Assembly: GCF_902859745.1 (NCBI RefSeq)
Contig: NZ_CADIJW010000008.1
Location: 102,009-166,008 of the forward strand
DNA length: 64,000 bases
Direction: 5' to 3'
From: Achromobacter dolens
Lineage (GTDB): Bacteria; Pseudomonadota; Gammaproteobacteria; Burkholderiales; Burkholderiaceae_B
The position numbers and the translations under genes are program-made. Shown one piece after another: positions 1 through 64,000 of the stretch (position 1 is its first letter; the number at the start of each line of letters is the position of its first letter). Below the pieces are notes generated by a model that was not told the origin of the DNA, searched no databases, and was given only the letters and a program-made list of their open reading frames with translations.

Positions 1-191
1 ATCAGCTAGGGTAAGTCCGTACGGGGTTTACCCCTTCGGCAATAACCCTTCGTTTTTGGAGGTCATTGCTGTATGCGGCTTTGCGGGCGACGGCCGAGGA
101 GTTTGCGGCAAAAATGCAACGTGAAATGGTGCAGTGCGCAGAGCTCAAAAAAATTCTTGCATCGCACAAAAAAACCCGATACTATGCATCT
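1..191. other. Region with no recognised gene
   Basis: I see no convincing protein gene here. A small hairpin (GGGGT-tt-ACCCC) lies near position 24-35 without a following T run. A GGAGGT at 58-63 stands 9 nt before an ATG at 73, which opens a 45-codon frame to 210. Its composition is unlike neighbouring genes, so it was not called. The right part carries the promoter for the candidate small RNA. Confidence 0.4.
157..185 (+). promoter_or_regulatory. Sigma-70 promoter of candidate small RNA
   Basis: TTGCAT (157-162), a 17-base spacer, then TACTAT (180-185). Both boxes are close to consensus and the spacing is ideal. Transcription would start near 192 and run into the terminator at 327-358. 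No protein gene lies in that interval. Confidence 0.55.
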
Positions 192-358
192 CATCGGATG
201 TTGAAACGCAGTCGGCGCGGTTCAAAAGCAAGACCCAAGCAAAATGAACCCCGACAGCGCAGCGAGTGAAAGCCGCTCCCAACATGCCACGGTTGTCTCC
301 TCCACCCTCCTCCTTTGGTGGATTTAGCCCGAGATCTCACGATCTCGGGCTTTTTTTT
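192..358 (+). ncRNA. Candidate structured small RNA with anti-SD loop
   Basis: The unit is bounded by a good promoter upstream and a perfect terminator at its 3' end. Several helices can be drawn by eye. ATGTTG (198-203) pairs with CAACAT (280-285). GTCGG (211-215) and GGTTCA (219-224) pair with CCGAC (251-255) and TGAACC (245-250), leaving a 3-nt bulge. A short AGCG/CGCT hairpin spans 261-277. TCCACC (301-306) pairs with GGTGGA (317-322) and exposes a CTCCTCCTTT loop, complementary to Shine-Dalgarno sequences. I do not recognise the family. C-rich loops of this kind are known in several bacterial regulatory RNAs that bind mRNA leaders, so translational control is the inferred role. Ends are predicted only. 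Confidence 0.5.
327..358 (+). terminator. Rho-independent terminator
   Basis: GCCCGAGATC (327-336), a 4-nt loop TCAC, then GATCTCGGGC (341-350), followed by eight T residues (351-358). The 10-bp stem is perfect. It ends the candidate small RNA. Confidence 0.9.
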
Positions 359-623
359 AAGCCGAATCAATGCGTCCCCATTTAAGCCCGCTGCCGACCA
401 TCCGCATCGGACGAGTCGAGGCGCAAGCGCCGCGATCATGCCTGGGCGCCCTCCGCGTTTTCCCTTGGATATTTCGCGTGTGCGGAGGCGGAAAGCTCTA
501 CAATTACTGCATGAAATCCGTATTTCCGCGCGCTGCCCGCCGCGTTGCCGCATCTCCCGCGAACCGGGGATGCCCGCACGTATCCGGGTCGGGGTTGCGG
601 ACGTTACGTTCTGTCCCGGTGAT

Positions 624-653
624 TTGCACTTCCTTATCCCTCCCATATATGGG
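624..653 (+). promoter_or_regulatory. Putative promoter and palindrome of the glycan operon
   Basis: TTGCAC (624-629), a 16-base spacer and TATATG (646-651) form a plausible sigma-70 promoter about 60 nt before the GTG start at 714. The -10 box is embedded in a perfect 12-bp palindrome, CCCATATATGGG (642-653), which could be an operator. Confidence 0.35.
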
Positions 654-713
654 CGTTACACCTGCCATTGATAATGGCCGGCCTGTCTCGATAGACCAAC
701 CAGAGGTGACCCT

Positions 714-1817
714 GTGACCTGGCTGTACATATGCGTGGTCGCGTTCATGGTGGGGGGACTCATCGTGGCGTCGGAGCGCTGGCATGGCGCCTTCACCGGC
801 GACAGCGATCTCAACAAGCCGCAAGCGAATCATTCGCGCGCCACGCCCCGCGTCGGCGGCCTGGCCGTGCTGGCCGGCACGCTCCTGGGCCTGTTGGTGC
901 TCGGGCCCGACAACATGACCCTGACCTGGTTGTGGCCGGCCCTGTTCGTGTCGGCGCTGCCCGTGTTCGTGGCGGGCCTGCTCGAAGACATCACCAAGGA
1001 CATCGGCGCCAGCAAGCGTCTGCTCGCGGCTTTCCTGTCCGCTGCGATCGCGTGGTGGCTGCTGGGTGGCGTCAGCCGCGTCGGCATGGCCCCGGTGGAT
1101 TATGTCCTCTCGTACTGGCCTGTTTCCCTGGTGTTCACCATGTTCGCGGTGGGCGGCTGTACCCACGCCCTGAACATCGTCGACGGCATGAACGGCCTGG
1201 CCGGCATGGTCGCGACGCTGATGGCGGTGTCCATCAGCCTGGTCGCGCTGCAGGTTGGCGATGTGCCGATCTTCCTGATTGCCGCGGCGCTGGCTTCGGC
1301 CACGCTGGGATTCCTGGTCTGGAACTTCCCGTTCGGCCGCGTCTTCCTGGGCGATGGCGGCGCGTACTTCCTGGGTTTCATGCTGGCCGAGCTGGCCGTG
1401 CTGCTGGTGGTGCGCAACCCTTCGGTGTCGCCGTTCTACGCGCTGGCGGTGTTGTTCTACCCCGTATTCGAAACCGGCTTTTCCATCTGGCGCCGCCGCT
1501 TCAAGCGCGGCGTGCCGGTGGACCAACCGGATGCCTTGCACCTGCATCAATTGGTGTTCCGCCGCCTGGTGCGCGTGACCTTCAGCCGCGGCCGCCGCCA
1601 TGCGGTGCCGGCGCTGTGCAATGCGTTGGCCTCGCCCTACATGTGGGTGCTGGCCCTGATTGGCCTGGTGCCCGCCACCATCTGGTGGGACAACGCCTGG
1701 GCGCTCAGCGCCAGCCTGGTGGTGTTCGCCAGCGTCTATATCTGGCTGTATGCGCGACTGGTGTCGTGGCGCCGTCCGGGGTGGTTGCTGTTGCCCTCCG
1801 TCCTGCGAGCCGATTAA
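714..1817 (+). CDS. MraY/WecA/WbpL-type undecaprenyl-phosphate glycosyl-1-phosphate transferase
   Basis: Integral membrane enzyme expected to transfer a HexNAc-1-phosphate from a UDP-sugar to undecaprenyl phosphate, so starting lipid-linked oligosaccharide assembly at the inner membrane. It has 367 residues and many hydrophobic segments. Family motifs are visible: NIVDGMNGLAG around residue 145, FLGDGGAYFLGF around residue 212, and a His-containing LHLHQLVFRR loop near residue 277. The GTG start at 714 is preceded by an AGAGGTGA ribosome site; no better ATG is in register. It is the first gene of the glycan cluster and resembles WbpL more than MraY because of this context. The exact sugar cannot be read from sequence. 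Confidence 0.85.
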   Translation: MTWLYICVVAFMVGGLIVASERWHGAFTGDSDLNKPQANHSRATPRVGGLAVLAGTLLGLLVLGPDNMTLTWLWPALFVSALPVFVAGLLEDITKDIGASKRLLAAFLSAAIAWWLLGGVSRVGMAPVDYVLSYWPVSLVFTMFAVGGCTHALNIVDGMNGLAGMVATLMAVSISLVALQVGDVPIFLIAAALASATLGFLVWNFPFGRVFLGDGGAYFLGFMLAELAVLLVVRNPSVSPFYALAVLFYPVFETGFSIWRRRFKRGVPVDQPDALHLHQLVFRRLVRVTFSRGRRHAVPALCNALASPYMWVLALIGLVPATIWWDNAWALSASLVVFASVYIWLYARLVSWRRPGWLLLPSVLRAD

Positions 1818-1886
1818 ATATTGGGTGCCCCGGCGACCACCGTCGGGGACCCTGTCATTCGTCACCCGACCATATTATTTAGAATG

Positions 1887-1903
1887 CCGTAATCGTTTTA
1901 CGG
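1887..1903 (+). promoter_or_regulatory. Small hairpin in the leader of the sugar dehydrogenase
   Basis: CCGTAA (1887-1892) and TTACGG (1898-1903) form a short perfect hairpin directly before the GAAGGGAGA ribosome site of the gene at 1917. A TATTAT sequence near 1872 may be a -10 box. The role is unknown. Confidence 0.25.
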
Positions 1904-1916
1904 CGAAGGGAGAGTT

Positions 1917-3194
1917 ATGTTGCGTATTCAGGATGTGAAGCTCGCGGTCGTCGGCCTCGGCTATGTCGGTCTGCCGCTGGCGGTGGAATTCGGCAAGAAG
2001 CGCTCTGTCATCGGTTTCGATATCAACACGCGCCGGATCGACGCCCTGAAGGCCGGGCATGACCACACGCTGGAAGTCAGCGACGCCGAACTGGCCGAAG
2101 CCAAGCAACTGACCTATACCGCCGACCGCGCCGAACTGGGGCAGGCCAACGTGTTCATCGTTACCGTGCCCACGCCGATCGACGAGTACAAGCAGCCCGA
2201 CCTGACCCCGCTGGTCAAGGCCAGCGAAACCATCGGCGCGGTGCTCAAGCGCGGCGACATCGTCATCTACGAATCGACCGTCTACCCCGGCGCTACCGAG
2301 GAAGACTGCGTGCCCGTCCTCGAGCGTGTGTCGGGCCTGAAGTTCAACGTCGACTTCTATGCCGGCTACAGCCCCGAACGCATCAACCCGGGCGACAAGG
2401 CACACCGCGTCAGCACCATCAAAAAAGTCACGTCGGGATCGACGCCGGAAGTGGCAGAGCTGGTGGACCAGCTCTACAAGCAGATCATTACCGCTGGCAC
2501 CCACAAGGCGTCCAGCATCCGTGTGGCCGAGGCTGCCAAGGTGATCGAGAACACCCAGCGCGACGTCAACATCGCGCTGATCAACGAGCTGGCGCTGATC
2601 TTCAACAAGATGGGCATCGACACCGAGGCCGTGCTGCAAGCGGCCGGTACGAAGTGGAACTTCCTGCCGTTCCGTCCGGGCCTGGTGGGCGGCCACTGCA
2701 TCGGCGTGGATCCGTACTACCTGACGCACAAGGCGCAGTCGATCGGCTACCACCCCGAGATCATCCTGGCGGGTCGCCGCCTGAACGACTCGATGGGCAG
2801 CTACGTGGTGTCGCAACTGGTCAAGGCCATGACCAAGCGCCGCATCCACGTGCAGGGCGCGCGTGTGCTGGTGATGGGTCTGGCCTTCAAGGAAAACTGC
2901 CCGGACCTGCGCAACACCCGCATCGTCGATATCGTCAAGGAGTTGGGCGACTACAACGTGGAGGTGGACGTGTACGACCCGTGGGTCGACGCGGAAGAAG
3001 CCGTGCACGAATACGGCATCACGCCGGTCGCCAAACTCGAAGAAGGCAAGTACGACGCCGTGATCCTGGGTGTCGCACATCACCAATTTGCAGACTTGGG
3101 TGCCGCCGGCATCCGCAAGCTGGGCAAGCCGGAACACATTCTTTATGACCTGAAGTACGTGTTGTCGCCTGCCGAATCCGATTTGCGCCTGTAA
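1917..3194 (+). CDS. tviB: UDP-N-acetylhexosamine 6-dehydrogenase (WbpO/TviB type)
   Basis: Oxidises C6 of UDP-GlcNAc or UDP-GalNAc twice with NAD+, giving the UDP-N-acetylhexosaminuronic acid. At 425 residues it is normal for the UDP-glucose/GDP-mannose dehydrogenase superfamily. The N-terminal Rossmann motif VGLGYVGLP is at about residue 12. The catalytic cysteine sits in [12 protein letters not shown] near residue 260. The C-terminal domain ends with a YDLKYVL segment. The following gene is the matching 4-epimerase, the same pairing as tviB-tviC (Vi antigen) and wbpO-wbpP (P. aeruginosa O6). That context favours HexNAcA synthesis over plain glucuronate. The start has a good GAAGGGAGA ribosome site. 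Confidence 0.9.
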
Positions 3195-3206
3195 GGAGGA
3201 CGTTGC

Positions 3207-4232
3207 ATGACCACACGCTTCGAGACCGTCACCCAGGAACTGGCCGCAGTGCCGCGCAAATGGCTGGTGACAGGCTGCGCTGGCTTCATTGGCTCCAACC
3301 TGCTGGAAGCCCTGCTGAAGCTGGACCAGACTGTCACCGGTCTGGACAACTTTGCCACCGGACACCAGCACAACCTGGATGAAGTGAAGGCCTCAGTCAC
3401 GCCTGAACAATGGGCGCGCCTGACCTTCATCGAAGGCGACATCCGCGACCTGGATGCGTGCCGTCGCGCGGTGCAAGGCGTGGACTTCGTGCTGCATCAG
3501 GCGGCGCTGGGTTCGGTGCCGCGTTCACTCAAGGACCCGATTACCACCAACGACGTGAATATCGGTGGTTTCTTGAACATGCTGGTGGCGGCCCGTGATG
3601 CCGGCGTGAAATCGTTCGTGTATGCGGCCTCCAGTTCGACCTATGGCGACCATCCGGCCCTGCCAAAGGTCGAGGAGAATATCGGCAAACCGCTGTCTCC
3701 CTACGCCGTCACCAAGTTCGTCAATGAACTGTACGCCGATGTGTTCGCGCGTTCCTACGGCTTTGAGACCGTGGGCCTGCGCTACTTCAACGTGTTCGGA
3801 AAGCGCCAGGATCCCAACGGCGCGTATGCGGCGGTCATTCCCAAGTGGACGGCGGCGATGATCCAGGGCGAGGACGTCACCATCAACGGCGACGGTGAAA
3901 CCAGCCGCGACTTCTGCTTCGTCGACAACGCGGTGCAGGCCAACATCCTCGCCGCAATGGCGCCGGCCGAGGGCCGTAATCAGGTCTATAACGTGGCCGT
4001 CAGCGGTCGCAGTACCCTGAACCAGTTGTTTGAATTCCTCGTGCAGGCGTTGGCCAACCAGGGCGTGACTTACGGTAAGCAGCCCGTCTACGCCGACTTC
4101 CGCGCGGGCGACGTGCGCCACTCGCAGGCCGACGTCAGCAAGGCCGGCCGCCTGCTCGGCTACCAGCCCACGCACACCGTGCTGCAGGGCCTGGAAGTGG
4201 CGATGCCCTGGTACACGCAATTCCTGCGTTGA
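3207..4232 (+). CDS. tviC: UDP-HexNAc(A) C4-epimerase, WbpP/TviC type
   Basis: Extended short-chain dehydrogenase that inverts C4 of UDP-N-acetylhexosamine or its uronic acid using bound NAD+. Visible features are the nucleotide-binding [13 protein letters not shown] at about residue 24, the TYGDH segment, the catalytic SPYAVTK (Tyr-x3-Lys) near residue 168, and the [19 protein letters not shown] substrate segment. The 341 residues match TviC and WbpP. A long N-terminal lead before the Rossmann motif is typical of this subgroup. It lies 12 bp after the dehydrogenase, behind an AAGGAGG ribosome site, so the two are translated from one message. UDP-GalNAcA is the likely joint product. Confidence 0.88.
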
Positions 4233-4233
4233 T

Positions 4234-5583
4234 TTGAAAGCACTCGTCCGCAAACTCGGCAGCATCCACCCGGACCACCAACGCATTTTCAAAGGTGCGT
4301 TCCGGGTGGCGGTGTTCCTGCTGCTGGGCAAGGCCGCCGGCGCCATCAAGGAGATGGCGGTGGCGTACCGCTACGGCGTCAGCGACGCCGTGGACGCCTA
4401 TCAGTTCTCGATGACGATGGCCACCTGGCTGCCGGTCACGATCGTGGGCGTGCTGTCGGTGGTGCTGATTCCGGTGCTGGTGCGGCTGCGCCGCGCCGAG
4501 GACGCCGAACGCGAGCAATTCATCCGTGAGCTGCAGGGCTGGGTGGCGGCCGCGGGCATCGCGCTGGCCGCGCTGACCTGGTTCGCCTGGCCGCAAGTGG
4601 TGGGCGCGCTGGGCCAGGGGCTCTCGGCCCGGGTCCGCGACATGACGGGCGAACTGTTGCTGGCCTTCGCGCCCGTGGCGGCATTATTGCTGATCGCGGG
4701 TATCAGCGCGGCGCGCCTGCGCGCGCATGAGCGCCACGTCAACACGCTGCTGGACAGCGTGCCGGCGGTGGCGACCCTGGCGTGGGTGATGCTGGCGGCC
4801 AGCGCCGAAAGCGTGGGGCCGCTGCTATGGGGCACGCTGGTGGGCTATGCGATCCAGACCGCCTGGCTGGCCTGGCTGGCCGCGCGCGCCGACGGCGGCT
4901 TCTGGGGCGCGCCCAGGCTGACCCTGCGTTCGCCGCACTGGCCCGAACTGATGAGCGCGGCCGGTGTGATGCTGATCGGGCAGGTGGCCATGAGCTTCGT
5001 CGGTCCGCTGGATCAATATGCCGCGGCCAACCTGGGCGCCAATGCCAACGCCACGCTGGGCTACGCCAGCCGGTTGCTGTCGCTGCTGCTGGGGATCGGC
5101 GCGGTGTCGGTCGGACGCGCGGCGCTGCCGGTGCTGGCCGACGTGCAGGCGCGTGGCGACACGGCGCGCGCGCGCGGCATGGCGCTGAAATGGTCGGTGC
5201 TGATGGTGGCGGCCGGCGGCCTCGCCGTGGCGATCGGCTGGGTGCTCGCGCCCTGGGGCGTGTCGGTGCTGTTCCAGCGCGGCGCCTTCACCGCCGAGAA
5301 TACCGCGGCCGTGGCGCATGTGCTGCGCTGGGGCCTGTTGCAGTTGCCGTTCTATTTCGGCGTGCTGATCCTGGTGCAGTTGCTGGCCAGCCAGAACCGC
5401 TATCGCATCATGGCCGCCATCGCGGTCGGCAATTTCGCGTTGAAAGCCGCGCTCAATACGGTGCTGGCGCCGAAGATGGGCGCCGCGGGCATCATGCTGG
5501 CCACCAGCCTGATGTACGTGCTGTCCTATGCCTGCTATCTGGTGGTGGCCCTGCGCCGCGCCGAACCCAAAGAGGCCGCCTGA
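4234..5583 (+). CDS. MurJ/MviN-family lipid-linked oligosaccharide flippase
   Basis: Polytopic membrane protein of the MOP superfamily, expected to flip the undecaprenyl-linked glycan to the periplasm. It has 449 residues, shorter than typical MurJ (about 510), with some twelve or more hydrophobic stretches. The segment near residues 265-285 (LLLGIGAVSVGRAALPVLAD) is of MVN type. The start is a TTG at 4234, one base after the epimerase stop, so translation is probably coupled; no closer ATG preserves the N-terminus. The position among glycosyltransferases argues for a dedicated Wzx-like role, not peptidoglycan lipid II export. No Wzy polymerase or Wzz regulator was found nearby. Confidence 0.75.
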   Translation: MKALVRKLGSIHPDHQRIFKGAFRVAVFLLLGKAAGAIKEMAVAYRYGVSDAVDAYQFSMTMATWLPVTIVGVLSVVLIPVLVRLRRAEDAEREQFIRELQGWVAAAGIALAALTWFAWPQVVGALGQGLSARVRDMTGELLLAFAPVAALLLIAGISAARLRAHERHVNTLLDSVPAVATLAWVMLAASAESVGPLLWGTLVGYAIQTAWLAWLAARADGGFWGAPRLTLRSPHWPELMSAAGVMLIGQVAMSFVGPLDQYAAANLGANANATLGYASRLLSLLLGIGAVSVGRAALPVLADVQARGDTARARGMALKWSVLMVAAGGLAVAIGWVLAPWGVSVLFQRGAFTAENTAAVAHVLRWGLLQLPFYFGVLILVQLLASQNRYRIMAAIAVGNFALKAALNTVLAPKMGAAGIMLATSLMYVLSYACYLVVALRRAEPKEAA

Positions 5584-6729
5584 ATGTCCGCCGCTCCCGA
5601 GTCCGGTCGCCCGTTGCGCGTGCTGCTGTTCATCCATTCGTTGCATGGCGGGGGCGCCGAGCGGGTCGCCGCCGACCTGAGCGCGCATTGGGCCGGCATG
5701 GGCCGCGAGGTCATGGTGGTGACGCAGGCGAGCGCCGACGGCGACGTCTACACGCTGCATCCGAAGGTGCGGCGCGAGGTGCTGCACACAGCGGGCGAGG
5801 GCGGCGGCCTGCGCGGCATCTGGAGCAATGTGCAGCGCGTGCGCGCGCTGCGGCGCGTGATCAAGGCATTCCGGCCCGACATCGTGCTCGGCATGATGAC
5901 CACGGCGTCGGTGCTGTCCGTGCTGGCGTGCGCCGGCCTGTCGTGCCGCGTCATCGCCACCGAACACACCCATCCGCCGTCGCAGACCCTGTCGGGCTTC
6001 TGGCAACGCCTGCGCCGCCTGACCTATCCGCGCGCCGCGCGCGTGGTGGCCCTGACGCGCGGCACCGCGCAATGGATCGAACAGCACGTGCCGGGCTCGC
6101 GGCTGGCGGTGATTCCGAATCCGGTGCATTGGCCATTGCCCAAGGGCGAACCGGCGCTGACGCCGCCTGCGGGCGACGGCCGCAAGCGCCTGCTGGCGGT
6201 GGGGCGGCTGCATGCCGACAAGGGCTTTGACCTGTTGCTGCGCGCCTATGCCCGGCTGGCCCCGTCGCATCCGGACTGGGATCTGGTTATCCTGGGCGAA
6301 GGCGACGAGCGCCGCGCCCTGGAAGCGCAGGTGCGCGAGGCCGGCTTGCAGGAGCGCGTCAGCCTGCCGGGACGCGCGGGCAACGTGGGCGATTGGTACC
6401 AGAGCGCCGACCTGTACGTGCTGACGTCGCGCTTCGAGGGGCTGTCCAATACCTTGCTGGAATCGATGGCGAGCGGCCTGGCCGCGGTGGCGTTCGATTG
6501 CGATACCGGACCACGCGAGATCGTGCGCGAAGGGGTCGACGGCGTGCTGGTGCGGCCCAATGGCGACGTCGACGCGCTGTGCCGCGAGCTGGATGCGGTG
6601 ATGGGCGACGAGGCCTTGCGCCAGCGCATGGCCGAAGCGGCCACGGCGGTGCGCGAGCGTTTCTCCGCCGAGCGGGTGCTGGGCCAATGGAAAGAACTTT
6701 TTGACGGTGTGCGCGGATCGGCCCGCTAG
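5584..6729 (+). CDS. GT4-family glycosyltransferase
   Basis: Cytoplasmic retaining glycosyltransferase with the GT-B fold, expected to add one sugar to the growing lipid-linked glycan. The N-terminal acceptor domain starts with FIHSLHGGGAERVAADL. The C-terminal donor domain carries AVGRLHADKGFDLLL (about residue 205), LGEGDERRALE, and the E-x7-E element in FEGLSNTLLESMASG near residue 290. Length 381. The ATG directly follows the flippase stop codon (TGAATG), consistent with one operon. It is similar in plan to the gene at 8711, suggesting the two are paralogues. Donor and acceptor cannot be assigned. Confidence 0.85.
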   Translation: MSAAPESGRPLRVLLFIHSLHGGGAERVAADLSAHWAGMGREVMVVTQASADGDVYTLHPKVRREVLHTAGEGGGLRGIWSNVQRVRALRRVIKAFRPDIVLGMMTTASVLSVLACAGLSCRVIATEHTHPPSQTLSGFWQRLRRLTYPRAARVVALTRGTAQWIEQHVPGSRLAVIPNPVHWPLPKGEPALTPPAGDGRKRLLAVGRLHADKGFDLLLRAYARLAPSHPDWDLVILGEGDERRALEAQVREAGLQERVSLPGRAGNVGDWYQSADLYVLTSRFEGLSNTLLESMASGLAAVAFDCDTGPREIVREGVDGVLVRPNGDVDALCRELDAVMGDEALRQRMAEAATAVRERFSAERVLGQWKELFDGVRGSAR

Positions 6730-6775
6730 GCCGCGCGCGACACCGTTGCTGCGGTGACCACGAGAACCTGAAATC

Positions 6776-8707
6776 ATGTGTGGAATTGTCGGAATTTGGG
6801 GCCCCCTGGGTGACAAGGCGCAAGTGCTGGCGGAAAGCTGCCGCCGCATCCGCCACCGCGGGCCGGACAGCAACGGCTTCTGGGAAGACGCCGGCGCCGA
6901 GCTGGCGCTGGCGCACGTGCGCCTGGCGATCCAGGACCTGACCGAAGCCGGCCATCAGCCGATGGTGTCCGCCTGCGGCCGCTACGTCATGGTGTTCAAC
7001 GGCGAGATCTACAACCACATGGACATGCGCCAGCAGCTCGAGGCCTCGGGCCTGGCGCCGTCCTGGCGCGGCCATTCCGACACCGAGACGCTGTTGGCCG
7101 GATTCACCGCGCTGGGTATCGAGGCCACGCTGCAGGCCTCGGTCGGCATGTTCGCCATCGCGCTCTGGGACCGCGCCTCGCGCAAGCTGGTGCTGGCGCG
7201 CGACCGCATGGGCGAAAAGCCGCTGTACTACGGCTATTCCGGCGCCGAGCTGGTGTTCGCGTCCGAACTCAAGGGCCTGATGCCGATCCCCGGTTTCGGC
7301 CGCAGCCTGAACCGCAATGCGTTGGCGTCGTTCATGCGGCACAACTACATTCCGGCGCCGCAGTCCATCTACGAAGGCATCGCCAAGCTGCCCCCGGGCA
7401 CCTGGATCGAATTCACCGCCGACGATACCCGCAGCCGCCGCATGCCCGAGCCGCGCGTGTACTGGTCGGCGCGCGAGGCCGCCGACACCGCGGCGCAATC
7501 GCTGCTGTCGTTCGAGTCCGACGCGCAGGCCACCGACGCGCTCGAAGGCGTGCTGTCCAAGGCGGTGGGCGGCCAGATGCTGTCCGACGTCAGCCTGGGC
7601 GCGTTCCTGTCGGGCGGCATCGACTCGTCCACCATCGTCTCGCTGATGCAGGCGCAGAGTTCGCAGCCGGTGCGCACCTTCGCCATCGGCTTCCATGAGA
7701 AGGGCTACGACGAGGCGCAGCACGCCAAGGCGGTGGCCATGCACCTGGGCACCGACCACACCGAGCTGTACGTCACCGCCGACGACGCGCTGGCGGTGGT
7801 GCCGAACCTGGCCGACATGTACGACGAACCGTTCGCCGATTCGTCGCAGATTCCGACCTCGCTGGTGACGCGCATGGCGCGCCAGCACGTCACCGTGGCC
7901 CTGTCCGGCGACGGCGGCGACGAACTGTTCGGCGGTTACTCGCGCTATTTCCGTGTCAACAACTGGTGGCAGAAGTGCGAGCGCATTCCGTCGTTGCTGC
8001 GCACGCCGGCCGGCGCGCTGCTCAGCGCCTCGACCCACCTGCCGGGGCGCGGCGCCTGGCGCGGCAAGGTCGGCAAGCTGGGCGAATTGCTGCGCGCCGA
8101 TTCGCGCGGCGATTTCTACCGCCTGTTCGTGTCGTACTGGTCGGACCCGGCGCGCGTGGTCAAGGGCGGCGTGGAACCGGTGTCCGAGTTCGCGCAGGCG
8201 ATGCGCGGCTCGACCTTCGAATCCATGATGAAGCTCGATACCGTGACCTATCTGCCGGACGACATCCTGGTGAAGGTGGACCGCGCCGCCATGGCCGTGA
8301 GCCTGGAAACCCGCGTGCCGCTGATCGACCACCGCGTTTATGAATTTGCCTGGAGCCTGCCGCACCATTACAAGGTGCGCGGCGCCACCGGCAAGTGGCT
8401 GTTGCGCCAGGTGCTGTACCGCCACGTGCCGCAGGCGCTGGTGGATCGGCCCAAGCGCGGCTTTGCCGTGCCGCTGGCGGCCTGGCTGCGCGGCCCCTTG
8501 CGCGATTGGGCCGAGGCGCTGCTGGATCCGGCGCGCCTGCGCCAGGAAGGCTGGTTCGAGCCCGAGCCCATCCTGCGCAAGTGGCGCGAACACGTGTCCG
8601 GACATCGCAATTGGGATAGCCATCTGTGGGGCGTGCTGATGATGCAGGCCTGGCTGGACCGCTACCGCGCCGGTGGCGAACAGGGAGGATCGGTTGGGAG
8701 TCGCTGA
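6776..8707 (+). CDS. asnB: AsnB-type glutamine amidotransferase, WbpS-like
   Basis: The 643-residue protein combines a class II glutaminase domain (nucleophile Cys2 in MCGIVGIWG) with an asparagine-synthetase-like ATP-pyrophosphatase domain. The latter has the PP-loop FLSGGIDSST near residue 285 and ALSGDGGDELFGGY near residue 375. In free metabolism this fold makes asparagine. Inside glycan loci homologues such as WbpS of P. aeruginosa O6 are assigned to amidation of hexuronic acid residues to uronamides. The uronic-acid pair upstream (1917-4232) and glycosyltransferases on both sides support the second role here. The family call is firm; the substrate is inference. Confidence 0.87.
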   Translation: MCGIVGIWGPLGDKAQVLAESCRRIRHRGPDSNGFWEDAGAELALAHVRLAIQDLTEAGHQPMVSACGRYVMVFNGEIYNHMDMRQQLEASGLAPSWRGHSDTETLLAGFTALGIEATLQASVGMFAIALWDRASRKLVLARDRMGEKPLYYGYSGAELVFASELKGLMPIPGFGRSLNRNALASFMRHNYIPAPQSIYEGIAKLPPGTWIEFTADDTRSRRMPEPRVYWSAREAADTAAQSLLSFESDAQATDALEGVLSKAVGGQMLSDVSLGAFLSGGIDSSTIVSLMQAQSSQPVRTFAIGFHEKGYDEAQHAKAVAMHLGTDHTELYVTADDALAVVPNLADMYDEPFADSSQIPTSLVTRMARQHVTVALSGDGGDELFGGYSRYFRVNNWWQKCERIPSLLRTPAGALLSASTHLPGRGAWRGKVGKLGELLRADSRGDFYRLFVSYWSDPARVVKGGVEPVSEFAQAMRGSTFESMMKLDTVTYLPDDILVKVDRAAMAVSLETRVPLIDHRVYEFAWSLPHHYKVRGATGKWLLRQVLYRHVPQALVDRPKRGFAVPLAAWLRGPLRDWAEALLDPARLRQEGWFEPEPILRKWREHVSGHRNWDSHLWGVLMMQAWLDRYRAGGEQGGSVGSR

Positions 8708-8710
8708 CGA

Positions 8711-9826
8711 ATGAAGATACTGATGCTGGTCAGTTCCATGCATGCCGGGGGCGCCGAGCGCGTGGCCGCCACGCTGGTCAACGCGTGGGCCGAACGCGGC
8801 GACGACGTCACCCTGACGCCGACCTATTCGTCCAAGGGCACCTGCTTCTACCCGCTGTCGGACAAGGTCAAGCTGGACTGGCTGGCGGACCTGGCCGGCA
8901 CGCGCGTATCGGGGCCGATGGCGGCGTTCAAGCGCCTGCTGACGCTGCGCCGGCATATCCGCGACACCGCGCCGGACGTGGTGGTGTCATTCCTGACCAA
9001 CGTCAACGTGGCCGCCATCCTGGCCACCCGTGGCCTGCGCGTGCCGCTGATCGTCTGCGAGCGGACCAACCCGGTCGCCGAGACCACCACCGGCACGATC
9101 TGGCGTCGGTTGCGCCGCCTGCTGTACCCGCGCGCCGACATGGTGACGGTGCAGGCGGCCGACACGGCCGGTCCGTTCTCGCGCCAGGTGCCGGGCATCA
9201 AGCGCCTGGCCGTGATTCCCAACCCCTTGCCCGCGCCGCTGCTGGACGCGCCGCTGGTGCCGCAGCATGACGACGGCGCGCCGCGCACGCTGCTGGCGAT
9301 GGGGCGGCTGGTGACCGACAAGCAATTCGACCTGCTGATCGATGTCTTCGCGCAACTGGCGCCGGACTTTCCCGACTGGAACCTGCGTATCTGGGGCGAA
9401 GGCCCGGAGCGCGGGGCGCTGGAGGAACAGGTCGCGCGCCTGGGGCTGCAGTCGCGGATCAGCCTGCCGGGCCGCACTGAAACGCCCTGGGATGAATTGG
9501 CCCAGGGCCAGGCGTTCGTGCTCAGTTCGCTGGTCGAGGGCTTTCCCAACGTGCTGCTGGAAGCGATGGCGCTGGGCCTGCCCTGCGCCGCGTTCGACTG
9601 CCCCAGCGGCCCGCGCGAAATGACGCGTGACGGCCAGGACGCGCTGCTGGTGCCCGCGGGGGACCGTGACGCGCTGCGCGAGTCGCTGCGCCGCCTGCTC
9701 GGCGACGTGACGTTGCGCCGGCAATTCGGCCAACGCGGCGCCGCCGCGGTGCGCCAGCGTTATGCGCTGGCCAGCGTGCTGATGGAATGGGACGAATTGT
9801 TCGAAGCGGTGAGGGAAGGCCGATGA
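8711..9826 (+). CDS. GT4-family glycosyltransferase
   Basis: GT-B fold glycosyltransferase of 371 residues, acting in the cytoplasm on lipid-linked glycan. The N-terminus MLVSSMHAGGAERVAATL matches the domain start of the gene at 5584. The C-terminal domain has AMGRLVTDKQFDLLI, WGEGPERGALEEQ and VEGFPNVLLEAMALG (E-x7-E). It begins 3 bp after the amidotransferase stop, and its own stop overlaps the next start as ATGA at 9823-9826, so translation is coupled in both directions. Specificity is unknown. Confidence 0.85.
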   Translation: MKILMLVSSMHAGGAERVAATLVNAWAERGDDVTLTPTYSSKGTCFYPLSDKVKLDWLADLAGTRVSGPMAAFKRLLTLRRHIRDTAPDVVVSFLTNVNVAAILATRGLRVPLIVCERTNPVAETTTGTIWRRLRRLLYPRADMVTVQAADTAGPFSRQVPGIKRLAVIPNPLPAPLLDAPLVPQHDDGAPRTLLAMGRLVTDKQFDLLIDVFAQLAPDFPDWNLRIWGEGPERGALEEQVARLGLQSRISLPGRTETPWDELAQGQAFVLSSLVEGFPNVLLEAMALGLPCAAFDCPSGPREMTRDGQDALLVPAGDRDALRESLRRLLGDVTLRRQFGQRGAAAVRQRYALASVLMEWDELFEAVREGR

Positions 9827-10980
9827 GCGGAGCGACCTTGCGCGTGGTGCACGTGATTGCCGGCCTGGGGCAGGGCGGCGCCGAATCCGTGCTGTGGCGC
9901 CTGGCCACCTATCCGGGGCAGGCGGTCGAGCACATCGTCGTGTCGCTGACCGACGAAGGCGTCTACGGCGAGCGGCTGCGCGCCGCCGGCGTGACGGTGC
10001 AAACGCTGGACATGCCGCGCGGCCGCATCACGCTTGGAGGCTTCCTGGCCTTGCGCCGATTGATCGCCGCGGCCCGCCCCGACGCCGTGCAGACCTGGAT
10101 GTACCACGCCGACCTGATCGGCGGCCTGGCGGCGCGCCTGGCCGGCGTGCGCGCCGTCGCCTGGGGCATCCGCAATTCCGGCGCGCATCTCGAGCGCAGC
10201 AGCCGGTCTGCCCGCATGGTGCTGCGCGCCTGCGCGCTGCTGTCGGGCGTGCTGCCCGGCGCCATCGTCTGCGCCGCGCAGGACGCGGCCGAACGGCATG
10301 CGGCCAAGGGCTATCGTCGCGATCGCATGGTGGTGATCGCCAACGGCTACGACCTGTCGCGCTATGCGCCCGACGCGGCAGCGCGGGAACGGGTGCGCGG
10401 CCAGTGGGGCCTGGCCGGCGATGTGCCAGTGATCGGCTGCGTGGCGCGCTGGGACCCGTTGAAGGACCATGCCAACCTGCTGCGCGCGGTGGCGGCGCTG
10501 GTGCGCGATGGCCGCGACGGCGGCCTGCGCTGTGTGCTGGTGGGACGCGGCATGACCGTGGACAACCCTGAATTGATGGCGCTGGTCGACAAGCTCGACC
10601 TGCGCGAACGGCTGGTGCTGGCCGGCCCGAGCGACGACGTGCCGGCCGTGATGAACGGGCTGGACCTGCACGTGCTCTCCAGTTGCGCCGAAGGCTTCCC
10701 CAACGTGGTGGCCGAGGCCATGGCCTGCGGGGCGTACTGCGTGGCGACGGACGTGGGCGACGCAGCCTACATCATCGGCGACACCGGCGTGGTGGTGCCG
10801 CCCGAGCAGCCCGAGGCGCTGGCGCGCGGCATCGAGACCGCGCTGCGCGAGGTGGCGGCGCGCGGCCGCGGCCGGGCCGGCGAGGCCGGACGGGCCCGGG
10901 TGCTGGAGAATTTCGACCTGGCGCGCATGGTGCAAAGCTACGCCGCGGTGTGGCGCCGTCTGTCCGGAGCATCGGCATGA
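9823..10980 (+). CDS. GT4-family glycosyltransferase
   Basis: GT-B glycosyltransferase, 385 residues. The start at 9823 (MSGATLRVVHVIAGLGQGG) was chosen because it overlaps the previous stop as ATGA; the frame is open further upstream, but only across the neighbour's 3' end. N-terminal GLGQGGAESVLWRL, an RWDPLKDHANLLRA donor-domain segment near residue 210 and CAEGFPNVVAEAMACG near residue 290 fix the family. It resembles WbpU/WbnH-like enzymes of O-antigen loci. Sugar specificity cannot be given. Confidence 0.84.
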   Translation: MSGATLRVVHVIAGLGQGGAESVLWRLATYPGQAVEHIVVSLTDEGVYGERLRAAGVTVQTLDMPRGRITLGGFLALRRLIAAARPDAVQTWMYHADLIGGLAARLAGVRAVAWGIRNSGAHLERSSRSARMVLRACALLSGVLPGAIVCAAQDAAERHAAKGYRRDRMVVIANGYDLSRYAPDAAARERVRGQWGLAGDVPVIGCVARWDPLKDHANLLRAVAALVRDGRDGGLRCVLVGRGMTVDNPELMALVDKLDLRERLVLAGPSDDVPAVMNGLDLHVLSSCAEGFPNVVAEAMACGAYCVATDVGDAAYIIGDTGVVVPPEQPEALARGIETALREVAARGRGRAGEAGRARVLENFDLARMVQSYAAVWRRLSGASA

Positions 10981-12110
10981 GCGCCGCCCGTCGTCTGCTG
11001 TTCGTGGTCAACAACCCGGCGTTCTTCATGTCGCACCGGCTGCCGGTGGCGCAGGCCGCGCAGCGCGCCGGCTATGACGTGCATGTGGCCACGATGGACG
11101 GCCCGACCGTCGCCGACATCGTCGCGCTGGGCATGACCCATCACGTCATTCCGATGACGCGCAGCGGCAAGCATCCGCTGCAGGAGCTGGGCACGCTGCT
11201 GGCGCTGCTGCGCCTGTTTCGGCGGCTGCGGCCCCAGGTGGTGCACCTGGTGACCATCAAGCCTGTGCTGTATGGCGGCATCGCTGCGCGCCTGGCGCGC
11301 GTGCCCGGCATGGTGGCCGCGATTTCCGGCCTGGGCTTCGTGTTCCTGTCCAATTCCCTGAAGATGCGTCTGGTGCGCTCGGTGGTGGCGCGCCTGTATC
11401 GCCTGGCGCTGGGCCATCCCAACAGCCGGGTGATATTCCAGAACGCCAGCGACCGCGACATGCTCAAGTCGCTGGGCGCCGTGCGCGACGAGCAGGTGGT
11501 GCTGATCCGCGGCGCCGGCGTCGATCTGGATCTGTGCCAGGCGCTGCCGGAGCCGGCGGCGCCGCCCGTGGTGGCCACCATGGTGGCGCGGCTGCTGCGC
11601 GACAAGGGCGTGTGGGAATTCGTCGAGGCGGCGCGGCTGCTGCGCGCGCGCGGCGTGCCGGTGACCATGCGGCTGGTGGGCGGCGTGGACGCCGGCAATC
11701 CGACCTCGGCCACGCCGGCCGAGGTCGAGGCCTGGCAGCGCGAGGGTTGCGTCGAGGCGTTGGGCGAGCGCTCGGATGTGCCGCGGCTGTATGCGGCGTC
11801 GCACATCGCCGTGCTGCCGTCCTATCGTGAAGGCCTGCCCAAGTCGCTGATCGAGGCGGCCGCCTGCGGCCGCGCGGTGGTGACGACAGACGTGCCGGGC
11901 TGCCGTGACGCGATCGAGCCGGACGAGACCGGTCTGCTGGTGCCGGTGCGGGACCCGCAGGCCCTGGCCGACGCCATCGCGCGGCTCGCCGAGGACGCTG
12001 CCCTGCGCCAGTCGATGGGGGCGGCCGGCCGCGCCTTGGCCGAGCGCGAATTCAACATCGAGCGGGTGGCACGCATCCACGTCGAGTTGTACGACACCCT
12101 GAGCGCCTGA
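10977..12110 (+). CDS. GT4-family glycosyltransferase, WbpT/PglA-like
   Basis: Last gene of the glycan operon, 377 residues. The ATG at 10977 overlaps the previous stop (ATGA). The N-terminal domain carries FVVNNPAFFMSHRLPVAQAA and an ISGLGFVF motif near residue 115, characteristic of the WbpT/PglA subgroup that often uses UDP-GalNAc or UDP-GalNAcA. The donor site EGLPKSLIEAAACGRAVVT is near residue 284. The epimerase/dehydrogenase pair at the head of the locus would supply such donors. The operon then meets the convergent ggt gene 7 bp downstream, with no obvious terminator between. Confidence 0.85.
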   Translation: MSAARRLLFVVNNPAFFMSHRLPVAQAAQRAGYDVHVATMDGPTVADIVALGMTHHVIPMTRSGKHPLQELGTLLALLRLFRRLRPQVVHLVTIKPVLYGGIAARLARVPGMVAAISGLGFVFLSNSLKMRLVRSVVARLYRLALGHPNSRVIFQNASDRDMLKSLGAVRDEQVVLIRGAGVDLDLCQALPEPAAPPVVATMVARLLRDKGVWEFVEAARLLRARGVPVTMRLVGGVDAGNPTSATPAEVEAWQREGCVEALGERSDVPRLYAASHIAVLPSYREGLPKSLIEAAACGRAVVTTDVPGCRDAIEPDETGLLVPVRDPQALADAIARLAEDAALRQSMGAAGRALAEREFNIERVARIHVELYDTLSA

Positions 12111-12117
12111 AGCGGCC

Positions 12118-13809
12118 TCAGTGGCCCAGCGCGGCGCCGTCGCGCCGGGGGTCGGCGGCGCCATCCAGCCCTTGCGGCGTCACGCGGATCGCGGCGGCGC
12201 CGCTTTTCATTTCCACCTGTTCGATCTTGTGGCCCTGCGCGGCCAGCCGCGCGGCGGTTTGCTCCGGGACGCGGCCTTTCTCGATCTGGCTGCGGCCGGT
12301 GTTGCCTGCCACGTGCGGCAATGCCAGCGCATCGGCCGGGCGCAGGCCCCAGGCCAGCGTGCCGACCACGGCCTGGGCGATGTAGTCGACGATGTAGCCG
12401 CCGCCCGCCGAGCCGGTGACCAGCGCCAGCTTGCCGTCGCGGTCGAACACCATGGTGGGCGCCATCGAGGTGACCGGCCGCTTGTTGGGCGCCATGGCAT
12501 TGGGCGCGCCCTTGCCATGCGCCGACGAGAAATTGGTCAGCGCGTTGTTCAGGAAGAAACCGTGCGGCATGAGCCACGAGCCGAAGTTCAGATTGATGGT
12601 GGTGGTCATCGACAGGGCGTTGCCCTGCGCGTCGACGATGGCGACCTGGCTGGTCTCGGTGGTGCCGGGCGCCTCGGCGCCTGCCGGCGCCGGCACGCCC
12701 GCGAACACGCCGGGACGCGGGTGCGTCACGGCCCTGGCGGACAGCAGCGCGGCGCGTTCTCGCGTGTAGTCGGGCGCGATCAACTGGCGCACCGGCGCCT
12801 TGACCTGGTCCGGATCGCCGATATAGGCCAGCCGGTCGGCGCGGGCGATGCGGGCGCTGTCGATCAGCAGGTGGTCGGCCGCGGCCGAGCCGGGCGCGAG
12901 CGTGTCGATGCGGCGCGCCGCCAGCATGCCCAGTTGCTGCAGCACGGATACGCCGCCGAAGCTGGGCGGGGGGAAGGTGCAGACTTTCCATGACAGGAAG
13001 GGGCCGCAGATCGGCGTGCGTTCCGCCGGCCGATAGGCGGCCAGGTCCTGCGCCTGCATCAGGCTGGGATACTTGCCCGCGCCCACGGCGGCGAGGACGT
13101 CGGCGGTCAGCGCGCCGTGGTTGATGGCATCGGGATCGGCCGCGACCTTGCGCAGCGCGTCGGCCAGTAGCGGATTGCGGACCGTGGCGCCGACCGGCAG
13201 CACCTGGCCCTGCGCGTCGTAGAAGATTTTGCGGATCGCCGGATTCTCGGCCAACTGAGGCAGCCGCCGCAGGCTGTCGTGCAGATAAGGCGACATCGGG
13301 AAACCGTCTTCGGCGCTGCGGATGCCGGCCTGGAACAGGCTGGCCCAGGGCAGCTTGCCATAGCGCTGGTGCGCCAGCGCCATGACGCGCACGGTGCCGG
13401 GCACGCCGACCGGCCGGCCGTAGCGCGCCACGTCCTTGAGCGGCAGGGTGTCGCCGTTGACGTCGGTGCGCAGGCTGGCGGTGACGCGCGCCGGCGCCGC
13501 GGCCAGGCCGTCCAGCGCCGACAGCGTGGCGCTGCCCTGATCCCACACCAGCATCAACGAACCGCCGCCCAGGCCGGACGATTGCGGTTCCACCACGGTC
13601 AGCACCATCTGCACGGCGATGGCGGCGTCGACTACGCTGCCGCCGCGCTTGAGGGCGTCGAGTCCGGCGGCGGCGGCCAGCGGATTGGCGGCGGCAACCA
13701 TCCCTGCCAGGGATTGGGTCTGCGTGTTGGTCTGGGCCTGGGCGGAGGCGGCCGCGCACAAGGCGAGGGCGGCCAGGAAACGCGCGGGGCTGCGGGCTAG
13801 CGTAGGCAT
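12118..13809 (-). CDS. ggt: Gamma-glutamyltransferase precursor
   Basis: Periplasmic Ntn-hydrolase that hydrolyses or transfers the gamma-glutamyl group of glutathione. The 563-residue precursor begins with a signal peptide (Ala/Leu-rich core ending near ASAQAQ at residue 25). The autocleavage and nucleophile threonine lies in GTTETSQVAIVDAQGNALSM near residue 375, dividing large and small subunits. The oxyanion and substrate loop TGSAGGGYIVDYIAQAV is near residue 465. It is convergent with the glycan operon and separated from pgi by about 120 bp, so it is probably an independent unit. Confidence 0.9.
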   Translation of the reverse strand: MPTLARSPARFLAALALCAAASAQAQTNTQTQSLAGMVAAANPLAAAAGLDALKRGGSVVDAAIAVQMVLTVVEPQSSGLGGGSLMLVWDQGSATLSALDGLAAAPARVTASLRTDVNGDTLPLKDVARYGRPVGVPGTVRVMALAHQRYGKLPWASLFQAGIRSAEDGFPMSPYLHDSLRRLPQLAENPAIRKIFYDAQGQVLPVGATVRNPLLADALRKVAADPDAINHGALTADVLAAVGAGKYPSLMQAQDLAAYRPAERTPICGPFLSWKVCTFPPPSFGGVSVLQQLGMLAARRIDTLAPGSAAADHLLIDSARIARADRLAYIGDPDQVKAPVRQLIAPDYTRERAALLSARAVTHPRPGVFAGVPAPAGAEAPGTTETSQVAIVDAQGNALSMTTTINLNFGSWLMPHGFFLNNALTNFSSAHGKGAPNAMAPNKRPVTSMAPTMVFDRDGKLALVTGSAGGGYIVDYIAQAVVGTLAWGLRPADALALPHVAGNTGRSQIEKGRVPEQTAARLAAQGHKIEQVEMKSGAAAIRVTPQGLDGAADPRRDGAALGH

Positions 13810-13928
13810 GGGGCGCTCCGGGAAGGACGACGGGCCATTATTCGCCCGTCATGGCGTCCTGTCCATAGCGGCCCCGGCGCGGCCTGGCGCGCCGCTGCAG
13901 CACCGGGCCAGCCGCCGTGGCGGGGGGG

Positions 13929-15494
13929 CTACGCCGGAGCGCGTCGCGCGATGGCGTCGATCCAGAAGCGGGTGGAGGGGTCCTGCGGCGCGACCTGTTG
14001 CGACGGCGAGTCCAGCTCGCGGATGATGTTCTTGGCCAGGGCCTTGCCGAATTCCACGCCCCACTGGTCGAACGGATTGATGCCCCAGATAACGCCTTGC
14101 GCGAACACCTTGTGCTCGTACAGCGCCAGCAATGCGCCCAGCGTGTAGGCCTCCAGGTGCGGCAGCACGATCAGTGACGAGGGCCGGCCGCCAGGATGCA
14201 CCTTGTGCTGCGCCAGCAGGCGCGCGCGCGCCGGATCGGCTTCGACCCGCGAGGTCTCCGCGAGCGCTTCCTCGAACGATTTGCCGCGCAGCAGCGCGGC
14301 GCGCTGGGCCAGGCAATTGGCGATCAGCAGTTCGTGGTGGCGGGCATAGGCGTGGTCGGGCTGCTCGCACAGGATGAAATCGACGGGCGCGCCCGCGGTG
14401 TCCTGGTGCAGCCATTGGAAGAAGGTGTGCTGGCAGTCCGTGCCCGGCATGCCCCAGACGGCCGGACCGGTCGGTACGCCAGTGGGGCTGCCGTCCGCCG
14501 TGGCCACCTTGCCGAGCGATTCCATCTCGAGCTGCTGGGCCCAGGGGACCACGTGGAAGAGGCGCGAATCGTACGGCGCGATGACCAGCGAGTCGAAGCC
14601 CAGCACGCTGCGGTTGACCACGCCGGCCAGGGCCAGTTGCAGCGGCGCGTTTTCGGCCAGCGGCGCATGGTGGAAATGCTCGTCCATGGCGGCGGCGCCC
14701 GCCAGCAACTGGTCGAAGGTGTCGTTGCCCAGCGCCAGCGCGACCGGCAGGCCGATGGCCGACCACAGCGAATAGCGCCCGCCGACCCAGTCCCAGATCT
14801 GGAAGATGTGGTCCGGCGAGATGCCCAGGTTGAGCGCGGCCTCGACGTTGGCGGTTACGGCGACCACCTGCTTGATCGGATCCGCCACGCCGGCGTCGCG
14901 CAGCCAGTTCATGGCGACTTCGGCATTGGCCAGCGGTTCTGTGGTGGTGAACGATTTGGACGCCACGATCACCAGCGTCTCGTGCGGGTCGAGGTGCACC
15001 ATGGCGTCGGCTACCGAGTGCGAATCGACGTTCGAGGCAAAGTGGACTTCGCGATGGATGCCGCCGTAGCGCAGCGCCCGGTTGACCAGGCGCGGCCCCC
15101 AGTCGCTGCCGCCGATGCCCAGGTGCAGCACGCAGCGGTAGCGCTTGTTGGCGTCGGCCTCGCGCACGAACTGGCGCACGCGTTCACGTTCGGCCAGCAC
15201 GGCCGCGGCCACCATGGCAGGCGGCTGGGCCGCGCGCAGCGCGGTATGCCAGGCCGGGCGCTGCTCTGTCCAGTTGGCGTTGCCGCCGTCGAACAGCCGC
15301 GCGCGCGCCGCCTCGAAGCCTTGCTGCTCCAGCAGCGCGGCCGCGGCCTCCTGCAATGCCGGCGAATGCGCCTGCGCGGTCAAGTCCAGGCGCAGCCCGG
15401 GGGCGTTGATCAGTCGCAGTTGCTCGCCGCGCCGGTCGGCGTTGCGTGCCGCGGTGGCGAAGCGGGTCCAGGCGGGGCTGTTGAGCAGTGGCAT
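13929..15494 (-). CDS. pgi: Glucose-6-phosphate isomerase
   Basis: Interconverts glucose 6-phosphate and fructose 6-phosphate in the cytoplasm. At 521 residues it is slightly shorter than the E. coli enzyme. Signatures seen are HLGIGGSDWGPRLVNRAL near residue 127, ASKSFTTTEPLAN (SIS fold, phosphate binding) near residue 178, and GINPFDQWGVEFGKALAKNI near the C-terminus. It starts 5 bp after the stop of the phosphohexomutase gene, so the two form an operon supplying fructose-6-P/glucose-6-P/glucose-1-P interconversion. That can feed UDP-sugars for the glycan genes, although the operons are separate. Confidence 0.95.
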   Translation of the reverse strand: MPLLNSPAWTRFATAARNADRRGEQLRLINAPGLRLDLTAQAHSPALQEAAAALLEQQGFEAARARLFDGGNANWTEQRPAWHTALRAAQPPAMVAAAVLAERERVRQFVREADANKRYRCVLHLGIGGSDWGPRLVNRALRYGGIHREVHFASNVDSHSVADAMVHLDPHETLVIVASKSFTTTEPLANAEVAMNWLRDAGVADPIKQVVAVTANVEAALNLGISPDHIFQIWDWVGGRYSLWSAIGLPVALALGNDTFDQLLAGAAAMDEHFHHAPLAENAPLQLALAGVVNRSVLGFDSLVIAPYDSRLFHVVPWAQQLEMESLGKVATADGSPTGVPTGPAVWGMPGTDCQHTFFQWLHQDTAGAPVDFILCEQPDHAYARHHELLIANCLAQRAALLRGKSFEEALAETSRVEADPARARLLAQHKVHPGGRPSSLIVLPHLEAYTLGALLALYEHKVFAQGVIWGINPFDQWGVEFGKALAKNIIRELDSPSQQVAPQDPSTRFWIDAIARRAPA

Positions 15495-15499
15495 GTTTT

Positions 15500-16891
15500 C
15501 TAAAAGGGCAGGGAGGCGTCGGGCGCCAGTTTAGCCAGTTCGCGCCGGAAGTCACCTTGGATACGGGCCAGCGCCTCGGCGGTTTGCGCCTCGAAGCGCA
15601 GCACCACGACCGGCGTGGTGTTGGACGGGCGGGCCAGGCCGAAGCCATCGGGATATTCGGCGCGCACGCCGTCGATGGTGACCACGCGCGTTGCGCCAGG
15701 GAACTGGCCCTGTTCCTGCAGCGCCTGCACCAGCGTGAAGGGCTGGCCTTCTTCCATTTCCAGCTTCAGTTCGGGGGTCGAGACGTCCTGCGGCAGGGCC
15801 TCCAGCGGCGCGCCGGCGTCGGCATGGCGCGACACGATTTCCAGCAGGCGGGCGCCGGTGTAGAGTCCGTCGTCGAAACCATACCAGCGTTCCTTGAAGA
15901 AGATATGGCCGCTCATCTCTCCGGCCAGCGGCGCGCCGGTTTCGGCCAGCTTGGCCTTGACCAGCGAGTGGCCTGTCTTCCACATCAGCGGTTCGCCGCC
16001 CGCCGCCTGCACCGACAGCCCGACATGGCGGCTGCACTTGACGTCATAGATGATGGTGGCGCCGGGATTGCGTTCCAGCACGTCGCGGGCGAACAGCACC
16101 AGTTGGCGGTCGGGCCAGATGATCTGGCCGGACTTGGTCACCACGCCGAGGCGGTCGCCGTCGCCGTCGAAGGCCAGGCCGAGCTCGCAGTCAGTGGTGG
16201 CCAGGCAGTGGATCAGGTCCTGCAGATTCTTCGGTTCAGCGGGATCGGGGTGGTGGTTGGGGAAGGTGCCGTCCACTTCGCAGAACAGTTCGGTGACCTC
16301 GCAGCCCAGGGCGCGGAACAGCTTGGGGGCGATGGCGCCGGCGACGCCGTTGCCGCAGTCGATCGCGATCTTCATGGGGCGGGCGAGTTTCACGCCCGAG
16401 GCGACGCGCGCGATGTACGCGGCCACCAGGTCCAGTTCGCGGCGCACGCCAGTGCGGGCCGCGGGCGCGTCCGGGCCGCCGTTCATGCGGCGCGCCAGGG
16501 CTTGCACGTCCTCGCCGTACAGCGCGCGGCCGCCCATCATCATCTTGAAGCCGTTGTACTTGGGGGGGTTGTGGCTGCCGGTGATGGCCACGCCCGATCC
16601 GGTCTGCATGATGTGGGTGGCGAAATACACCAGCGGCGTGGGCACCTGTCCGATATCCAGGGTATCGACGCCGCCTTCCAGCATGCCTTCCTGCAGCGCC
16701 TGCGACAGCATCTCGCTGCTCAGGCGGCCGTCGCGGCCCACCACCAGCGTCTGCACCCCCTGGTCGCGCGCGACCGCAGCCAGCGCCGCGCCCAGCGAGC
16801 GGGCGAAGCGCGCGTCGATCAGATCCGGGACGGTGCCGCGGATGTCATACGCCTTGAAGACGGAGGAGGGGAATTGAACGTTGTCGGCCAC
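15500..16891 (-). CDS. Phosphomannomutase/phosphoglucomutase (AlgC/ManB family)
   Basis: Alpha-D-phosphohexomutase moving phosphate between C1 and C6 of glucose or mannose phosphates. The 463 residues show all four domain signatures: active serine in TGSHNPPKYNGFK near residue 104, the metal loop FDGDGDRLG near residue 243, the sugar loop GEMSGH near residue 325, and RPSNTTPVVVLRFEA near the C-terminus. This length and the dual-specificity signature fit AlgC-like enzymes better than GlmM. It is first gene of a pair with pgi. The start at 16891 is an ATG (MADNVQFPSS) preceded by an AAGGATCC stretch. Confidence 0.9.
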   Translation of the reverse strand: MADNVQFPSSVFKAYDIRGTVPDLIDARFARSLGAALAAVARDQGVQTLVVGRDGRLSSEMLSQALQEGMLEGGVDTLDIGQVPTPLVYFATHIMQTGSGVAITGSHNPPKYNGFKMMMGGRALYGEDVQALARRMNGGPDAPAARTGVRRELDLVAAYIARVASGVKLARPMKIAIDCGNGVAGAIAPKLFRALGCEVTELFCEVDGTFPNHHPDPAEPKNLQDLIHCLATTDCELGLAFDGDGDRLGVVTKSGQIIWPDRQLVLFARDVLERNPGATIIYDVKCSRHVGLSVQAAGGEPLMWKTGHSLVKAKLAETGAPLAGEMSGHIFFKERWYGFDDGLYTGARLLEIVSRHADAGAPLEALPQDVSTPELKLEMEEGQPFTLVQALQEQGQFPGATRVVTIDGVRAEYPDGFGLARPSNTTPVVVLRFEAQTAEALARIQGDFRRELAKLAPDASLPF

Positions 16892-17163
16892 GTTGGATCC
16901 TTATCGTTTGCCACGGCTTGCAGCGGCGGGACCGTCCAGGATGGTGACGGCCTGCTGGTAAACCCGGATGCCGGCGCATGCCGGCTCCAGGGGACGGACT
17001 TGAATTATCCTCCATTGGGCGTTCGCGTGCCGCCCTGATCTGGTGCGCGATCGACTCCCTTTTCGCCTTGTTCCGGTGCGCCGGAGCAACGGAACCGGAC
17101 CTTTCCTGACCTGTCGGCCGGTGGCATGGAACTTGCTGTTCATCCGAAGGTGATACGCTTGTC

Positions 17164-17829
17164 ATGCAAGCGGAGAGACCAGAAAGACCGGAGGGGCCCA
17201 TGGGAGCCAAAGTATCCACAGTCACGTCATCGGGCGGCGCCCGGCGCAGGCGCGGGCCGCCCACGGACTTCGCCGGGCCGGCCGCCGGGCGGGAACGCCG
17301 GCTCGACATCCATGTATTCGTATCGCCCGAGGGCGAGCTGGCCACGGGCCGCGCCTGGGAGCGCTGTGTCTGGCGCGACGCCCGCGTGTTGATCGCCGAA
17401 TGCCCGGCGCCGCATCTGCCGGCCTCGGTCGAAAGCGCCTTGCGCGGGGTCGCCGCCAGCGTGGCGCGGGACCGCGCCTGGCAGGGCATGGGCACGGTGG
17501 CCTTTTCGCTGGATGACCGCAGCGGCGTGTTCCGCGTGATCCGCGCCGAGGCGCAGCCGCGTTCGGGCGCCGCGGTGGCCGATTTCGAACCGGTCGCGGC
17601 GCATGCGCTGGAAGTGCGCATCGACGGTTGCGCCGACCGCCACATGCCGTGCACGCACCTGCTGGTGTGCGGCGCGACCCGCGGCGAAGCGCTGCGGCGC
17701 GCCTATCGTGCCCTGTCCGAGATGCCGGGCCCCGCGGGCGTGGACCGGGCGTTCCTGATGAACCGCATCGCCTCGCGCGCCTATTGCACGGGCCTGACGG
17801 GGACGCGCCTGGACCAGGCGGTCGGCTAG
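17164..17829 (+). CDS. Degenerate biotin-carboxylase-like protein, probably non-catalytic
   Basis: I know no name for this 221-residue protein, but its order of motifs follows the second half of biotin carboxylases (AccC, MccA). RRLDIHVFV matches the RHIEVQV strand. GRAWERCVWRDARVLIAE matches the GERDCSxQRRxQKxIEE region. GTVAFSLDD matches GTVEFLLD. HALEVRI matches GHAxEVRI, and LLVCGATRGEALRRAYRALSE then GVDRAFLMNRIAS match the C-terminal domain. The segment that should hold the catalytic EMNxRxQVEH reads RAEAQPRSGA, so the metal and substrate residues are gone, and about 45 residues after HALEVRI are missing. Two starts are possible, 17164 (GAAGG at 17146) or 17200 (GGAGGGG at 17190). Neighbours give no clue to function. 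Confidence 0.6.
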   Translation: MQAERPERPEGPMGAKVSTVTSSGGARRRRGPPTDFAGPAAGRERRLDIHVFVSPEGELATGRAWERCVWRDARVLIAECPAPHLPASVESALRGVAASVARDRAWQGMGTVAFSLDDRSGVFRVIRAEAQPRSGAAVADFEPVAAHALEVRIDGCADRHMPCTHLLVCGATRGEALRRAYRALSEMPGPAGVDRAFLMNRIASRAYCTGLTGTRLDQAVG

Positions 17830-17925
17830 ACCGGGCCCCTCGGCTCTGCCAGCCTCTACAATAGTCCGCACCAACCTTGAACAGCGCCCGGGCGCGGCCC
17901 GGCGCGATATTTCCGTGCGGCGCCT

Positions 17926-19341
17926 ATGACCTTGTTGAGCGAATTGCAGTCCCTCCTGGGCGAGTCCCATGTGTTGACCGGCGCCGATGCCGAACCTTTC
18001 ACGCTGGACTGGCGTCGTCGCTATCGCGGCCAGGCGCTGGCCGTGGTCCGGCCCGGCTCCACGCAGGAAGTGGCCGACGCCATCAAACTGTGCGCGCGCC
18101 ATGGCGTGCCGGTGGTGCCGCAGGGCGGCAATACCGGCCTGTGCGGCGGCGCCACGCCCGACGATTCCGGCAGCGCCGTGGTGTTGTCCACCGCGCGCCT
18201 GAACCGGGTGCGCGCGCTCGATACCGACAACGACACCATCACCGTGGAAGCCGGTTGCATCCTGCAGGCCGTGCAGCAGGCCGCCGCCGACGCCGGCCGC
18301 CTGTTCCCGTTGAGCCTGGCTGCCGAGGGCAGTTGCACCATCGGCGGCAACCTCGCCACCAACGCCGGCGGCACCCAGGTGCTGCGCTACGGCAATACGC
18401 GCGACCTGGCGCTGGGCCTGGAAGTGGTCACCGCCGAGGGCGAGATCTGGAACGGCCTGCGCGGCCTGCGCAAGGACAACACCGGCTACGACCTGCGCGA
18501 TCTCTACATCGGCAGTGAAGGCACGCTGGGCATCATCACCGCCGCCACGCTCAAGCTGTTCCCGCGGCCGGTCGCGTCCTGCACCGCGCTGCTGACGCTG
18601 GACAGCATCGACAACGCGGTCGAGCTGCTGTCGCGGGCCCGCGCCGGCTTCGGCGCCGCGCTGACCGGCTTCGAGCTGATGGGCGGCGACTGCCTGCAGG
18701 CGGTGGTGCGCCTGTTTCCCCAGCAGCGCCTGCCGTTCGAGGGCGCGTCCGCCGCCTCGCCCTGGTTTGCGCTGCTGGAGCTGTCCGACAGCGAAAGCGA
18801 GGCGCATGCGCGCGAGCGCTTCGAGACGGTGCTGGGCGAGGCCATCGAGGCCGGCCTGGTGAACGACGCGGCCATCGCCGCCAATGTCGCGCAGAGCAAG
18901 GCGCTGTGGCACCTGCGCGAGAGCATTCCGCTGGCCGAGGCGGAACTGGGCAAGTCGGTCAAGCACGACGTCTCGATCCCGATCTCGGCCATCGCCGGCT
19001 TCGTGCACCAGACCAATGGCCTGCTGCAGGCGCGCTTTCCGGGCGTGCGCCACGTGATCTTCGGCCACCTGGGCGATGGCAACCTGCATTACAACGTCGC
19101 CAGCGCGCCAGGCCAGACCGAAACCGAGTTGCTGGCGCTGCAGGGCGACATCTATGGCGTGGTGCATGACAGCGTGCATGCACACGCAGGTTCCATCAGC
19201 GCCGAACACGGCGTCGGCCAGCTCAAGCGCGACGAGCTGCCGCGCTACAAGAGTCCGGTCGAGCTGGCCCTGATGCGCCGTATCAAGCGCGCGCTGGACC
19301 CGCAAGGCCTGATGAATCCGGGCAAGGTGCTGCAAGCCTGA
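17926..19341 (+). CDS. FAD-binding oxidase/2-hydroxyacid dehydrogenase, GlcD/D2HGDH family
   Basis: Flavoprotein of the VAO/PCMH fold oxidising a D-2-hydroxyacid (lactate, 2-hydroxyglutarate or glycolate are family substrates). The 471 residues comprise an N-terminal FAD_binding_4 domain with VPVVPQGGNTGLCGGATPDD around residue 64 and GSCTIGGNLATNAGG around residue 140. The C-terminal FAD-oxidase domain carries FGHLGDGNLHYNV around residue 380 and ISAEHGVG around residue 425. No signal or membrane segment is seen, so it probably donates electrons to a flavoprotein or quinone carrier. It stands alone between the biotin-carboxylase-like gene and the two-component pair. Confidence 0.85.
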   Translation: MTLLSELQSLLGESHVLTGADAEPFTLDWRRRYRGQALAVVRPGSTQEVADAIKLCARHGVPVVPQGGNTGLCGGATPDDSGSAVVLSTARLNRVRALDTDNDTITVEAGCILQAVQQAAADAGRLFPLSLAAEGSCTIGGNLATNAGGTQVLRYGNTRDLALGLEVVTAEGEIWNGLRGLRKDNTGYDLRDLYIGSEGTLGIITAATLKLFPRPVASCTALLTLDSIDNAVELLSRARAGFGAALTGFELMGGDCLQAVVRLFPQQRLPFEGASAASPWFALLELSDSESEAHARERFETVLGEAIEAGLVNDAAIAANVAQSKALWHLRESIPLAEAELGKSVKHDVSIPISAIAGFVHQTNGLLQARFPGVRHVIFGHLGDGNLHYNVASAPGQTETELLALQGDIYGVVHDSVHAHAGSISAEHGVGQLKRDELPRYKSPVELALMRRIKRALDPQGLMNPGKVLQA

Positions 19342-19380
19342 GCGGGGCGGCACAACCTTCTTTCCACGGGGAGCGAGAAC

Positions 19381-20094
19381 ATGGCGGCCAGTCCCGCAGC
19401 GGGTGCGAATCACCGGATCCTGATCGTCGAGGACGATCACATCATCGCCGGCAATCTCTACACCTTCCTGGAAGCGCGCGGTTTCCTGCCCGACGTGGCC
19501 TACAGCGGTCCGGCCGCGCTCCAGCGCCTGGAAGAGCAGCGGTTCGACGCCATGATCCTGGACATCGGCCTGCCTGGCATGGACGGCAACGCGGTCCTGC
19601 ACACGGTGCGCGCGGACCGGCGCCTGCCGCTGCCGGTGCTGGTGCTGACGGCGCGCGACAGCCTTGACGACAAGCTGGCCGGTTTTTCCCATGGCGCCGA
19701 CGACTACCTGACCAAGCCCTTCGCGCTGCTCGAGGTCGAGGCGCGGCTGCTGGCGCTGATCCAGCGCGCCAAGGGCTCGACCGTGGACACGGTGCGGGTG
19801 TTCGGAGAGCTGGCCTATGACACCCGCAGCCGCATGGTGTCGATCGGCGGCAAGCCGGTGCACCTGACGCGCAAGGCCATCATCATCCTGGAGGCGCTGC
19901 TGCGCGACCCGGGCCGGGTGGTGTCGCGCGAGGAGCTGGAATCGCAATTGTGGGGCAGCGAGCCGCCGTCTTCCGACGCCCTGCGCAGCCAGGTGCACCT
20001 GCTGCGCCGCGCCCTGGCCGACGCCGGCTTCGACGGCATCGAGACCCTGCACGGCACGGGCTGGCGCCTGGTGACGGGGGAGCGCAGCGCATGA
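19381..20094 (+). CDS. OmpR-family response regulator
   Basis: Two-domain DNA-binding regulator, 237 residues. The receiver has the acidic pair EDD at residues 17-19, the phosphorylatable Asp61 in MILDIGLPGMDG, and the conserved lysine in YLTKPFALLE near residue 112. A winged-helix output domain follows (LTRKAIIILEALLRDPGRVVS and HGTGWRLV). It overlaps the downstream kinase start by 4 bp (ATGA), the usual cognate arrangement. A GGGGAGCGAGAAC ribosome site precedes ATG 19381. The signal is not known; the PAP2 phosphatase gene beyond the kinase hints at envelope control. Confidence 0.92.
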   Translation: MAASPAAGANHRILIVEDDHIIAGNLYTFLEARGFLPDVAYSGPAALQRLEEQRFDAMILDIGLPGMDGNAVLHTVRADRRLPLPVLVLTARDSLDDKLAGFSHGADDYLTKPFALLEVEARLLALIQRAKGSTVDTVRVFGELAYDTRSRMVSIGGKPVHLTRKAIIILEALLRDPGRVVSREELESQLWGSEPPSSDALRSQVHLLRRALADAGFDGIETLHGTGWRLVTGERSA

Positions 20095-21419
20095 GCCGGA
20101 TCGCGGGCGGCGGGACCCTGACGCAACGGGTGGTGTGGGCGTTGACCGGCACCGTGGCGCTGTTCGTGACGGCGCTGGCCCTGCTTGCCTACCTGACGTT
20201 CGACCAGATGGAAGACGATCTGGTGAACGATATCCTCAACACCGAAATGGACCGTCTGGTGCAGCACGCCCGCACCAGCGACCAGTTCCTGCCGCGCCGC
20301 GGCGCCCGCGAGCTGGGCGGCTCGATGCGCGCCTGGCTCAGCATCGACGGCCAGGCGCCCGTCGGCATGCCGGAGGAGATCCGCGGGCTCGACAACGGCC
20401 TGCACCTGATCGAGCCCGGCGCCTACACCTGGCACGTCATGGTGGCCGACACCGGCAACGGCAAGGTCTACCTGCTGTATGACGCCACCGACAACGAAGA
20501 GCGGGTGCATGATTTCGGCCTGATCGTGCTGGGGGTCGGCGCGATCTGCGTGGTCGGGGCCTACGCCCTGTCGCGGCGGGTGGAGGCGGTGGCGGTTGGC
20601 CCCTTGCTGGAACTGACCGACCGCCTGTCGACGTGGGCGCCGGGCGCGCCCGACCTGGCCGTGACCCGCGACGACGAGGCGGGCCGGCTGATCGAGGCCT
20701 TCAACCGGGTGCAGAACCAGGTCGACCGCTCGATCGCGCGCGAACGCGAGTTCGCTGGCAACCTCAGCCACGAGGTGCGCACGCCGCTGGCCGCGATCCG
20801 CTCCGACAGCGAGCTGATGCTGCTGACCCAGGACCTGACGCCCGACCAGCGCCAACGGCTGACGCGGGTGATCGACAACGTCGACGACGTCATCGTCTGC
20901 CTGGAAAGCGCCCGCGCCATGGCCCGCGACCAGATGCGCCCGCCCGAGCCGGTCGACCTGTCCGAATGCATGCTGGACGCCTGGCGTGGCTACGAAACCC
21001 AGGCCGGCATGGCCGATCTGCGTTTCGACAACGCCATCCCGGCGGACCACATCCGCATCCTCGACCGCTACGCCTTGCTGACGGTCCTGCGCAACCTGGT
21101 GCGCAACGCGGTCGAGCACGCGGCGCCGGCGACGCTCACGGCCAGCCTGGGCGCCGATGGCGCGCTGCAACTGAGCGACGACGGCAAGGGCATCGCCGCG
21201 GACGACCTGCCATTCCTGTTCCGCCGTTACTACAGCGGCCGCCTGCGGGACTCGGGGACTGCCGGACGCGATGAAACCGCGCGTGGCCTGGGGTTGGCCA
21301 TCGCCAAGCGGGTCTGCGACATGCAGGGCTGGACGCTGACGGTGGATTCGTCGCGCGAGGGGCCGCAGCGCGGCACCCGGTTCACCTTGCGCCTGGACGC
21401 GGCGGGGGGCGCGGCGTAG
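20091..21419 (+). CDS. Membrane sensor histidine kinase
   Basis: Cognate kinase of the regulator upstream, 442 residues counting from the ATG that overlaps the regulator stop. An N-terminal membrane helix (about residues 12-37) and a second near 145-165 enclose a periplasmic sensor of about 110 residues that contains no recognised domain. A short linker (RRVEAVAVGPLLELTDRLS) then leads to the H-box NLSHEVRTPLAAIRS near residue 227, N-box LRNLVRNAVEHA and G1 box LSDDGKGIAADD. The frame stays open upstream of 20091 but only within the regulator gene. Input signal unknown. Confidence 0.9.
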   Translation: MSRIAGGGTLTQRVVWALTGTVALFVTALALLAYLTFDQMEDDLVNDILNTEMDRLVQHARTSDQFLPRRGARELGGSMRAWLSIDGQAPVGMPEEIRGLDNGLHLIEPGAYTWHVMVADTGNGKVYLLYDATDNEERVHDFGLIVLGVGAICVVGAYALSRRVEAVAVGPLLELTDRLSTWAPGAPDLAVTRDDEAGRLIEAFNRVQNQVDRSIAREREFAGNLSHEVRTPLAAIRSDSELMLLTQDLTPDQRQRLTRVIDNVDDVIVCLESARAMARDQMRPPEPVDLSECMLDAWRGYETQAGMADLRFDNAIPADHIRILDRYALLTVLRNLVRNAVEHAAPATLTASLGADGALQLSDDGKGIAADDLPFLFRRYYSGRLRDSGTAGRDETARGLGLAIAKRVCDMQGWTLTVDSSREGPQRGTRFTLRLDAAGGAA

Positions 21420-21543
21420 GGCGACGGCGGGGGCGATTGACGGGGCGCCGGCCCCGTCCCGGCGAGGCCGAATTTGACGAATTTTCGACTATCGGCCGCC
21501 TAAGCTGCTTGCTTCGGCCGACCGCCATCGTCCCCCGCGCTAC

Positions 21544-22335
21544 ATGTCACCCCTATATCCGCCAGCGGCCGACCGGCCGACGCCCGCCTTCTACTTCTCC
21601 ACGCATGTCCTCGGGGTGACGCTGATGCTGGCGTGCCTGGCATGGTGGGTCAACGCCTCGGGCCTGGACCTGGCTATCGCCCGCGCCCTGTTCAGCGCGC
21701 CGCTGGACGACTTCCCCCTGCACACCAACCGCTGGCTCGAACTCGTCGGCCATCGCATGGTGCTGGCCCTGCCCATCGGCATGGCGCTGGGCGCGATCGC
21801 CGTGGTCGCGGCCAGCTACCGCATTCCCGCGTGGCGCCACCTGCGCGGCGCGGCGCTGGCGGTGGCGGTGACCTGTATCGTGGGGCAGTTGGCCGTCACG
21901 CAGCTCAAGCACCACACCACGTTGCCGCGCCCCTATGATCTGGAGACGCTGGGCGGATACACCCCGTATCCGTTGTCATGGTGGACCTGGGATCGCGCCA
22001 AGTCGGGCGGGGCGCTGCCGAGCGGCCACGCCGGCGCCGGTTACTCCATGCTGACCCTGTATTTCGCCGGCTGGGCCGCGCAGCGGCCCGGATGGCGCTG
22101 GTGGGGGCTGGCCGTGGGCATCGCCGCGGGCGTCGGATTCTCGATCGTGCGCGTCCTGCAGGGCGCGCATTTCCTGAGCCAGACGCTGTGGTCGGCGGCC
22201 CTGATGTGGCTGCTGGCCGCATTGTTCTTCTGGCCGGTGCTGCGGGGCCAGGCCGCGCCCGGCGGCCCGGCCCGCATGCCGGGCGTTCAGTTCAGCAGCA
22301 CCCCCGGCAGCCACAGCGAGAACGCCGGCACGTAG
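21544..22335 (+). CDS. PAP2-family membrane phosphatase
   Basis: Integral membrane phosphatase of 263 residues, family substrates being lipid A, undecaprenyl pyrophosphate or phosphatidic acid derivatives. Motif 1 KHHTTLPRP (about residue 122) and motif 2 PSGHAGAGY (about residue 159) are intact. Motif 3 reads RVLQGAHFLSQTLWS, with Gln at the position where the catalytic relay Asp is often found, while R and H are kept. About six hydrophobic segments are seen. It follows the two-component pair on the same strand after 124 bp and may be its target, as with LpxE/LpxT-type enzymes under envelope sensors. Its last 49 bp overlap the convergent dctM gene. Confidence 0.8.
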   Translation: MSPLYPPAADRPTPAFYFSTHVLGVTLMLACLAWWVNASGLDLAIARALFSAPLDDFPLHTNRWLELVGHRMVLALPIGMALGAIAVVAASYRIPAWRHLRGAALAVAVTCIVGQLAVTQLKHHTTLPRPYDLETLGGYTPYPLSWWTWDRAKSGGALPSGHAGAGYSMLTLYFAGWAAQRPGWRWWGLAVGIAAGVGFSIVRVLQGAHFLSQTLWSAALMWLLAALFFWPVLRGQAAPGGPARMPGVQFSSTPGSHSENAGT

Positions 22336-23570
22336 GTGACCAGGGCCAGCGCGGCCAGCAATGCGCCATAGAACGGCCAGATGGTCCGCATCACCGTCCC
22401 GACCGAGACCCCGCCGATGGCGCAGCCCACGAACTGCGTGGTGCCCACCGGCGGCGTGTTCAGCCCCAGCGCGCAATTCAGCAGCATCACCATGCCGAAC
22501 TGCACCGGCCCCATGCCGTACTGCATGCAGATCGGCAGGAAGATCGGGGTGCAGATCAGGATGGTCGCGGCCATGTCCAGGAACGTGCCCAGCACGAACA
22601 GGATCACGTTGACCATCAGGAAGATCGCCCACGGACTGGTGGACACCGACGCCATCAGCTCGCCGGTCTTCTCCGCCACGCCGTAGAAGCTGATCAGGTA
22701 GCCGAAGGTGGCCGAGATGCCGATCAGCAGCAGCACCACGCCGGTCGTCTTGACCGCCTTGCTGGCGGCGCGCACGAACTGGTCCCAGGTCAGCGAGCGA
22801 TACACGAAGATCGTCAGCGCCAGCGCGTACAGCACGGCCACCGCGGCCGATTCCGTGGCGGTGAAGACCCCGCTCAGGATGCCCACGATGATCAGCACCA
22901 CCACGAACAGCCCCGGCGTCGCGGCCACCAGCGAGCGCGCCACGATGCGCCAGCCGGGGAAGGTGCCGGCGGGATAGCCGCGGCTGCGCGCCACGAAGTA
23001 GGCCGCCGCCAGGTTGCACAGCGTCAGGATCAGCGCCGGCACCACCCCGGCCGCGATCAGGGCCGCGATCGACACCTTGCCGCCCGCCGCCAGCGTGTAG
23101 ATGATGATGTTGTGGCTGGTCGGCATCAGCGCGCCCACCAGCGCCGCGTGGGTGGTGACGTTGACCGCGTAATCGGCGTGATAGCCCTCGCGCTTCATCA
23201 TCGGGATCATCACCGAGCCCATCGCCGACACGTCCGCCACCGGCGAACCCGACACGCCGCCGAACAGCGTGCAGGCCACCACGTTGGACATGCCCAGGCC
23301 GCCGCGCACGTGGCCCACCAGAGACTTGGCGAAGGCCACGATGCGGTCGGCGATGCCGCCGTACAGCATCAGCTCGCCGGTGAAGATGAAGAACGGGATG
23401 GCCAGGAACGAAAACGCATTCATGCCCGAGGTCATCTGCTGGAAGGCCACCGCCAGCGGCAGATCCTCGTACATGATCGCGGTGATCGACGACAGCCCGA
23501 TGGCGAACGCCACCGGCACGCCGATCACCAGGAAACCCATGAAGGTGAAGGAGAGTAGGGTCAGCGCCAT
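22287..23570 (-). CDS. dctM: TRAP transporter large permease (DctM)
   Basis: Ion-coupled permease subunit, 427 residues, about twelve hydrophobic helices, typical length for DctM. MALTLLSFTFMGFLVIGVPV starts the protein. The ATG at 23570 lies inside the end of dctQ (10-bp overlap), which fixes the start although the frame is open much further upstream. FTGELMLYGGIADRIV and the FGGVSGSPVADVSAMGSVMIP helix are family hallmarks. Together with DctQ and DctP it imports an organic acid; the linked uronate dehydrogenase suggests glucuronate or galacturonate. Confidence 0.92.
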   Translation of the reverse strand: MALTLLSFTFMGFLVIGVPVAFAIGLSSITAIMYEDLPLAVAFQQMTSGMNAFSFLAIPFFIFTGELMLYGGIADRIVAFAKSLVGHVRGGLGMSNVVACTLFGGVSGSPVADVSAMGSVMIPMMKREGYHADYAVNVTTHAALVGALMPTSHNIIIYTLAAGGKVSIAALIAAGVVPALILTLCNLAAAYFVARSRGYPAGTFPGWRIVARSLVAATPGLFVVVLIIVGILSGVFTATESAAVAVLYALALTIFVYRSLTWDQFVRAASKAVKTTGVVLLLIGISATFGYLISFYGVAEKTGELMASVSTSPWAIFLMVNVILFVLGTFLDMAATILICTPIFLPICMQYGMGPVQFGMVMLLNCALGLNTPPVGTTQFVGCAIGGVSVGTVMRTIWPFYGALLAALALVTYVPAFSLWLPGVLLN

Positions 23571-24124
23571 GCCGGTACCACCTTTTGGTTGCGCAACAGG
23601 GCGATGACGTGCTCGATCGAGAACAGCGCGATCAGGACGCCGGACAGGGCCGCGGGCACGTACTTCCAGCCATTGGAAATGCCCAGGTTGGGAATCCTGT
23701 AGGCCCACACGGATTCGGCCAGCAGGGCGCAGTTCCACGCCATCAGCGCGCCGAACAGCAGCACCAGCAGGTGGATGAAGATCTTCAGGCGCCGCTGGCC
23801 CGCCGCCGGCAGCGCGTCGACCAGCGACTCGAAGCCGATGTGGCCGGCGTCGCGCACGCCGACGGCCGCGCCCAGCATGGTGACGTACAGCACCAGCAGC
23901 AGCGCCAGGCTCTCGGCCCAGGTGGGCGTGCTGTTCAGGACGTGGCGGCCGACGATCTGCAGGGTGACCGCGACGATCAGGCAGACCAGCCCGAACACGC
24001 TGGTCCACATGCACAGCCGCGCCAGCCGGGCGCAGCCGCGGGAATAGGCGTCCAGCGGGGCAGCCAGGGCATGCGCCCGGCCCCCCGCCGCGACATCCGG
24101 GGCATTGGTAGAGGTAGCCAACAT
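23561..24124 (-). CDS. dctQ: TRAP transporter small permease (DctQ)
   Basis: Four-helix small permease subunit, 187 residues, slightly long because of a 35-residue N-terminal extension before the first helix. The NSTPTWAESLALLLVLYVTMLGAA region is diagnostic. It lies 9 bp after dctP and overlaps dctM by 10 bp, so the three TRAP genes are one transcription unit in the order dctP-dctQ-dctM on the minus strand. Confidence 0.88.
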   Translation of the reverse strand: MLATSTNAPDVAAGGRAHALAAPLDAYSRGCARLARLCMWTSVFGLVCLIVAVTLQIVGRHVLNSTPTWAESLALLLVLYVTMLGAAVGVRDAGHIGFESLVDALPAAGQRRLKIFIHLLVLLFGALMAWNCALLAESVWAYRIPNLGISNGWKYVPAALSGVLIALFSIEHVIALLRNQKVVPAWR

Positions 24125-24133
24125 GCGGATTCC

Positions 24134-25111
24134 TTATTGGACGGCCTGGATCTTGGCGACCAGGTCTTTCATGTCGGGCGTGGTGACGAAGCGGTCGTAG
24201 ACCGGCTTCATCGCCGCCTGGAACGAGGCCTTGTCGACCTCGACGATCTGTGAACCGGCCTTCTCGACCACCGCGCGCGACTTCTGCTCGCGCTCGTCCC
24301 ACAGCTTGCGCATGTAGGGCACCGACTCGCGCGCGGCTTCGCGCAGGATCTTCTGGTCGTCGGCCGACAGCTTGTCCCACTGGCGCTTGGAGAAGATCAG
24401 CATTTCCGGCGTCATGGTGTGCTCTGTCAGCGCGTAGTATTTGGCGACCTCGTAGTGATGCGCGCTTTCGTAGCTCGGGTAGTTGTTCTCGGCCGCGTCC
24501 ACCAGCCCGGTCTTGAGCGAGGTATAGACCTCGCCCATCGGCATCGGCGTGGCGTTGCCGCCCATGGCTTCCACCATCGCCACCGACAGGTCCGACTGCT
24601 GCACCCGAATTTTCAGGCCCTTGGCGTCGGCCAGCGTCTTGATCGGCTTGTTGCGTGTGTACATCGAGCGCGAGCCGCTGTCGTACCAGGCCAGGCCGAC
24701 AAAGCCCGCCGCTTCGCACGACTTCAGGATCTGCTCGCCGATCTCGCTGTCGAGCACCTTGTGCAGATGCTCCTTGGAACGGAACAGGAACGGCAGCGAC
24801 GGCACGCGCGTGGTCTGGCAGATGTTGTGCATGGCGGCGCTGGACACGCGCGCCATGGCCAGCGCGCCCATCTTCACCTGCTCGATCGAGTCGTCTTCAT
24901 TGCCGAGCGCGCCGCCGGCATACACCTTGACGGTGATGCGGCCGTTGGTGCGCTGCTTGACCAGTTCGCCGAACTGGCGCACGGCCTGCACGGTGGGGTA
25001 ATCGTCGGGATGGATGTCCGCGGAGCGCAGCTCGGCGGCACGGGTGGCGGGAATCAGCGTCAGCAAAGCGGCCGCGGCCAGGATGGCGCGGGTCAGGGTC
25101 GGGCGCAACAT
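24134..25111 (-). CDS. dctP: TRAP transporter periplasmic binding protein (DctP)
   Basis: Solute receptor, 325 residues. The ATG at 25111 was chosen because GGAGG stands 7 nt upstream and it begins a clean signal peptide (MLRPTLTRAILAAAALL, cleavage near ATRAAE). An upstream in-frame start would add 14 residues without a ribosome site. The central motif with Arg and Asn ligand residues, KGLKIRVQQSDLSVAMVEAM followed by GGNATPMPMGEVYTSL, is that of DctP proteins for uronates and other carboxylate sugars. It heads the TRAP genes and follows the lactonase gene after about 120 bp; probably part of the same regulon. Confidence 0.92.
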   Translation of the reverse strand: MLRPTLTRAILAAAALLTLIPATRAAELRSADIHPDDYPTVQAVRQFGELVKQRTNGRITVKVYAGGALGNEDDSIEQVKMGALAMARVSSAAMHNICQTTRVPSLPFLFRSKEHLHKVLDSEIGEQILKSCEAAGFVGLAWYDSGSRSMYTRNKPIKTLADAKGLKIRVQQSDLSVAMVEAMGGNATPMPMGEVYTSLKTGLVDAAENNYPSYESAHHYEVAKYYALTEHTMTPEMLIFSKRQWDKLSADDQKILREAARESVPYMRKLWDEREQKSRAVVEKAGSQIVEVDKASFQAAMKPVYDRFVTTPDMKDLVAKIQAVQ

Positions 25112-25231
25112 GTCTACCTCCGGTCGGGAGTACGGCGTTTCGTTGAGGGCCATTGCGGCCCCGAAGCTCTTTGATGTGTACGGACCTGCTCACTACTTGT
25201 GCGTGGGCGCTTGGGGCGCCGCGGTCGGGTG

Positions 25232-26113
25232 CTAACCGGCGCTTGCGGTTTCCTCCAGGCCCCGCGCGCCGGGGCGCAGGATGAAGACGGCGCCGGCGAT
25301 GGAATCGGGCGCGGCATCGGCGGGGCGGATCGACGTGACCAGCAACTGGTCCAGCCCGGGGCCGCCGAACGCGCACATGGCGACACGGGCGGCCGGCACC
25401 TCCAGGCTGCGGTCGAGGCGGCCGTCCGGGGTGTAGCGGTAGACGCGGCCGGCCTCGTTGCCGCAGATCCAGTAGCCGCCATCGGCATCGACCGCGGCGC
25501 CGTCGGGACGACCGGCCGGCAGTTTCGGGATGAAGACGCGGCGGTTGCGCGGCAGGCCGTCGGCGATGTCGTAGTCGAAGGCCCAGACCACCTGCCGCGA
25601 CGGGTGCGAGTCGGACAGGTACATGGTCCTGCCGTCGGGGCTGAAGGCCAGGCCGTTGGGCACGATCAGGTCATCGACGATCGCTTCCAGCGGTTGGCCG
25701 GGGGCGTAGCGGTACAGTTTGCCGGCGTTGCGGGCCAGGCCCATGTCCATGACCATGGTGCCAGCCAGGAAGCGGCCCTGGCGGTCGCAGCGGCCGTCAT
25801 TGAAGCGCATGCCGGGCACGCCGTGGCGCACCGGCGCCAGCGGCGCGGGCCGGCAGGGCTGGCCGGCTTGCAGCGGGCCGCAGGCGTACAGCCCGTCCTC
25901 CATCGCCAGCAGCCAGCCGTCGCCGCGCGGGGCGATGCAGCCGGCCATCTGCGGCAGCGCCCAATGATCCAGCCGGTCGCTGGCCGGCGTCCAGCGCCAC
26001 AGCGCGCGGCCGGGAATGTCGGTCCAGTGGAACGACTGGTCGGCGCTGCGCCACACGGGGCTTTCGCCCACGCCGCAGAGCACGGTCCCGATGCGTTCGG
26101 CAGAGGTCGCCAT
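25232..26113 (-). CDS. SMP-30/gluconolactonase-family lactonase
   Basis: Six-bladed beta-propeller metallo-lactonase, 293 residues. GESPVWRSADQSFHWTDIPG (residues 12-31) holds the first metal-ligand Glu. GMRFNDGRCDRQGRFLAGTM near residue 100 carries the Asn/Asp ligands, and VPNGLAFSPDGRTMYLSDS near residue 150 the later ones. Between uronate dehydrogenase and a TRAP transporter its likely substrate is the aldaro-1,4- or 1,5-lactone produced by that dehydrogenase, which it would open to galactarate or glucarate. The general family call is firm; the substrate is inferred. Confidence 0.85.
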   Translation of the reverse strand: MATSAERIGTVLCGVGESPVWRSADQSFHWTDIPGRALWRWTPASDRLDHWALPQMAGCIAPRGDGWLLAMEDGLYACGPLQAGQPCRPAPLAPVRHGVPGMRFNDGRCDRQGRFLAGTMVMDMGLARNAGKLYRYAPGQPLEAIVDDLIVPNGLAFSPDGRTMYLSDSHPSRQVVWAFDYDIADGLPRNRRVFIPKLPAGRPDGAAVDADGGYWICGNEAGRVYRYTPDGRLDRSLEVPAARVAMCAFGGPGLDQLLVTSIRPADAAPDSIAGAVFILRPGARGLEETASAG

Positions 26114-26131
26114 GGTGGGAAGGGGCCGGTG

Positions 26132-26971
26132 TCAGCGCGGCGGAAAAGGGAACGGGCCGGCCTTGACGAAGGCGCCGCCCTGGTAGCGCGCGGCGGGATC
26201 GTCGGCCGGCAGCGGCGGCAGCGCCTCGACCTGCGCGCGGAATATCTCGGAAGAGTCCTTGGGCGCGAAGCCGAGCGCGGCGGCGCCATGGTTGTCCCAC
26301 CAACTGTCGCGGTTGGCCGAGGCGCCGTAGGCGATCAGGTGGCCGACATTGGGCGTGAACAGCGAACGCACCACCAGGTCGGTCAGGTCGTCGTAGCTGA
26401 GCCAGGTCACCATCATGCGGCGGTCCTTCGGCTCGGGGAACGACGAACCGATGCGCAGGCAGACCGTCTCGATGCCGTAGCGGTCGTAGTAGAAGCGCGA
26501 CAGGTTTTCGCCATAGGCCTTGCTCAGGCCGTAGTAACCGTCGGGCCGCAGCGGCACGTCGGCGTCCAGGCGCGCGCCCTGCTCGTAGAAGCCAATGACG
26601 TGGTTGGAGCTGGCGAATACCACCCGCCGCACGCCGTGGATGCGCGCGGCTTCATACACGTGGTAGACCCCCTGGATGTTGGCCGGCAGGATTTCCTCGA
26701 AGGAGCGTTCCACGGAAACGCCGCCCAGGTGCACAATGGCGTCGACGCCGCGCACCAGTTCGGAGACGGCGGCGGGGTCGGCCAGGTTGCAGGGCACGAC
26801 TTCCTCGCCGTCGGCGGCGGGCGCCATGGCCGCGACGTCCGACACCCGCAGGACGTCGGCAAAGGCTTTCAGGCGCGGCCGCAGTACCTGGCCCAGGTTG
26901 CCGGCGGCGCCGGTCAATAACAAACGATGGCAGCGGGGGGAGACAGGCATGCGGTCGACAGCTAGGCTCAT
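26132..26971 (-). CDS. udh: Uronate dehydrogenase
   Basis: NAD+-dependent short-chain dehydrogenase oxidising D-galacturonate or D-glucuronate to the aldarolactone. The 279 residues show GAAGNLGQVLRPRL (Rossmann, about residue 21), VHLGGVSVERSFEEI, FASSNHVIGFYEQGARLD, and catalytic YYGLSKAYGE (Tyr-x3-Lys). The SSNHVIGFY and SSFPEPKDRRMM strings are typical of bacterial Udh. It is the first gene after the promoter at 27029-27057; the start could be 26971 or the ATG at 26950, neither with a strong ribosome site. It probably leads a minus-strand operon with the lactonase and TRAP genes. Confidence 0.87.
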   Translation of the reverse strand: MSLAVDRMPVSPRCHRLLLTGAAGNLGQVLRPRLKAFADVLRVSDVAAMAPAADGEEVVPCNLADPAAVSELVRGVDAIVHLGGVSVERSFEEILPANIQGVYHVYEAARIHGVRRVVFASSNHVIGFYEQGARLDADVPLRPDGYYGLSKAYGENLSRFYYDRYGIETVCLRIGSSFPEPKDRRMMVTWLSYDDLTDLVVRSLFTPNVGHLIAYGASANRDSWWDNHGAAALGFAPKDSSEIFRAQVEALPPLPADDPAARYQGGAFVKAGPFPFPPR

Positions 26972-27002
26972 GGCGCAACGCTCGGTGGGGTGGACTCGCC
27001 TG

Positions 27003-27016
27003 GTACGTTATCGTAC
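27003..27016. promoter_or_regulatory. Putative GntR operator, GTACG-N4-CGTAC
   Basis: A perfect 5-bp inverted repeat with a 4-bp centre lies between the divergent udh and gntR genes. It would sit at about +6 to +19 of the udh transcript and close to the -35 region of the gntR promoter. Its size is right for a FadR-type GntR dimer, so one bound dimer could repress both directions. Confidence 0.5.
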
Positions 27017-27028
27017 AACTAGTCCAAA

Positions 27029-27057
27029 GTATAATAAGCACGAATTTTTGCAGTCAA
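27029..27057 (-). promoter_or_regulatory. Promoter of the uronate operon
   Basis: Read on the minus strand: TTGACT (27057-27052), a 17-base spacer, TTATAC (27034-27029). This is a strong sigma-70 match. The start site would be near 27022, giving a leader of about 50 nt before udh. On the plus strand TATAAT at 27030-27035 can serve as the -10 box for gntR. Confidence 0.6.
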
Positions 27058-27088
27058 GCGCCACGCAACCGCTTTGGGACAATCCCTG

Positions 27089-27817
27089 ATGAACGCTCCT
27101 GTCGATACCCCCGTCCTGCCGCAGCGTCGTCCACGGAACCTGGCCCAGGGCCTGGTGGAGAACATCTCCGAACGCATCCGTAGCGGCGAGATCCGCCCCG
27201 GCGACAAGCTGCCCACCGAATCCGAGATCATGCGGCAGTTTGGCGTCAGCCGCACCGTGGTGCGCGAAGCGCTGTCGCGGCTGCAGGCCTCGGGCCTGGT
27301 CGAAACCCATCACGGCGTTGGCACCTACGCGCTCGAACCCAGCGGCGGCGGCGATTTCCGCGTCGACCCCGCCGACATCGCCACGGTGCGCGACGTGCTG
27401 GTGCTGCTGGAACTGCGCATCTGCTTGGAAAGCGAGGCCGCCGGCCTGGCCGCCGTGCGCCGCAGCGAAGTCCAACTGGCCGAGATGCGGCGCGCGCTGG
27501 ATGCCTTCAAGGCCGCGCTGGACAGCGGCGGCGACACCATCACGCCGGATTTCCAGTTCCACCTGCTGGTATCGCAGGCCACCGATAATCGTTATTTCGC
27601 CGACCTCATGTCGCACCTGGGTTCGGCCATCATCCCCCGCACCCGCATCAATTCGGCCAAGTTCGCCCACGAGGACCGCGCCGCCTACCTGTCGCGCGTC
27701 AACCTGGAACACGAGGATATCTACAGCGCCATCGTGCGCCAGGATGCCGAAGGCGCGCGCGCCGCGATGCGCACCCACCTGAGCAACAGCCGCGAGCGCC
27801 TGCGCCGGGTGCAATGA
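27089..27817 (+). CDS. GntR/FadR-family regulator of the uronate genes
   Basis: Transcription factor of 242 residues, divergent from udh. The N-terminal winged helix has GEIRPGDKLPTESEIMRQFG and SRTVVREALSRLQASGLVETHHGVGTY (residues 35-80). The C-terminal FCD domain is all-helical with metal-ligand-type residues (the DFQFHLLVSQATDNRYF and LEHEDIYSAI segments). This is the layout of ExuR, UxuR and FadR-subfamily sensors of acidic sugars. ATG 27089 is preferred over a TTG 15 bp upstream. It presumably releases the operator at 27003 when a uronate is present; that is inference. Confidence 0.88.
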   Translation: MNAPVDTPVLPQRRPRNLAQGLVENISERIRSGEIRPGDKLPTESEIMRQFGVSRTVVREALSRLQASGLVETHHGVGTYALEPSGGGDFRVDPADIATVRDVLVLLELRICLESEAAGLAAVRRSEVQLAEMRRALDAFKAALDSGGDTITPDFQFHLLVSQATDNRYFADLMSHLGSAIIPRTRINSAKFAHEDRAAYLSRVNLEHEDIYSAIVRQDAEGARAAMRTHLSNSRERLRRVQ

Positions 27818-27838
27818 CGCCTTTTAGGCGAAATCTGA

Positions 27839-27850
27839 TGTCGTACAACA
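27839..27850. promoter_or_regulatory. Second copy of the TCGTACAAC motif
   Basis: TGTCGTACAACA is a near-palindrome (10 of 12 positions) and shares the nine bases TCGTACAAC with the operator region at 27011-27019. It lies 22 bp after the gntR stop codon. It could be an auxiliary operator or a site controlling a downstream unit. Confidence 0.3.
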
Positions 27851-28035
27851 TGACAGGGGTGTCAATCGCCTGACATTGGCGCGCGCCCGACCGCCGGCGG
27901 CGCTGCGGCGCGTCAATCCGCGTTAACCTTGGCCGTTTTCAATCACCGGACGGCAGGCATGGTTTGGCTGGGTAATCGCGGGCAGGGTAAGCGCGGCGCA
28001 TCAACGGATTTCATTCGTCCAGGGAGGGCCGCCGC

Positions 28036-29931
28036 ATGCGCCGCCTGACGCTCCGTTTCATCGTGTCCGTGCTGGTTCTGCTGACGTTGAGCCGGCTGGG
28101 CCTGTCGTTGTGGATGTGGGACCGGGTCGAGGCGGCCGGCGGCCTGTGGCCGGTGCTGTTCGGCGGCCTGCGTATCGACGTCTGCCTGCTGTCCATGGTG
28201 ATCGCACTGCCGGCGGTGTTTTCGCCCTGGCTGGGGCACCGCCCGTGGGCCGCGCGCGTCGCCGCCTGGTGGTTCCGCGTCTGGTGGATGCTGTACGTGC
28301 TGCTGGAAGTCTCCACGCCGCAGTTCATCGCCGAATACGACACGCGCCCGAACCGCCTGTATTTCATCTACCTGCTCAACCCGAAGGAAGTCGGCTCGAT
28401 GCTGTGGCAGGGCTACAAGGGCGTGCTGCTGGCCGCCCTGGTGGTGCTGCTGGTGGCCGCGTGGCTGGCGGTCAAGTTGTTCCCGACGCGGGTGCGCGAT
28501 CCGTTCCTGGCGTGGTGGAAGCGGCCGCTGGCATCGCTGGCGATTTTGGCGCTGGTGGTGCTGGGCGCGCGCGGCACGCTGGAGCATCGCCCCATCAACC
28601 CGGCCAAGGTCGCGTTCAGCTCGGATGCCATGGTCAATTCGCTGGCCCTGAACTCGCTCTACAGCGTGTTCGATGCCGCCTACCGCATGCGCGACGAGCG
28701 CTCGTCCGCCGCGATGTATCCGAAGATGCCGGTGGACGAAATGAACGCCATCGTGCGCGACAAGGCTGGCCTGACGGGCGCGCCGCTGGATCCGCGCTAT
28801 CCCAGCCTGCACGAGCAGAAGGCCACGGTGCGGCGCGACAAGCCGCTCAACCTGGTGATCATCCTGCAGGAAAGCCTGGGCGCGCAGTATGTCGGCAGCC
28901 TGGGCGGCAAGGACTTGACGCCCAACATCGACCGCCTCGGCAAGGAAGGCTGGATGTTCCATCGCGCCTACGCCACCGGCACGCGCTCGGTGCGCGGCAT
29001 CGAGGCGGTCACCGCGGGCTTCCTGCCCAGCGTGGCCGATGCGGTGGTGAAGCTGCCGCGCTCGCAGACCGGCTTCTTCACGCTGGCGCAGGTGCTGGGC
29101 AAGCATGGCTACCATTCGCGCTTCGTCTATGGCGGCGAGTCGCACTTCGACAACATGCGCGCCTTCTTCCTGGGCAATGGCTTTGACGAGATCGTCGATC
29201 GCCCGAAGTTCGAGAATCCGGTGTTCGAAGGCTCGTGGGGCGCGTCCGACGAAGACATGTTCACCCAGGTCGACCGCCTGCTGCGCGCCGACGGCGACAA
29301 GCCGGTGTTCACGCTGGCGTTTTCGGTCAGCAACCATTCGCCGTGGGAGTATCCGGCGGGCCGCATCCAGCCGGTGGGCGATCCGGCCAGCGTCGACAAC
29401 ACCGTGCGCTACGCCGACTGGGCGCTGGGCCAGTTCTTCGACAAGGCGCGCAAGGCGCCGTACTGGGACAACACCGTGTTCCTGGTGATCGCCGATCATG
29501 ATTCCCGCGTCTACGGTTCGATCCCGGTGCCGGTGCGGCACTTCCAGATCCCGGCCCTGATCCTGGGCGCGGGCATCGCGCCGCGCCAGGACGAGCGCAT
29601 CGTCAGCCAGATCGACATGGCGCCCACGCTGCTGTCGCTGATCGGGCTGGATAACGTCAACCCGATGCTGGGCGCGGACCTGACGCAGCGCGATCCCAAT
29701 CGCGCGCTGATGCAGTACGCCGACAACTTCGGCTACCTGCAGGGCGACAAGCTGCTGGTGCTGGAGCCGTCCAAGGCGCCGCGCGAATTCCGTTATCGCG
29801 CCGCGCCGGTCGGGCAGGACGAGACTTATGAGCCGGTCGAACCGGCGGACGAGGCCTTGAGCAAGGAAGCGCTGGCGCATGCCTTGTGGGCCAGTTGGGT
29901 CTACCGCGAAGAGAAATACCGCCTGCCTTGA
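28036..29931 (+). CDS. LTA-synthase-like membrane sulfatase (phosphoglycerol transferase family)
   Basis: Membrane-anchored alkaline-phosphatase-superfamily enzyme, 631 residues. About five hydrophobic segments fill the first 200 residues; a periplasmic sulfatase domain follows from about residue 270. The nucleophile threonine is in YATGTRSVRGIEAVTAG near residue 315. Metal residues are visible in LVIILQESLGAQY (Glu), SNHSPWEYP (His) and FLVIADHDSRVYG (Asp-His). In Gram-negatives such proteins transfer phosphoglycerol or phosphoethanolamine to glucans or lipid A. The product here cannot be fixed. An AGGGAGGGCCGCC ribosome site lies upstream. A PlsC-type acyltransferase gene follows after 77 bp. 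Confidence 0.82.
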   Translation: MRRLTLRFIVSVLVLLTLSRLGLSLWMWDRVEAAGGLWPVLFGGLRIDVCLLSMVIALPAVFSPWLGHRPWAARVAAWWFRVWWMLYVLLEVSTPQFIAEYDTRPNRLYFIYLLNPKEVGSMLWQGYKGVLLAALVVLLVAAWLAVKLFPTRVRDPFLAWWKRPLASLAILALVVLGARGTLEHRPINPAKVAFSSDAMVNSLALNSLYSVFDAAYRMRDERSSAAMYPKMPVDEMNAIVRDKAGLTGAPLDPRYPSLHEQKATVRRDKPLNLVIILQESLGAQYVGSLGGKDLTPNIDRLGKEGWMFHRAYATGTRSVRGIEAVTAGFLPSVADAVVKLPRSQTGFFTLAQVLGKHGYHSRFVYGGESHFDNMRAFFLGNGFDEIVDRPKFENPVFEGSWGASDEDMFTQVDRLLRADGDKPVFTLAFSVSNHSPWEYPAGRIQPVGDPASVDNTVRYADWALGQFFDKARKAPYWDNTVFLVIADHDSRVYGSIPVPVRHFQIPALILGAGIAPRQDERIVSQIDMAPTLLSLIGLDNVNPMLGADLTQRDPNRALMQYADNFGYLQGDKLLVLEPSKAPREFRYRAAPVGQDETYEPVEPADEALSKEALAHALWASWVYREEKYRLP

Positions 29932-30008
29932 CTTCGCCCCGTCTGGCCCGGGGGCCGGTTTGATCCCGCTCAAACCGGCTCGCGGCCAGTCCTCGCACAC
30001 TCGCGCTC

Positions 30009-31025
30009 ATGACTTTTCCCGATCCGCTCGCCGGCCCGAGCCGGCCCCCTGTCGCTGACGCAAGCGACGCGCCCGCGTCCGCTCCGGCCGCGCGTTGGCG
30101 CGGTTGGCCCGTGCCACGCGGCCGTCTGGCCTGGCTGACTGGCGTCTTCAGCGTGATGATGATCGGCGTCAGCACGCTGTTCTGGTGCCTGCTGCTGTTC
30201 CCCCTGGCGCTGCTGAAACTGGCGCTGCCGTTTGCCGCGGCGCGGCGCCGCATCGATCCCGTCCTCAATGGCATCGCCACGGCCTGGATCAGCGTCAACA
30301 CCGCCTGGTTCTCGCGCATCCAGCGCGCGCCCTGGGACGTGCGCGGCCATGCCGGCCTGCGCTACGCCGATTGGTACCTGGTCAACTGCAATCACCAGTC
30401 CTGGGTCGATATCTTCGTGCTGCAAGGCGCGCTGAACCGCCGCATTCCGTTGCTGAAGTTCTTCCTCAAGCAGCAGCTCATCTACGTGCCGGTGATCGGG
30501 CTGGCCTGGTGGGCGCTGGACTTTCCGTTCATGAAGCGCCACGGCAAGGCCGACCTGCGCCGCAATCCGGCCCTGGGGCGCCAGGACCAGGAAACCGCGC
30601 GCCGCGCCTGCCAGAAGTTCTCGCTGGTGCCGACCAGCGTGATGGTGTTTGCCGAGGGCACGCGCTTCACTCCGGCCAAGCGCGATGCGCAGGGCTCGCC
30701 GTACCGCCACTTGCTCAAGCCCAAGGCGGGCGGGCTGGCGGTGTCGTTGAACGCGATGGGCACGCGCTTTCGCTCGATGATCGATGTCACCATCGCCTAT
30801 CCGGCGGGCGTGCCCAGCTTCTGGGACATGGCCTGCGGCCGCATGGGCACGGTGCGGGTGCGCATGCATCAGGTGCCGGTGCCGCCGGCCTTCTGCGAAG
30901 CCGACTACAGCCGCGACAAGGCCTTCCGCACCGAATTCCACCACTGGCTGGGCCAGCAGTGGCAGGCCAAGGACGCCGAGATCGAGGCGTTGATGGCCGA
31001 TGCGGCCGCCACGCCCCGATCCTGA
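30009..31025 (+). CDS. PlsC-type acyltransferase (YihG-like)
   Basis: 1-acyl-glycerophosphate acyltransferase family, 338 residues. After a Pro/Ala-rich, probably disordered N-terminus (residues 1-35) comes one membrane helix (about 40-70). The catalytic domain follows with NCNHQSWVDIFVLQ (the HX4D motif as H-QSWV-D) near residue 130 and VFAEGTRFTPAKR near residue 215. The layout resembles E. coli YihG, which places unsaturated acyl chains at sn-2. The start could be further downstream because the first 35 residues are low-complexity. It converges with fahA, whose stop lies 10 bp away. Confidence 0.82.
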   Translation: MTFPDPLAGPSRPPVADASDAPASAPAARWRGWPVPRGRLAWLTGVFSVMMIGVSTLFWCLLLFPLALLKLALPFAAARRRIDPVLNGIATAWISVNTAWFSRIQRAPWDVRGHAGLRYADWYLVNCNHQSWVDIFVLQGALNRRIPLLKFFLKQQLIYVPVIGLAWWALDFPFMKRHGKADLRRNPALGRQDQETARRACQKFSLVPTSVMVFAEGTRFTPAKRDAQGSPYRHLLKPKAGGLAVSLNAMGTRFRSMIDVTIAYPAGVPSFWDMACGRMGTVRVRMHQVPVPPAFCEADYSRDKAFRTEFHHWLGQQWQAKDAEIEALMADAAATPRS

Positions 31026-31035
31026 CGGACCGCGC

Positions 31036-32355
31036 TTACACTCGCGCCGGCAGCACGGTGCCCGAGCATTCGCCAAAGCCGATGCGCGGGTAGCCGGCCT
31101 TGACGCACTCGGCGCGCATGATGACCTGGTCGCCATCCTGCAGGAAGGTGCGCTTTTCGCCCCAGGGCAGCTCGATCGGCTGCTTGCCGCCGTGGTTCAG
31201 TTCCAGCATCGAACCGGCCTCCGAGGGCTGCGGGCCGGACAGCGTGCCGGTGCCGAGCATGTCGCCCGGCTGCAGGTTGCAGCCGTTTACCGTGTGGTGC
31301 GTGATCAACTGCGCCACATTCCAGTACGCATCGCGGAAGTTGCTGCGCGACAGCCGCGCCGGCGCCTGCTTGCCGGCGCGCGACTGTTCGGTCGTGAGCA
31401 GCACTTCCATCTGCACGTCGTAGGCGCCCTTGGCGCGGTTGGCATCGGAGGCCAGGTACGGCAGCGGCTGCGGCTCGGACGGGCCGCGGTTCCATTGCGT
31501 GCGGAACGGTTCCAGCGCTTCCATGGTGACAATCCACGGCGAGATGGTCGAGGCGAAGTTCTTCGACAGGAACGGGCCCAGCGGCTGGTATTCCCAGCCC
31601 TGGATGTCGCGCGCCGACCAGTCGTTCAGGATGCACAGGCCGAAGACGTGCGCATCGGCGTCCGCCAGCTTGATGCGGTCGCCCTGGGCGTTGCCGGTGC
31701 CGACGAAGATGCCCAGTTCCAGTTCGTAGTCCAGCCGCGCGCACGGGCCGAATTGCGGCGCCTCGCCTTCGTTGGCGGGGCGGGTCTGGCCGACCGGGCG
31801 GGGGAACTTCTGGTCCACGCCGATGCTGGAGGCGCGGCCGTGGTAGCCGATCGGCACCCACTTGTAGTTCGGCAGCAGGGGATTGTCGGGCCGGAACTGC
31901 TTGCCGATGGCGGTGGCGTGGTGCACCGAGATGTAGAAGTCGGTGTAGTCGCCGATGCGGGCGGGCGTGGTGTATTCGGCGTCGGCCTGGGCCACCAGCA
32001 GCGGGTCGACCGTGGCGCGCAGCGCGGCGCCTTCGCGCAGCGCGCGCGACAGCGCCAGGCGCAGCGCGCTCCAGTGGGCCTGGCCCAGGGCCATCAGCGC
32101 GTTCAGGCTGTCGCCCTGGCAGGCGGCCAGCGCCTCGGCGGCGGCGCCCTCGAACGGCTTGGCGGCGGCCAGCGCCGCCAGGTCGACGATCTGGTCGCCG
32201 ATGGCCACGCCGGGGCGGAACGACTCCTGCGAGCCCTTGCGGCGGAACGCGGCGTAGGGCAGGTTCTGCACCGGGAAGTCCGACGCGCCGGTGTTGGCGC
32301 TGGCAACCCAGCTCTTGAGCGACGGGTCGTGGGTTTCGTTGATGGCGGTGGTCAT
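31036..32355 (-). CDS. fahA: Fumarylacetoacetase
   Basis: Last step of homogentisate catabolism, hydrolysing fumarylacetoacetate to fumarate and acetoacetate. 439 residues from ATG 32355 (MTTAINETHDPSLKSW); an upstream in-frame TTG was rejected. The N-terminal SH3-like domain contains LPYAAFRR; the catalytic FAH domain has FYISVHHATAIGKQFRP (catalytic His) near residue 115, LELGIFVGTGNAQGD (metal Glu) near residue 190 and LNDWSARDIQGWEY (metal Asp) near residue 225. It follows hmgA by about 118 bp on the same strand and is probably co-transcribed. A maleylacetoacetate isomerase gene was not seen in the window. Confidence 0.95.
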   Translation of the reverse strand: MTTAINETHDPSLKSWVASANTGASDFPVQNLPYAAFRRKGSQESFRPGVAIGDQIVDLAALAAAKPFEGAAAEALAACQGDSLNALMALGQAHWSALRLALSRALREGAALRATVDPLLVAQADAEYTTPARIGDYTDFYISVHHATAIGKQFRPDNPLLPNYKWVPIGYHGRASSIGVDQKFPRPVGQTRPANEGEAPQFGPCARLDYELELGIFVGTGNAQGDRIKLADADAHVFGLCILNDWSARDIQGWEYQPLGPFLSKNFASTISPWIVTMEALEPFRTQWNRGPSEPQPLPYLASDANRAKGAYDVQMEVLLTTEQSRAGKQAPARLSRSNFRDAYWNVAQLITHHTVNGCNLQPGDMLGTGTLSGPQPSEAGSMLELNHGGKQPIELPWGEKRTFLQDGDQVIMRAECVKAGYPRIGFGECSGTVLPARV

Positions 32356-32473
32356 GAGGAATGTCTCGTTCAATGTGTTTATAAGGGCTCGGCGGGCGCC
32401 GGAAAAATCCAAAGCCAAACGGCGATGCGCTTGCGCGCATCGCCGTGGGCGGGCGTGACGGGAGAGAAAACGG

Positions 32474-33772
32474 TCACGCTTTGGCGGGATCGAAATGCTT
32501 CTGCAGGCCCTGCCAGCACCGGTAATAGTCGCCCTGCAATTCTACCGAGGCCAAGGCCTGCGCCGTCGGGCGGATTACGCGCCGCGTCTCGAACATGAAA
32601 GCCATGGTGTCGCGGATGTAGTGCGCGGTGCTGGTGTCGGCGCGCGAGGCCTTCTCGAAGGTCTCGGCGTCGGGGCCGTGGCCGCTCATGCAGTTGTGCA
32701 GGCTCGCGCCGCCCGGGGCGAAGCCATCGGCCTTGGCGTCGTACACGCCCTGGATCAGGCCCATGAATTCGCTGGCGACGTTGCGGTGGAACCAGGGCGG
32801 ACGGAAGGTGTTCTCCATCGCCAGGATGCGCGGCGGGAAGATGGCAAAGTCCATGTTGGCCGTGCCCGGGGTGTCGGACGGCGCGGTCAGCACCGTGAAG
32901 ATCGACGGGTCCGGATGGTCGTAGCTGATCGAGCCGATGGTGTTGAAGTGGCGCAGGTCGTACTTGTACGGCGCGTGCGTGCCGTGCCAGGCCACCACGT
33001 CCAGCGGCGAATGGCCGATCGCGGCGCGCCAGAAGCCGCCGGTGAACTTGGCGATCAGTTCGAAGTCGCCTTCCAGGTCTTCGTACCAGGCCACCGGCGT
33101 CTTGAAGTCGCGGGCGTTGGCCAGGCAGTTCGAGCCGATCGGGCCCAGTTCGGGCAGGCGCAGCGCGGCGCCGAAGTTCTCCAGCATATAGCCGCGCGCG
33201 CTGTCGTCCAGCAGTTGCACGCTGAAGCGCACGCCGCGCGGGATCACGGCGATCTCCAGCGGCTCCAGGTCGATCAGGCCCAGTTCGGTGGCCAGGCGCA
33301 GGCGGCCCTGCTGCGGCACCAGCAGCAGCTCGCCGTCGGCGTTGTAGAAATAGCGGCCCTGCATCGAGCGGTTGGCGGCATACAGGTGGATGCCGACGCC
33401 GCTTTGTTCATCGGGGCCGCCGTTGCCGCCCCAGGTATTCACGCCTTCGATGAAGTCGGTGGGCACGGTGGGAATGGGCAAGGGGCTCCAGCGCAGTTGG
33501 TTGGGCGTGACCGGGCCGTGACCGAAGGCGCTTTCCCAGCCCTTGACGCCGCCAAACGGCTCGAACGGCTTGTGCTGCGCGCCCGGGCGGATGCGGTAGA
33601 GCCAGGAGCGGCGGTTCTCGCTGCGCGGCGCGGTGAAGGCGGTGCCGGACAACTGCTCGGCGTACAGGCCATAGGGACATTGCTGGGGCGAATTGCGGCC
33701 CAGCGGCAGCGCGCCGGGCAGGGCTTCGGTGGCACAGTCGTTGCCGAAACCGGTCTGGTAGTGCAGTTCCAT
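32474..33772 (-). CDS. hmgA: Homogentisate 1,2-dioxygenase
   Basis: Non-haem iron dioxygenase that opens homogentisate to maleylacetoacetate; 432 residues. ATG 33772 ([20 protein letters not shown]) is preceded by AGGAGG at 6 nt, so the longer open frame was not used. Conserved strings include [18 protein letters not shown] near residue 40 and the iron-site region [18 protein letters not shown] and [12 protein letters not shown] in the C-terminal third. It is divergent from a LysR gene and heads hmgA-fahA. Confidence 0.96.
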
Positions 33773-33877
33773 GGAATCCTCCTGGGTGGCGCGCGATGCG
33801 TGGCCGCGCGGTCTTGGTCGTGGCGCGCCGGATGAAATGCTCCGACGTCGATACGCCATTGTCGGAAAATTCCCCCA

Positions 33878-33906
33878 CTATGGCTACGGGAATGCAAAAA
33901 TAGCAA
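33878..33906 (-). promoter_or_regulatory. Putative hmgA promoter
   Basis: Read on the minus strand: TTGCTA (33906-33901), a 17-base spacer and CCATAG (33883-33878). The -10 box is weak, as expected for an activated promoter. It abuts the LysR-type site at 33907-33925. Confidence 0.35.
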
Positions 33907-33925
33907 CTATAAATTCTGTGAATAG
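33907..33925. promoter_or_regulatory. LysR-type binding site, CTAT-N11-ATAG
   Basis: CTAT (33907-33910), eleven bases, ATAG (33922-33925): a textbook T-N11-A box with 4-bp dyad arms. An adjacent ATAG-CAA-CTAT dyad (33900-33910) shares the left arm. The site lies next to the hmgA -35 box and 12 bp before the lysR start codon. That fits activation of hmgA and autorepression of lysR. Confidence 0.5.
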
Positions 33926-33937
33926 TAGGGGTGCCTG

Positions 33938-34855
33938 ATGGCGGACTTGCGCGACGTCGACCTGAACCTGCTGATCCTGTTCCAGCACTTGCTGGAGGAC
34001 CGCAACCTGTCCGCCGTGGCGCGGCGGCTGGACCTGTCGCAGCCGGCGGTCAGCAACGCCCTGCGCCGGCTGCGGCTGGCGTTCGGCGACGAGCTGTTCG
34101 TGCGCACCGCCCAGGGCATGCTGCCGACGCCGCGCGCGCAGCGGCTGGCCGGCCCGGTCAGCGAGGCGTTGGCCCTGCTGTCGCAGGCCTTGCAGGACCA
34201 GGAGGCGTTCGATGCCGCCACCAGCACGCGGCGTTTCCGCGTGGCCATGACCGATGTCGGCGAGATCCATTTCATGCCGCGCCTGATGGAAGTCTGCGTA
34301 CAGGTCGCGCCGCAGGTGCGCATCGATTCGGTGCGGGTGCAGGGGCCGGACCTGCCGCGCGAGATGGAGGCTGGCCGGGTCGACCTGGCCATCGGCGCCT
34401 TCGACGAGATGGGGGCGGGCACCTTGCAGCGCATGTTGTTCCGGCAGGGGTACGCCACGCTCTTTCGCCAGGCGCATCCCACGGCCCACCCCGGCATGGG
34501 GTTGAAGGCGTTTCGCGCCGAGCGTCATCTCATCGTGTCGCGGGCCGCGCCCTATGGGCAGGTCAACCAGTCGATGGAGCGGGCCGGCGTCGCGCTGGCC
34601 GAGCACTTCAGCGTGCCGCATTTTTCGGCCGTGCCGTACATCGTCAGCGCCACCGACCTGCTGGCGACCGTGCCCGAAAAACTGGCGGCGAGCGCCGCGC
34701 AGCCATTCGGCCTGCGCTACATGACGCCGCCGGTGAGGGTGCCGGCGCTGCAGACCAATATGTACTGGCAGCGCCGCTACGATCGCGATGGCGGCAACCA
34801 GTGGTTGCGCGCCCTGATCGTCAATGCGTTTGCGGTGGGTTCGCCGCCGGCGTGA
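33938..34855 (+). CDS. LysR-family regulator next to the homogentisate genes
   Basis: LysR-type transcription factor, 305 residues. The helix-turn-helix DLNLLILFQHLLEDRNLSAV with LDLSQPAVSNALRRLR occupies residues 6-50, followed by an effector-binding domain with AMTDVGEIHFMPRLM near residue 100, resembling the NodD/NahR/LinR subgroup that senses aromatic compounds. It is divergent from hmgA-fahA and convergent with the hydroxylase operon, overlapping the DUF2783 gene by 35 bp at the 3' ends. Position and the T-N11-A site suggest it controls homogentisate catabolism. Confidence 0.88.
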   Translation: MADLRDVDLNLLILFQHLLEDRNLSAVARRLDLSQPAVSNALRRLRLAFGDELFVRTAQGMLPTPRAQRLAGPVSEALALLSQALQDQEAFDAATSTRRFRVAMTDVGEIHFMPRLMEVCVQVAPQVRIDSVRVQGPDLPREMEAGRVDLAIGAFDEMGAGTLQRMLFRQGYATLFRQAHPTAHPGMGLKAFRAERHLIVSRAAPYGQVNQSMERAGVALAEHFSVPHFSAVPYIVSATDLLATVPEKLAASAAQPFGLRYMTPPVRVPALQTNMYWQRRYDRDGGNQWLRALIVNAFAVGSPPA

Positions 34856-35039
34856 CCGACGCGCGGGCCTGCGCCAGCGCCTCGCGCAGCACCGCCATGT
34901 CGCCCAGGTGGTTGGCCAGCAGCAGGATCAGCGCCGCGTTCATCTCCTGGCTCTGCTCGTTGCTCAGGTCGCGATGGGCGTCGATCAGCGCTTCGTAGAA
35001 GTCGTCCGGCGCGGCCAGGTTGGTTTCGGTAATCAGCAT
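34821..35039 (-). CDS. DUF2783 small protein, possible MhaB-like hydroxylase partner
   Basis: A 72-residue protein with the DUF2783 core NLAAPDDFYEALIDAHRDLS then ALILLLANHLGDMAVLREAL, predicted all-helical and soluble. It starts 17 bp after the flavin hydroxylase gene with a ribosome site in between, and is last of its operon. In Pseudomonas putida U, 3-hydroxyphenylacetate 6-hydroxylase consists of a flavoprotein (MhaA) and a coupling protein of about 8 kDa (MhaB). Size, pairing and proximity to hmgA fit that role. I could not compare the sequences directly. Confidence 0.65.
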   Translation of the reverse strand: MLITETNLAAPDDFYEALIDAHRDLSNEQSQEMNAALILLLANHLGDMAVLREALAQARASVTPAANPPQTH

Positions 35040-35056
35040 GGAAAGGGCCTCCGTAT

Positions 35057-36736
35057 TCAGGCGCGGCCAATGGCGCGGTTGACGGCCGACGCCACCGCGT
35101 CGGACTGGAAGGCGCGCCAGCGCGCGGCGATGTGCTGGTCGGGGCGGATCAGGTAGGCGGTGCCGGACAGCGCGTCATAGCGCTGGGCCAGCAGCCCTTC
35201 GACATCGATGACCCGCGCCAGGTCATCCGGCCAGCCGGCGGCCTCGCCCCCCGGGCTGGCCACCAGCACGGGTGAGACCGGCACGGCCGCCAGGCGCAGC
35301 GCGCGCAGGGCCTGCAGCGTCTGCGCCTCGGGCGGAGCGTCGCCGCAGAACAGCGCCAGCGTGAAGCCCGCGCCCAGTTGCGACAGCCACCAGGGCGAGT
35401 CGCCGGATCCGCGCACCGGCGCGTCCAGCGCCACCGCGCCGGGCCGCATGCGGCCGGCGAAGGTGTCGCTGTCGGGGCTGTTCAGCGGCGAATCGATGTA
35501 CGTGGCGGGCAGCGACAGCCGGCCGCTGTTGACCAGCGAGCGCGCGAACGCATGGGTGCGGGCCAGGTTCAGCACCGCGTTGCGGAAGCTGCGGCTGATG
35601 TCGCTCTTGGGCGTGATGAAGTCGGTGGCGCGCGACGAATTCAGGATGTTCTCGTCGGCGGCATGCTCGCGTTCGGCGGCGTAGCTGTCGATCAGCGATT
35701 CGGGCGCGTGGCCGGCCAGCACCAGGCGCAGTTTCCAGGCCAGGTTCTCGGCGTCCTGCACGCCGCTGTTGGCGCCGCGCGCGCCGAACGGCGAGACGCG
35801 GTGCGCCGAGTCGCCGGCGAACACCACGCGGCCGTGGCGGAACTTGTCCATGCGCTCGCAGGCGAAGGTGTAGACGCTGACCCATTCCAGGTCGAACTGC
35901 GCGTCCGGACCGAGCAGGGCGCGGATGCGCGGCAGCACGTTCTCGGGCTTGACGGCCTCGACCGGGTCGGCGTTCCAGCCCAGTTGGAAGTCGATGCGCC
36001 AGACGTTGTCGGGCTGCATGTGCAGCAGCACCGATTGGTTCGGGTGGAAGGGCGGGTCGAACCAGAACCAGCGCTCGGCCGGGAAGTCGGCCTTCATCTT
36101 GACGTCGGCGATGAGGAAACGGTCGCGGAAGATGCGGCCATGGCTTTCCTGGCCGATCAGCTTGCGCACCGGCGAACGGGCGCCGTCACAGGCCACCAGC
36201 CAATCGGCGCGCAGCGCGTAGCCGCCCTCGGGGGTGTCGATCGACAGCACCACGCCGTCGCCGGCCTGCTCCAGCCCCACCACCTTGTTCTTCCAGCGCA
36301 GGTCGATGTTCGGTTCCTGGCGCGCCTGCTCGTACAGATAGCCCTCGGCGTAGTACTGCTGCAGGTTGATGAACGCGGGGCGGCGGTGGCCGGGCTCGGG
36401 CAGCAGGTCGAAGCGCCATACTTCCTGGTCGCGGAAGAACACCTTGCCCACGTTCCACGACACGCCCTTGTCGACCATGCGCTGACCGACGCCGAGGCGG
36501 TCCCAGATCTCCAGGGTGCGCTTGGAAAAGCAGATGGCGCGCGAGCCGGTGGACAGGCGGTAGTCGTCATCCAGCACCACCACCCGCACGCCCTGGCGCG
36601 CCAGGTCCAGCGCCGTGGTCAGGCCGACCGGGCCGGCGCCCACCACCACCACCGGATGGCGCGCCTGCGTCGCGGCGGCCTGGTCGGCGTGTTTTTCATA
36701 GGCGAACTCCATCGCCTGAAAGTCGATGTCTCCCAC
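35057..36736 (-). CDS. FAD-dependent aromatic hydroxylase, possibly 3-hydroxyphenylacetate 6-hydroxylase (MhaA-like)
   Basis: Group A flavoprotein monooxygenase, 559 residues. The ADP-binding VVVGAGPVGLTTALDLARQG is near residue 30, the second FAD site FAGDSAHRVSPFGARGANS near residue 305, and a thioredoxin-like C-terminal domain follows, as in MhpA and PheA relatives. GTG 36736 has AGGAGA just upstream and no better ATG. Its neighbours are a DUF2783 gene and the hmgA/fahA genes. A 6-hydroxylation of 3-hydroxyphenylacetate would give homogentisate, the HmgA substrate, so that reaction is my best inference. Other phenolic substrates remain possible. Confidence 0.8.
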   Translation of the reverse strand: MGDIDFQAMEFAYEKHADQAAATQARHPVVVVGAGPVGLTTALDLARQGVRVVVLDDDYRLSTGSRAICFSKRTLEIWDRLGVGQRMVDKGVSWNVGKVFFRDQEVWRFDLLPEPGHRRPAFINLQQYYAEGYLYEQARQEPNIDLRWKNKVVGLEQAGDGVVLSIDTPEGGYALRADWLVACDGARSPVRKLIGQESHGRIFRDRFLIADVKMKADFPAERWFWFDPPFHPNQSVLLHMQPDNVWRIDFQLGWNADPVEAVKPENVLPRIRALLGPDAQFDLEWVSVYTFACERMDKFRHGRVVFAGDSAHRVSPFGARGANSGVQDAENLAWKLRLVLAGHAPESLIDSYAAEREHAADENILNSSRATDFITPKSDISRSFRNAVLNLARTHAFARSLVNSGRLSLPATYIDSPLNSPDSDTFAGRMRPGAVALDAPVRGSGDSPWWLSQLGAGFTLALFCGDAPPEAQTLQALRALRLAAVPVSPVLVASPGGEAAGWPDDLARVIDVEGLLAQRYDALSGTAYLIRPDQHIAARWRAFQSDAVASAVNRAIGRA

Positions 36737-36865
36737 GGTTGTCTCCTGTGTGGGTCATTTTGTTTTTATGCGCGGCGCCGCGCGCTGCCCGCGGCCGCTG
36801 GCCGGCGGGCCGTGCGGCGCCGTTTCAATCGGTGGAACGGCGGCCGGCGAGCCGGCCGCGCGGGA

Positions 36866-37819
36866 TCAGCCCTCCAGCTGGGCCCACATTTCCAGGTCGC
36901 GCTTGTCGGTCCAGATGCGCGGATGGACGTGGCCGGTGGCCTCGTCGTAGGCGCGCGATACGTCGAACGGCATGCAGTGGTCGAAGATGACCCAGTCGCT
37001 GTAGCGCGGCTTCATGAAGTCGTAGACCTCGCGGTAGATCGTCTTCAGGTCCTTGCCCTCGGCCACGCCGCGGTTGACCGCGCCGTACAGGTCGGTCAGG
37101 AAGGCGCGCGTGCCGGCCAGGCCCTGGCGCACTTCGGTGGCGTTCTTCAGCGCGGGGCCGCGGCCAGGCACCATCTTTTCGGCCTCGAAGCCCGACAGCG
37201 CATCCAGCGTGCTGGGCCAGTCGCGGAAGTAGGCGTCGCCGCAGTAGGGGGTGGACTGGTATTCGACCAGGTCGCCGGCGAACAGGATCTTCTGCTCGGG
37301 CAGCCAGGCGATGGTGTCGCCCTTGGTGTGGCCGCGGCCGACCTGCAGCAGCTTGACTTCCAGGTTGCCCAGGTTGACGGTCATCTCGCCCTTGAAGGTC
37401 ATGGTGGGCCAGACCAGGCCGGGGGGAATCGATTCGGCGTTGCGGAACAGGCGCGGGAAGCGGCCGATCTCGCTGGCCTTGTCCTGCTCGCCGCGCTCGG
37501 CGATCAGGTCGTAGGTGTCGCGGCTGGCCAGGATCTCCTGGGCGTTGTAGGCCGAGGCGCCGAACACGCGCACCGCGTGGTAGTGCGACAGCAGGATGTA
37601 CTTGATCGGCTTGTCGGTGACTTCGCGGATGCGGCGGATGACGTCCTGCGCCATCACCGGCGTGGCCTGGGTGTCGACCACCATGACGGCCTCGTCGCCG
37701 ATGATCACGCCCGTGTTGGGGTCGCCTTCGGCGGTATAGGCATAGGCGTTGTCGGACAGCTTTTCGAACGACACGACCTTGTCGGCCAGGTCGGCGTGCG
37801 AAGCGAATTGCTTGCTCAT
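36866..37819 (-). CDS. MBL-fold hydrolase with altered metal site
   Basis: Metallo-beta-lactamase fold protein, 317 residues, first gene of the operon before the flavin hydroxylase. The start at 37819 (MSKQFASHADL) has AGGAG six bases upstream. The zinc motif that is normally HxHxDH reads SHYHAVRVFG, keeping the first two His but replacing Asp-His by Val-Arg. The later His in GRGHTKGDTIAWLP and the Asp in LFAGDLVEYQ are present, while the usual terminal PGHG reads PGRGP. One metal site is therefore likely incomplete. It may hydrolyse a ring-derived ester or thioester in the aromatic pathway, but I cannot name its substrate. Confidence 0.78.
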   Translation of the reverse strand: MSKQFASHADLADKVVSFEKLSDNAYAYTAEGDPNTGVIIGDEAVMVVDTQATPVMAQDVIRRIREVTDKPIKYILLSHYHAVRVFGASAYNAQEILASRDTYDLIAERGEQDKASEIGRFPRLFRNAESIPPGLVWPTMTFKGEMTVNLGNLEVKLLQVGRGHTKGDTIAWLPEQKILFAGDLVEYQSTPYCGDAYFRDWPSTLDALSGFEAEKMVPGRGPALKNATEVRQGLAGTRAFLTDLYGAVNRGVAEGKDLKTIYREVYDFMKPRYSDWVIFDHCMPFDVSRAYDEATGHVHPRIWTDKRDLEMWAQLEG

Positions 37820-38047
37820 GGAGGCTCCTTCCACTTTTATAGGAATAGGGTGTGTGGAGGGACTATAGCGTGGCGTTAGTGGTTGTGCAATACGTTTGCT
37901 ATAAACGAATAGACCCTTTTTGGCAGGGATTTCCCTGGGATTTCGGGCGGGGGCGCCCAAATGCGTCCGGGCCGCGCTGGGCGGCCCGGAGGGGAACCTT
38001 TCAGGCCGCGGGCGGCCCCAGGGAATTGGATGTGCTGGCGTGCGCGC
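37820..38047. promoter_or_regulatory. Intergenic region upstream of the MBL/hydroxylase operon
   Basis: AT-richer upstream part (37820-37920) contains CTATAAAC-GAATAG at 37899-37912, sharing the CTATAAA and AATAG strings with the LysR site before hmgA, though the spacing is 6 instead of 11. The other half holds a GC-rich hairpin, CCGGGCCGC/GCGGCCCGG near 37968-37988, beyond the mutM stop on the minus strand. Confidence 0.3.
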
Positions 38048-38875
38048 TCAGGTCTTCTGGCACTTCGGGCAGTAGTACGTGGCCCGCTGGCCCTGGACGA
38101 TGCGCTTGATCGGCGTGCCGCACACCCGGCAGGGCTGGCCGGCGCGCTCGTAGACCGCCGCGTGGATCTCGAAATACGCGCCCGGCTCGCCGGTGGCGCC
38201 GACATAGTCGCGCAGGGTGCTGCCGCCGGAGGTCAGGGCGTCGGCCAGGGTGGCGCGCACCATGTCCGCCAGGCGGTCGCAGCGGGCGCGCGACAGTTTG
38301 TTGGCCGGGGTCTTGGGATTGATGCGGGCGCGGAACAGGCTTTCGGAGGCGTAGATATTGCCCACGCCTACCACCGCCATGCCGGCCAGCAGCACCTGCT
38401 TGATCGCGGCGCCGTGGTTCTTGAAGTGGTGGTGCAGCCAGGCGCCGTCGAAGCGCGGGTCGAACGGCTCGATGCCGAGCTTGGCCAGCAGGGGGTGGTT
38501 TTCGACCGGTCCGTCCGCTTCGGGATGCCACAGCACGGCGCCGAAGCGGCGCGGGTCGTGCAGGCGCAGCACCGCCTGGTCGAAGATCCATTCGACGTGG
38601 TCGTGCTTGCGCAGGAATTCGCCCGGGGCCACGCTGCGCAGCGACCCGGACATGCCCAGGTGCACGATCTGGGTGCCGTGGTCAAAGCGCAGCAGCAGGT
38701 ATTTGCCGCGCCGGCCGCATTCCTGCACGGTGCGCCCACCCACCAGGGCGGGCAGGTCGGCCGGGATGGGCCAGCGCATCCGGGACTCGTGGACGATCAG
38801 CCGCGTGAGGGGGCGGCCGGTGATGACAGCGTCGATTCCGCGACGCGTGGTTTCAACTTCAGGCAGTTCCGGCAT
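38048..38875 (-). CDS. mutM: Formamidopyrimidine-DNA glycosylase
   Basis: Base-excision repair enzyme removing 8-oxoguanine and Fapy lesions and nicking the strand by beta,delta-elimination. From ATG 38875 the mature protein begins PELPEVETTRRGID, placing the catalytic Pro and Glu right after Met; the open frame continues upstream but that N-terminus must be free. The helix-two-turn-helix region includes GVGNIYASESLFRA, and the C-terminal zinc finger is CRVCGTPIKRIV with YYCPKCQ. 275 residues, normal length. It is divergent from the TPR gene; the two starts are about 60 bp apart. Confidence 0.96.
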   Translation of the reverse strand: MPELPEVETTRRGIDAVITGRPLTRLIVHESRMRWPIPADLPALVGGRTVQECGRRGKYLLLRFDHGTQIVHLGMSGSLRSVAPGEFLRKHDHVEWIFDQAVLRLHDPRRFGAVLWHPEADGPVENHPLLAKLGIEPFDPRFDGAWLHHHFKNHGAAIKQVLLAGMAVVGVGNIYASESLFRARINPKTPANKLSRARCDRLADMVRATLADALTSGGSTLRDYVGATGEPGAYFEIHAAVYERAGQPCRVCGTPIKRIVQGQRATYYCPKCQKT

Positions 38876-38936
38876 GAGCCAGTGTAAGATCATCAATTGC
38901 GTGTACGAAGATTGTGCCACCAACCGGACGGGCCGC

Positions 38937-40760
38937 GTGAAGTCGTCTTTCAAACAAATGAATATCGGGATTGCCGCGCTGGCGCTTGCGTTGGCCTCCG
39001 CCCTGGCCCCTCAGGCCCAGGCCGCCGACAGCCGGACGCGGGATGCGACCGGCCCCCGCATGGCGCCCCAGAACCGCCAGCCAGAAACCGAGGTGATCCG
39101 CCTGCGTCCGGGCCAACTGCCCTACGTCTCGCTGACCGCCGACATCTTCTACCGCGTCCTGGCGTCGGAAATCGCCGCCCAGCGCGGCATGTACGGCACC
39201 GCCGCCAACACCATGGTCGGCCTGGCCCGCGACACCGGCGATCCCCGCCTGGCGCGCCGCGGCCTGGAATTCCAACTTGCCGGCGGCAATCTGCCGGGCG
39301 CCCTGGACGCCGCCCGGGTCTGGGCCCGCCTGTCTCCCAACGATCTGGAAGCCAGCTCAACCGAACTGGCGCTGGCCGCCGCCAATGGCCAGACGAAGGG
39401 CCTGTCGCAGGCCCTGCGCAACCGCATCGAAGCCTCGCGCGACAAGCCCGCCGCCATCGGCCAGGCCCTGGCCGTGCTGAGCCGCCTGAACGATCGCCGC
39501 CTGGCGCTGCGCATCCTTGACGAAGCCCTCAGCGACAGCGTGCGCAAGCTGCCGGCCGCCCATCTGGCGCTGGCCGACGTGGCCTCCGCCGCCGGCGACT
39601 ACCCGCGCGCCTCCCAGGAGGCACGCGCCGCCCTGGCCGCCGATCCCAAGTCCGAACCGGCCGCCCAGCGCGTCCTGGAGTACGGCGCCAAGGTCGACCC
39701 GCAGCGCGCGCAGGCCGATGCCCGCGCCTATATCAACCGCAATCCCAACGCCCGCAAGGTGCGCCTGATGCTGGCCGGCCAGATGGCCGACGCCGGCGAC
39801 TACAGCGGCGCGCTGGCCGAGCTGCAGGCCATGTCGCGGCGCTCGCCGGAAGACTTCGACCTGCTCTTCATGCAGGCCCAACTGGCCTACAAGGCCGGCC
39901 AACTGCCGCAGGCCAAGACGCTGCTGCAGCAGTACCTGGACGTGCAGAACCAGCGCCAGCGCGCCATCGTGCCGGGCGCCACCGACGCCGGCGCCGCGGC
40001 GGCCGACGCCCACGTGCTGCTGTCGCGCATCGCCGAAGACCAGGGCCAGTACGACGAAGCCATCGCCGAACTCGGCCGCATCGACGATCCGTCGCTGCGT
40101 TTCTCGGCGCGCATGCGCCAGGCCGCCCTGCGCGCCAAGTCCGGCCGCATCGACGACGCCATCAAGATGGTCGACGCCGCCGCGCCCCAGGACGAGGAAG
40201 AACGCACCCTGGGCGTGCTGACCAAGGCGCAGATCCTGCGCGACGCCGACCGCGTCGGCCAGGCCGTGTCGGTGCTGGAAGCGGCCGACCAGGCGCTCCC
40301 CGACACCGTCGAAATCAAGTACGAGCTGGCCATGTTGTACGAGCGCCAGGACCGCCTGGCCGACCTCGAACGCATGTTGCGCCAGGTCATCGCGCTGGAT
40401 CCCGAGCACGCCCACGCCTACAACGCGCTGGGCTACACGCTGGCCGACCACAACCAGCGCCTGCCCGAGGCGCTGGATCTCATCACCCAGGCGCTGGAAC
40501 TGTCGCCCAACGACCCGTTCATCCTGGACAGCATGGGCTGGGTCAAATTCCGCATGGGCGACCAGGTCGCCGCGGTCGATTACCTGCGCCGCGCCTATGG
40601 CGTGCGGCCCGAGGCCGACATCGCCGCCCACCTGGCCGAGGTGCTCTGGACCCAGGGCAAACGCGATCAGGCGGTCGAGCTGCTGCGCGCCGCAGTGCAG
40701 AAGGATCCCAAGAACAAGACCGTGCTCGACGTCATCAAGCGCCTGGGGGTCAGCCTGTGA
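38937..40760 (+). CDS. Exported tetratricopeptide-repeat protein
   Basis: Secreted TPR protein of about 607 residues, directly upstream of lolB. The GTG at 38937 gives a Lys-containing signal peptide (VKSSFKQMNIGIAALALALA, cleavage near QAQAAD); ATG 38958 is an alternative. The rest is almost wholly helical repeats, the clearest being the C-terminal TPRs with AHAYNALGYTLADHNQRLPE and DPFILDSMGWVKFRMGD. Its last four bases form GTGA with the lolB start, so it is translationally coupled to lolB. Members of this family precede lolB in many betaproteobacteria; a role in outer-membrane lipoprotein or envelope assembly is inferred only. Confidence 0.8.
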   Translation: MKSSFKQMNIGIAALALALASALAPQAQAADSRTRDATGPRMAPQNRQPETEVIRLRPGQLPYVSLTADIFYRVLASEIAAQRGMYGTAANTMVGLARDTGDPRLARRGLEFQLAGGNLPGALDAARVWARLSPNDLEASSTELALAAANGQTKGLSQALRNRIEASRDKPAAIGQALAVLSRLNDRRLALRILDEALSDSVRKLPAAHLALADVASAAGDYPRASQEARAALAADPKSEPAAQRVLEYGAKVDPQRAQADARAYINRNPNARKVRLMLAGQMADAGDYSGALAELQAMSRRSPEDFDLLFMQAQLAYKAGQLPQAKTLLQQYLDVQNQRQRAIVPGATDAGAAAADAHVLLSRIAEDQGQYDEAIAELGRIDDPSLRFSARMRQAALRAKSGRIDDAIKMVDAAAPQDEEERTLGVLTKAQILRDADRVGQAVSVLEAADQALPDTVEIKYELAMLYERQDRLADLERMLRQVIALDPEHAHAYNALGYTLADHNQRLPEALDLITQALELSPNDPFILDSMGWVKFRMGDQVAAVDYLRRAYGVRPEADIAAHLAEVLWTQGKRDQAVELLRAAVQKDPKNKTVLDVIKRLGVSL

Positions 40761-41350
40761 CGGCAGCGTTGCGCGGCAGTCTGGGCTGGATGCGCTGGGC
40801 GCTGCTGGCCATGCTGGCGTTCGTGCTGGCGGCCTGCACCACCACGCCCAAGCCCATTGAAGGCACGTCGCCGGATGCGTTCTCGCGCATCGGCCGTTTC
40901 GCCATCACGGTCAACGAGGAAAGCGGCAGGCAGAATGCCGTGCAGGGTGGTTTTTCCTGGTCTGACGACGGCCGTCGCTACGTGCTCGACCTGACCAACC
41001 CGCTTGGATCGACCGAGGCGCGCGTCGAGGGCCAACCCGGCGCGGCCAGCCTGACCAAGGCCGACGGCACCCGCCTGGTGGCCGATAACCCCGACGCCCT
41101 GGCCGAAGACGCCTTGGGCAGCAGCATGCCGGTGTCCGGCCTGCGCGATTGGCTGCGCGGCAGGCTGCCGGGCCAGCCCGAGGCCAGCGATGTCTCCAAC
41201 GACGAGCTAGGCCGCCCCGTGGCGTTCGAACAGGGGGGCTGGCGCGCGCGGTTGTCGCGCTACGACACGCTCGGCCCCCAGATGCTGGTGCTCGAGCGCC
41301 AGGAGCCTGGCCGCCGCATCATGGTGCGGCTGGTCGTCAACAAGCCCTGA
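40757..41350 (+). CDS. lolB: Outer-membrane lipoprotein insertion factor LolB
   Basis: Receives lipoproteins from periplasmic LolA and inserts them into the outer membrane. The 197-residue precursor has a lipobox LAAC with lipidated Cys27. The mature part has the LolB beta-barrel motifs GRFAITVNEESGRQNAVQGGF and YVLDLTNPLGSTEARVEG. The GTG start overlaps the preceding stop (GTGA). A hairpin with a UUCG tetraloop follows at 41376-41393. In related genomes ispE normally comes next; here a chemotaxis receptor intervenes. Confidence 0.9.
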   Translation: MTAALRGSLGWMRWALLAMLAFVLAACTTTPKPIEGTSPDAFSRIGRFAITVNEESGRQNAVQGGFSWSDDGRRYVLDLTNPLGSTEARVEGQPGAASLTKADGTRLVADNPDALAEDALGSSMPVSGLRDWLRGRLPGQPEASDVSNDELGRPVAFEQGGWRARLSRYDTLGPQMLVLERQEPGRRIMVRLVVNKP

Positions 41351-41375
41351 TTCCCGCCGCTTCATGACCCGCGCG

Positions 41376-41393
41376 ACGGCCCTTCGGGGCCGT
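41376..41393 (+). terminator. UUCG-capped hairpin after lolB
   Basis: ACGGCC (41376-41381), loop C-TTCG-G, then GGCCGT (41388-41393), followed by a weak T-rich tail (TGTCTCGTCC). The stable tetraloop suggests termination or mRNA stabilisation at the end of lolB. Confidence 0.5.
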
Positions 41394-41469
41394 TGTCTCG
41401 TCCGTCGGTAGCACGTCCCTCCGGCTTCAATTTGGCAAATAAGCGTTGCAAAACCGACTCTGTTACTGA

Positions 41470-41497
41470 TTGATAGATTCTGTTTAGCCTGAATAAT
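41470..41497 (+). promoter_or_regulatory. Putative promoter of the chemotaxis receptor gene
   Basis: TTGATA (41470-41475), a 16-base spacer and AATAAT (41492-41497) lie in an AT-rich stretch about 90 bp before the receptor start. I saw no convincing flagellar sigma-28 sequence. Confidence 0.35.
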
Positions 41498-41586
41498 CCT
41501 CCGATCCCCGCGCGCACGACCCCTGCGCGCGGCATGCAAGGCCGGCGGTCGCGGATCGCGCCGCCGCTTTTTTACGGAGAATGCCA

Positions 41587-43185
41587 ATGTTCAGGAATAC
41601 GCGAATCGCGACGATGCTCTTGGGGATCATCGCGCTGTTTTTCACTTTCCAGTTGCTGGTGGGCGGCATGGGTTTCGTCGCCCTGCGGCAGACCAACCAG
41701 GACGTCGGCCAGCTCTATCGCCTTTCCTCGCAACAGGTCAATGCCGTCAACACGGCGGCGTTGTCGCTGGTCGCGGCGCGCACCGACCTGAGCCGCTACG
41801 CCACCCGGGTGGCGCAGGGCAATGCCAGCGACACCACCGCGCTGCGCCTGGCGCGCCAGCGCATCGCCGCGGGCGACCGCGCCTTCCAGGGCTTCGCCGG
41901 CGGCCTGTCGGCCGACGAGAAGGTCGTGTCCAAGGACCTGATCGAGGCCTACACCAACCTCAGCAACAACCTGCAGAACGTCGGCAAGGTGCTGGAGGCT
42001 GGTGACATGGACGCCTACTTCAAGCAGGGCACGCAGCAGGTGCAGGAACTGCTGGTGTCCGAGCGTGACGCCTTCATGAAGCGCGCCGAGGCCACCGGCC
42101 AGGAGGTGATGGACGAGATTTCGCTGTTCCACATGATCTTCTCGTACCTGCTGGCCGGCATCCTGGTGCTGGGCCTGTTGATGGCGGTGGGCGCGCATGT
42201 GCTGATCCGCCGCATGATCGTGCGGCCGCTGCTGGAAGCCGGCGACATCTTCCGCCGCATCGCCGAGGGCGACCTGACGCGCCGCGTGGCCGATCGCGGC
42301 CGCAACGAGATCGGCGCGTTGCTCAACGCCCTGCGCGCGATGCAGGACAGCCTGGTGCGCACGGTGTCCACGGTGCGCCGCGGCGTCGATGAGATCAACG
42401 TCGGCGCGCGCGAAATCTCGTCCGGCAATGCCGACCTGTCCAGCCGCACCGAAGAGCAGGCCGCCTCGCTGGAGGAAACCGCCGCCAGCATGGAAGAGCT
42501 GGCCACCACCGTGAAGCAGAACGCCGACACCGCGCGCGAAGCCAACCGCATGGTCGCCGCTTCGGCCGCCGTGGCGCAGCGCGGCGGCGAGGCCGTCTCC
42601 AGCGTGGTCGAGACCATGCGCGCCATCCAGGGCAGCTCGTCGCGCATTTCCGACATCGTCGGCGTGATCGATGGCATCGCTTTCCAGACCAACATCCTGG
42701 CGCTGAATGCCGCGGTGGAAGCCGCGCGCGCCGGCGAGCAGGGCAAGGGCTTTGCCGTAGTCGCCAGCGAGGTGCGCACATTGGCCCAGCGCAGCGCCGC
42801 CGCCGCCAAGGAAATCAAGCAGCTCATCGAGGACTCGGCGCAGAAGGTCGGCGTCGGTTCCGAGCAGGTCGAAACCGCCGGCGCCACCATGCGCGAGATC
42901 GTCGATTCGGTGCAGCGCGTGACCAGCCTGATGGGCGAAATCTCGGCCGCGTCGGAAGAGCAGGCCACCGGCATCGACCAGGTCAACCGCGCCGTGACGC
43001 AAATGGACGGCGTGACCCAGCAGAACGCCGCGCTGGTGGAGCAGGCCGCCGCCGCGGCCGGCGCGCTCGAAGAGCAGGCGCGCCAGCTGGCGGGCGCGGT
43101 GGCAGTGTTCAAGCTGCCGGAAGGGCAGGTGATCGAGGCCCCGGCCGAACGCCTGGCCGGCCGCGTCGCGCCGCAGATCGCCTGA
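41587..43185 (+). CDS. Methyl-accepting chemotaxis protein
   Basis: Transmembrane chemoreceptor of 532 residues. TM1 covers about residues 8-30; a helical periplasmic ligand domain (Tar/four-helix-bundle type) runs to about 185; TM2 is at about 185-208. A HAMP domain follows ([21 protein letters not shown]), then the cytoplasmic signalling hairpin with [18 protein letters not shown] near residue 370. Tsr-type adaptation-helix sequences flank it. No C-terminal NWETF-like CheR-binding pentapeptide is present. ATG 41587 has GGAGA at 6 nt; the ATG at 41581 is too close to it. The gene interrupts the usual lolB-ispE neighbourhood and no chemotaxis genes flank it. Ligand unknown. Confidence 0.92.
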
Positions 43186-43260
43186 TCCGTGGCCGAGGGG
43201 GGGCGTCGGGGGCCGGGTGATCGCTAAAATCGACCCGTCTGTCTTTTTTCCCGATCCGCC

Positions 43261-44202
43261 GTGACCCTCTACGACGTACCCGCACCCGCCAAGGTCAACC
43301 TGTTCCTGCACGTGGTGGGCCGCCGTGCCGACGGCTACCACCTGCTGCAGACCGCCTTCCGCTTCATCGATCTGTGCGACACGCTGCATTTCGAGGCGCG
43401 CGCCGATGGCGTCATCAGCCGCGCCGCGGAATTGCCTGGCGTGTCCGAAGAGGAAGATCTCACCCTGCGCGCCGCCCGCGCGCTGCAACAGGCCACCGGC
43501 ACGCGCCAGGGCGCGCAGATCGCGCTGGAAAAGCGCATTCCGCAGGGCGGCGGCCTGGGTGGCGGTTCGAGCGACGCGGCCACCGTGCTGATCGCCTTGA
43601 ACCGCCTGTGGGGCACCGGGCTGTCGCGGCGCGAGCTGATGGAACTGGCGTTGCCGCTGGGTGCGGATGTGCCGGTGTTCGTGTTCGGCCAGTCCGCCTT
43701 TGCCGAGGGCGTGGGCGAAAAACTGACGGCGCTGGACCTGCCGGCGCGCGCCTATCTGGTGGCGCAACCGGACGCGAGCGTGCCGACCGTTGGAATTTTT
43801 TCCGCACCCGATTTGACAAGAGATTCTTCTTACATCACAATAGCGGACTTTCTTGCTTCGCCTACATTTTCCTTCGGGAAAAATGATTTGGAGCCGGTGG
43901 TCTACCGACTTTATCCTGAGGTTCTCAGGGCATCGCGGTGGCTTGCAGAGCAGGGTGTGTTGAAAAACACGGGAACCCAAGTTCGCATGTCGGGATCTGG
44001 CGCGTGTTTGTACGCCGAGTTTTCCGAGCTGTCGGAGGCCGTTTTGGCGAAAACGGAAATTACCGCTACAATGCGCGGCGCTGTTGAAGCAAACTGCAAA
44101 AACGCAGATGACACAGACAGCACAACGCATCCACGGTTCCGGTTAGTGCAGGCGTGTCCTGGGTTGACTGAACATCCGTTGCGGAATTGGATTGCAAGAT
44201 AG
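43261..44202 (+). CDS. ispE: 4-diphosphocytidyl-2-C-methyl-D-erythritol kinase
   Basis: GHMP kinase of the non-mevalonate isoprenoid pathway, phosphorylating CDP-ME at the 2-hydroxyl. GTG start at 43261; 313 residues. The N-terminal PAPAKVNLFLHVVGRRADGYH and the ATP loop PQGGGLGGGSSDAATVL near residue 92 are intact, as is the third motif VRMSGSGACLYAEF near residue 240. From about 43790 the gene becomes distinctly AT-rich, unlike its first half, and this part carries a promoter-like sequence (44044-44072) for the tRNA downstream. The C-terminus RLVQACPGLTEHPLRNWIAR is regular for betaproteobacterial IspE, so the reading frame is sound. Confidence 0.93.
   Translation: MTLYDVPAPAKVNLFLHVVGRRADGYHLLQTAFRFIDLCDTLHFEARADGVISRAAELPGVSEEEDLTLRAARALQQATGTRQGAQIALEKRIPQGGGLGGGSSDAATVLIALNRLWGTGLSRRELMELALPLGADVPVFVFGQSAFAEGVGEKLTALDLPARAYLVAQPDASVPTVGIFSAPDLTRDSSYITIADFLASPTFSFGKNDLEPVVYRLYPEVLRASRWLAEQGVLKNTGTQVRMSGSGACLYAEFSELSEAVLAKTEITATMRGAVEANCKNADDTDSTTHPRFRLVQACPGLTEHPLRNWIAR
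44044..44072 (+). promoter_or_regulatory. Promoter inside ispE, probably for tRNA-Gln
   Basis: TTGGCG (44044-44049), a 17-base A-rich spacer and TACAAT (44067-44072), followed by a GC-rich discriminator GCGCGG typical of stable-RNA promoters. A second, weaker pair (TTGACT 44164, TTGGAT 44187) lies closer to the tRNA. Confidence 0.5.
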
Positions 44203-44203
44203 T

Positions 44204-44280
44204 TGGGGAGTCGCCAAGCTGGTTAAGGCACCGGATTTTGATTCCGGCATGCGAAGGTTCGAATCCTTCCTCCCCAGCCA
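44204..44280 (+). tRNA. tRNA-Gln (anticodon TTG)
   Basis: A 77-nt cloverleaf with acceptor stem TGGGGAG (44204-44210) pairing with CTCCCCA (44270-44276), discriminator G and an encoded CCA at 44278-44280. The anticodon arm CCGGA-TTTTGAT-TCCGG shows TTG, reading CAA. The T-loop GGTTCGAATCC is canonical. It begins 1 bp after the ispE stop codon. Confidence 0.97.
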
Positions 44281-44295
44281 ACCGAATACATAACA

Positions 44296-44347
44296 AAGCT
44301 GTTGAACACGCCTGTAAGACACTGGCCCGGGTTCAGCAGCTTTTTTA
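44296..44347 (+). terminator. Terminator after tRNA-Gln
   Basis: AAGCTGTTGAAC (44296-44307) and GTTCAGCAGCTT (44331-44342) pair at 11 of 12 positions around a 23-nt loop, followed by a T run into 44347. The loop is unusually long for a terminator. Confidence 0.7.
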
Positions 44348-44415
44348 TTTTCCGGTTCCAGCAGGTTCTCGCATCACCTCGTTAGTGTCTCGAAACGACC
44401 ATCGCATCATCCATC

Positions 44416-45366
44416 ATGGCAAACGATAGCTTCATGATCTTCACGGGCACGGCCAACACTCGGCTGGCCGTGGACGTAGTCAACCACCTCGATATGTCCC
44501 TGGGCAAGATGACCGTCGGTCGCTTCTCGGACGGCGAGGTGATGGTCGAGATCAACGAGAACGTGCGCGGCAAGGACGTCTTCGTCCTGCAGCCCACCTG
44601 TGCGCCTACCAATGACAACCTGATGGAAATCATGGTGATGGTCGATGCCCTGCGCCGCGCCTCGGCCGGCCGCATCACCGCCGCCATTCCGTATTTCGGC
44701 TACGCCCGCCAGGACCGCCGCCCGCGCTCGGCGCGCGTCGCGATCTCGGCCAAGGTCGTGGCCAACATGCTGCAAGTGGCTGGCGTCGACCGCGTCCTGA
44801 CGATGGACCTGCACGCCGACCAGATCCAGGGCTTCTTCGACATTCCCGTGGACAACATCTACGCCGGTCCGATTTTGCTGGGCGACATCTGGCGCCGCAA
44901 TTTCTCGAACCTGGTCGTCGTGTCCCCGGACATCGGCGGCGTGGTGCGCGCCCGCGCGCTGGCCAAGCAGCTCGAAGCCGACCTGGCCATCATCGACAAG
45001 CGTCGTCCGCGCGCCAACGTGTCGGAAGTGATGAACATCATCGGTGAAGTCGACGGCCGCACCTGCATCATCATGGACGACATGGTCGACACCGCCGGCA
45101 CGCTGTGCAAGGCGGCCCAGGCCCTGAAGGACCGCGGCGCCGGCGCCGTCTACGCCTATTGCACGCACCCCGTGCTATCGGGCGGCGCCATCGACCGCAT
45201 CGAGGCGTCGGAACTGGACGAACTGGTCGTCACCGACACCATTCCGCTCTCCGAGCAAGGCCAGGCCAGCGGCAAGATCCGTCAGTTGTCGTGCGCCGCG
45301 CTCCTGGGCGAGACCATCCTGCGTATCTCGAACGCGGAATCGGTCAGCTCGCTGTTCGTCGACTGA
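44416..45366 (+). CDS. prs: Ribose-phosphate pyrophosphokinase
   Basis: Makes PRPP from ribose 5-phosphate and ATP for nucleotide, His and Trp synthesis. The 316 residues are standard for class I enzymes. Visible are [38 protein letters not shown] (catalytic flexible loop) near residue 95, [17 protein letters not shown] near residue 130, and the PRPP loop [17 protein letters not shown] near residue 218. It follows the tRNA-Gln terminator and precedes rplY, the standard betaproteobacterial order. Confidence 0.97.
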
Positions 45367-45388
45367 CGTCAGCCCCCACCGTTTTTTG

Positions 45389-45412
45389 TGTCCTGCTGGT
45401 CGCGGCAGGACA
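45389..45412 (+). repeat. Inverted repeat between prs and rplY
   Basis: TGTCCTGC and GCAGGACA form an 8-bp perfect stem around an 8-nt loop, just upstream of the terminator at 45419. It may extend the transcript end or act in an rplY leader. Confidence 0.5.
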
Positions 45413-45418
45413 CAAGCA

Positions 45419-45449
45419 ACACGGCGCACCTGTTGTGCGCCGTGTCTTT
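45419..45449 (+). terminator. Terminator after prs
   Basis: ACACGGCGCAC (45419-45429), loop CTGTT, GTGCGCCGTGT (45435-45445), followed by CTTT. A perfect 11-bp stem with a short T tail; it separates prs from rplY. Confidence 0.75.
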
Positions 45450-45494
45450 AACCGGTGAAGTCCGCTTCGCCATTTTTTGTTTTTGGAGTTTTCC

Positions 45495-46109
45495 ATGAAA
45501 TTCACTGCCACTGCGCGTAGCGTCCAGGGTTCGAGTGCGAGCCGCCGCCTGCGCCGCGCGGGCCGCGTTCCCGCCATCGTCTATGGTGGTTCGGCTGCCC
45601 CGCTGAACATCGAACTCGACCACAACGAGATTTACCACGCCCTGCGCAAGGAAGAGTTCCACGCTTCGATCCTGCAAATGCAGCTCGAAGGCGCCAAGGA
45701 CGAACAGGTCCTGCTGCGTTCGGTTCAATGGCACGCTTACAAGCCGCAAGTCCTGCACGTGGACTTCCAGCGCGTCGACGCCAACCAGGCGCTGCGCACC
45801 AAGGTGCCGCTGCACTTCGTGAACGCTGAAGTCTCGCCGGCCGTCAAGCTGAGCGGCGCGATCATCAGCCACGTCGCCACCGAACTGGAAATCACGTGCC
45901 TGCCGTCGGCGCTGCCCCAGTTCATCGAAGTCAACCTGGCCGACATCCTGGCCGGCGCTTCGATCCACCTGGCCGACATCAAGCTGCCGATGGGCGTGAC
46001 CTACGTCCCGCACGGTGGTGAAGAGAACCCGCTGCTGGCCGCCGCTGTCGTCAAGGGTGGCGCTGCCGCCGACGACGCCGACGCCGCTCCGGCCGCTCCC
46101 GCCGCCTAA
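45495..46109 (+). CDS. rplY: 50S ribosomal protein L25/Ctc
   Basis: 5S rRNA-binding ribosomal protein of the long CTC type: 204 residues, an N-terminal L25 barrel ([30 protein letters not shown]) plus a C-terminal TL5/Ctc domain ending in an Ala-rich acidic tail. ATG 45495 follows a TTTGGAGTTTTCC ribosome site; an in-frame upstream start would add a few unlikely residues. It is bounded by a terminator on each side and so is probably monocistronic. Confidence 0.96.
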
Positions 46110-46151
46110 GTCCTGTCGGAAAGCCTCGGCTTTCCGGCGGCTTGCGCCCGA

Positions 46152-46187
46152 AACCCTGCGTGTGCATTTGCATGCGCAGGGTTTTTT
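46152..46187 (+). terminator. Terminator after rplY
   Basis: AACCCTGCG (46152-46160) pairs with CGCAGGGTT (46175-46183); inner TGTGCA/TGCATG bases extend the stem. A T run ends at 46187. It ends the rplY message 20 bp before pth. Confidence 0.85.
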
Positions 46188-46206
46188 GGTTTAAACACCC
46201 CCCATC

Positions 46207-46803
46207 ATGTCTATTCCCATACGCCTCATCGTGGGATTGGGTAACCCCGGTCCCGACTACGAAACCACCCGCCACAACGCGGGCTTCTGGCTGGCCGACC
46301 ACCTGGCGGACGACCTGCGCGCCTCGTTCGCGCTGGAGAAGTCGTTCTTCGGCATGGTGGCCAAATCCCGCCTGGGGGCCGACAACGTGCTGCTGCTCAA
46401 GCCCAACACCTACATGAACCGTTCCGGCCAGGCGGTCGGGGCGCTGGCGCGCTTCTACAAGCTGACGCCGGAGCAGGTGCTGGTGCTGCACGACGAACTC
46501 GACCTGATGCCGGGCCAGGTGAAACTCAAGCAGGGCGGCGGCCACGCCGGCCACAATGGCCTGAAGGACATCCAGGCCGCGCTCGGCAGCCCGAACTTCT
46601 GGCGCCTGCGCATCGGCATCGGCCATCCGCGCACGCTCGGCCTGGCGCAGCAGGTGGCGGACTTCGTGCTGCACCCGCCGCGCCGCGAGGAGCAGAAGGA
46701 GATCGAGGCGGTCATCGACCGCTGCCGCGCCGTGGTGCCCGCCATGCTGGCCGGCGACTTCGCGCTGGCCACCCGCCAGCTGCACAGCGGCAACGACGCC
46801 TGA
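46207..46803 (+). CDS. pth: Peptidyl-tRNA hydrolase
   Basis: Releases tRNA from drop-off peptidyl-tRNA. 198 residues. [19 protein letters not shown] contains the catalytic His (about residue 26), [16 protein letters not shown] carries the Asn/Met substrate residues near 70, and [27 protein letters not shown] the remaining active-site motif near 100. Its stop TGA shares bases with the ATG of the CPBP protease gene (TGATG at 46801-46805). Confidence 0.96.
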
Positions 46804-47582
46804 TGGACGGCGCTCCGGCTTCCGCCGAATCGCGCAAGCTGCGCTTCCGCAGTGAGCTGGCGGATTTCTGGCGCTTCGTGCGCCGGCCGCGTCCGCTGCG
46901 GCGTCTGTCCGGCCGCACGCCGGCGATCGGCTGGGTGTCGGACTGGTGGCCGGGCGTCGGCCCCGGACGCCTGCTGGCGTGGGCCGCGGTGCTGTGGCTG
47001 ATCAACCTGTTCGCCCTGGGGCCGGTGGCGGTCGCCGCGGCCGGCGTCGGCGGCGTCACGCATCGGCTGGACCCGGCCAACATCCCCTGGCTGACGGCGG
47101 TGATCTGGGCCCCGCTGGTCGAGGAAATGCTGTTCCGCTACGGCCTGCGACGTCCCAGGCAGGCGCTGTGGCTGTGCCCGGCGTTGCTGCCGGTGGTGCT
47201 GTACGGCCCGCGCATCTGGACCGGCCTGCTGCTGGCCGCCTTCGTGCTGCTGGCCTGCTGGTCGCTGCGGCCGCGCCCCGAGCCGCTCAAGGGCTGGAAC
47301 ACCGCCTGGCGGCGGCATTACCTGAAACACTTCGGCTGGGTCTTCCACCTGGTGGCGCTGACCTTCGCCGCCGTGCACCTGACCAACTTCGTCTTCAACC
47401 ACACGCCGTACTGGCTGCTGCCGCTGCTGGTGCTGCCGCAATGGGTCACCGGCCTGGTGCTGGGCTGGATCCGCATCCGCCGGGGCATCGGCGCGGCGAT
47501 CGCGCTGCACGCCATGTTCAACGCCGGCCCCATTTTGCTGATCTGGGCCGTGATGCGCTGGGCCCCCACGGCGGCCGGTTGA
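46803..47582 (+). CDS. CPBP-family intramembrane glutamic protease
   Basis: Polytopic membrane protein of 259 residues carrying all three CPBP (Abi/Rce1) motifs: EEMLFRYGLRRP (EExxxR) near residue 106, FAAVHLTNF (FxxxH) near residue 188 and HAMFNAG (HxxxN) near residue 236. About six hydrophobic segments are present. Such enzymes cleave within membranes or process bacteriocin-like or prenylated substrates; the target here is unknown. It is translationally coupled to pth by an overlapping TGATG. Confidence 0.85.
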   Translation: MDGAPASAESRKLRFRSELADFWRFVRRPRPLRRLSGRTPAIGWVSDWWPGVGPGRLLAWAAVLWLINLFALGPVAVAAAGVGGVTHRLDPANIPWLTAVIWAPLVEEMLFRYGLRRPRQALWLCPALLPVVLYGPRIWTGLLLAAFVLLACWSLRPRPEPLKGWNTAWRRHYLKHFGWVFHLVALTFAAVHLTNFVFNHTPYWLLPLLVLPQWVTGLVLGWIRIRRGIGAAIALHAMFNAGPILLIWAVMRWAPTAAG

Positions 47583-47677
47583 GCCGTCCGTCCCCCTGGG
47601 CGCGGTCATCATGCCGCGCCGCCCGGCGGGGTAAACTAGAACGTTAACGATCAATACCGTACTTACACAGGATTCCC

Positions 47678-48769
47678 ATGGCTCTGCAATGCGGCATCGT
47701 CGGCCTGCCCAACGTTGGCAAATCGACACTCTTCAATGCTCTGACCCGCGCCGGCATCGCCGCCGAGAACTATCCGTTCTGCACCATCGAGCCGAACGTC
47801 GGCGTGGTCGAGGTGCCGGATCCGCGTCTGCAGAAGCTGGCCGAGATCGTCAAGCCCGAGCGCATCCTGTCGGCCACGGTCGAATTCGTCGACATCGCCG
47901 GCCTGGTGGCGGGCGCCAGCAAGGGCGAAGGCCTGGGCAACCAGTTCCTCTCGCACATCCGCGAAACCGACGCCATCGTCAACGTGGTGCGCTGCTTCGA
48001 GGATCCCAACGTGATCCACGTGGCCGGCAAGGTCGACCCGATCGCCGACATCGAAGTCATCGAAACAGAACTGGCGCTGGCCGACCTGCAGACCGCCGAA
48101 AAGGCCCTGCAACGCCACCAGAAGACCGCCCGTTCCGGCGACAAGGAATCGCAGCGCATCGTCGCCGTGCTGGAAAAGTGCGTGGCGCAACTGAACGAAG
48201 CCAAGCCGATCCGCGCGCTCGACCTGTCCACCGAGGAAAAGGCCGACATCGCCCAGCTCTGCTTCATCACCGCCAAGCGCGCGATGTACGTGGGCAACGT
48301 GGCCGACGACGGCTTCACCAACAACCCGCTGCTGGACCGCCTGACCGAATTCGCCGCCGCCCGCAACGCGCCGGTGGTCGCCATCTGCGCCGCCATCGAA
48401 TCGGAAATCGTCGACCTGGACGACGCCGACCGCCAGGCCTTCCTGTCGGACATGGGCATGGAAGAACCGGGCCTGAACCGCCTGATCCGCGCCGCCTTCA
48501 AACTGCTGGGCCTGCAGACCTACTTCACCGCCGGCGTCAAGGAAGTGCGCGCCTGGACCGTGCCGATCGGCGCCACCGCGCCCCAGGCCGCGGGCGTGAT
48601 CCACACCGACTTCGAACGCGGCTTCATCCGCGCGCAGACCATCGCTTACGAAGACTTCATCGCCTACAAGGGTGAGCAGGGCGCGAAGGAAGCGGGCAAG
48701 ATGCGGGCGGAAGGCAAGGAATACATCGTGCAGGATGGCGATGTGATGAATTTCTTGTTCAACGTCTGA
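47678..48769 (+). CDS. ychF: Redox-regulated ATPase YchF
   Basis: OBG-type P-loop ATPase that binds ribosomes and modulates oxidative-stress responses. 363 residues, exactly family length. P-loop [15 protein letters not shown] at residues 8-22, the DxxG equivalent [20 protein letters not shown] near residue 70, a helical coiled-coil insertion, and the TGS/DUF933 C-terminus ending [13 protein letters not shown]. It marks the left border of the foreign patch, which begins within a few dozen bases of its stop. Confidence 0.96.
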
Positions 48770-49112
48770 TCGGGGCGGTCCATTCTTAGTTAATTGCTGG
48801 GTGCTCGACAGTCCATGGTGGTTGTGAAAGGTCTTCCACACCCCTGCTATGGTCTGCCGAGTGCCAATCGCTCGTCCGACTCTGGACGATTGCGTTGAAG
48901 TTAAGGGTTGATGAGTCTGTCGTCGCGCGGCTTTGACTGGGGGCGTTCTGAGGGGGGCGTGAAGTCCAATTCGGCCACTTATTTGATGGCCGTCGAATAG
49001 CGGTAATGAATCCGCCAATGTGGGTAATGAGTCGGAGAATTACCCCGTTTGAACGTTGTGTGATGCGACACCTGCTGAATTGGTGTTGCCTTCCGGCTGT
49101 GTTCGTCTTGAA
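48770..49112. other. AT-richer intergenic stretch at the left edge of a foreign patch
   Basis: No supported gene. Base composition drops clearly against the neighbouring ychF. Two imperfect direct repeats, GGTAATGA at 49002 and 49023 (21 bp apart, with related flanks), lie near the right end and resemble operator half-sites or a mobile-element end. No transposase or clear terminal inverted repeat was found. Confidence 0.4.
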
Positions 49113-49313
49113 ATGATGCATTCACATGTCAAGATCTCATCGGCTTACGAGCTATTCCTGCAAGACCCGCATGAAGTAGCCGTCGAGTATGGTGATCCGA
49201 ATGAACCAATGGCCGAATACCAGCAAATCACCCAACGACTCGCCGAGACACGACGGACGCTGAAGACAGAACTACTGGCCGCGCTCAATGCCCCCGGTGG
49301 GGACGCAGCATGA
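49113..49313 (+). pseudogene. Probable 3' remnant of a type I restriction methylase gene (hsdM)
   Basis: A 66-residue frame from the ATG pair at 49113. FLQDPHEVAVEYGDPNEPMA followed by EYQQITQRLAETRRTLKTELL has the pattern of HsdM C-termini: a DPHE/P-rich link, then a charged helix with tyrosine at its start and Leu/Ala-rich end. The rest of HsdM is absent upstream, so only the end would remain. Its stop overlaps the start of the DUF1016 gene (ATGA at 49310), a typical coupling in restriction operons. It could instead be a small independent protein; I hold the HsdM reading at moderate confidence. Confidence 0.45.
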
Positions 49314-50350
49314 GCGACAAACCCGCCTCCTTGATGTCCGTGCCCGAAGGCTACGACCACTGGCTGGGAGAGCTGAAAGTCCGCATTTCCACGGCTCAAC
49401 AGCAGGCGGCGCGTGCGGTCAATCGCGAGTTGGTGCTGCTCTACTGGCAGATCGGTCAGGACATCTTGCAACGGCAGACCGAACAAGGCTGGGGAGCCAA
49501 GGTCATTGAGCGGCTGGCCCATGATCTGCGCACCGCTTTCCCTGACATGAAAGGGTTTTCCCCGCGCAACCTCAAGTACATGCGTGCCTTTGCCCAAGCC
49601 TGGCCGGATGCTTCATTTGTGCAAGAGGTGCTTGCACAATTGCCCTGGTATCACCAACTGGCGTTGCTGGACAAGCTGCCCAGCCATGAAGCCCGCCGTT
49701 GGTATGCTGCTCGGGCCATTGAGCATGGTTGGTCGCGCAATGTGCTGGTTATGCAGATTGAAGCCAGGCTGCTGGAACGCAATGGTCAGGCCGTCACCAA
49801 TTTCGACACGCGCTTGCCCGCGCCACAATCCGACCTTGCACGCGAGTCGCTAAAAGACCCCTACCGTTTTGACTTTCTCGGCCTGACCGAGGAAGCGCAG
49901 GAACGGGCAATCGAAAACGCCCTGGTCAAACACGTTACCGAGTTCCTGCTGGAGCTGGGCGCGGGTTTTGCCTTTGTTGGACGGCAAGTGTTGCTGAACG
50001 TGGGGGGTGAGGAGTTCTTCATCGACTTGCTGTTCTACCACCTGAAGCTGCGCTGTTACGTCGTCATCGAACTCAAGGGAGGCGCCTTCAGGCCAGAGCA
50101 TCTGGGGCAACTGGGTTTTTACCTCACCACCGTGGATCGTCAGGTCAAGCACGAACAGGACAACCCCACCATTGGCCTGCTGCTGTGCAAGAGCAAAAAC
50201 AAGGTGGTGGCCGAATACGCCTTGGGTGACAAAACACAACCCATGGGTATTGCTGAGTACAAACTGTTGGAATCCTTGCCTGAAGAACTGCAAACCAGCC
50301 TGCCTAGCATCGAACAGATCGAGCGAGAACTGGGAGGCGAGCATGAATAA
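49310..50350 (+). CDS. DUF1016/PDDEXK nuclease-domain protein (YhcG-like)
   Basis: Predicted nuclease, 346 residues. The N-terminal DUF1016 helical domain spans about residues 20-140 (VNRELVLLYWQIGQDILQRQ and FSPRNLKYMRAFAQAWPD). The C-terminal restriction-endonuclease-like domain spans about 190-330, with VLLNVGGEEFFIDLLFYH supplying the Asp and VVIELKGGAFRPE supplying Glu-x-Lys; the core is intact. These proteins occur alone or beside type I restriction genes. The codon and base usage is visibly less GC-rich than the flanking chromosome, indicating recent transfer. Its start overlaps the putative hsdM remnant and its end overlaps the next small ORF. Confidence 0.88.
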   Translation: MSDKPASLMSVPEGYDHWLGELKVRISTAQQQAARAVNRELVLLYWQIGQDILQRQTEQGWGAKVIERLAHDLRTAFPDMKGFSPRNLKYMRAFAQAWPDASFVQEVLAQLPWYHQLALLDKLPSHEARRWYAARAIEHGWSRNVLVMQIEARLLERNGQAVTNFDTRLPAPQSDLARESLKDPYRFDFLGLTEEAQERAIENALVKHVTEFLLELGAGFAFVGRQVLLNVGGEEFFIDLLFYHLKLRCYVVIELKGGAFRPEHLGQLGFYLTTVDRQVKHEQDNPTIGLLLCKSKNKVVAEYALGDKTQPMGIAEYKLLESLPEELQTSLPSIEQIERELGGEHE

Positions 50351-50474
50351 GCACACCGCCGAATGCTTGCGGGCATTAAAAATATATGAGGCTGACGAGG
50401 GCGCGAATCCGCTTGCGCCGGTAAGGGACCGGCGCAAGCGGTTGGTGGAGTACGCACTGCTCCGACACCGGTAG
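50343..50474 (+). CDS. Small ORF of unknown function containing a hairpin
   Basis: A 43-residue frame (MNKHTAECLRALKIYEADEG start, Arg-rich end) beginning inside the last codons of the nuclease gene, which would couple their translation. No family is recognised. Half of the ORF is occupied by a perfect 14-bp stem-loop (50409-50441), so the distal residues may be shaped by RNA or DNA structure and coding is uncertain. It ends 8 bp before the convergent TonB receptor stop. Confidence 0.35.
   Translation: MNKHTAECLRALKIYEADEGANPLAPVRDRRKRLVEYALLRHR
50409..50441. repeat. Perfect 14-bp inverted repeat
   Basis: CCGCTTGCGCCGGT (50409-50422), loop AAGGG, ACCGGCGCAAGCGG (50428-50441). There is no T run on either side, so it is not a classical terminator. 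It is GC-rich inside an otherwise lower-GC patch and sits at its right edge. Confidence 0.8.
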
Positions 50475-50482
50475 CGCAGTAT

Positions 50483-52777
50483 TCAAAACTTCGCCTGCAA
50501 GCTCAACGTCACCCGCCGCGGCTCGCCGTAGATCAATCCGTTATAGAACCCATACTGCCGGTAGTACGTCTTGTCGAACAGATTGCTGACGTTCAGCATG
50601 GCCGACAGATGGCGGTTGATGTCGTAGCGCGCCATCGCGTTGAACAGCGCATAGCCCTTCAGGGGAATCGGCGAGTCGTCGAAGCCGCCGCGGCCGTCCG
50701 GCCGGCCAGGGTAGGGCTCGGACACCGTCTTGCCTTGCCAGGTCAGGCCGCCGCCGATGGTCAGCCCCCGCAGCATTCCCTGCAGCCGGTAGGTGGTGTT
50801 CAGCCGCAGCAGATGGCGCGGGTCGGGGCGCTCGGCGGTGTCGGTGTTGCCGACGTCCAGATAGGTGTAGCCCAGATAGACGTTCCAGGCGGCCGTCACG
50901 GCGCCGGCGATTTCGGCGTCGACGCCCTTGACGATGACGCCCGTGCCCGTCCGGTAGGCCTGGTCGCCATCGGGCGTCAAGCTGTCGCCGTCTTTCAGGG
51001 CGACGTTCTTCTGCAGGCTGCGGAATGCCGACACGGCGGCATTGAGCGCGCCATTGAACCATTCGCCCTTGATGCCGGCCTCGTAGCTGGCGCCCGTGAT
51101 GGGCTTGAGGGTGTCGCCGCTTTCGTTCTTGCTGGTCTGCGGCGTGAATACGTCGGTGTAGCTGGCGTAGACCGAGTAGTTGGGCGTCAACCCGTAGACC
51201 AGGCCGTAGTAGGGCGTCCAGGCGTGGGCGGCGTTTTCGCCGGTGCGCGCGCCGCGGACACCCGCCGCGTTGTAGTTGTCACTGTGGATCTGGTAGGCGC
51301 TGCGGCGCAGCCCGGTGATCAGGGTCAGGTCGTCAGCGAGTTCGAAGCGGCCCGCGACGTAGCCGCCATAGAGCGTGGTCCGGGTGACGCGGCGGGCATC
51401 GGTGCGGAACGCGCGGATGTTGCCGTATTCGTCGCCGCGCCAGGCGCGCCAGTCCGCGACGGGCAGCTCGGTGCGGTATTGGCAGCGGCCCCGGAAGCCG
51501 GCGATGCCGTCGATGCTGCAGTTGCTGCTGTTGAAGGTCCACGACGGTTCGTCCATGCGCGAGCCGTTCACGCCGACTAGCAGTTCGTGCCGGCGTCCGA
51601 ACAGTTCCAGGGGGCCCGAGAGATCCAGCGAGAACGCGTCGGTTTCGCCTTCCGTCTCCGAATGGATGGCATTGAGGTAGGCGCCGCTGCCGTCCTGATT
51701 CCAATGGGGCCAGCGGACCCTGCCGTTGTTGACCTTGACCGCGCCCTTGTTGTTCAGGTCCGCGCGCGAGGTGTGGGCATAGTCGGCGCGCAGCTTCCAG
51801 TCGTTATCGAAGCGGTGGTCGAGCGAGGCGAACAGCGTCTTCGCTTCCATGTCGGTCTTGCTCCAGTCCGCCGCCAGGTTGACGTTGCGGCGGAAATGGG
51901 TCGGCGATCCGTCCGCGAACCAGGCGGGCACGTTGGCGCCCCATGAGGCGCCGTGGAAGATGCTGTGCTCGTACTGGAAGCCCAGGCCCACCTGCGTGTG
52001 GGCTGTCACATCCATGGCGATGCTGGCCAGGAACCCCTGCCGCTCGATGCTCGAGTGGTCGCGGAACACGTCGGAGTTCTCGCCGCTGAATACCAGGCGC
52101 GAGCGCACGCGCCCGTCCGCCGCCAGCGGGATGTTGATGTCGCCGACGGCATTCTTCTTGTTCCAGCTTCCGGTGCGCAGGGTCAGGCTCGCGCCGAGCT
52201 CGCGGCCGGGACGTTTGCGCACCAGGTCGACGGTGGCGGAGGGGTCGCCGGTGCCGCCCAACAATCCGTTTGCGCCCCGCACGATGCTGACGCGGTCGTA
52301 GAGATCCATGTTGATCGCGCCGCTGCCGCCGCTGTTGAACGAGGACCCGCCGATGACCGACAGGCCATCGACCTTGTAGTTGGTGATGTTGAATCCGCGT
52401 GCGCGGTAGGTGGTGCGCCCGCCGTTGTCCATTTCGACGAAAGTGATGCCCGTGGTGCTGCCCAGCACGTCGCCGATGGACTGCATGCCCTGGTCGTCCA
52501 TCTGCTGGCGGGTCACCACCGACACGGACTGGGGCGTTTCCTTGGGGCTGAGCGTCAGGCCGGTGGAGGCGCGGGTCGCGGGCACGGTATAGGCGCGTGT
52601 CGCCTCGGTGGATTCGTCTGCCTGGCCGCTCACTTCAATGGCCGGCAGCGTGGCGGGGCCGGGCGATGCGGTGCCGGCGCCATCCGGCTGCCGCGCCTGG
52701 AGAGGGGCGGACGCGGAGGCCAGGGCAAGCGTGATCAGGCCAAGCAGTACGGAAGAGCCCGACGAGTGGTGGTGCAT
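50483..52777 (-). CDS. TonB-dependent siderophore receptor
   Basis: Outer-membrane ferric-siderophore receptor, 764 residues from ATG 52777 (MHHHSSGSSVLLG), which begins a signal peptide ending near PLQARQ; the longer open frame was rejected. The plug domain starts at about residue 60 (TLSPKETPQSVSVVTRQQM) with VDGLSVIGG and the DRVSIVRGANGLL TonB-plug motif. The barrel ends in the aromatic-terminal LSLQAKF. There is no N-terminal STN signalling domain, so it is not a FecA-type transducer. No siderophore synthesis genes are nearby. Regulation by Fur is expected but I saw no clear Fur box in the AT-rich upstream bases 52800-52860. Confidence 0.92.
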   Translation of the reverse strand: MHHHSSGSSVLLGLITLALASASAPLQARQPDGAGTASPGPATLPAIEVSGQADESTEATRAYTVPATRASTGLTLSPKETPQSVSVVTRQQMDDQGMQSIGDVLGSTTGITFVEMDNGGRTTYRARGFNITNYKVDGLSVIGGSSFNSGGSGAINMDLYDRVSIVRGANGLLGGTGDPSATVDLVRKRPGRELGASLTLRTGSWNKKNAVGDINIPLAADGRVRSRLVFSGENSDVFRDHSSIERQGFLASIAMDVTAHTQVGLGFQYEHSIFHGASWGANVPAWFADGSPTHFRRNVNLAADWSKTDMEAKTLFASLDHRFDNDWKLRADYAHTSRADLNNKGAVKVNNGRVRWPHWNQDGSGAYLNAIHSETEGETDAFSLDLSGPLELFGRRHELLVGVNGSRMDEPSWTFNSSNCSIDGIAGFRGRCQYRTELPVADWRAWRGDEYGNIRAFRTDARRVTRTTLYGGYVAGRFELADDLTLITGLRRSAYQIHSDNYNAAGVRGARTGENAAHAWTPYYGLVYGLTPNYSVYASYTDVFTPQTSKNESGDTLKPITGASYEAGIKGEWFNGALNAAVSAFRSLQKNVALKDGDSLTPDGDQAYRTGTGVIVKGVDAEIAGAVTAAWNVYLGYTYLDVGNTDTAERPDPRHLLRLNTTYRLQGMLRGLTIGGGLTWQGKTVSEPYPGRPDGRGGFDDSPIPLKGYALFNAMARYDINRHLSAMLNVSNLFDKTYYRQYGFYNGLIYGEPRRVTLSLQAKF

Positions 52778-52981
52778 GACAATCCATCCCGGTTCATATG
52801 GAAAAAAGAAGCGCCATTGATTGGCATTTTTATTTATGCAATTGGCTGCCAGGGAATATGCCGGATGTCGGCCGGGTTGGCCCACGCTATGCGCAACGGG
52901 TCGGCAAAAGAAGACTTGTTTAAGGGGGCCAGCCGCGAGAGCGGGATCAGGCTGTGCGATCACGCGGTGCGCGGGGCTTCA

Positions 52982-53009
52982 CCGCCATGCCGACGCGTCG
53001 GCATGGCGG
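52982..53009. repeat. Perfect 28-bp palindrome
   Basis: CCGCCATGCCGACG (52982-52995) is followed without a gap by its exact complement CGTCGGCATGGCGG (52996-53009). It lies 5 bp beyond the ABC-F stop codon and about 205 bp upstream of the TonB receptor start. It lacks a T tail. It may be an mRNA 3' hairpin of the ABC-F gene or a protein-binding site. Confidence 0.85.
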
Positions 53010-53014
53010 AAGGC

Positions 53015-54628
53015 TTACCAGGGCTCCAGCAGCCAGCCCTGTTGCGTGGCCCGCAGCCTGTCCGTGAGCGCCAGGTTGTCCAGGAACGCCTCGTCGTGCG
53101 ATACCACGACCAGCGCGCCGGCATAGCCGCGCAGCAGGCTTTCGAGGGCGAGCATGGAGGGCAGGTCGAGGTGGTTGCCAGGCTCGTCCAGCAGCAACAG
53201 GCGGGGCGGCGGATCGGCGTAGAGCGCGCACGCCAGCGCCGCCTTCAGCCGTTCGCCGCCGCTGAGCGAGCCGCTAGGCGCCAGGCTTTTGCGCGCATCC
53301 AGGCCGAGGTGGGCCAGGCGTGTGCGCAGTTCGCCTTCGTCCAGGTTGGGATTGGCGGCTTGCAGTTGTTCGAGCACGGGCTGCTCCGAGGCCAGGCCGG
53401 CCAGCCGCTGGTCGAGATAGACGCTTTCGGGCGCAGCCTTCCTCTCGCCCGACAGGGGCGCAAGCTGGCCCGCCAGCACCTTCAGCAAGGTCGATTTGCC
53501 GCAGCCATTCGGGCCGGTGACCGCCACGCGTTGCTGGCCGCCGAGCAGCAGGCTGACATGGCGGGTGGCCGCCGCGATGAACGGCAGCGTGACGTCGTCC
53601 AGTTGCGCCACGCGCCGCTGCGCCGCCTGCGCGACGGGCAGGGCGTGCAGCGAGATCGCTGCGTCCTTTTCGACTTGCGCCGCGGCCTCGCGCACGGACT
53701 GCGCCAAGCGTTCGTGGGCCACTGCGTGTTGCTGCTTCAATCTGCCGGCCGAATCCTCGCTGCGGCCCTTTTGACGGTCGAGCAGGATCCTGGCCTGGTT
53801 GGCCTGCTTGCCGTGCCGCTGGCCGCGCGCCTGCCGGCGCTCCTGCCGTTCGCGCTGGGCCTGCATCGCCTGTTCTTCGCGCCGGCGTTCGAGCTTGCGG
53901 TGTTCCAGCCGCTCCAGCGCATTGGCGCGTTCCTGCGCCTTGCTGGCGGCATAGACGCCGTAGTTGCCGCCATAGCCGCGCAGGCCCAGCGATGACAACT
54001 CCACGATGCGCGCCAGGGTGTCGAGCAGTTGCCGGTCGTGGCTGACGACCAGCAGGCCGCGCGGCCAATGGCGCAGTTGTTCGATCAACGCCTCGCGGTT
54101 GCGGCGGTCCAGGTGGTTGGTGGGCTCGTCCAGGATGAGGAAGTCGGCTTCGGACAGCATGGCGCTGGCCAGCGCGACGCGCATGGCTTCGCCGCCGCTG
54201 AGGCTGCTGGCGGGTGTCGCGGCGTCGAGATGGCCCAGGCCGTCGCGTTCCAGCGCGTGGTGCAGGCGCTGGCGGAGGTCCCAACGGTCGCCGACGCATT
54301 CGAAGTCTTCCGGCGCGCTGCTGCCGGCCTCGATGCGCGCCAGCGCCTCCAGCGTGGATTGCACGCCTGCCAGACTGGCGACGGTGGCGCCGGGCGGCGG
54401 GGAGACCTGCTGGGCCAGATAGAAGACGCTGCCCGATCGCAGGCAGCGTCCGCTCGATGGCGGCAACTCGCCGGCCAGGATCCGCGCCAGCACGGTCTTG
54501 CCAACGCCATTGCGCCCGACCAGACCAGTGGGACGCGAGTCGAAGGTTTCGTCGAGTCCGGAAAAGAGGGGGCTGCCGTCCGGCAGCAGATACGACACAC
54601 CTTCCAGCGTGAGATACGGAGTCGTCAT
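53015..54628 (-). CDS. ABC-F family ATPase
   Basis: Soluble twin-ATPase protein acting on ribosomes (translation factor or antibiotic-protection class), 537 residues. Domain 1: Walker A GRNGVGKT near residue 39, signature SLSGGEAMRVALA near 143, Walker B FLILDEPTNHLD near 163. A charged Arg/Gln-rich linker spans about 235-300. Domain 2: GPNGCGKST near 373, SLSGGERLKAALA, and LLLLDEPGNHLD, where Gly replaces the usual Thr. No membrane segments, so not an exporter. It stands alone; the downstream palindrome may end its transcript. Confidence 0.88.
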   Translation of the reverse strand: MTTPYLTLEGVSYLLPDGSPLFSGLDETFDSRPTGLVGRNGVGKTVLARILAGELPPSSGRCLRSGSVFYLAQQVSPPPGATVASLAGVQSTLEALARIEAGSSAPEDFECVGDRWDLRQRLHHALERDGLGHLDAATPASSLSGGEAMRVALASAMLSEADFLILDEPTNHLDRRNREALIEQLRHWPRGLLVVSHDRQLLDTLARIVELSSLGLRGYGGNYGVYAASKAQERANALERLEHRKLERRREEQAMQAQRERQERRQARGQRHGKQANQARILLDRQKGRSEDSAGRLKQQHAVAHERLAQSVREAAAQVEKDAAISLHALPVAQAAQRRVAQLDDVTLPFIAAATRHVSLLLGGQQRVAVTGPNGCGKSTLLKVLAGQLAPLSGERKAAPESVYLDQRLAGLASEQPVLEQLQAANPNLDEGELRTRLAHLGLDARKSLAPSGSLSGGERLKAALACALYADPPPRLLLLDEPGNHLDLPSMLALESLLRGYAGALVVVSHDEAFLDNLALTDRLRATQQGWLLEPW

Positions 54629-54834
54629 GCGTGATGCTTCCAGGGATGCCAGGAACTCCCCCTGCGAGCGGGGGGCGGGTGGAGACTGGCCGTCATTGCG
54701 ACGGCGGCATCAATGGCGCATGGGACGAATACCTCGATGACTGTGATCCAGGCCGATACTGTAAAAGCCCTCGGCGGAATTGGCAAAATTCGCGCGAGGC
54801 AAGGCTGCCCGAGTTGACGGGGGCGTGCGCCGTT
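54629..54834. other. Intergenic region between ABC-F and DUF2938 genes
   Basis: About 206 bp without a supported gene. It contains the upstream region of the minus-strand ABC-F gene; no clear promoter boxes were identified by eye. Confidence 0.4.
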
Positions 54835-55332
54835 TCAGGCCCCCAGAGCCTGCGCCACGGCCCATCCCGCCAAGTACAAGCCTACGCCGAACGACGCATG
54901 CGCCATCAGGCTGCGCAGCCGCGCCACCGCGGGCTTCGGCGTCTTGCGCGCCGCGAGGCCGGCGCCCATGCCCGGTTGCAGGATCAGGAATGGCGCGGCG
55001 ACGGTGGCGATGCCGACGATCAGCGCCGGAGGCAGCGTGGGCCGCGCGGCCCAGGCCGGTCCCCAGATCGCCAGCAGCAGGAGCGCGAACAGGATGCCGA
55101 TGGCGTAGTGGGCGATCCAGCCGATGGCGCGTTCGCCCGCCACGGGGGCCGAGCGCGCGATGCCGGGATGGGTCAGCCGTCCCTGTGGCAGATGGCCGAG
55201 CCAGCGGCCCACCATGGCGTAATCCAGCGATGGCACGCCGAACAGGCGCTTGAGCAGCAGGGCCCACAGGTCCATGACGAGGGTGGCGCCGACGCCGATC
55301 AGCACGGCGCGAAGGAATAGCTCAGGAGGCAT
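54835..55332 (-). CDS. DUF2938 membrane protein
   Basis: Small integral membrane protein, 165 residues and four hydrophobic segments, matching DUF2938: FLRAVLIGVGATLVMDLWAL at the N-terminus, a WIAHYAIGILFALLLL helix, and LMAHASFGVGLYLAG near the end. Function of the family is unknown. An AGGAGGC ribosome site partly overlaps its start region. Two dyads resembling the MFS-promoter site lie 23-53 bp upstream, so the neighbouring MarR protein may control it. Confidence 0.8.
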   Translation of the reverse strand: MPPELFLRAVLIGVGATLVMDLWALLLKRLFGVPSLDYAMVGRWLGHLPQGRLTHPGIARSAPVAGERAIGWIAHYAIGILFALLLLAIWGPAWAARPTLPPALIVGIATVAAPFLILQPGMGAGLAARKTPKPAVARLRSLMAHASFGVGLYLAGWAVAQALGA

Positions 55333-55354
55333 GCGGGTTCCGGCAAGTGAACAA

Positions 55355-55385
55355 CAATCAATAGATTGATTGAATGTTATTCAAT
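55355..55385. promoter_or_regulatory. Two overlapping dyads upstream of the DUF2938 gene
   Basis: CAATCAAT-AG-ATTGATTG (55355-55372) and ATTGAAT-GTT-ATTCAAT (55369-55385) are both perfect inverted repeats. They overlap promoter-like bases on the minus strand (TTGAAT ... TATTGA). The ATCAAT/ATTGAT core recurs before the efflux gene at 57565, suggesting one MarR-type regulator binds both. Confidence 0.55.
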
Positions 55386-55505
55386 AACGTTTCCGAGTGT
55401 CAACGTCACGGACCGATGATGGGCATATTGCCCGCGCGAAGCGGCGCCGGTGGGAAGGCCTTTGCCTGTGGGCTTGCAGCGCGGCCACGGGCGGCCCCGG
55501 CGCCG

Positions 55506-55952
55506 TTATTCGCCCTTGCCGCCACCCGCCGCGCGCAGGAAGTTTTCTTCCAGCACGTTCAGCACCCGGTTCAGCGTGTCGATGTCGGCGGCCGACAGGC
55601 CCTTGAGCGATTCGTCGAAGAAGGCCGCCCGCTTGGGCAGTGCCTCGTCGACCACGGCCTGGCCGGCCGGCGTGAGGCGGGCGTTGGTCAGCCGGTTGTC
55701 GTTCGGATCCACGGCGCGCGCGATCCAGCCGAGTTTCTGCATGGCCTGCAACTGGCGGGTGAGCGAGGCGGGATCGAGGCGGCAGCGCTCGGCCAGGTGC
55801 TTCTGCGAGCACTGGCCGCATTCATGCAATGCCAGCAGGATGCGCCAGCGCGGCAGCGCGTGGCCGACCCGGCCGCTGAAGGCGCTCTGCATGACGCGGT
55901 AGGTCTGGCCCATGTGCTGGATGACCTGCAGGCCCTGTTGTTGTTTGGGCAA
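55506..55952 (-). CDS. MarR-family transcriptional regulator
   Basis: Winged-helix repressor, 148 residues. The recognition region is CSQKHLAERCRLDPASLTRQ followed by LQAMQKLGWIARAVDPNDNR, including the Asp/Arg wing. Dimerisation helices at both ends; LNRVLNVLEENFLR is the C-terminal one. It begins 3 bp after the stop of the DHA2 efflux gene on the minus strand, so both are co-transcribed. The usual role is repression of its own operon until a phenolic or toxic ligand binds; the matching dyads at 55355 and 57565 are candidate targets. Confidence 0.88.
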   Translation of the reverse strand: MPKQQQGLQVIQHMGQTYRVMQSAFSGRVGHALPRWRILLALHECGQCSQKHLAERCRLDPASLTRQLQAMQKLGWIARAVDPNDNRLTNARLTPAGQAVVDEALPKRAAFFDESLKGLSAADIDTLNRVLNVLEENFLRAAGGGKGE

Positions 55953-55955
55953 AAG

Positions 55956-57554
55956 CTACTCTCCGACGCTGGCGGGCTCCGGCTTGGAGACGCGCGCCAA
56001 TTGCACCAGGGGGACGCGCCGCACGCACCACAGCGCCAGCACCGCGACCGCCAGGGCGATGAGTTGCCCCTCGTGGATGGCGCCGACCAGCGCCACCCGC
56101 GCGATCTCGATCAGCGACGTTCCATCCTGGCCTTGATGCGCCAATTGTGCCAGGAACTGCGTCTGGGCCTGGGGATTGACCAGCATCTGCGGGTCGTCCA
56201 GTTGCGGCAGCCAGCGCGCCGAGGCGCCGCGCAGCGTCGATTCAACGCCGCTGAAATAGCTGTGGTTGACCATGGTGCCGACCACGGCGGTGCCGAGCAT
56301 GCCGCCGATCATGCGCAGCGATTGCAGCAGCGCGGTGGCGATGCCCAGGTGGCTGCGGCCGGCGGTCTGCTGCGCGAACACGGTCAGGTTGGGCATGATG
56401 AAGCCCATGCCGAGGCCGGCCATCAGCATGTAGGCGGCAATCAGGCCGTGCGGCGTGTAGTTGTGGGTGGTGACGATGCCCATACAGGATAGCGCCATCA
56501 GGATGAAGCCCGCGTACAGCATGCGGTTGGGGTTGCGGATGCGGGTGATGATGCGGCCGTTGATGATGCTGCCCACGGTGATGAAGACCACCATCGGCGT
56601 GATCAGCAGTCCCGCGTCCTGCGGCGACAGGCCGAAGCCGCCCTGCAGCAGCAGCGGTGCGTAGAACAGCAGCGAATACATGGTCACGCCCACCAGCAGC
56701 GCCAGTATGAACAGCATCGCCAGGCCGCGGTTGCGGAACATGTCGAACGGCAGCAGCGGATGCGGGCAGCGCCGCTCCCACCAGTACAGCAGGCCGAAGG
56801 CGGCGGCGCTGCCGGCGCCCAGCAGCACGATGGTGGCGCTCAGGCCTTCCTTGGGCAGCAGTTCCACCAGCAGTTGCAGGCCGCCCAGCGCGGCGGCGAT
56901 CAGCAGCGCGCCCTGCCAGTCCAGGCGCACCTTGCCGGTGGTGTGATTGCGCAGGTGCGGCAGGTAGCGCGCGACGAACCAGAGGCCGAGGATGCCGATG
57001 GGCAGGTTCACGTAGAACACCGAGCGCCAGCCATAGTGCTCGGTCAGCGCGCCGCCCAGCGTCGGCCCGACCGCGTTGGCGATGCCGAAGGCCGAACTGA
57101 GCATGACCTGCCAGCGCAGCCGCACGTGCGGGTCCGGGAACAGGTCGGGGATGGAGGCGAAGGCGGTGCCCACCAGCATGCCGCCGCCCACGCCCTGCAG
57201 GGCCCGCGCCAGCACCAGCGTGAACATGCTGTCGGCCGCGCCGCACAGCACCGAGGCCAGCGTGAACAGCACGATCGCCGCCACCACGAAGGGCTTGCGG
57301 CCATAGTAGTCGCCCAACCGGCCGAAGATCGGCACGGTGATGACCGAGGTCAGCAGGTAGGACGTCGCCACCCACGCGTACAGCTCGAAGCCCTTGAGCT
57401 CGGCCACGATGGTGGGCAGCGCGGTGCCCACCACGGTCTGGTCGATGGCCACCATCATCATGACGAAGCACATGCCCAGCATGGCGAGCAGGGTCTGCCG
57501 GAAGGGGAGCACCTGGCCGGGCGAATAAGGGGTGCTGGGGGCGGGGGCGGGCAT
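55956..57554 (-). CDS. DHA2-family (EmrB-like) multidrug efflux MFS transporter
   Basis: Proton-coupled exporter with 14 predicted membrane helices, 532 residues from ATG 57554 (MPAPAPSTPYSPGQVLPF); a TTG ten codons upstream lies inside the operator-like dyad and was rejected. Motif A GRLGDYYGRKPFVVAAIVLF near residue 75 and motif C-like SAFGIANAVGPTLGGALTEH near residue 155 define the family. It heads the operon with marR. Substrate unknown; no EmrA-type adaptor gene is adjacent. Confidence 0.9.
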   Translation of the reverse strand: MPAPAPSTPYSPGQVLPFRQTLLAMLGMCFVMMMVAIDQTVVGTALPTIVAELKGFELYAWVATSYLLTSVITVPIFGRLGDYYGRKPFVVAAIVLFTLASVLCGAADSMFTLVLARALQGVGGGMLVGTAFASIPDLFPDPHVRLRWQVMLSSAFGIANAVGPTLGGALTEHYGWRSVFYVNLPIGILGLWFVARYLPHLRNHTTGKVRLDWQGALLIAAALGGLQLLVELLPKEGLSATIVLLGAGSAAAFGLLYWWERRCPHPLLPFDMFRNRGLAMLFILALLVGVTMYSLLFYAPLLLQGGFGLSPQDAGLLITPMVVFITVGSIINGRIITRIRNPNRMLYAGFILMALSCMGIVTTHNYTPHGLIAAYMLMAGLGMGFIMPNLTVFAQQTAGRSHLGIATALLQSLRMIGGMLGTAVVGTMVNHSYFSGVESTLRGASARWLPQLDDPQMLVNPQAQTQFLAQLAHQGQDGTSLIEIARVALVGAIHEGQLIALAVAVLALWCVRRVPLVQLARVSKPEPASVGE

Positions 57555-57564
57555 TGTTGGATGT

Positions 57565-57577
57565 ATCAATGATTGAT
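57565..57577. promoter_or_regulatory. Operator-like dyad upstream of the efflux gene
   Basis: ATCAAT-G-ATTGAT, a perfect inverted repeat, lies 10 bp upstream of the efflux start codon; a related TCAATCATT half follows at 57581. A possible -10 box (TAGAAT on the minus strand, 57592-57587) sits just beyond it. The core matches the dyads at 55355-55372. Confidence 0.5.
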
Positions 57578-57890
57578 GGGTCAATCATTCTAGCTCTACA
57601 ATCCGCAAGACAGAAAACCGTCAGTTTTGCGCCCGGCGCGCAGGTGGGCCCGATTTGTTACGATAGCGGTATGTGCACGCTGGTCATGCTGGCGTCTTCA
57701 GCAGGTCTTTCCATGGCAGTTCCTCTCCGCTTGGCGTATCGGCCCCTGGCCTGACGCACGCGGCGGCACGCGATCGAAGACGGATAAATCAGTAAGCCTC
57801 GCGCCGGGCGCGACGGCATAGCGCCATTCCCGCGCCGGACGCGGCGGATGGCATTCAAGGATTACCAGTCGAGGTACCGACGGGGCGGCA
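57578..57890. other. Intergenic region between divergent efflux and asmA genes
   Basis: About 310 bp. Apart from the operator-like bases at its left end I see no gene, RNA or strong promoter. Short open frames here have no ribosome sites and no family resemblance. Confidence 0.4.
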
Positions 57891-60383
57891 ATGAAAACGT
57901 GGTTCAAGCGCATTCTGATAGGCCTGGTGGTGTTGGTTGTCGTGGCCGTCGTTGGCCTGGCCATCTTTCTGCTGACGTTCGACCCCAACGCGTACAAGTA
58001 CAAGCTCGAAGAGCTGGTCCAGGAACGCTATCACCGCACGCTCACGATCGACGGCGAGATCGAGCTGTCGCTGTTCCCGCGCATCGGCCTGTCGGTGCAG
58101 GGCGTGTCGCTGTCCGAGGTCAATAGCACCGAGACCTTCGCCTCCATCGAGAGCACCCGCCTGGCGGTGGCCGTCTGGCCGCTGCTGTCCAACAGTTTCG
58201 TGGTGGACCATGTCGCCATCAGCGGCTTCAAGGCGCGCCTGGTGCGGGGCAAGGACGGCCAGTTCAATTTCAGCAACCTGGTCGGCGGCACCGCGCCTGT
58301 GGTGGCTACGCCCGCCAATCCCGCCGAGGCCCTCGCGGGGGCGGCGCAGACCGCCGCGCAAGCGCTGACCAGCGGCGCGCTGCCGCCGTCGCGCAACAAC
58401 ATGCAGATCGACATCGCCGGCCTCGACCTGAAGGATGGCGAGGTGCTGCTGCAGGATGAGATGTCGGGCATGGCGGTGGCCGTGACCAAGATCAACGCCA
58501 ATACCGGCCGCGTCACCTTCAACCAGCCGTTCGACGTGCGCCTGACGGCGCGCCTGGAAGGCGGCAACCCGCGCATCGACGCCAACCTGACCGGCCAGGC
58601 GTTGCTGACGCTGGACCCGTCCGCCAAGCGCTACGCGGCGCAGAAGCTCGATCTGCGCATGGACGGCAAGCTGCCGGGCGCCGAGGCCAAGAGCCTGGCG
58701 ATGCGCGGCAACCTGGCGTTCAACGGCCAGAAGTCGGCGCTGGACGTGGCCGGGCTGGAAGTCGTGTTCCAGGGCGACGTCACCGATCCGGCCGCGCGCG
58801 CCACCAACGTGGACGCCAGCGTGGCCATGCCCAAGCTGTCGATCGACCCGCACAAGAGCCAGTTGCAGATCGAGAAGCTGGCGGTGCGCGCCAAGGGCGG
58901 CGTGGCCGACGGCCCGTTCGAATTCGCCGTGGACGCGCCGGCGCTGAACATTTCGCCGACGCAGGCCACGGGCGAGGCGCTGACCGGCCGCGTGCGCATC
59001 AGCGGGCTGGACGCCAGCTTTGGCCTGAACGGCATCAGCGGCAACGCCACCGAACTCGACATCAAGGAAGCCAAGCTCGACAGCACCTCCAAGAAGGGCG
59101 AGCGCGTAGTCAAGCTGACCTTCGCCTCGCCGCTGTCGCTGAACCTGCTGCAGCGCCAGGGCAGCCTGGCGGCGCTGCGCGGCGATGTCAACATCACCGA
59201 CCCGGGCCTGCCCAAGGGCAGCCTGCAGATTCCCGTGATCGGCAGCCTCAATGTCGATCTGACCAAGGACACGGCCAGCAGCAAGATCAACGCGGTGCTG
59301 GAAGGCGGCAAGTTCGACCTGACCGCCGACATCGCCAAGCTGAGCGATGCGCCGCAGGTGAATTTCGCGCTGGCCGTGGATACGCTGGACCTGGACAAGC
59401 TGGTGCCGCCGGCGGCCGCGGCCGCGCCGGCCAAGCCGCCCGCCGACGGCAAGAAGGACGAGAACAAGCCGGTTGCGCCGGCGCCGGCCGCGCCCGCGGA
59501 TGATTCGATCAACCTGTCGGCGCTGGTCGGCCCGAGCGTGAACGGCACGCTCAAGGTCGGCAAGCTGGTGGTGCGCGGCCTGAAGGCCGATGACGTCGCC
59601 GCCGCCGTCAAGCTGGACCGCGGCAAGCTCGATATCTCCAGCCTGACCGCCGGCCTGTACGGCGGCAAGCTGGCCGGCGCGCTGTCGGTGGACGCGGCGC
59701 AGGGCAACCAGTTGGCGACCAAGATGTCGCTGGCGGGCATTTCGATCGAACCGCTGCTGGTGGACCTGGCGCAGCGTAACGTGCTGAGCGGCACCGGCAG
59801 CCTGGCGCTGGATCTGAAGACCGCCGGGGCCAACGCCTACGCCATGAAGAGCGGCCTGGGCGGCACGCTGCAGGTGCGGCTGCGCGACGGCGCGGTCAAG
59901 GGCATCAACCTGGCGCAGACGCTGCGCGAGCTGAAGGCCGCGCTCAAGCCCGAGTCGCAGGACGAAACGGTGGCGGCCGACACCAGCAAGCAGACCGCGT
60001 TCTCGGAAATGGATGCGGACCTGGCCTTCACCAAGGGCGTGGCGAGCGTCAAGCGCCTGAACGTCGTGTCGCCGCTGTTGCGCGTGACGCAGGGCGAGCC
60101 GGCCACCATCGACTTCGTCAAGAGCGAGCTGGACCTGGTGGCGCGCGCGCGCGTCGTCAATCCGGCGGCCGACCCGGAAGGCAAGGAATTGATCGACCTG
60201 AAGGACGTGACGATTCCGGTGCACGTGCGTGGTCCGTTCGAGAAGCCCACCTACACGCTGCTGTGGAAGGACGCCGTCGCCGGCATCCTCAAGCGCAGCC
60301 TGGAAAACAAGCTGCGTGAAGCCGTGACCGGCAAGGGCGGCGCGGCGGTGGACAAGGCCCTGAAGGGCCTGCTGGGCAAATGA
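57891..60383 (+). CDS. AsmA-family protein
   Basis: Large inner-membrane-anchored periplasmic protein, 830 residues. One N-terminal helix (about residues 8-28, LIGLVVLVVVAVVGLAIFLL) is followed by the AsmA domain starting FDPNAYKYKLEELVQERYHR, with long beta-rich repeats. A Pro/Ala/Lys-rich low-complexity link occurs near residues 505-530. AsmA-like proteins are thought to form bridges carrying phospholipids to the outer membrane. The C-terminus is Gly/Lys-rich. Its stop overlaps the start of the MOSC_N gene (ATGA at 60380). Confidence 0.88.
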   Translation: MKTWFKRILIGLVVLVVVAVVGLAIFLLTFDPNAYKYKLEELVQERYHRTLTIDGEIELSLFPRIGLSVQGVSLSEVNSTETFASIESTRLAVAVWPLLSNSFVVDHVAISGFKARLVRGKDGQFNFSNLVGGTAPVVATPANPAEALAGAAQTAAQALTSGALPPSRNNMQIDIAGLDLKDGEVLLQDEMSGMAVAVTKINANTGRVTFNQPFDVRLTARLEGGNPRIDANLTGQALLTLDPSAKRYAAQKLDLRMDGKLPGAEAKSLAMRGNLAFNGQKSALDVAGLEVVFQGDVTDPAARATNVDASVAMPKLSIDPHKSQLQIEKLAVRAKGGVADGPFEFAVDAPALNISPTQATGEALTGRVRISGLDASFGLNGISGNATELDIKEAKLDSTSKKGERVVKLTFASPLSLNLLQRQGSLAALRGDVNITDPGLPKGSLQIPVIGSLNVDLTKDTASSKINAVLEGGKFDLTADIAKLSDAPQVNFALAVDTLDLDKLVPPAAAAAPAKPPADGKKDENKPVAPAPAAPADDSINLSALVGPSVNGTLKVGKLVVRGLKADDVAAAVKLDRGKLDISSLTAGLYGGKLAGALSVDAAQGNQLATKMSLAGISIEPLLVDLAQRNVLSGTGSLALDLKTAGANAYAMKSGLGGTLQVRLRDGAVKGINLAQTLRELKAALKPESQDETVAADTSKQTAFSEMDADLAFTKGVASVKRLNVVSPLLRVTQGEPATIDFVKSELDLVARARVVNPAADPEGKELIDLKDVTIPVHVRGPFEKPTYTLLWKDAVAGILKRSLENKLREAVTGKGGAAVDKALKGLLGK

Positions 60384-60766
60384 GCGCCGCCACCTTCCAG
60401 CCCATCGCCCAGTGCGGCGTGACGGCGCAGGCCGAGGCCGCGCCGTATCATCGCCAATGGCTGGTGGCCAACGATTCGGGCCAATGGCTCAACCGCGAGC
60501 TGTGCCCGCGGCTGGCCGATGTGGCGGTGGAACTGCGCCTGGGCTACCTGGTGCTGCGCGCGCCGGGCATGCTGCGCATGGATATTCCGCTGGACGTGAT
60601 CGAGGACGACGACAGCGTGCGCTACAGCATGAAGGTCGGCGAGCAGGTCATCGACGTGGTCGACGAAGGCGAGCTGGCCGCCGCCTGGATCTCGAATTTC
60701 GTGCAGGTGCCGTGCCGCATCCTGAAGGTGCATCCGGACACGCCTGTGTCGGTCTGGCCGGACTGA
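60380..60766 (+). CDS. Stand-alone MOSC N-terminal beta-barrel domain protein
   Basis: A 128-residue protein whose pattern follows the MOSC_N domain: a YPxK-like start (FQPIAQCGV), the YHRQWLVANDSGQWLNRELCPRLADV string corresponding to RxWMVVDxxGRFLTQRExPRLA, LVLRAPGM, MDIPLDV, and a final AAAWISNFVQVPCRILKV. The MOSC catalytic domain that normally follows (molybdenum-cofactor sulfur carrier region with a conserved Cys) is missing, and no continuation is seen downstream. It is translationally coupled to asmA. It could be an independent small-domain protein or a long-standing truncation. Function unknown. Confidence 0.6.
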   Translation: MSAATFQPIAQCGVTAQAEAAPYHRQWLVANDSGQWLNRELCPRLADVAVELRLGYLVLRAPGMLRMDIPLDVIEDDDSVRYSMKVGEQVIDVVDEGELAAAWISNFVQVPCRILKVHPDTPVSVWPD

Positions 60767-60839
60767 GTCTGGCGCGGGAAGTCCGGGGGCGCGCCGCTGC
60801 GCGACGCGCTTGTCATCGGCAACGCATGAAGCGGCTGCT

Positions 60840-62485
<1,646 letters not shown>

Positions 62486-62989
62486 TCAGCCCGGCCAGGA
62501 TTGCTCGCGGCGTTCCTTGGCCTTTTCCTGCAGCCAGCGTTCCACCGAGGGGAACACGAACTTGCTGACGTCGCCGCCCAACTGGGCGATTTCGCGCACG
62601 ATGGTGCCGGAGATGAACTGGTATTGATCCGACGGCGTCATGAACAGGGTCTCGACGTCGGGCAGCAGATGGCGGTTCATGCCAGCCATCTGGAATTCGT
62701 ATTCGAAGTCGGACACGGCGCGCAGGCCGCGCACGATCACGCGCCCGCCCTGGTCGCGCACGAAGTCCTTGAGCAGGCCGCCGAAGCTCTGCACTTCCAC
62801 GTTGGGATAGTGCCCCAGCACTTCGCGCGCGATATCCACGCGCTCGTCGATGCTGAAGAAGGGCTTCTTGTTGCGGCTGTGCGCGATGCCGACGACGACT
62901 TTGTCGAAAAGCGTGGCGGCGCGGCGGACCAGGTCTTCGTGGCCTCTGGTCAGCGGGTCGAAAGTGCCGGGGTAAACAGCGATGATCAT
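62486..62989 (-). CDS. coaD: Phosphopantetheine adenylyltransferase
   Basis: Fourth step of CoA synthesis: adenylates 4'-phosphopantetheine. 167 residues. Nucleotidyltransferase motif [15 protein letters not shown] (T/HxGH) at residues 6-20; [33 protein letters not shown] near 90, and [20 protein letters not shown] near 130. The neighbour rsmD lies 58 bp upstream on the same strand, the standard rsmD-coaD pair. Confidence 0.97.
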
Positions 62990-63047
62990 GCGAGCTCCGT
63001 ACCGTTATTAGTGGTGTACACCATCCTCCGAAGCTCGGATTATTGAT

Positions 63048-63614
63048 CTATTTGCGCAATGCAGCAAATTCCAGCAGATGGTAGTGGACCGCGCCTGCCT
63101 TGTCCTGGCGCAGGATCTCGAAGCCGTCGGGCGCTTCGATGGGGTTTTCGGCCTCGACGTAGACCAATCCGCCCTCGGCCAGGATGCCGGGCAGGATAGG
63201 CCACAGGCGCGGCAGCCAGCCCTGTCCGAAGGGGGGATCCAACAGGATGAGGTCAAAGCGGGAGGCATCCATTCTTTCGACGACCTGCATCGCATCGCCC
63301 ACATGGATGCGTATCATGTCGGCTTTGAGCTTGTCGCGCAGTGTCCGCAGCGCGGACGCGGCAGTCTTGTCGCGTTCCACCATCTGCACGTGCGCCACGC
63401 CGCGCGAGGCCGCCTCGAAGCCCAGGGCGCCGCTGCCGGCGAACAGGTCCAGCACCTGCTTGTCGGCGAATTCGCCGCCCCACAGGTGATTGAGCCAGTT
63501 GAACAGCGTTTCCCGCACCCGGTCGGGCGTCGGGCGGAGCGTCTCCACGTCGGGCACGACGATAGGGGTGCGCCGGTATTGGCCCCCGACGATACGAATA
63601 TACTTGTTACCCAT
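63048..63614 (-). CDS. rsmD: 16S rRNA (guanine966-N2)-methyltransferase
   Basis: SAM-dependent methyltransferase modifying G966 of 16S rRNA. 188 residues from ATG 63614 (MGNKYIRIVGGQYRRTPI); the frame stays open beyond it only as an antisense shadow of ftsY. RPTPDRVRETLFNWL near residue 28, SAM loop LDLFAGSGALGFEAASRG near residue 52 and the catalytic LLDPPFGQGW near residue 122 (DPPF in place of the common DPPY). Its start codon overlaps that of ftsY on the other strand. Confidence 0.94.
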   Translation of the reverse strand: MGNKYIRIVGGQYRRTPIVVPDVETLRPTPDRVRETLFNWLNHLWGGEFADKQVLDLFAGSGALGFEAASRGVAHVQMVERDKTAASALRTLRDKLKADMIRIHVGDAMQVVERMDASRFDLILLDPPFGQGWLPRLWPILPGILAEGGLVYVEAENPIEAPDGFEILRQDKAGAVHYHLLEFAALRK

Positions 63615-64000
63615 GTTTAGCCGCTTCTTCAAGAAAAAATCCCCTCCGCCCGCCGCGCCGGCCCAGCCCGCGCCGCCGCCGGAGCAGGTGGATGCCGGGA
63701 TCGCGCCGCAAGCCGAGGCCGAGGTCCCCGCCCAGCCCGTCGAACCCGCCGTTCCGGCGCGCGAATTCGCGCCCGTCGCGACGCCAGAGGTGACCCTGCC
63801 GGTGCCGTCCGCCGAGGTGCCCGCGCCGGCGTCGGCCAGCGTGCCGCAACCGTCGCCGGCCGTGGTGCCGCAGCCGCAGGCCTCGGCGCCCGTGGTTGCG
63901 CCTGCTGCCACGCCCGCTTCCACACCTGCTTCCGCCGCACCCGCTTCCGCGCCCGTGGCTGCCGCGCCGGCCGTGACGCCCAGCGCGGCCGCGCCGGCCG
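63613..64000 (+). CDS. ftsY: Signal recognition particle receptor FtsY, N-terminal part (cut by window end)
   Basis: 129 codons are visible. MFSRFFKKKSPPPAAPAQPA begins with the amphipathic membrane-targeting sequence usual for FtsY, followed by a long Ala/Pro/Val low-complexity region. The NG GTPase domain would lie beyond 64000. The call rests on the N-terminus and on the divergent rsmD neighbour, an arrangement conserved in proteobacteria. The ATG at 63613-63615 shares two base pairs with the rsmD start codon on the opposite strand. Confidence 0.85.
   Translation, partial: MFSRFFKKKSPPPAAPAQPAPPPEQVDAGIAPQAEAEVPAQPVEPAVPAREFAPVATPEVTLPVPSAEVPAPASASVPQPSPAVVPQPQASAPVVAPAATPASTPASAAPASAPVAAAPAVTPSAAAPA

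What the first reader, a model, noticed from the sequence alone, without database searches (positions are those of the whole stretch)
157..358. Undescribed structured small RNA with an anti-Shine-Dalgarno loop
Directly visible: near-consensus promoter (157-185), at least three helices including one of 11 bp with a 3-nt bulge (211-224 with 245-255), a hairpin presenting CTCCTCCTTT, and a perfect 10-bp terminator with eight T. No protein gene fits the interval. A CCUCC loop could pair with many ribosome sites, implying a regulator of translation.
Basis: partly seen in the sequence, partly recalled or inferred. Interest (0 to 1): 0.7.

Follow-up and report, generated by a model that had tools for sequence, protein, structure and literature searches.

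The report
Known S17 small RNA, PhaR-type operator
The stretch encodes a small RNA already described in related bacteria that blocks ribosome-binding sites, and its promoter appears to carry the binding site of a protein that senses stored carbon polymer, which would explain when the RNA is made.

Summary
Window 294-358 is Rfam RF02278, Betaproteobacteria toxic sRNA (69.2 bits, cut-off 50). The whole unit is the Achromobacter orthologue of Bordetella pertussis S17 (Sim et al., preprint PMC11722255): same promoter hexamers and spacing, same neighbours (coq7 and a glycosyltransferase), same conserved stretch. There, S17L is cut by RNase E to a ~67-nt Hfq-dependent repressor that pairs with ribosome-binding sites.

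Two additions that I found in no paper searched. (1) The promoter carries a PhaR-type operator (152-172). A matrix trained only on phasin promoters ranks it first in the 64-kb window. Of 80 scored family genomes, 75 of 75 with PhaR have the site; three of five without a PhaR hit lack it, and two fragmented assemblies keep it. PhaR is thus a candidate for the unknown repressor that Sim et al. postulate. Against: most Cupriavidus and Ralstonia copies that score low lack the site. (2) The 5' leader is closed by a covarying helix, 196-203/280-288, ending 5 nt before the expected cut. No reading frame is conserved.

PhaR binding and repression are inferred, not shown.

The parts
152..172 (+). PhaR-type operator (palindrome core TGCATCGCA at 158-166), overlapping the -35 element and the spacer
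   Evidence: best site of the whole 64-kb window under a matrix trained on phasin promoters, 23.2 bits; 500 random 260-nt stretches of the window reach at most 7.3; binding not tested
157..185 (+). sigma-70-type promoter, TTGCAT-17-TACTAT
   Evidence: sequence; identical hexamers and spacing to the mapped S17 promoter
193..293 (+). 5' leader of the long form (expected start A193 by analogy with S17)
   Evidence: position relative to -10 as in S17; conserved start GGATGnnGAAACGC in 78 of 213 core sites
196..203 (+). helix P1, 5' strand (GGAUGUUG)
   Evidence: RNAalifold; 99.0% of 488 cells paired, 26 double-changed cells against 8.8 in shuffles
280..288 (+). helix P1, 3' strand (CAACAUGCC, one bulged G), ending 5 nt before the expected cleavage site
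   Evidence: as above
   Evidence: MFE; weaker conservation, 84.4% of 609 cells paired for the 10 pairs tested
294..358 (+). mature short form (S17S type), RF02278
   Evidence: 69.2 bits, model positions 1-64 of 64; 5' end by analogy with S17S
301..322 (+). first hairpin of the short form, with the anti-Shine-Dalgarno loop CTCCTCCTTT (307-316)
326..358 (+). intrinsic terminator
714..1817 (+). downstream neighbour, glycosyl transferase family 4 (same neighbour type as at S17)
   Evidence: PF00953; coq7 lies upstream, outside the window, L151:1177-1851

Best explanation
The locus is the Achromobacter orthologue of S17, a member of RF02278. A housekeeping-type promoter makes a ~166-nt precursor whose 5' end is folded into a leader domain closed by helix P1. 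RNase E would cut just after P1 and release a ~65-nt Hfq-bound double-hairpin RNA whose C/U-rich 5' end and first loop pair with G-rich ribosome-binding sites, many of transport genes, and block translation. Transcription is most likely repressed by PhaR (PhbF), the regulator that sits on its operators until polyhydroxybutyrate granules form and bind it; carbon storage would then switch the RNA on and turn down nutrient uptake. Shown here: family membership, synteny, the operator and its loss in three genomes without PhaR, P1 covariation, absence of a conserved frame, Shine-Dalgarno-type target sites. Shown elsewhere for B. pertussis: promoter, processing, Hfq dependence, target repression. 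Inferred: PhaR binding and repression, granule control, and cleavage and targets in this species.
For: RF02278 at 69.2 bits; promoter hexamers and spacing, neighbours and 28-nt core as in S17. Operator: top site of the window; in 94 of 109 named loci the S17 promoter region has a site of 12 bits or more, and in 89 of 109 it holds the best site of the locus (about 2.8 expected); GCA at one spacer position in 66 of 91 promoters called without it; 31 of 31 phasin upstream regions carry the palindrome, 8 of 31 control stretches; published PhaR/PhbF motifs agree. Co-loss: 75 of 75 PhaR-bearing genomes have the site, 3 of 5 without a PhaR hit do not. P1. Targets: 16 sites against 0 for the reversed pattern, 7 of 13 usable genes are transport proteins. 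Precedent: PhaR represses the sRNA MmgR in Sinorhizobium. RF02278 RNAs rise in glucose medium in Burkholderia.
Against: No binding or expression data for PhaR on this promoter. Two genomes without a PhaR hit keep the site (G226, G219; fragmented assemblies). In 15 of 109 named loci the S17 promoter region has no site of 12 bits; 10 of these are Cupriavidus or Ralstonia and two more are Burkholderia or Burkholderiaceae, and R. eutropha does have PhaR. TTGCNNNGCACAA alone is not enriched in this genome: 7 hits, 7 for the reversed control. The Burkholderia RNAs also rise in starvation, and ncS27 rises most in biofilm. The B. pertussis spacer sequence was not seen. The reversed pattern is a weak control for Shine-Dalgarno sites. 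S17S was not toxic in exponential growth of E. coli, unlike other members.
Confidence: 0.8

Rival explanations
1. Same sRNA, but the TGC-N3-GCA element is the site of another regulator, or a promoter feature without a repressor.
For: TTGC of the motif is also the -35 element; two PhaR-less assemblies keep it; no binding data.
Against: GCA stands at one fixed spacer offset in 66 of 91 promoters, which no sigma-70 feature requires; the matrix from phasin promoters predicts it; it is gone in three genomes without a PhaR hit, two of which (G145, G156) keep promoter elements.
Confidence: 0.15
2. The leader encodes a small peptide and the RNA is mainly a small mRNA.
For: Sim et al. note a possible 32-residue ORF in S17; in 32 of 61 relatives an ATG is in frame with the TAG that is conserved in 61 of 61, and the window has a 27-codon one at 244-327.
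Against: 29 of 61 have none; leaders with the middle shuffled have one in 38%. The distance from the leader ATG to the core leaves remainders 0, 1, 2 in 16, 20 and 25 of 61.
Confidence: 0.04
3. Only the 3' end of an upstream message (coq7) that terminates at 326-358, without its own transcript.
For: The RNA lies downstream of coq7 on the same strand.
Against: Own promoter with the hexamers mapped and transcribed in vitro for S17, conserved in relatives; leader covariation.
Confidence: 0.02

Closest known systems
S17 (S17L/S17S) of Bordetella pertussis, Sim et al. 2024 preprint, PMC11722255 (Results, Discussion, legends and Table 1 read)
   Same: Promoter hexamers and spacing, neighbours, conserved core, terminator; an Achromobacter xylosoxidans A8 homologue is in its Fig. 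3 legend
   Different: Long form 166 instead of 190 nt; the preprint does not mention PhaR or PHB and its legends and text do not single out helix P1
RF02278 toxic sRNAs / double-hairpin RNAs ncS03, ncS05, ncS27, ncS62 of Burkholderia cenocepacia (PMC4603805, PMC5688073, passages)
   Same: Same covariance model, two hairpins, C/U-rich unpaired stretches opposite ribosome-binding sites
   Different: Several copies there, one here; mostly short transcripts without the long leader
MmgR of Sinorhizobium meliloti (suhB, RF00519; PMC12542648 and PMC8401924, passages)
   Same: Hfq-dependent sRNA with a PhaR site in its promoter, repressed by PhaR
   Different: RF00519 score here 18.8 against a cut-off of 41; no evidence of common descent; reported targets are phasins
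NmsRb of Neisseria (RF02877)
   Same: Anti-SD loop and terminator; 35.5 bits over the whole model
   Different: Below its cut-off of 52

Membership tests
RF02278 Betaproteobacteria_toxic_sRNA | Covariance score above the gathering score of 50 | tested here: met
   69.2 bits, full length
RF02278 Betaproteobacteria_toxic_sRNA | Two hairpins with C/U-rich unpaired stretches | tested here: met
RF02278 Betaproteobacteria_toxic_sRNA | Toxicity when cloned in E. coli | not testable with these tools
   reported for other members; modest or absent for S17S
S17 | Promoter TTGCAT-17-TACTAT | tested here: met
   window 157-185
S17 | Position between coq7 and a glycosyltransferase gene | tested here: met
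   PF03232 and PF00953
S17 | 27 invariant nucleotides at the 5' end of the short form | tested here: met
   the 28-nt core taken from the window occurs exactly in at least 120 contig stretches and scores full length in RF02278; compared with the preprint's description, whose figure letters were not held
S17 | RNase E processing, Hfq binding | not testable with these tools
   shown for B. pertussis S17 only
PhaR regulon | PhaR-type palindrome at the promoter | tested here: met
PhaR regulon | PhaR binding and change of expression without PhaR | not testable with these tools
   no experiment; only co-loss in genomes
MmgR / suhB (RF00519) | Score above the gathering score of 41 | tested here: not met
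   18.8 bits, E 0.27

The most novel reading that the evidence does not exclude
Across much of the Betaproteobacteria, S17/RF02278 is the RNA arm of the PhaR regulon: when polyhydroxybutyrate accumulates and draws PhaR off the DNA, this anti-Shine-Dalgarno RNA is released, matured from a leader capped by helix P1, and shuts down import and catabolism genes, a storage-to-uptake feedback reached in parallel with MmgR in Alphaproteobacteria.
Probability: 0.58. Interest if true: 0.65.

Novelty: new member of a known kind. Interest (0 to 1): 0.48.

Why it matters
The RNA itself is known, but what controls it is not: Sim et al. postulate an unidentified repressor of the S17 promoter. A PhaR operator there makes that question directly testable and would tie a widespread translational repressor of transport genes to carbon storage, with a parallel in MmgR of Alphaproteobacteria. 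The covarying leader helix next to the cleavage site gives a concrete hypothesis for how the precursor is matured.

Tried and rejected
Peptide-coding reading: rejected as the main function (ORFs without family hits). Read-through from coq7 as the sole source: not favoured, since an own promoter with the mapped hexamers is present, but not excluded. NmsRb, anti-hemB, SorY, SorX, ncS16, suhB and NsiR1: all below their cut-offs. Leader accessibility: the model gives 294-305 unpaired 0.46 in the long and 0.60 in the short form, a small difference that I do not build on. Pairing with the phasin start of this genome: its ribosome-binding site looked like an ordinary Shine-Dalgarno match by eye; no claim. 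Pattern TTGCNNNGCACAA alone is not enriched genome-wide: 7 hits, 7 for the reversed control; only the 21-position matrix discriminates.

Caveats on controls: the promoter finder used the operator-like consensus, so its 187 of 203 (10 of 213 sites left out as too close to a contig end) is not independent evidence for the operator; searches are. In one search, 96 of 203 sites had no promoter under the neutral score and were left out. One search left out 11 of 120 loci (short, or core too near the end). The 80 genomes are those of the 200 whose S17 locus I had in hand, not a random draw, partly fetched by me to cover PhaR-less genomes and their congeners; the site was sought anywhere in 260 nt upstream, and in some genomes it lies further up than in the window. 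G225 was moved from PhaR-negative to positive; left as negative, the table would be 74/0 and 3/3. Co-occurrence of the RNA with PhaR (13 of 14 RNA-less genomes lack a PF07879 hit; 6 of 186 with the RNA lack one, G225 among them) is confounded by genome reduction: nine of the 13 are below 1 Mb, and one (G091) is 66% complete. Related sequences inflate the counts.

Full report
What is there. The region reads as a complete sRNA gene on the + strand: promoter 157-185, expected start at A193, leader 193-293, and a two-hairpin module 294-358 ending in an intrinsic terminator. Rfam names the module RF02278 at 69.2 bits against a cut-off of 50. It gives one match in this genome, and matches above the cut-off in 43 of 43 genomes of the genus and 186 of 200 of the family, with 0 of 14 control genomes. 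The genus is Achromobacter by inference: contigs of four unnamed same-genus genomes have the same lengths as named Achromobacter records (412187, 803734, 1184295 and 1234547 bases).

It is S17. Sim et al. (preprint PMC11722255; Results, Discussion, legends and Table 1 read; abstract and passages) describe S17 of B. pertussis between coq7 and a glycosyltransferase gene, with promoter TTGCAT-17-TACTAT, a 190-nt long form, RNase E processing to 67 nt, Hfq dependence, 27 invariant nucleotides in a range of Betaproteobacteria including Achromobacter xylosoxidans A8, and direct repression of BP2158. The expected long form here is shorter, 166 nt.

Leader structure. Of 213 core sites in the loci then held, 78 have the same leader start GGATGnnGAAACGC; 61 were distinct and aligned, 17 identical ones dropped. 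RNAalifold predicts one conserved helix within the leader, P1, pairing 196-202 with the 280-288 stretch; I added the pair 203-280. Of 488 cells 99.0% pair; 26 cells are changed on both sides against 8.8 in shuffles (0 of 500 as high); sliding the partner gives 23.0-48.6% paired. The number of pairs with double changes (2) is no more than in shuffles (335 of 500). At least 7 of the 8 P1 pairs form in the single-sequence fold of 58 of 61. P2 is weaker: 84.4% of 609 cells, 18 double changes against 5.8. Beyond these sequences a similar architecture recurs: 142 of 158 distinct leaders pair their first 16 with their last 30 nt by at least 5 pairs, against 29.7% of shuffles; for the 70 with another leader start it is 62, against 34%. 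P1 ends five nucleotides before the expected cut. I infer that it fixes the 5' end and presents the cleavage site; that is not tested.

Not coding. The leader ATG lies 0, 1 or 2 (mod 3) from the core in 16, 20 and 25 of 61; an ATG in frame with the conserved TAG exists in 32 of 61 against 38% in shuffled leaders.

Operator. In promoters called only by sigma-70 hexamers, GCA stands at one fixed spacer position in 66 of 91 distinct promoters and at no other of the offsets examined in more than 9. With the -35 this makes TTGC-N3-GCA. PhbF of Herbaspirillum recognises TG[N]TGC[N]3GCAA (PMC3206438, passages), S. meliloti PhaR WNWD2NYGCRNYGCRNH2WNW (PMC12542648, passages), R. eutropha PhaR YTKNTGCRNYGCANMAR (PMC12849132, passages); compared by eye, the window site departs from each of the last two at one position. 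This genome has PhaR and a phasin with two such sites upstream. Upstream regions of 31 of 31 phasin genes (this genome and the 30 loci returned; 94 of 101 genomes had a hit) carry YGCRNYGCR; 8 of 31 control stretches and 21% of shuffles do. A symmetric matrix from 61 sites, without this genome's phasin and without the other same-genus locus fetched, ranks 152-172 first in the 64-kb window at 23.2 bits, near the training median of 23.9. In 109 of the 120 named loci that could be tested, the best site of the locus lies in the S17 promoter region in 89 (about 2.8 expected) and a site of 12 bits or more in 94; of the 15 below, six are Cupriavidus, four Ralstonia, and two Burkholderia or Burkholderiaceae. 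Five hundred random 260-nt stretches of the window reach at most 7.3.

Loss with PhaR. Of 80 family genomes scored, 75 of 75 with PhaR have a site of 12 bits or more within 260 nt upstream (lowest 14.0). Of 5 without a PhaR hit, 3 lack it (G145 and G097, listed as 100% complete in 1 and 9 contigs, and G156 at 91%) and 2 keep it (G226, G219, about 290 and 210 contigs); Fisher p = 1.2e-4, not corrected for relatedness. In G145 and G156 a -35/-10 pair can still be read by eye while the GCA half of the operator is gone. G225, first scored PhaR-negative, has a PhaR domain fragment at a contig end.

Targets. GGAGGAGAC followed within 1-12 nt by ATG occurs 16 times in this genome and 0 times for the reversed pattern. 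The comparison partly reflects ordinary Shine-Dalgarno sequences. One hit is the antisense of S17 itself and two precede very short frames; of the other 13, seven are transport proteins: one MFS, three TctC receptors, two periplasmic binding proteins, one amino-acid permease. Sim et al. report 32 transporter-related genes or operons in their set.

Model. PhaR on 152-172 would block the -35 element; PHB granules would draw PhaR away and allow S17, which lowers uptake and catabolism. The Burkholderia RF02278 RNAs ncS03, ncS05 and ncS27 rise 8.0-, 6.9- and 4.3-fold in glucose medium, which fits, but also 2.6- to 3.9-fold in starvation, and ncS27 9.7-fold in biofilm (PMC5688073, passages). MmgR of S. 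meliloti is a precedent for PhaR repressing such an RNA, though RF00519 is not met here.

Literature on the PhaR link. Searches (the last listed 20 of 239 papers), plus look-ups inside PMC11722255, PMC7011215, PMC5688073 and PMC10987360, show no statement linking RF02278 or S17 to PhaR. The library holds only openly licensed papers; the 2012 toxicity paper is not held and the 2019 ncS27 paper was not looked up, so it was seen only as cited by others. The probability of the novel case was lowered slightly after one search showed how consistently Cupriavidus and Ralstonia fall below the threshold.

Noticed in passing
window 63049-63069: Second-best PhaR-type site of the window (21.7 bits), about 60 nt upstream of coaD (62486-62989, minus strand; TIGR01510). 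In S. meliloti a putative PhaR site lies before the pantothenate operon, so CoA synthesis may be a second PhaR target here; relatives were not checked.
   Followed up: partly
window 124-144: A weaker PhaR-type palindrome (7.9 bits) 28 nt upstream of the main one; phasin promoters usually carry two copies about 55 nt apart.
   Followed up: no
window 8-33: GGGTAA...TTTACCC inverted repeat upstream of the S17 promoter, recurring in most same-genus sequences of the alignment; not explained.
   Followed up: no
L111 and L185 (Pigmentiphaga for L111): Two tandem RF02278 copies a few hundred bases apart; several genomes of two other-genus groups carry 2 or 3-5 copies.
   Followed up: no
L093, L133: Contigs of metagenome bins titled Klebsiella pneumoniae and Bordetella parapertussis carry the exact S17 core with leaders unlike those of the named Bordetella records; the titles are probably wrong.
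   Followed up: no
window 1917-4229: Downstream genes match TviB-type UDP-GlcNAc dehydrogenase (above cut-off) and a TviC-type epimerase (476 bits, below the cut-off of 760): a surface-polysaccharide cluster.
   Followed up: no
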